Shown: positions 1 through 13,181, counted from the first letter of the stretch. The stretch: 13,181 nucleotides of DNA from a bacterium (GCA_024278215.1 JAJRTR010000020.1:1-13181), one strand, 5' to 3'. The notes: a model not told the origin generated them from the sequence alone. Made by a program: numbers and translations.

Positions 1-2
1 AT

Positions 3-68
3 GACCATTACCGTTCACTTCGCAATGTGATGCTCGATATCTTTGAGACCCTTGGTATCGCTGCTTGA
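3..68 (+). pseudogene. 3' end of an unidentified reading frame cut by the window edge
   Basis: The frame is open from base 3 to a TGA at 66-68 and encodes a 21-residue tail containing HYRSLRNVMLDIFETLG. The tail has a plausible amphipathic, protein-like composition. It could be the last residues of a gene that begins outside the window. A transposase tail is possible, because hairpins follow directly and no gene lies in the next 450 bases, but I do not recognise the family. Confidence 0.3.
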
Positions 69-71
69 TTT

Positions 72-93
72 TCGCGACAATGCGTTGTCGCGA
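72..93. repeat. Perfect 9-bp hairpin just after the left-edge frame
   Basis: The arms 72-80 (TCGCGACAA) and 85-93 (TTGTCGCGA) are perfectly complementary around a 4-base loop. It starts 3 bases after the stop at 66-68. No T-run follows, so a classic intrinsic terminator is unlikely. A REP-like or IS-end hairpin is possible. Confidence 0.5.
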
Positions 94-114
94 GATTCCC
101 CTTAAGGGCCTATA

Positions 115-135
115 TGCAACGACACAGTCGTTGCA
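115..135. repeat. Second perfect 9-bp hairpin
   Basis: The arms 115-123 (TGCAACGAC) and 127-135 (GTCGTTGCA) pair perfectly around a 3-base loop. It lies 21 bases after the first hairpin and shares its CGAC/GTCG character, so the two may be related elements. A C-tract (about 142-149) follows it. Confidence 0.45.
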
Positions 136-339
136 CTCCAACCCCCCCCATGCCAAAACATTCCCATGTATGTAATGTGAACAATTACCACTGACTTTTG
201 AGCATCAATATTGCTTGTCTGACCGATATTGAGTTCAGCACAGGTGATGTGTCATAATACGCGACCGTTTTCGCAGGAGTATTTATGTGAAATATCGTGA
301 ATTTACGGATGTCGATAGTTTTGATTTTCTAGCATCTCA

Positions 340-368
340 TTGACATGACGGTCTTCATTCTCTATTTT
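340..368 (+). promoter_or_regulatory. Putative sigma70-type promoter upstream of mvhD-metV-metF
   Basis: A perfect -35 TTGACA (340-345) is separated by exactly 17 bases from TATTTT (363-368), which matches 4 of 6 -10 consensus bases. Transcription would start near 375. It would run through the 37-codon ORF at 389 into mvhD at 537, giving a leader of roughly 160 bases. No better promoter was seen closer to mvhD. Confidence 0.45.
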
Positions 369-393
369 ATTATAGTCGGATTGAGAGAATGAA
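354..393. promoter_or_regulatory. 10-bp inverted repeat overlapping the -10 and start region
   Basis: The arms TTCATTCTCT (354-363) and AGAGAATGAA (384-393) are perfect inverted repeats separated by 20 bases. They flank the predicted -10 element and transcription start, and the right arm covers the ATG of the small ORF at 389. This placement fits a repressor operator or a 5' mRNA hairpin. No regulator gene lies nearby to assign it to. Confidence 0.35.
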
Positions 394-502
394 AGGACTA
401 TTAACAGATAAAATCAATTTGAATAAAGAAGTATTCACGAGCTTTTATTCGATGGGACAAGAAGAGGCCCGGCAGGGCATATCCCCGGTGCTCCGACCTT
501 GA
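389..502 (+). CDS. Possible 37-residue leader ORF, function unknown
   Basis: ATG at 389 opens a 37-codon frame ending at TGA 500-502, 34 bases before mvhD. The product starts MKGLLTDKIN and ends GISPVLRP, with a charged, soluble middle (FYSMGQEEARQG). The Shine-Dalgarno is weak, and the start codon sits inside an inverted-repeat arm. It shows no Cys motif, signal peptide or membrane segment. It may be a leader peptide, a remnant of a disrupted gene, or chance. Confidence 0.25.
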   Translation: MKGLLTDKINLNKEVFTSFYSMGQEEARQGISPVLRP

Positions 503-536
503 GTTTTACAATTCAATATTTGCAGGGATAACTGAT

Positions 537-935
537 ATGAAAAAGATCAGCATAACCGCGTTTTGTTGCTGCAATGCACTTTATACAGGTCTGAAAAAGG
601 AAGACCTCGAACGTGCGTATGCGGAAGGCGTCAACATTATCGAGACTCCGTGTTCGGGCAAAGTTGACGCGATTTACATGATGAAGGCATTCGAAAAGGA
701 TGCAGATTGTGTTGTGGTGCTGGCTTGCGACCCACGCCAGTGCGTTACCGCCACAGGCAGCAAACGCGCCGCGAAAAGAGTGGACTATACGAAGAAACTT
801 CTCGATGAGGCCGGCTACGAGCCTGAAAGGTTGTTTTACCTGACGGCGAAGCGCCCCGCGCTGAAGGTTCTGGACGGCATTTTTGATTTTGTGCGAGATG
901 AATACAAAAGGCTCGGCCTTAAATCGGTTAAATGA
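537..935 (+). CDS. mvhD: MvhD-type hydrogenase/heterodisulfide reductase iron-sulfur electron-transfer subunit
   Basis: This 132-residue protein matches the MvhD (delta subunit) family, small [2Fe-2S] proteins that pass electrons between a donor enzyme and HdrA. Visible landmarks are the N-terminal cysteine run FCCCN (Cys10-12), TPCSGKVDAIYMMKAFEKDAD (Cys39, split here as the family's CSG-x-VD and KAFE-x-xAD motifs) and LACDPRQC (Cys64, Cys69). The C-terminal half follows the family pattern (KRAAKRV, then EPERL). The start has GCAGGG about 9 bases upstream. It is followed after 70 bases by metV, and hdrABC-mvhD-metVF is a known acetogen arrangement (Moorella thermoacetica), so its partner is probably MetVF plus an HdrABC encoded elsewhere. 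Oddly, the usual CCNWC-like N-terminal motif is replaced by CCCNA, so cluster ligation may differ. Confidence 0.8.
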   Translation: MKKISITAFCCCNALYTGLKKEDLERAYAEGVNIIETPCSGKVDAIYMMKAFEKDADCVVVLACDPRQCVTATGSKRAAKRVDYTKKLLDEAGYEPERLFYLTAKRPALKVLDGIFDFVRDEYKRLGLKSVK

Positions 936-1005
936 CGCCGGGCATGTAACAGGATTCAAAAAGATACTATGCGAATAGATGCAGAGCGAATAATGGAGGT
1001 ACCGC

Positions 1006-1677
1006 ATGATAGTCGGTGAAAGAAAACCTTATGAAGAAATAAAATCCATGCTCGAGGGCAGCCGCAAGATACTGCTTGCCGGCTGCGGCACATGTGTGAA
1101 AGTGTGCTTCACGGGTGGCGACAAGGAAGTGGCCCTGCTGGCGTCGCAACTGCGGCTTTCGGCGAAGAAGGATAAAAGAAATATTCATATCATGGAGATG
1201 ACGGTCGAGCGCCAGTGCGAGAACGAGTTTATCGAGGAGATCGCCCCGTATGTCGACGCCTATGATGTGATAATGTCCATGGCCTGCGGCGCGGGTGTGC
1301 AGATGCTCGCGCAACGGTTCCCGGAGAAGATTGTTCTCCCGGCTGTGAACACAACATTCCTTGGGCTGCTGGAGAAGACCGGTTTTTTTGTCGAGAACTG
1401 CCAGGGCTGCGGCAACTGCGTGCTTGGCGATTACGGCGGGGTCTGCCCTGTCACCCGGTGCGCCAAGAGTATTTTTAACGGCCCGTGCGGTGGTTCTCAG
1501 AACGGCATGTGCGAGGTCGACCCGCAGACACCCTGTGCGTGGGAACTGATCATCAGTCGTCTCAGGGCGCTTGGGCAGCTCGAACGTCTCAGCAAGACGA
1601 CGCCCCCCAAAGACTGGTCGTCCGCTCGCGACGGCGGTCAGCGGAAACTCACTCGGGAGGAACAAATCCTGTCATGA
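1006..1677 (+). CDS. metV: MetV: methylenetetrahydrofolate reductase zinc/iron-sulfur partner subunit
   Basis: This 223-residue protein fits the MTHFR_C-terminal/MetV family, the partner that gives acetogen-type MetF its electron input. It has 13 cysteines. An N-terminal group follows KILLAGCGTCVKVC (Cys27, 30, 34) at the end of a beta strand, with Cys71 and Cys94 further on. A C-terminal cluster region begins NCQGCGNC (Cys132, 135, 138) and continues through Cys147, 152, 161, 169 and 177, with FNGPCGG typical of the family. The start is well placed behind GGAGGT (about 995-1000). Its stop overlaps the metF start (ATGA at 1674-1677), so the two are probably translationally coupled and form a complex. 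Expected role: accept electrons from an Hdr/MvhD or similar module and pass them to the MetF flavin. I am confident of the family; the physiological donor is inferred. Confidence 0.85.
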   Translation: MIVGERKPYEEIKSMLEGSRKILLAGCGTCVKVCFTGGDKEVALLASQLRLSAKKDKRNIHIMEMTVERQCENEFIEEIAPYVDAYDVIMSMACGAGVQMLAQRFPEKIVLPAVNTTFLGLLEKTGFFVENCQGCGNCVLGDYGGVCPVTRCAKSIFNGPCGGSQNGMCEVDPQTPCAWELIISRLRALGQLERLSKTTPPKDWSSARDGGQRKLTREEQILS

Positions 1678-2600
1678 ATACACAGAGCAATCTTGAAAGA
1701 GTACTCGAATCCGGCGCGTTCGCCGTTACCTCCGAATGCGGTCCCCCGAGAAGCGCCGCGGGCGATGTCATCCTGCGTAAGGGACTCATGCTGAAACACT
1801 GCACCGACGCTGTCAATGTTACCGACAACCAGACAGCAATCGTGCGCATGAGCAGCCTCGCGTCGTGTGTACTGCTGAAGTCGATAGGTATCGACCCTGT
1901 ACTTCAGATGGTGTGCCGCGACCGCAACCGCATCGCGCTCCAGAGCGACATACTTGGCGCGGCGGCTCTGGGCATCGACAACCTGCTTTGTCTAAGCGGC
2001 GATCACCAGTCGTTCGGCAACCAGCCGGGCGCGAAAAATGTCTATGACATCGACTCGATGCAACTGCTGGCCTGTGCGCGCGATATGTGTGAAAACGGTC
2101 GCTTCATTAGCGATCTCGGCGAATACGAGATGGATACTCCGCCTTCGATGTTCATAGGCGCAGCTGCGAATCCGTTCGCCGATCCGTCCGACTATCGTGT
2201 TCTGCGGCTCGCCAAGAAAGTGAACAGCGGCGCGCGTTTTATCCAGACGCAGTGCATTTTCAACCTGAAGAAATTCGGGCGATGGATGAAGGATGTACGC
2301 GCGATGGGGCTTCACGAGCAGGTGTATATCCTCGGCGGTGTCACGCCGCTCAAGTCTGCCGGTATGGCGAGATATATGCGCGATAAGGTTGCTGGGATGG
2401 ACGTACCGGACAGTGTCATCAGGCGGATGGAAGGACTAAAAGGCGAGGCGGCTCGCGAGATGGGCATAAAAATATGCGTCGAGACTATAAAGAAACTTAA
2501 GAAGATGGAAGGCGTGTCGGGTGTCCATATCATGGCGATTGAATGGGAAGACGCAGTGCCGCAGATTGTCGAAATGGCCGAGCTTCTGCCCAGGCCGTAA
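1674..2600 (+). CDS. metF: Methylenetetrahydrofolate reductase, MetF
   Basis: This 308-residue flavoprotein belongs to the MTHFR family and should reduce 5,10-methylene-THF to 5-methyl-THF, the last step of the methyl branch before transfer to the corrinoid protein. The barrel start carries the family E-x-GPP pattern as TSECGPPRS, with Glu21 in the position of the catalytic glutamate. Typical later blocks are NVTDNQTAIVRMS, the strand/helix around QMVCRDRNRIALQSD, LGIDNLLCLSGDH, the GGVTPLKSAG loop and the C-terminal GVSGVHIMAIEWE. The frame is open upstream to 1485, but the ATG at 1674 is right: it overlaps the metV stop and has GGGAGGAAC about 8 bases before it. It probably depends on MetV rather than directly on NAD(P)H. 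A terminator-like hairpin follows at 2628. Confidence 0.88.
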   Translation: MNTQSNLERVLESGAFAVTSECGPPRSAAGDVILRKGLMLKHCTDAVNVTDNQTAIVRMSSLASCVLLKSIGIDPVLQMVCRDRNRIALQSDILGAAALGIDNLLCLSGDHQSFGNQPGAKNVYDIDSMQLLACARDMCENGRFISDLGEYEMDTPPSMFIGAAANPFADPSDYRVLRLAKKVNSGARFIQTQCIFNLKKFGRWMKDVRAMGLHEQVYILGGVTPLKSAGMARYMRDKVAGMDVPDSVIRRMEGLKGEAAREMGIKICVETIKKLKKMEGVSGVHIMAIEWEDAVPQIVEMAELLPRP

Positions 2601-2627
2601 TGTGTGTGTGTTGTAACGTATTGAATA

Positions 2628-2655
2628 ATGAAAGCTCCTGCTTTCATGAATTTTT
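2628..2655 (+). terminator. Terminator-like hairpin after metF
   Basis: The arms ATGAAAGC (2628-2635) and GCTTTCAT (2640-2647) pair perfectly over 8 bp with a 4-base loop, and T5 follows at 2651-2655. The stem is only moderately GC-rich, so termination may be partial. It fits the end of the mvhD-metV-metF unit. The loop and 3' arm (TCCTGCT, 2636-2642) could alternatively pair with AGCAGGA at 2685-2691. Confidence 0.4.
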
Positions 2656-2657
2656 GA

Positions 2658-2682
2658 GCGACGGCATGTTGTCGTAAGTCGC
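2658..2682. repeat. Imperfect inverted repeat resembling the left-edge hairpin
   Basis: GCGAC at 2658-2662 can pair with GTCGC at 2678-2682, or CGAC with GTCG at 2671-2674. The segment resembles the hairpin at 73-92 in its GCGAC start and GTTGTCG right half (12 of 18 aligned bases by eye). It may be a shared small repeat, or a chance similarity. Confidence 0.25.
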
Positions 2683-2720
2683 GGAGCAGGAACCCTGAGA
2701 TAATGTAAGGACGCTGGGCG

Positions 2721-2762
2721 CGGTCGGTGACCGTTGTCCTGATTTCTAATGAACAATATATA
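2721..2762 (+). promoter_or_regulatory. Putative promoter of the glutamate synthase operon with adjacent palindrome
   Basis: TTGTCC (2734-2739) is separated by 17 bases from TATATA (2757-2762), followed by an A-rich stretch. Start of transcription would be near 2769, leaving a short leader with a strong AGGGGGAG Shine-Dalgarno at 2782-2789 before the ATG at 2792. Directly abutting the -35 is a perfect 5-bp hairpin or palindrome, CGGTC(GGT)GACCG (2721-2733), a candidate operator site. Together with the hairpin at 2628 this suggests the glt genes are transcribed separately from metVF. Confidence 0.4.
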
Positions 2763-2791
2763 AAACCGGCTTATCCGAAATAGGGGGAGTC

Positions 2792-4207
2792 ATGCCGAAA
2801 AAGTATCACATAAACACCGAACACATACCGCCGCGTTTTACGCCCGTCGGCAAGTTCGGGATCGTTGATTTCAACGAAGACTGCGCCGGCGCGTGCCACC
2901 ACTGCGTAAAGAAAGAGTGCATCTACGAAATATATAAGAAGGAAGGCATCTTCACGCGCGAGATGGAAGGGCCGGTTCATTACCTTTACAGTTGCATGAA
3001 CTGCCTGCGCTGTGTGCAGAACTGCACACGGGCGGCGATCACGCGTGTAGTGAATCCGGAGTTCCGGTGGCTCGGCGACGATTACTGGAAACCGGATATT
3101 ATCCTTACACTCTGGTACCAGTCGGAAACGGGAAAGATACCCGTGTCCGGTGCCGGTTACCGGGGCAAGTTCTCGGGTCCGGGCTTCGACTCGATGTGGA
3201 CCGACATGTCCGAGATCGTGCGCCCGACACGCGACGGGATTCACGGTCGCGAGTATATCAGTACTTCGGTGGATGTGGGCCGCAAGGTGCCGATTCTCGC
3301 GTTCGACGACAAGCGCCGCACGGCTGTCGATATTCCGCCGCTTATGGAACTGCCCGTGCCGTTCGTGCTGAGCAAGCCGCCGTTCGGCGATTATTCGCCG
3401 AAGATGTACGAAGCTTTCGCGCGTGCCGCCGCAGTGTTGGAAACGCAATTCGTGCTGGATGCGGCCGACATTACAAAGAACCTTGCGAAATATAAAAAAC
3501 ACATCGCGCCGCTGGTCAGGGGCGCTGAGATCAGCAAATACAAAAAACTGATCAGGTCCGCCGCTTTCGTTGAACTTATATATGACGGAAAGATGGCGGC
3601 GAACATCAAAGCCATAAAAAAGATCAATACTAATGCAGTTGTCAGTGTAAAGATTCCGCTGGATGTAAACTCGCACAGGACGGCGGAAAAGCTGACGGAC
3701 GCGGGTGTCGAAGTGATTCATTTCACAGCCGACATGCACGGAAACATCGGCAAGGGTGAGCATCCTGAGTTTATCAAGGACAACTTCCGCCGCATTCACA
3801 CACACCTTGTCGACAGAGGTATCCGCGATTGTGTGACACTGATCGCCGAGGGCGGCATAGCGCTGCCCGAGCACATGGCGAAGATGATTATATGCGGTGC
3901 GGATGTTGTCGCGCTCGGTATTCCGTTTCTGGTCGCTATCGAGTGCCGCATGTGTATGAACTGTACGAGGGGACGCGCATGTCCGGTGGATATCAGCGGT
4001 GTGCCGCCCGAATCGGGATCGAAGCGAATCCTCAATCTTGCGGCCGCATGGCGCAACCAGCTTCTCGAGGTGCTCGGCGCGATGGGTATACGTGAAGTGC
4101 GCCGCTTGCGTGGCGAGTTCGGAAGAGCGATGTTCTATGAAGACCTCGAGCGCGACACTTTCCGTAAGATTTTCAGCAAAGATAAGAAAGAGAAGGCGAA
4201 GCTATGA
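2792..4207 (+). CDS. Ferredoxin-domain protein with degenerate glutamate-synthase-like flavin barrel
   Basis: This 471-residue protein is a paralogue of the next gene. An N-terminal ferredoxin-like region carries two cysteine groups (Cys31, 35, 38, 43 and Cys68, 71, 74, 78), enough for two 4Fe-4S clusters. From about residue 130 it follows the glutamate synthase FMN barrel: VVSVKIPLD near 283, TLIAEGGIALPE near 349, GADVVALG near 369, then CRMCMNCTRGRAC (Cys385, 388, 391, 397) and a C-terminal LAAAWRNQLLEVLGAMGIREVRRLRG block. It lacks the catalytic QGAKPG-x-GG segment and the SP-x-PFH/YSIED stretch of its neighbour, and DGSYGGTGA is replaced by ADMHGNIGKG. It may therefore be an electron-transfer or structural subunit rather than a synthase, which is inference. 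Its stop overlaps the next start (ATGA at 4204-4207), pointing to a complex with that protein. The strong Shine-Dalgarno at 2782-2789 supports the start. Confidence 0.75.
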   Translation: MPKKYHINTEHIPPRFTPVGKFGIVDFNEDCAGACHHCVKKECIYEIYKKEGIFTREMEGPVHYLYSCMNCLRCVQNCTRAAITRVVNPEFRWLGDDYWKPDIILTLWYQSETGKIPVSGAGYRGKFSGPGFDSMWTDMSEIVRPTRDGIHGREYISTSVDVGRKVPILAFDDKRRTAVDIPPLMELPVPFVLSKPPFGDYSPKMYEAFARAAAVLETQFVLDAADITKNLAKYKKHIAPLVRGAEISKYKKLIRSAAFVELIYDGKMAANIKAIKKINTNAVVSVKIPLDVNSHRTAEKLTDAGVEVIHFTADMHGNIGKGEHPEFIKDNFRRIHTHLVDRGIRDCVTLIAEGGIALPEHMAKMIICGADVVALGIPFLVAIECRMCMNCTRGRACPVDISGVPPESGSKRILNLAAAWRNQLLEVLGAMGIREVRRLRGEFGRAMFYEDLERDTFRKIFSKDKKEKAKL

Positions 4208-5748
4208 GCATAGCCGTGAAAAAAAAGAAAAAATCGAAAACTGCACCTGCACCGAAGCAGGCTGCACAGGAGATCACACGTGAACCACAACATACGCCCA
4301 GCCGTTTCCGGCACGCCATCGGCAAGTACCGCGTGCTGCGAAGCGATGCATGTATCGGTTGCGGCAAGTGCGCCGAGTTGTGCCCGCACGGTGTGCATGT
4401 GAAATATGAGGGCGCACAGAAAACTTCGCGACCGAAAGACTACCTCTGCCGCGGTTTTCACTGCAAGCAGAACTGCGATTACTACTGCATCGACAAGTGT
4501 CCCGTCGGCGCGCTCACGCTCCGTATCAATCCGGTGGTGGAAACAATCGGCGATCCGCGCTGGACGCCTGAAATGATCCTAAGTACCTGGGATATGGCCG
4601 AACACGGTCGGGTGACGAACGACACATTGAACGGCGAACTCGGCGACACGGACGGCGGTTTCGACAAGCTGCGCCTGAACTTTCCGAAGAAACCGAAAAA
4701 GAAACTGAAACCGAAAGATATAGATACATCAATTGTATTGAACAGGCGCGGCGAGGGCGGCACGCAGATAAAGATCGACGTGCCATGGTACGGCGGCGGC
4801 ATGTCATACGGTTCCGTCAGCCCGGCGACTATGGTCGGTAAAGCACATGCCGCTCAGATATGGAACACTTTCAGTTGCACGGGCGAGGGCGGCTTTCCTC
4901 CGCATCTCGACCCCTACGACTACAACATGATCACGCAGGTCGCCACCGGTCTGTTCGGTGTGAGGGAAGAAACGATACAGCGAGTGCGTATCGTCGAATT
5001 CAGATACGCGCAGGGCGCGAAACCCGGCCTCGGCGGCCACCTGCTGGGCGATAAAAACACACCTGCCGTCGCCAAAATGCGCGAGGCGGTCGCAGGCATG
5101 TCCCTGTTCTCGCCGTTCCCGTTCCACAGCGTATATTCAATCGAAGACCACAAGAAACACGTCGACTGGATTCTGGCTATGAACCCCGCGGCGCTGGTGT
5201 CGGCCAAGGTGTCGACGCCTACCGATGTGGACATGGTCGCTGTAGGCAGCTACTACGCCGGAGCGCATATAGTACACATCGACGGCAGCTACGGCGGCAC
5301 AGGCGCGGCGCCCGACATCGCGAAAAAGAACATCGCCATGCCTATCGAATACGCTATCCCGAAAGTCCACGAGTTCCTGACCAATGAAGGCATCCGCGAC
5401 AAGATCACTCTCATCGCCAGCGGTGGCATCAGGAACGCTTATGATATCGTCAAAGCGATTTGCCTCGGCGCGGACGGTGTCGTGGTCGGCACAGGCGAAC
5501 TCGTCGCTCTCGAATGTATACGCTGCGGTAATTGCGAAAGCGGGCGCGGCTGCGCGCGCGGCATCGCCTCGACCGACCCGGAACTCAGCAACATGTACGA
5601 CGAGAACTGGAGCACGCGCCGCATCTCCAATCTATACAACGGCTGGCGCGAGCAGATAATCGAAATAATGATCAGGTATGGAGTGAAGACGATTCCTGAA
5701 ATGCGCGGACGCTACGACCTGCTCAGGCACGTCGACTACTCGGATTGA
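4204..5748 (+). CDS. gltB2: Glutamate synthase FMN/synthase-domain subunit with N-terminal ferredoxin domain
   Basis: This 514-residue protein corresponds to the central synthase domain of glutamate synthase, made as a separate subunit as in archaeal-type enzymes. After a Lys-rich N-terminus comes a ferredoxin domain (Cys50, 53, 56, 60, then Cys82, 87, 91, 95, 99 with CIDKCPVGA). The FMN barrel runs from about residue 175 to 460. Its signature motifs are present: WYGGGMSYGSVSP near 195, TGEGG near 226, QGAKPGLGGHLLG at 270-282, FSPFPFHSVYSIED near 302, VSAKVSTP near 332, DGSYGGTGAAPD at 360-371 and ASGGIRNAYD near 405. A cluster motif CIRCGNC-x5-C follows (Cys438, 441, 444, 450). It should convert 2-oxoglutarate and ammonia, delivered from glutamine, into glutamate in the cytoplasm, probably with electrons from ferredoxin because no GltD-like gene is seen. 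It overlaps the upstream gene by 4 bases and precedes the amidotransferase gene by 16 bases. Confidence 0.85.
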   Translation: MSIAVKKKKKSKTAPAPKQAAQEITREPQHTPSRFRHAIGKYRVLRSDACIGCGKCAELCPHGVHVKYEGAQKTSRPKDYLCRGFHCKQNCDYYCIDKCPVGALTLRINPVVETIGDPRWTPEMILSTWDMAEHGRVTNDTLNGELGDTDGGFDKLRLNFPKKPKKKLKPKDIDTSIVLNRRGEGGTQIKIDVPWYGGGMSYGSVSPATMVGKAHAAQIWNTFSCTGEGGFPPHLDPYDYNMITQVATGLFGVREETIQRVRIVEFRYAQGAKPGLGGHLLGDKNTPAVAKMREAVAGMSLFSPFPFHSVYSIEDHKKHVDWILAMNPAALVSAKVSTPTDVDMVAVGSYYAGAHIVHIDGSYGGTGAAPDIAKKNIAMPIEYAIPKVHEFLTNEGIRDKITLIASGGIRNAYDIVKAICLGADGVVVGTGELVALECIRCGNCESGRGCARGIASTDPELSNMYDENWSTRRISNLYNGWREQIIEIMIRYGVKTIPEMRGRYDLLRHVDYSD

Positions 5749-5764
5749 CCCGGAGGGAACAGTT

Positions 5765-8410
5765 TTGGAAAAAGATATACTCGATATCACAAGGCGCATC
5801 ATCGATTCGCGCGCCGCTATGCATAAAGGGCTCCCGCCGCTTGACCCCAAAAAGAAGGAAGAAGAAGGCGGCTGCGGCGTCACCGGTTTCTGCTGCACGC
5901 TTCCTGTCGCGGGCCGGCATATCTTCGAGCCGTCCGTGCAGATGCACAATCGCGGCAACGGCAAGGGCGGCGGCATCGCGGCCGTAGGCTTCGATCCCGA
6001 CCAGCTCGGCATCTCCCGCGACGTGCTCGAAAACCACTACTGCTTCCAGGTGGCTGTCCTCGATCCCAAATGTATAAAGAACCTCGAAAAGAAACACATC
6101 TTCAGGAACTTCGACGTCGACACGTACGGCAAGCTCGATACTGTGAAAAACTGGCGCGACCTCGAGAGTCTCGAAGTGAAACCGCCGGACATTTACCGCT
6201 ATTTCGTCCGCGTTAAGGATGCTGTTCTCGATAAATGGATAAAGAAGAACAGACTCGAAAAGATGCCGCGCGGCGAGGCGGAGGACGAATTCATACACCA
6301 GGCCGCAGGCGCGATAAATAACGAATACTATGCTTCACTCGGCGAACAACAGGCGTTCGTTATCTCGAAGGGCCGCAACATGCAGGTTCTCAAGATTGTC
6401 GGATACGCCGAGGATGTTGTGCGCTACTACAAGATGGACGATTTCAGGGCGCACGTGTGGATCGCCCACCAGCGCTACCCCACAAAGGGGCGTGTGTGGC
6501 ACCCCGGCGGCGCGCACCCGTTCGCCGGACTCGACGACGCCCTCGTCCACAACGGCGACTTCGCAAACTACTATTCTGTCGCCGAATACCTGCGGCAGCA
6601 CGGCTATGTGCCCATGTTTCTGACAGACACGGAAGTCGCCATCCTTGTTTTCGACCTCCTCAGCCGCATCCATCACTACCCGCTCGAGTACATCATCGAG
6701 GCCCTCGCGCCGACGACCGAGATGGACTTCGACCTGCTCCCGCTCCGACGCCAGAAACTCTACAGGCAGATACAGGTGGCGCATATACACGGTTCACCCG
6801 ATGGCCCGTGGTTCTTCATCATCGCGCGCAACTGTTTTTACGAAAAGAAGTTTCAATTGCTCGGCATCACCGACACGGCTATGTTGCGCCCACAGGTTTT
6901 CGCCGTCCAGAACGGCGAGATACAGACCGGGCTCGTGTGCTCCGAAAAACAGGCTATCGACGCCACGCTCCTCAGCCTCGCCAAAGAGGATAAACGCTTC
7001 TGTCCCATCGCCGACAAGTACTGGAACGCGCGCGGCGGCAGCCACAGGAACGGCGGGACGTACATTTTCACTATCGAGGACGACGCCTCGTCACCTACAG
7101 GCAAAAAGATGGTCTGCGCAGACAAATTCGGCCGACCCGTCGAGACGCCGCCCGAACAGTCCCTGTGCGATATTACAGCCGAAATCGGCGCTGCAACTAA
7201 AAACGATATCGCGAAAAAAGTTATTGAAAAGCATCTCAAAGCGGGCACCGCTAAAAAACTTGCCGTTGCCGCCGTCAAGAAAATGAAAGGCTGGGATTAC
7301 GGCGCTCTGCGCAGGTTCTGCAATGCCGTATCCGAACTGGCGCAGCAAAAAGACGCCTTCATGCACCCCGCGATCGAAACGCTCACGCACCTTGTTGATA
7401 TGCGATACCACACAGGCGCGAAAAAACGGGCGTCCGTGCTTCAGATACTCCACATCGCACTCCACGAGATATTCCTTTCCGCGCCTGAAATACAATCGAA
7501 AAAAACCGGCGCGTATAAACTCATCGGCTGGAAAAACCGCGACAGACTCCGCGCGCCCCGCAAAAGCGAAACGACCCTGATTATAAACGCGAAAGGGTTC
7601 CAGCCCGAACTCAACGACCGCGACTCGAAGCTCATTGTCGACGGTTTCAAACTGGGCTGGAAAAACTTCATCACATTCGGACTCGTCGGGCAGCGCTTCC
7701 ACGGTGTCGGACTCGGACCCGAAACGGACGGTGTGCGCATCGATATATACGACAGCTCGGGCGACTATCTCGCGTCGGGCATAGACGGCCTGCATATCTA
7801 CGTGCACGGCAACGGTCAGGACCAGATCGGCCAGATTACTAAACGCGGCAAACTCGTCGTTTACGGCGATGTGGGCCAGACATTCATGTACGGCGCGAAA
7901 GGCGGCGAGGCATATATCCTCGGCCATGCCGCGGGCCGTCCGCTCATCAACGGCGTCGGCAAGCCCCGCGTCATAATCAACGGCACCTGTCTCGATTACC
8001 TTGCCGAATCGTTCATGGCAGGCGATCCGCTCGACGGCGGCGGCTTCGTCGTCATAAACGGTCTCGAATGCGACGACTACGGAAACTTCGCGCTGAGGCC
8101 GCGCCCCTATCCAGGCAGCAATCTCTTCTCGATGGCGTCAGGCGGCGCTATCTACCTGCTCGATCCCTACCGGAAAACTGTCGAGGAACAACTCAACGGT
8201 GGACAGTTCATGCCCATGACCGATGCCGACTGGCAACTCATCAAACCTTATCTCGAAGAAAACGAACGGCTTTTCGGTATTAAGATTGACGACCTTCTCA
8301 CCGTCGACGGCAAAAAGATGAAGCCGACGGACGCATACATAAAAGTAGGCGCGGTCAAGCTCGGCGTGCTATCGGGAACAGCCGACGACGACGTCAACCT
8401 CGGCTCGTAA
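5765..8410 (+). CDS. Fused glutamine amidotransferase (class II) and GXGXG-domain subunit of glutamate synthase
   Basis: This 881-residue protein joins two parts of glutamate synthase that normally flank the FMN domain. The N-terminal class II amidotransferase begins at GGCGVTGF, with Cys37 as the likely nucleophile after removal of a 36-residue propeptide. Further landmarks are MHNRGNGKGGGIAA near 60, the AHQRYPTKGRVWHPGGAHPF block at about 235-254 and VHNGDFANY near 261. A linker spans about 480-600. The C-terminal GXGXG right-handed beta-helix covers about 605-870, with KLIVDGFKLGWKN, the HGNGQDQIGQ turn, KLVVYGDVGQTFMYGAKGG and ILGHAAGRPLINGVG. It should hydrolyse glutamine and channel ammonia to the gltB2 product. 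The start is a TTG at 5765, 7 bases after GGAGGG; there is no in-frame ATG before the catalytic Cys. The ordinary FMN domain between the two halves is absent and supplied in trans by the preceding gene. Confidence 0.82.
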   Translation: MEKDILDITRRIIDSRAAMHKGLPPLDPKKKEEEGGCGVTGFCCTLPVAGRHIFEPSVQMHNRGNGKGGGIAAVGFDPDQLGISRDVLENHYCFQVAVLDPKCIKNLEKKHIFRNFDVDTYGKLDTVKNWRDLESLEVKPPDIYRYFVRVKDAVLDKWIKKNRLEKMPRGEAEDEFIHQAAGAINNEYYASLGEQQAFVISKGRNMQVLKIVGYAEDVVRYYKMDDFRAHVWIAHQRYPTKGRVWHPGGAHPFAGLDDALVHNGDFANYYSVAEYLRQHGYVPMFLTDTEVAILVFDLLSRIHHYPLEYIIEALAPTTEMDFDLLPLRRQKLYRQIQVAHIHGSPDGPWFFIIARNCFYEKKFQLLGITDTAMLRPQVFAVQNGEIQTGLVCSEKQAIDATLLSLAKEDKRFCPIADKYWNARGGSHRNGGTYIFTIEDDASSPTGKKMVCADKFGRPVETPPEQSLCDITAEIGAATKNDIAKKVIEKHLKAGTAKKLAVAAVKKMKGWDYGALRRFCNAVSELAQQKDAFMHPAIETLTHLVDMRYHTGAKKRASVLQILHIALHEIFLSAPEIQSKKTGAYKLIGWKNRDRLRAPRKSETTLIINAKGFQPELNDRDSKLIVDGFKLGWKNFITFGLVGQRFHGVGLGPETDGVRIDIYDSSGDYLASGIDGLHIYVHGNGQDQIGQITKRGKLVVYGDVGQTFMYGAKGGEAYILGHAAGRPLINGVGKPRVIINGTCLDYLAESFMAGDPLDGGGFVVINGLECDDYGNFALRPRPYPGSNLFSMASGGAIYLLDPYRKTVEEQLNGGQFMPMTDADWQLIKPYLEENERLFGIKIDDLLTVDGKKMKPTDAYIKVGAVKLGVLSGTADDDVNLGS

Positions 8411-8499
8411 GACACTATCGTGCACACTGAAAAGAATTAAGAGATTATATGGAATCGTAATCGGAAATATATCCGGGACAATTCATTGCAGGAAAACAT

Positions 8500-9867
8500 T
8501 TATCCTGGCCTGTCTCCGAATGTCAGTACATCCATCGGGCATAATGCTATACATTCGCCACATGCTATGCAGGGTGTGTTTTTCACTGAAAATGATTCCT
8601 GCCGCAGGGCGAAACCTTTGATGTCGATTCCCATTTCGCAGTACCTGTTGCACTGTCCGCAGTCTATACAACGGTCATTGGAGGAGATTTTATATTTTGA
8701 CAACACAGCGCCCAGAAGATTCATATAGGCGGCGAGTGGACAAAGGTATCTGCACCAGATTCGAGCGCCGAAGAACGGGTACATTCCGACTCCGATAATG
8801 CCCGAAAATATCAGGTAGACTATGATATTGTACCAGTACTGTACGCTGTTCACTGCCGGGGCGCTCACGGCAGTATTCTTCAGCACAATCATACCTGTCA
8901 TCAGAACTGAAGCCGTAAGAACGACATATATTATCCGCTCTCTCCTGCGGCTGATATAGCCCTTTGGAGCCAGCCGTCTGAACGGTTCGCCGAATGTTTC
9001 CGCGAGTGCGCCGCACCCGCATATCCATGAGCAGCATCTCTTGCCGTGGAAGTAGACAAAAACCGGCATGGCGATAAACGCAAGGAACACAGTGAAAAAC
9101 GTATAAAAAACAAGTTCAGGATTCGAGTTGCCCATCACAAAAAAACTGTTTGCCCACGATGCGGGTGCGAGTGTGAGCGGCCACACTGTAATCAGAGTTG
9201 CAGCTTTCGCACCGAGATATTTCACCGGCATCAGGGTCAGGCCGAAAAGGAAAACTGTCTGAAAAAATATACATGAAATGGTTTTCCATCTTATATAATC
9301 ATGAAGCCTGTAATGCCGCTTCCGCTTTCCGTTCAATATCCATAATCCGAATCCGCCGACAAGAAGTGTGTATAGCACACCATACCACTTTGCAGCCAGA
9401 AAACTCAGCACAGGATTTGATATTTCCGCCGCACTTTTCAGTCCATAATGCCCAAGCAGCGCTTTCATTCCGAATGACTTGAAAAGATACATGCTGATAA
9501 TGAAAGCAATAAAGATTGCAAAAAAGATATAGCGCCGGGAATTCCAGGTATCAGCAATTTTGACACCGACTTTGCCGAGAAAATCATAAGGGGCTCTCGA
9601 TCCGGCGTTTATTATTGTCCTGTCGTTAGGAATTTCTCTGAGCCCGTCCGGTGTCTTAAGAGTAACAGAATTTTCATTGATACTTGTGACGGTCGTATCG
9701 TAAAGGATAACGATTTCACCGCGAACCTGTTTTGATTTTAATATTGAAATATTTCGCGTGCGCGGCCTGCTGAGTTCCGGGCCTCTGACCGCCATAGTAA
9801 CCCTGTTGTTTTCACTAAGAGCAATGACGGACTCGGCGGCCTGGTCGCCCGCGCCCACCACCAGCAC
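8500..9867 (-). CDS. C-terminal part of a frameshifted flavoprotein / NapH-like membrane / ferredoxin fusion
   Basis: This 455-codon frame opens at the second Rossmann motif (VVGAGDQAAE, residues 3-12) of a pyridine-nucleotide-disulfide-type oxidoreductase. The flavoprotein ends near RTIINAGSRAPYDFLGKVG (about 83-101). About seven hydrophobic segments follow, at roughly 112-130, 162-178, 197-213, 222-237, 252-272, 312-329 and 348-366. Between and after them are NapH/NosR-style cysteine groups, Cys278, 279, 283, 285 and CRYLCP (Cys372, 376). The C-terminus is a two-cluster ferredoxin: CIDCGQCNRYC (400-410) and CIACGECIALC (433-443). The protein would sit in the inner membrane and move electrons between a soluble flavin site and Fe-S centres or the quinone pool; partners are unknown. 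Its true N-terminus is the frame at 10540-9914, out of register by one base near 9930. The ATG at 9867 is internal to the domain and is probably not the native start. Confidence 0.72.
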   Translation of the reverse strand: MLVVGAGDQAAESVIALSENNRVTMAVRGPELSRPRTRNISILKSKQVRGEIVILYDTTVTSINENSVTLKTPDGLREIPNDRTIINAGSRAPYDFLGKVGVKIADTWNSRRYIFFAIFIAFIISMYLFKSFGMKALLGHYGLKSAAEISNPVLSFLAAKWYGVLYTLLVGGFGLWILNGKRKRHYRLHDYIRWKTISCIFFQTVFLFGLTLMPVKYLGAKAATLITVWPLTLAPASWANSFFVMGNSNPELVFYTFFTVFLAFIAMPVFVYFHGKRCCSWICGCGALAETFGEPFRRLAPKGYISRRRERIIYVVLTASVLMTGMIVLKNTAVSAPAVNSVQYWYNIIVYLIFSGIIGVGMYPFFGARIWCRYLCPLAAYMNLLGAVLSKYKISSNDRCIDCGQCNRYCEMGIDIKGFALRQESFSVKNTPCIACGECIALCPMDVLTFGDRPG

Positions 9868-9913
9868 ATCAAAATCCCTGTATTTCGACGGATCGTAAAG
9901 TTTATATGTAACC

Positions 9914-10540
9914 TTATCGAGTTCTTCTCGTGACGCCGAGTTTGCGCGGATCGCCCTGTTTGCCGACCGCGAGTATAACCCGCATCGCCCTGAAGGTCGT
10001 GCCGCCTGTTGTCGTGATCACGAATATGCCGTCGCTGCCCTTCTTTATATCGGCAACTTTTTCTCCGGTTTTGATATTAAGTTCTGCTTCAGAAAGGTCT
10101 GTGTCCCAGCGCTCAAGAAGCTTTTCCCTTGTGCATTCCTCGAACCAGAGGTCTCCTTTCAACTGAAGGGAAAGAGGTTCGGCGAAAAGTTTTTTACCGA
10201 TGTGGAAGTTCCTGACGGTATTGGCGGTTCTTTCGCCCTCGAGGACAACGTAATTCAAGTTGCGCCCGCAGGCGGCGAACGCAGCCGATAATCCAGCGGC
10301 CCCGGCACCTACTATGGCAAGCTGATAAACATCTTCCGAAGGTGACGGCGGGACCCCTTCGGCAGCAATTCGTTCGACAAGATCGTGTGCCTGATTTATT
10401 GATATTTTAAGAAGTGGGTAACCTGTGATATCGCCGCATAGGTACATTCCCTCTACCGCTGTCTGCAAATCGTTGTCAATATCAGGAAACGTAAGTATGG
10501 ACGGGTCGGACACAGGTTTCTTTTCAAAAAACCCCCACAT
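9914..10540 (-). CDS. N-terminal part of the frameshifted flavoprotein fusion
   Basis: This 208-residue frame starts with a short tail resembling the C-terminus of a thioredoxin-reductase-like enzyme (GMYLCGDITGYPLLKISINQ, 31-50). It then begins a complete FAD-binding domain with VGAGAAGLSAAFAA (77-90), VVLEGE (98-103) and IGKKLFAEPL (114-122), followed by RVILAVGKQGDPRKLGV (187-203). This style resembles YpdA-like reductases. Translation then falls into TRRTR and stops at 9914. Reading on after skipping one base gives REELDKVTYKLYDPSKYRDF and runs straight into the 8500-9867 frame, so one frameshift splits a gene of about 680 codons. A lost CC before ACGAG would restore a GVP-x-EEL motif, usual at this site. 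The start is supported by GGGGAG upstream. It lies 107 bases after the acetolactate synthase gene and may share its transcript. It is either a recent pseudogene or a sequencing error. Confidence 0.7.
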   Translation of the reverse strand: MWGFFEKKPVSDPSILTFPDIDNDLQTAVEGMYLCGDITGYPLLKISINQAHDLVERIAAEGVPPSPSEDVYQLAIVGAGAAGLSAAFAACGRNLNYVVLEGERTANTVRNFHIGKKLFAEPLSLQLKGDLWFEECTREKLLERWDTDLSEAELNIKTGEKVADIKKGSDGIFVITTTGGTTFRAMRVILAVGKQGDPRKLGVTRRTR

Positions 10541-10647
10541 AATAATCTCTCCCCAAAAAAACTTTCACTTTACTTCGCCGGAAAAAGACAAGTGCCATAC
10601 CACAGAATAAAATATTGCTTAACGGCAAACTGCCATTGTATTCGTTG

Positions 10648-12294
10648 TTACATCGGACAAATTACCTCGCCCAGTTTTTCGTTCAACTTTATATTTTGTG
10701 AATAATCAACGTTAATAATAATTATTGTGGGAAGCTCCCTGTCATTGAAAGCAATGTCAAGCGCGTCAGGGAATTCGCTTGCCTTTTCGATACTGATGCC
10801 CCGGCAGCCGTATGCTCCGGCAAGTTTTACAAAATCCGGATTGAGAAGTTCCGTATGCGATGTTCGGCAATATCGCAGTTGCTGCTTCCAGGAAATCAGC
10901 CCGTATCCGTTATCGTTCCAGATAATCACAGTGACGGGAATCCTGTACTTTACAGCGGTAATCAGGCCCTGAACATTCATCATGAAACCGCCGTCGCCGC
11001 AGAGCGCGACAACTTTTTTGTCTGGAAAAACCTTCTGGGCGGCAATCGCGCCGGGCAGCGCGAATCCCATAGAACAAAATCCGTTTGTGATGATACATGT
11101 TCCGGGTTGATAAGTAGGGTAATGTCTGGCGACCCACATTTTATGCGCGCCGACATCGGAGATAAGTATGTCTTTATTACCCATAGCCAGCCGCAAGTCA
11201 TAAAGTATCTTCTGAGGTTTCATCGGCATTTCCGTGTCGTCTTTAAACTCAAGAAGTTCATCCGTCATTCTTTTCCTGAGGCTGTCGTAATACGGTTCCG
11301 TCTTACGATGACATTCCTCTATGTTTTCGATAATAACACGCAGGGTTTCGCCGATCTCACCGACCATATCCACATCGACAACATAATCCTCGTCGACCTC
11401 CGCCGGTTGTGTGTCTATATGAATTATCTTCTTCGGCGCTCCCTTGTTCCACCTGTCCGGGGGCCATTCCACAAGATCATATCCGATGCAGATTACAAGA
11501 TCGGACTTCTCGAAAGCCTCCATGACAAGGTCCCTGACACCAAGGCCCACGCAGTAGAGATTCCTGCTGTGCCGCGCCGAGAGCGCGCCTTTTCCCATGA
11601 ACGAGTTGGCAGCATAAATGCCTGTTTTATCAATAAATTCGGAGATCAGCCCGGATTTCCTGGCCCTGACGGCACCGTTGCCGAAGAGTATTACAGGCTG
11701 TCTGGAGTCGCGGATCAGGCTGAGTATTTTCTGCACATGATGAAGCTCAACCCCTCCATGCTGCCTGTCAATTACATAAGGTATTGGTCTGCCGTCAACG
11801 ATTTCCTTTGCAATATCTTCAGGCAGTTCAATCACAGTCGCGCCGGGTTTTTCTTTCCAGGCTACTTTAAAAGCCTTCCTTATCACTTCGGGAATGCTTG
11901 CGGGATCACGGACCGTTCCGGCCCATTTTGTTACCGGCTCGAACATCCGAATGGAATCCATGTTCTGGTGTGATTCTTTGTGAAGCCGCTTTGTCGAAGC
12001 CTGTCCGACAATCGCGACAAGCGGCGAGTAGTCAAGGGTGGCGCTCGCGACACCGGTAATAAGATTCGTCGCGCCCGGCCCGAGTGTTCCAAGGCATACT
12101 CCGGGCCTCCCGGTCACTCTCCCGTATACATCAGCCATAAAGGCGGCGGCCTGTTCGTGTCGGCATGTTATAAATTCCATGGTCGAGTCGAGCAGGGAAA
12201 TCATGATGTCAGCGTTCTCTTCTCCAGGGACTCCGAATATTGTGTCCACACCCTCTGCTTCAAGGCACCTTATGAAAAGGTCTGATGCTTTCAT
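10648..12294 (-). CDS. Thiamine-diphosphate-dependent acetolactate synthase, catabolic-like type
   Basis: This 548-residue enzyme has the full three-domain acetohydroxyacid-synthase fold. The PYR domain has FGVPGEEN (20-27) and the catalytic glutamate in CRHEQAAAFMAD (Glu47), followed by LGPGATN. The central domain spans about 185-325. The PP domain carries the ThDP/Mg motif GDGGFMMN (433-440) through WNDN (459-462). The expected reaction condenses two pyruvates to acetolactate, or pyruvate with 2-oxobutyrate. The FAD-type RFDDR motif of biosynthetic enzymes is replaced by GYDLVEWPPDRWN (271-283), as in AlsS/BudB catabolic enzymes, and no ilvN-like regulatory subunit lies next to it. Butanediol or acetoin genes are also absent, so the pathway is open; another ThDP decarboxylase role is possible. 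The start is supported by GAGGA 5 bases upstream of ATG. A promoter with a palindrome lies 37-65 bases upstream. Confidence 0.75.
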   Translation of the reverse strand: MKASDLFIRCLEAEGVDTIFGVPGEENADIMISLLDSTMEFITCRHEQAAAFMADVYGRVTGRPGVCLGTLGPGATNLITGVASATLDYSPLVAIVGQASTKRLHKESHQNMDSIRMFEPVTKWAGTVRDPASIPEVIRKAFKVAWKEKPGATVIELPEDIAKEIVDGRPIPYVIDRQHGGVELHHVQKILSLIRDSRQPVILFGNGAVRARKSGLISEFIDKTGIYAANSFMGKGALSARHSRNLYCVGLGVRDLVMEAFEKSDLVICIGYDLVEWPPDRWNKGAPKKIIHIDTQPAEVDEDYVVDVDMVGEIGETLRVIIENIEECHRKTEPYYDSLRKRMTDELLEFKDDTEMPMKPQKILYDLRLAMGNKDILISDVGAHKMWVARHYPTYQPGTCIITNGFCSMGFALPGAIAAQKVFPDKKVVALCGDGGFMMNVQGLITAVKYRIPVTVIIWNDNGYGLISWKQQLRYCRTSHTELLNPDFVKLAGAYGCRGISIEKASEFPDALDIAFNDRELPTIIIINVDYSQNIKLNEKLGEVICPM

Positions 12295-12330
12295 TTGTTT
12301 CCTCGATCAGTGATTTTCTGATTATGTTAT

Positions 12331-12365
12331 TTTATACTGTTGTCATCAACTATAAACAATATTGT
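12331..12365 (-). promoter_or_regulatory. Putative promoter for the acetolactate synthase gene, with palindrome
   Basis: Reading the minus strand, TTGTTT (12359-12354) is followed after 17 bases by TATAAA (12336-12331), a 5 of 6 match to the -10 consensus. A 10-bp perfect palindrome, ACAATATTGT (12356-12365), overlaps the -35 and could be a binding site. Transcription would start near 12324 and give a leader of about 30 bases. Confidence 0.4.
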
Positions 12366-12438
12366 GGCAATAAAAGGTTCCATTTTGTTCGAAATTGTAT
12401 TTTGATGTTCAGCGATATTGTATAGAATATCCGCAATC

Positions 12439-12937
12439 ATGTTTTTAACAAACATATATCCGCCGTCAATTATTTTGATTGCTTCTTTCGGAGCGATTGC
12501 GCTGTTTCCGGGTGTGAAAGCTCATGCCGCAATATATATTGCGGCGTGGGCGGCGGCATCATGCGCGTATCTATATTGTATATATCTCGAAAAAGGATTG
12601 CGGTAACAGAAAATACCTGACCGCTACGATCGTACTTGCACTTGCCGTCAGGACCGTCGCATGGTTTTGTCCACCGGAGTTTACAACTGATTTCTACAGG
12701 TACGTCTGGGACGGCAAAATCGCATCGGAAGGCATAAATCCTTACAGGTATCCGCCGGTTGCCGAAGAAATAAAACAATACAGGACACCAGGAATATATA
12801 ATAAAATAAATCACAAAAAAGTGTCGACCGGATACGGGCCCGCGGCGCAATACATTTTCAGGGGGCTTTATTTTGTTTTCGGCGAAACAATTGCAGGGTG
12901 GCGGCTGTTTTTCTTTATCAGGGATTATCACAGATAG
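12439..12937 (+). pseudogene. Frameshifted and truncated membrane mannosyltransferase-like gene
   Basis: A first frame from ATG 12439 to TAA 12604 encodes hydrophobic segments (IILIASFGAIALFPG, then IYIAAWAAASCAYLYCIYL). A second frame, shifted by one base, takes over within 12524-12606 and runs to 12937. It encodes KYLTATIVLALAVRTVAWF and then a luminal loop, TTDFYRYVWDGKIASEGINP and YRYPPVAEEI, with NKINHKKVSTGYGPAAQ. This DxYRYxWDG...GxNPYxYPP pattern and the INHPxxxTxYPP-like loop are typical of polyprenyl-phosphate-dependent membrane glycosyltransferases (DUF2029/alpha-mannosyltransferase-like), normally 400 residues or more. Here the gene stops after one more hydrophobic piece (WRLFFFI), just before the repeats at 12941. 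It is thus both frameshifted and cut short, probably by a mobile-element insertion. No good Shine-Dalgarno precedes 12439. Confidence 0.6.
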
Positions 12938-12940
12938 AAA

Positions 12941-13168
12941 AAGACCCTAATTCATGGTTGAAAGCGTCGTAAAACCCTAATGATTTAAGGCATTCAGAGA
13001 CAAGTTGCTGGAATTGGCAATCATATTTTAGGGTGATATACCTGAATGCGAAAGCACATAAAACCGGTCAAATTCAAGATAAAATAAAGAAAAGCTCGTT
13101 ATATCTGCAAAATACAATTTCTTTAACACATTCTATATCATTTATAGTACTGTTATAAGACCCTAATT
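12941..13168. repeat. AT-rich tract with repeated AAGACCCTAATT
   Basis: The 12-mer AAGACCCTAATT occurs exactly at 12941-12952 and 13157-13168. Related copies are AAACCCTAAT (12972-12981) and, inverted, TTTTAGGGT (13026-13034). A 13-codon micro-ORF at 13046-13087 contains IKPVKFKIK, vaguely like a transposase N-terminus, but it stops at once. The block begins where the glycosyltransferase is cut, so it may be a mobile-element end or a degraded IS. I cannot name the family, and otherwise see no gene in 12938-13181. Confidence 0.4.
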
Positions 13169-13181
13169 ATTTGGAATTATC

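Follow-up and report, generated by a model that had tools for sequence, protein, structure and literature searches.

A putative split glutamate synthase with an obligate pair of one catalytically dead and one live barrel subunit

The window analysed in this study, a stretch of 13,181 nt (GCA_024278215.1 JAJRTR010000020.1:1-13181), contains an operon with the gene order MvhD, MetV, MetF, GB2p, GB2 and GATX. Our main reading, to which we assign a probability of about two in three on the basis of the comparisons given below, is that its products form a split glutamate synthase (GOGAT), in which GB2p would be without catalytic activity, would serve as gate, tunnel and Fe-S subunit and would be the obligate partner of GB2. 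Judged from its sequences and their distribution, the system is real and widespread, a probable, uncharacterised glutamate synthase variant with an obligate pair of a dead and a live barrel. A literature search, for which most subscription papers were out of reach, revealed no description of this operon or of an inactive GOGAT barrel subunit. The features of the window are the following.

537..935, plus strand: MvhD/FlpD, methyl-viologen-reducing hydrogenase delta-type [2Fe-2S] electron-transfer subunit (Pfam FlpD, 1.7e-25)
1006..1677, plus strand: MetV, Fe-S partner subunit of methylene-THF reductase (Pfam PF12225, 1e-36)
1674..2600, plus strand: MetF, methylene-THF reductase, flavin TIM barrel (Pfam MTHFR, 1.3e-38)
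2792..4207, plus strand: GB2p, predicted catalytically dead glutamate-synthase-type barrel subunit, 471 aa (ORF, Pfam, alignment, model)
2882..3025, plus strand: GB2p N-terminal double [4Fe-4S] motif, C31/35/38/43 and C68/71/74/78 (8 Cys invariant in 86 homologues)
3128..3271, plus strand: GB2p pre-barrel block, residues 113-160, TGKIPVSGAGY...FDSMWTDMSEIVRPTRDGIHGREYIST (near-invariant)
3344..3937, plus strand: GB2p barrel, modelled with 8 strands; deletion of the active-site loops, retention of the GG...GAD phosphate-type loop (model and alignment)
3944..3982, plus strand: GB2p C-terminal cluster motif C385-x2-C388-x2-C391-x5-C397 (invariant in 86 homologues)
4204..4207, plus strand: overlap of GB2p stop and GB2 start, ATGA, 4 bases (ORF coordinates)
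4204..5748, plus strand: GB2, catalytically competent-looking glutamate-synthase barrel subunit, 514 aa (Pfam Glu_synthase, 2.3e-84; GltS FMN-domain alignment, 8.6e-49)
4351..4500, plus strand: GB2 N-terminal double [4Fe-4S] ferredoxin motif, C50/53/56/60 and C82/87/95/99 (invariant in 76 homologues)
5011..5028, plus strand: GB2 QGAKPG, catalytic Lys loop (alignment)
5110..5148, plus strand: GB2 SPFPFHSVYSIED loop, PAPHHDIYSIED in archaeal-type GltB2 (alignment)
5287..5307, plus strand: GB2 SYGGTGA loop (alignment)
5515..5553, plus strand: GB2 C-terminal cluster motif C438-x2-C441-x2-C444-x5-C450 (alignment)
5765..8410, plus strand: GATX, class-II glutaminase domain fused to a GXGXG domain, 881 aa (Pfam; candidate nucleophile Cys37 in GGCGV)

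The preliminary description had recognised in GB2p and GB2 two overlapping tandem paralogues with a ferredoxin domain and a glutamate-synthase-type barrel, of which the second keeps QGAKPG, SYGGTGA and YSIED and the first has lost these motifs but none of its cysteine groups. The reading frames and an alignment of 86 GB2p, 76 GB2 and 17 archaeal-type GltB2 proteins bear this out. In most related loci the GB2p stop lies at most about 10 bases from the nearest start codon. GB2 contains QGAK at residue 270, YSIED at 311, GGTG at 364 and CxxCxxC-x5-C at 438, matches Pfam Glu_synthase with 284 bits over residues 182-494 and can be aligned with the FMN domain of the solved glutamate synthases. The QGAK, 2-oxoglutarate Arg, SIED and GGTG loops are all retained across the 76 GB2 homologues, where the catalytic columns are more than 90% and the 12 cluster cysteines equivalent to those of GB2p 100% conserved.

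GB2p matches the same Pfam model with only 64 bits, within residues 250-433, and QGAK, YSIED and GGTG were not found in the sequence encoded in the window. In its 86 homologues the columns of the catalytic Lys/QGAK loop, SIED, GGTG and the 2-oxoglutarate Arg are deleted or replaced; those corresponding to the Lys of QGAK, H279, R293, H308 and S312 of GB2 are deleted in essentially all of them. According to the alignment about 50 residues of the barrel are missing, and with them the SIED loop, the loop of the catalytic Lys and the positions that bind 2-oxoglutarate. The GEGG and SYGGTGA loops can be aligned, and of their columns only one glycine of GGTG is conserved. All 12 cysteines of the three cluster motifs are present in 100% of the homologues, a number sufficient for three [4Fe-4S] clusters. 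Possible selenocysteine codons (in-frame TGA) in four relatives were rejected, being the normal terminal stops, which the alignment had run past. An assignment of GB2p to the Pfam family of the GltS central domain (PF04898) was not adopted, as its 20.2 bits stay somewhat below the cut-off of 22.8 bits and are no better than the score of GB2 (20.3 bits).

Conservation of at least 95% is found in 101 of the 471 GB2p columns, with 34 of 48 in the pre-barrel block 113-160 compared to 67 of 423 elsewhere. Among the invariant residues of the block are W136, D138, E141, R144, R147, D148, H151, R153, E154 and Y155. In the alignment this near-invariant block is absent from GB2. Since GB2 lacks exactly the block that GB2p keeps, the two proteins degenerated in a complementary manner. 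GB2p is, as far as the alignments tell, not merely degenerate; the earlier term "degenerate copy" applies to its lost motifs and is, with regard to the whole pair, better read as complementary specialisation.

The two genes belong together in all relatives that could be tested. GB2 directly follows GB2p in 79 of 79 testable loci, taken from the best 80 of 558 matches, a sample biased by scan patterns which were derived from the GB2p block itself. Among 193 relatives, 12 genomes contain GB2p, and these 12 and no others contain module-type GB2 (above 680 bits; the next best match has 245); 64 genomes of the phylum of G150 contain three pairs, one of them in a genome already counted, and one fragment at a contig end. 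The loci stem from Desulfobacterota, Dehalococcoidia, Omnitrophota, Latescibacterota, Planctomycetes, Hydrogenedentota, Sumerlaeota and ANME-1, the latter being the single archaeon among otherwise anaerobic bacterial hosts. Of the 56 loci whose sequence extends far enough, 55 have GATX downstream of the two genes. The GGCGV motif of GATX (residues 35-39) is present in 54 of 55 homologues, the protein's match to Pfam GATase_6 (26.1 bits) is slightly below the cut-off of 27 bits, and residues 643-811 correspond to Pfam GXGXG (2.8e-10).

Natural fusions of GB2p and GB2 occur in two lineages, as a protein of 998 aa (L043) and as a frame of 1,103 aa (L052). Two further loci, L125 and L126, encode giant polypeptides of 2,846-2,902 aa with FAD-linked oxidase and Fe-S domains, a GB2p-like barrel, a GB2-like barrel, glutaminase and GXGXG; the order dead barrel, live barrel, glutaminase, GXGXG matches the gene order of the operon. 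The earlier proposal of an active/inactive pair is strengthened by the missing catalytic columns of GB2p, the conserved obligate pairing and these fusions, and every testable relative with one of the two copies also has the other. The loss of about 50 barrel residues and of every catalytic motif would also fit a functionless duplicate in decay. We consider this explanation practically negligible, as the 101 conserved columns extend across phyla, the 12 cysteines are invariant, GB2p always adjoins GB2 in the testable loci and the two were fused in two lineages.

A dead barrel next to an FMN barrel is known from classical GltS, where the FMN and central domains form the walls of the ammonia tunnel and Met479 possibly controls the electron transfer between cluster and FMN (PMC8097209). 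In profile comparisons (hhalign) archaeal-type GltB2 matches the GltS central domain with 99.2% (6e-20 overall), the homology extending over the block plus the latter half of the barrel. The block alone reaches 98.5% and the barrel without block 97.7%, compared to at most 0.7% for reversed or unrelated profiles used as negative controls. The GB2p block matches the archaeal GltB2 block with 96.9%, and the whole GB2p profile matches the central domain with 88%; the direct comparison of the GB2p block with that of the central domain is weak (11%), and the connection goes via archaeal GltB2. The block aligns with GltS 472-515 (Azospirillum numbering), which contains Met479 and VTN508P. Asn508 of VTNP presumably contributes to the tunnel gate of GltS. 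The residues at the aligned sites differ, Met479 corresponding to A121 and Asn508 to R144 of GB2p.

The block is missing from the GltS FMN domain, from GB2 and from the live half of the giants. GB2p, like the central domain, is a dead barrel ahead of an FMN barrel and bears a Met479/VTNP-type block that the FMN barrel lacks. As the block is shared by GB2p and the central domain and missing in GB2 and the FMN domain, dead relates to live in the same way in both cases, and in its sequence features the GB2p:GB2 pair resembles the pair of central and FMN domain. The earlier statement that no function has been described for such a copy holds for GB2p in the literature searched; in functional terms, however, the GltS central domain comes close as a precedent. 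That domain is a truncated barrel, for which a 2021 review regards duplication or independent origin as both possible and leaves the question open (PMC8097209). The homology of GltB2 to the central domain, given the low values of the controls, favours an origin by duplication of the synthase barrel.

AlphaFold2 predicts a confident eight-stranded barrel for GB2p alone (pLDDT >90), and the block residues 118-151 have pLDDT values below 50, as might be expected of a segment which packs against a partner. A complete FMN or substrate site, for which the preliminary description had proposed to look, was not found in the GB2p model: the GG...GAD phosphate-type loop is kept, the loop for isoalloxazine or 2-oxoglutarate is gone. 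Foldseek searches with GB2p alone lead to general FMN/IMPDH barrels, and with VIA-align the GltS FMN domain is closest (Z 24, 309 residues; unrelated barrels about 21). For the heterodimer, adjacent GB2p and GB2 genes of one relative (L088) were modelled with 40 rows, the intervening TAA being read as Gly purely as a modelling device. The resulting model has a pTM of 0.53, block pLDDT below 50 and an unusable interface of low confidence. It aligns in order with GltS 447-1211, a range covering the central and FMN domains (Z 32.9, 589 residues, rmsd 9.7 Å), and with this rmsd it does not reproduce how the barrels are oriented towards each other; the proposed heterodimer prediction thus yielded the in-order match but did not establish the relative placement.

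The many invariant polar residues of the block, the retained phosphate-type loop and the full eight-stranded barrel could also mean that GB2p is a different active enzyme, with the block as a new catalytic or ligand site and the barrel binding another cofactor. This appears unlikely to us, since a homologous segment occurs, equally conserved, in archaeal GltB2 and is also present in the GltS central domain, which is itself without enzyme activity. Moreover, no loop for isoalloxazine or 2-oxoglutarate is left in GB2p, which was never met without GB2 in the tested loci. Of the three roles suggested earlier, a combination of electron wire and scaffold agrees best with the 12 cysteines and a central-domain-like block between Fe-S cluster and FMN, and the third, a different enzyme, is less favoured.

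With regard to the substrate of GB2, the alignments show equivalents of K972, R992 and E903 retained. The loops PAPHHDIYSIED and VKIAAVHN of archaeal GltB2 are altered to PFPFHSVYSIED and VKVSTPTD in GB2 and read PFPFHNCYSIED and VKVSPSVD in both giants; the site departs from other GOGATs in that PFPFHS replaces PAPHHD. These alterations would be compatible with a 2-oxo acid other than 2-oxoglutarate, which would make the system a GOGAT-like amidotransferase-reductase of unspecified product. We regard this as improbable because of the three retained residues and because GB2 is the sole Glu_synthase barrel of the assembly (95% complete), in which no other such gene was found beyond two short weak matches. 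The assembly also encodes glutamine synthetase genes and, to be set against this argument, one glutamate dehydrogenase family gene.

In the preferred reading as a split GOGAT, GATX would hydrolyse glutamine and release ammonia, and GB2 would form glutamate from 2-oxoglutarate on its FMN. GB2p would lie beside GB2, packed like the central domain beside the FMN domain in classical GltS, and its block may supply in trans the lost pre-barrel gate and tunnel segment, completing the tunnel to the FMN of GB2. The three predicted [4Fe-4S] clusters of GB2p would lengthen the electron path into GB2, whose FMN the electrons would reach via the clusters of both proteins. They would most likely enter at MvhD, coming from MetVF (methyl-THF oxidation) and/or HdrABC.

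The candidates for the electron donor are given by the neighbouring genes. MvhD is found upstream of the pair in 58, MetF in 48 and MetV in 38 of the 60 related loci with enough flanking sequence. MetF is missing from the upstream flank in 12 loci (in L055 it lies downstream), 11 of which, with L112 as the exception, still have MvhD upstream. As MvhD adjoins GB2p even where MetF is absent upstream, it is the likely point of electron entry. HdrABC genes, of which none was found in the window by ORFs and Pfam, occur downstream and in the vicinity of the pair in about ten loci, most of which lack MetV. From these constant neighbours we infer that the pair is probably fed by MvhD, MetVF and/or Hdr. 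The oxidation of methyl-THF is too positive for the reduction of NAD(P)+, and the reduction of iminoglutarate is possible in principle. On such general thermodynamic grounds an electron transfer from MetVF via MvhD to GOGAT is thinkable. Co-transcription of MetVF with the pair may also have other causes.

MetVF, HdrABC and MvhD are contained in one complex in Moorella (PMC9012536; PMC5736913). By analogy, and in view of the frequencies of MvhD, MetF and MetV upstream and of HdrABC downstream, the pair and MvhD might be part of a methylene-THF reductase or electron-bifurcation complex, glutamate synthesis being secondary or absent. We rate this, too, as improbable: MvhD is retained in nearly all loci without upstream MetF, and both the glutaminase Cys of GATX and the QGAK and R992 equivalents of GB2 are kept. 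In addition, glutamine synthetase GlnA, the ammonium transporter AmtB, PII GlnK and carbamoyl-phosphate synthase CarA/CarB are recurrent neighbours of the pair, which points to nitrogen assimilation.

In the maximum likelihood tree GB2p groups with the dead half of the giants (100%) and GB2 with their live half (97%), both apart from archaeal GltB2, central and FMN domains (99% UFBoot). A constraint uniting GB2 with the FMN domain is rejected by the AU test (0.016) and retained by the SH test (0.24); for GB2p with the central domain AU gives 0.28, and SH rejects neither constraint. The tree suggests that the two pairs arose by independent duplications, the topology tests being mixed; a single shared duplication, also considered, is unsupported by the same tree with the same mixed tests. 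Taken further, the dead-live pair may have evolved twice, in classical GltS as the fused pair of central and FMN domains and, independently of this, as the two genes GB2p and GB2. Each would have divided an ancestral GltB2 into a gate, tunnel and Fe-S part and a catalytic part, and GB2p/GB2 would be wired through MvhD to methyl-THF oxidation. This scenario is tentative and rather doubtful in its entirety. If true, glutamate would be made with electrons straight from the Wood-Ljungdahl pathway and not from NAD(P)H or free ferredoxin.

Under the split GOGAT reading, GB2p would give a concrete and widely conserved role for an inactive paralogue. The pair would be a separate and still readable instance of the central/FMN-type division of labour, which bears on the origin of the central domain, and its neighbours suggest an uncharacterised electron source (MvhD/MetVF/Hdr) for the ammonia assimilation of anaerobes.

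The system shares four parts with the classical GltS alpha subunit (GltB/Fd-GltS; PDB 1ea0, 1ofd, 6s6s, 7mfm), namely class-II glutaminase, dead barrel, FMN barrel and GXGXG, and in both the pre-barrel block is located on the dead part and absent from the live part. In contrast to classical GltS, in which the glutaminase comes first and is followed by the central, FMN and GXGXG parts, the system is split over three genes and begins with the two barrels, dead before live, followed by glutaminase and GXGXG. Whereas the central domain is a truncated barrel, GB2p is modelled as a full eight-stranded barrel and has three Fe-S motifs; GB2 has two additional [4Fe-4S] motifs, and at its C-terminus there are four cysteines where GltS has three. 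The operon contains MvhD/MetVF and no GltD. With the archaeal-type split GOGAT GltB2 (also GlxD/MgsC-like) the two proteins have the ferredoxin domain, the barrel and the C-terminal CxxCxxC in common, and GltB2 is homologous to both over the full length (hhalign 100%). It carries the block (QVTNPSIDPLRE) and the FMN site on one protein, which in the window are divided between GB2p and GB2. As in the MetVF-HdrABC-MvhD complex of Moorella thermoacetica, MvhD, MetV and MetF are found together, here in one operon, with HdrABC nearby in some relatives; unlike that complex, the window has no Hdr genes and a full GOGAT set is interleaved instead.

The subunit with the catalytically dead barrel (GB2p), its live paralogue GB2 and the class-II glutaminase and GXGXG protein GATX are also encoded by an ANME-1 archaeon (L112), with neither MvhD nor MetV nor MetF upstream, and horizontal transfer is probable. 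In loci without MetV (L049, L072, L087, L095, L102, L106, L107, L115, L118, L122 and L123), a divergent MetF (35-47% identity) adjoins GB2p, and HdrABC is found downstream of GATX in most of those with enough sequence.

Two loci each encode a single polypeptide, which comprises an FAD_binding_4 oxidase, Fe-S domains, the dead and the live barrel, glutaminase and GXGXG. Their dead barrel is devoid of the C-terminal cysteine motif.

L125:1423-10128, single polypeptide of 2,902 aa
L126:1350-9887, single polypeptide of 2,846 aa

Two further genes are located in the window:

8500-10540, minus strand, thioredoxin-reductase-like/NapH-like Fe-S membrane gene, broken into two frames (ORFs 9914-10540 and 8500-9867)
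10648-12294, minus strand, TPP enzyme of the acetolactate synthase type, which scores 693 bits against NCBIfam PRK08322 and so exceeds the cut-off of that profile

The YpdA profile match of the former runs over the break between both ORFs, and the continuation read in the downstream frame is EELDKVTYKLYDPSKYRDFDVLVVGAG. The frame break near 9930 is a single-base indel or an assembly error.

Residues 303-315 of GB2 (window 5110-5148) read SPFPFHSVYSIED in the module GB2 proteins, whereas archaeal-type GltB2 has PAPHHDIYSIED, a loop difference hinting at an altered active site in the former.
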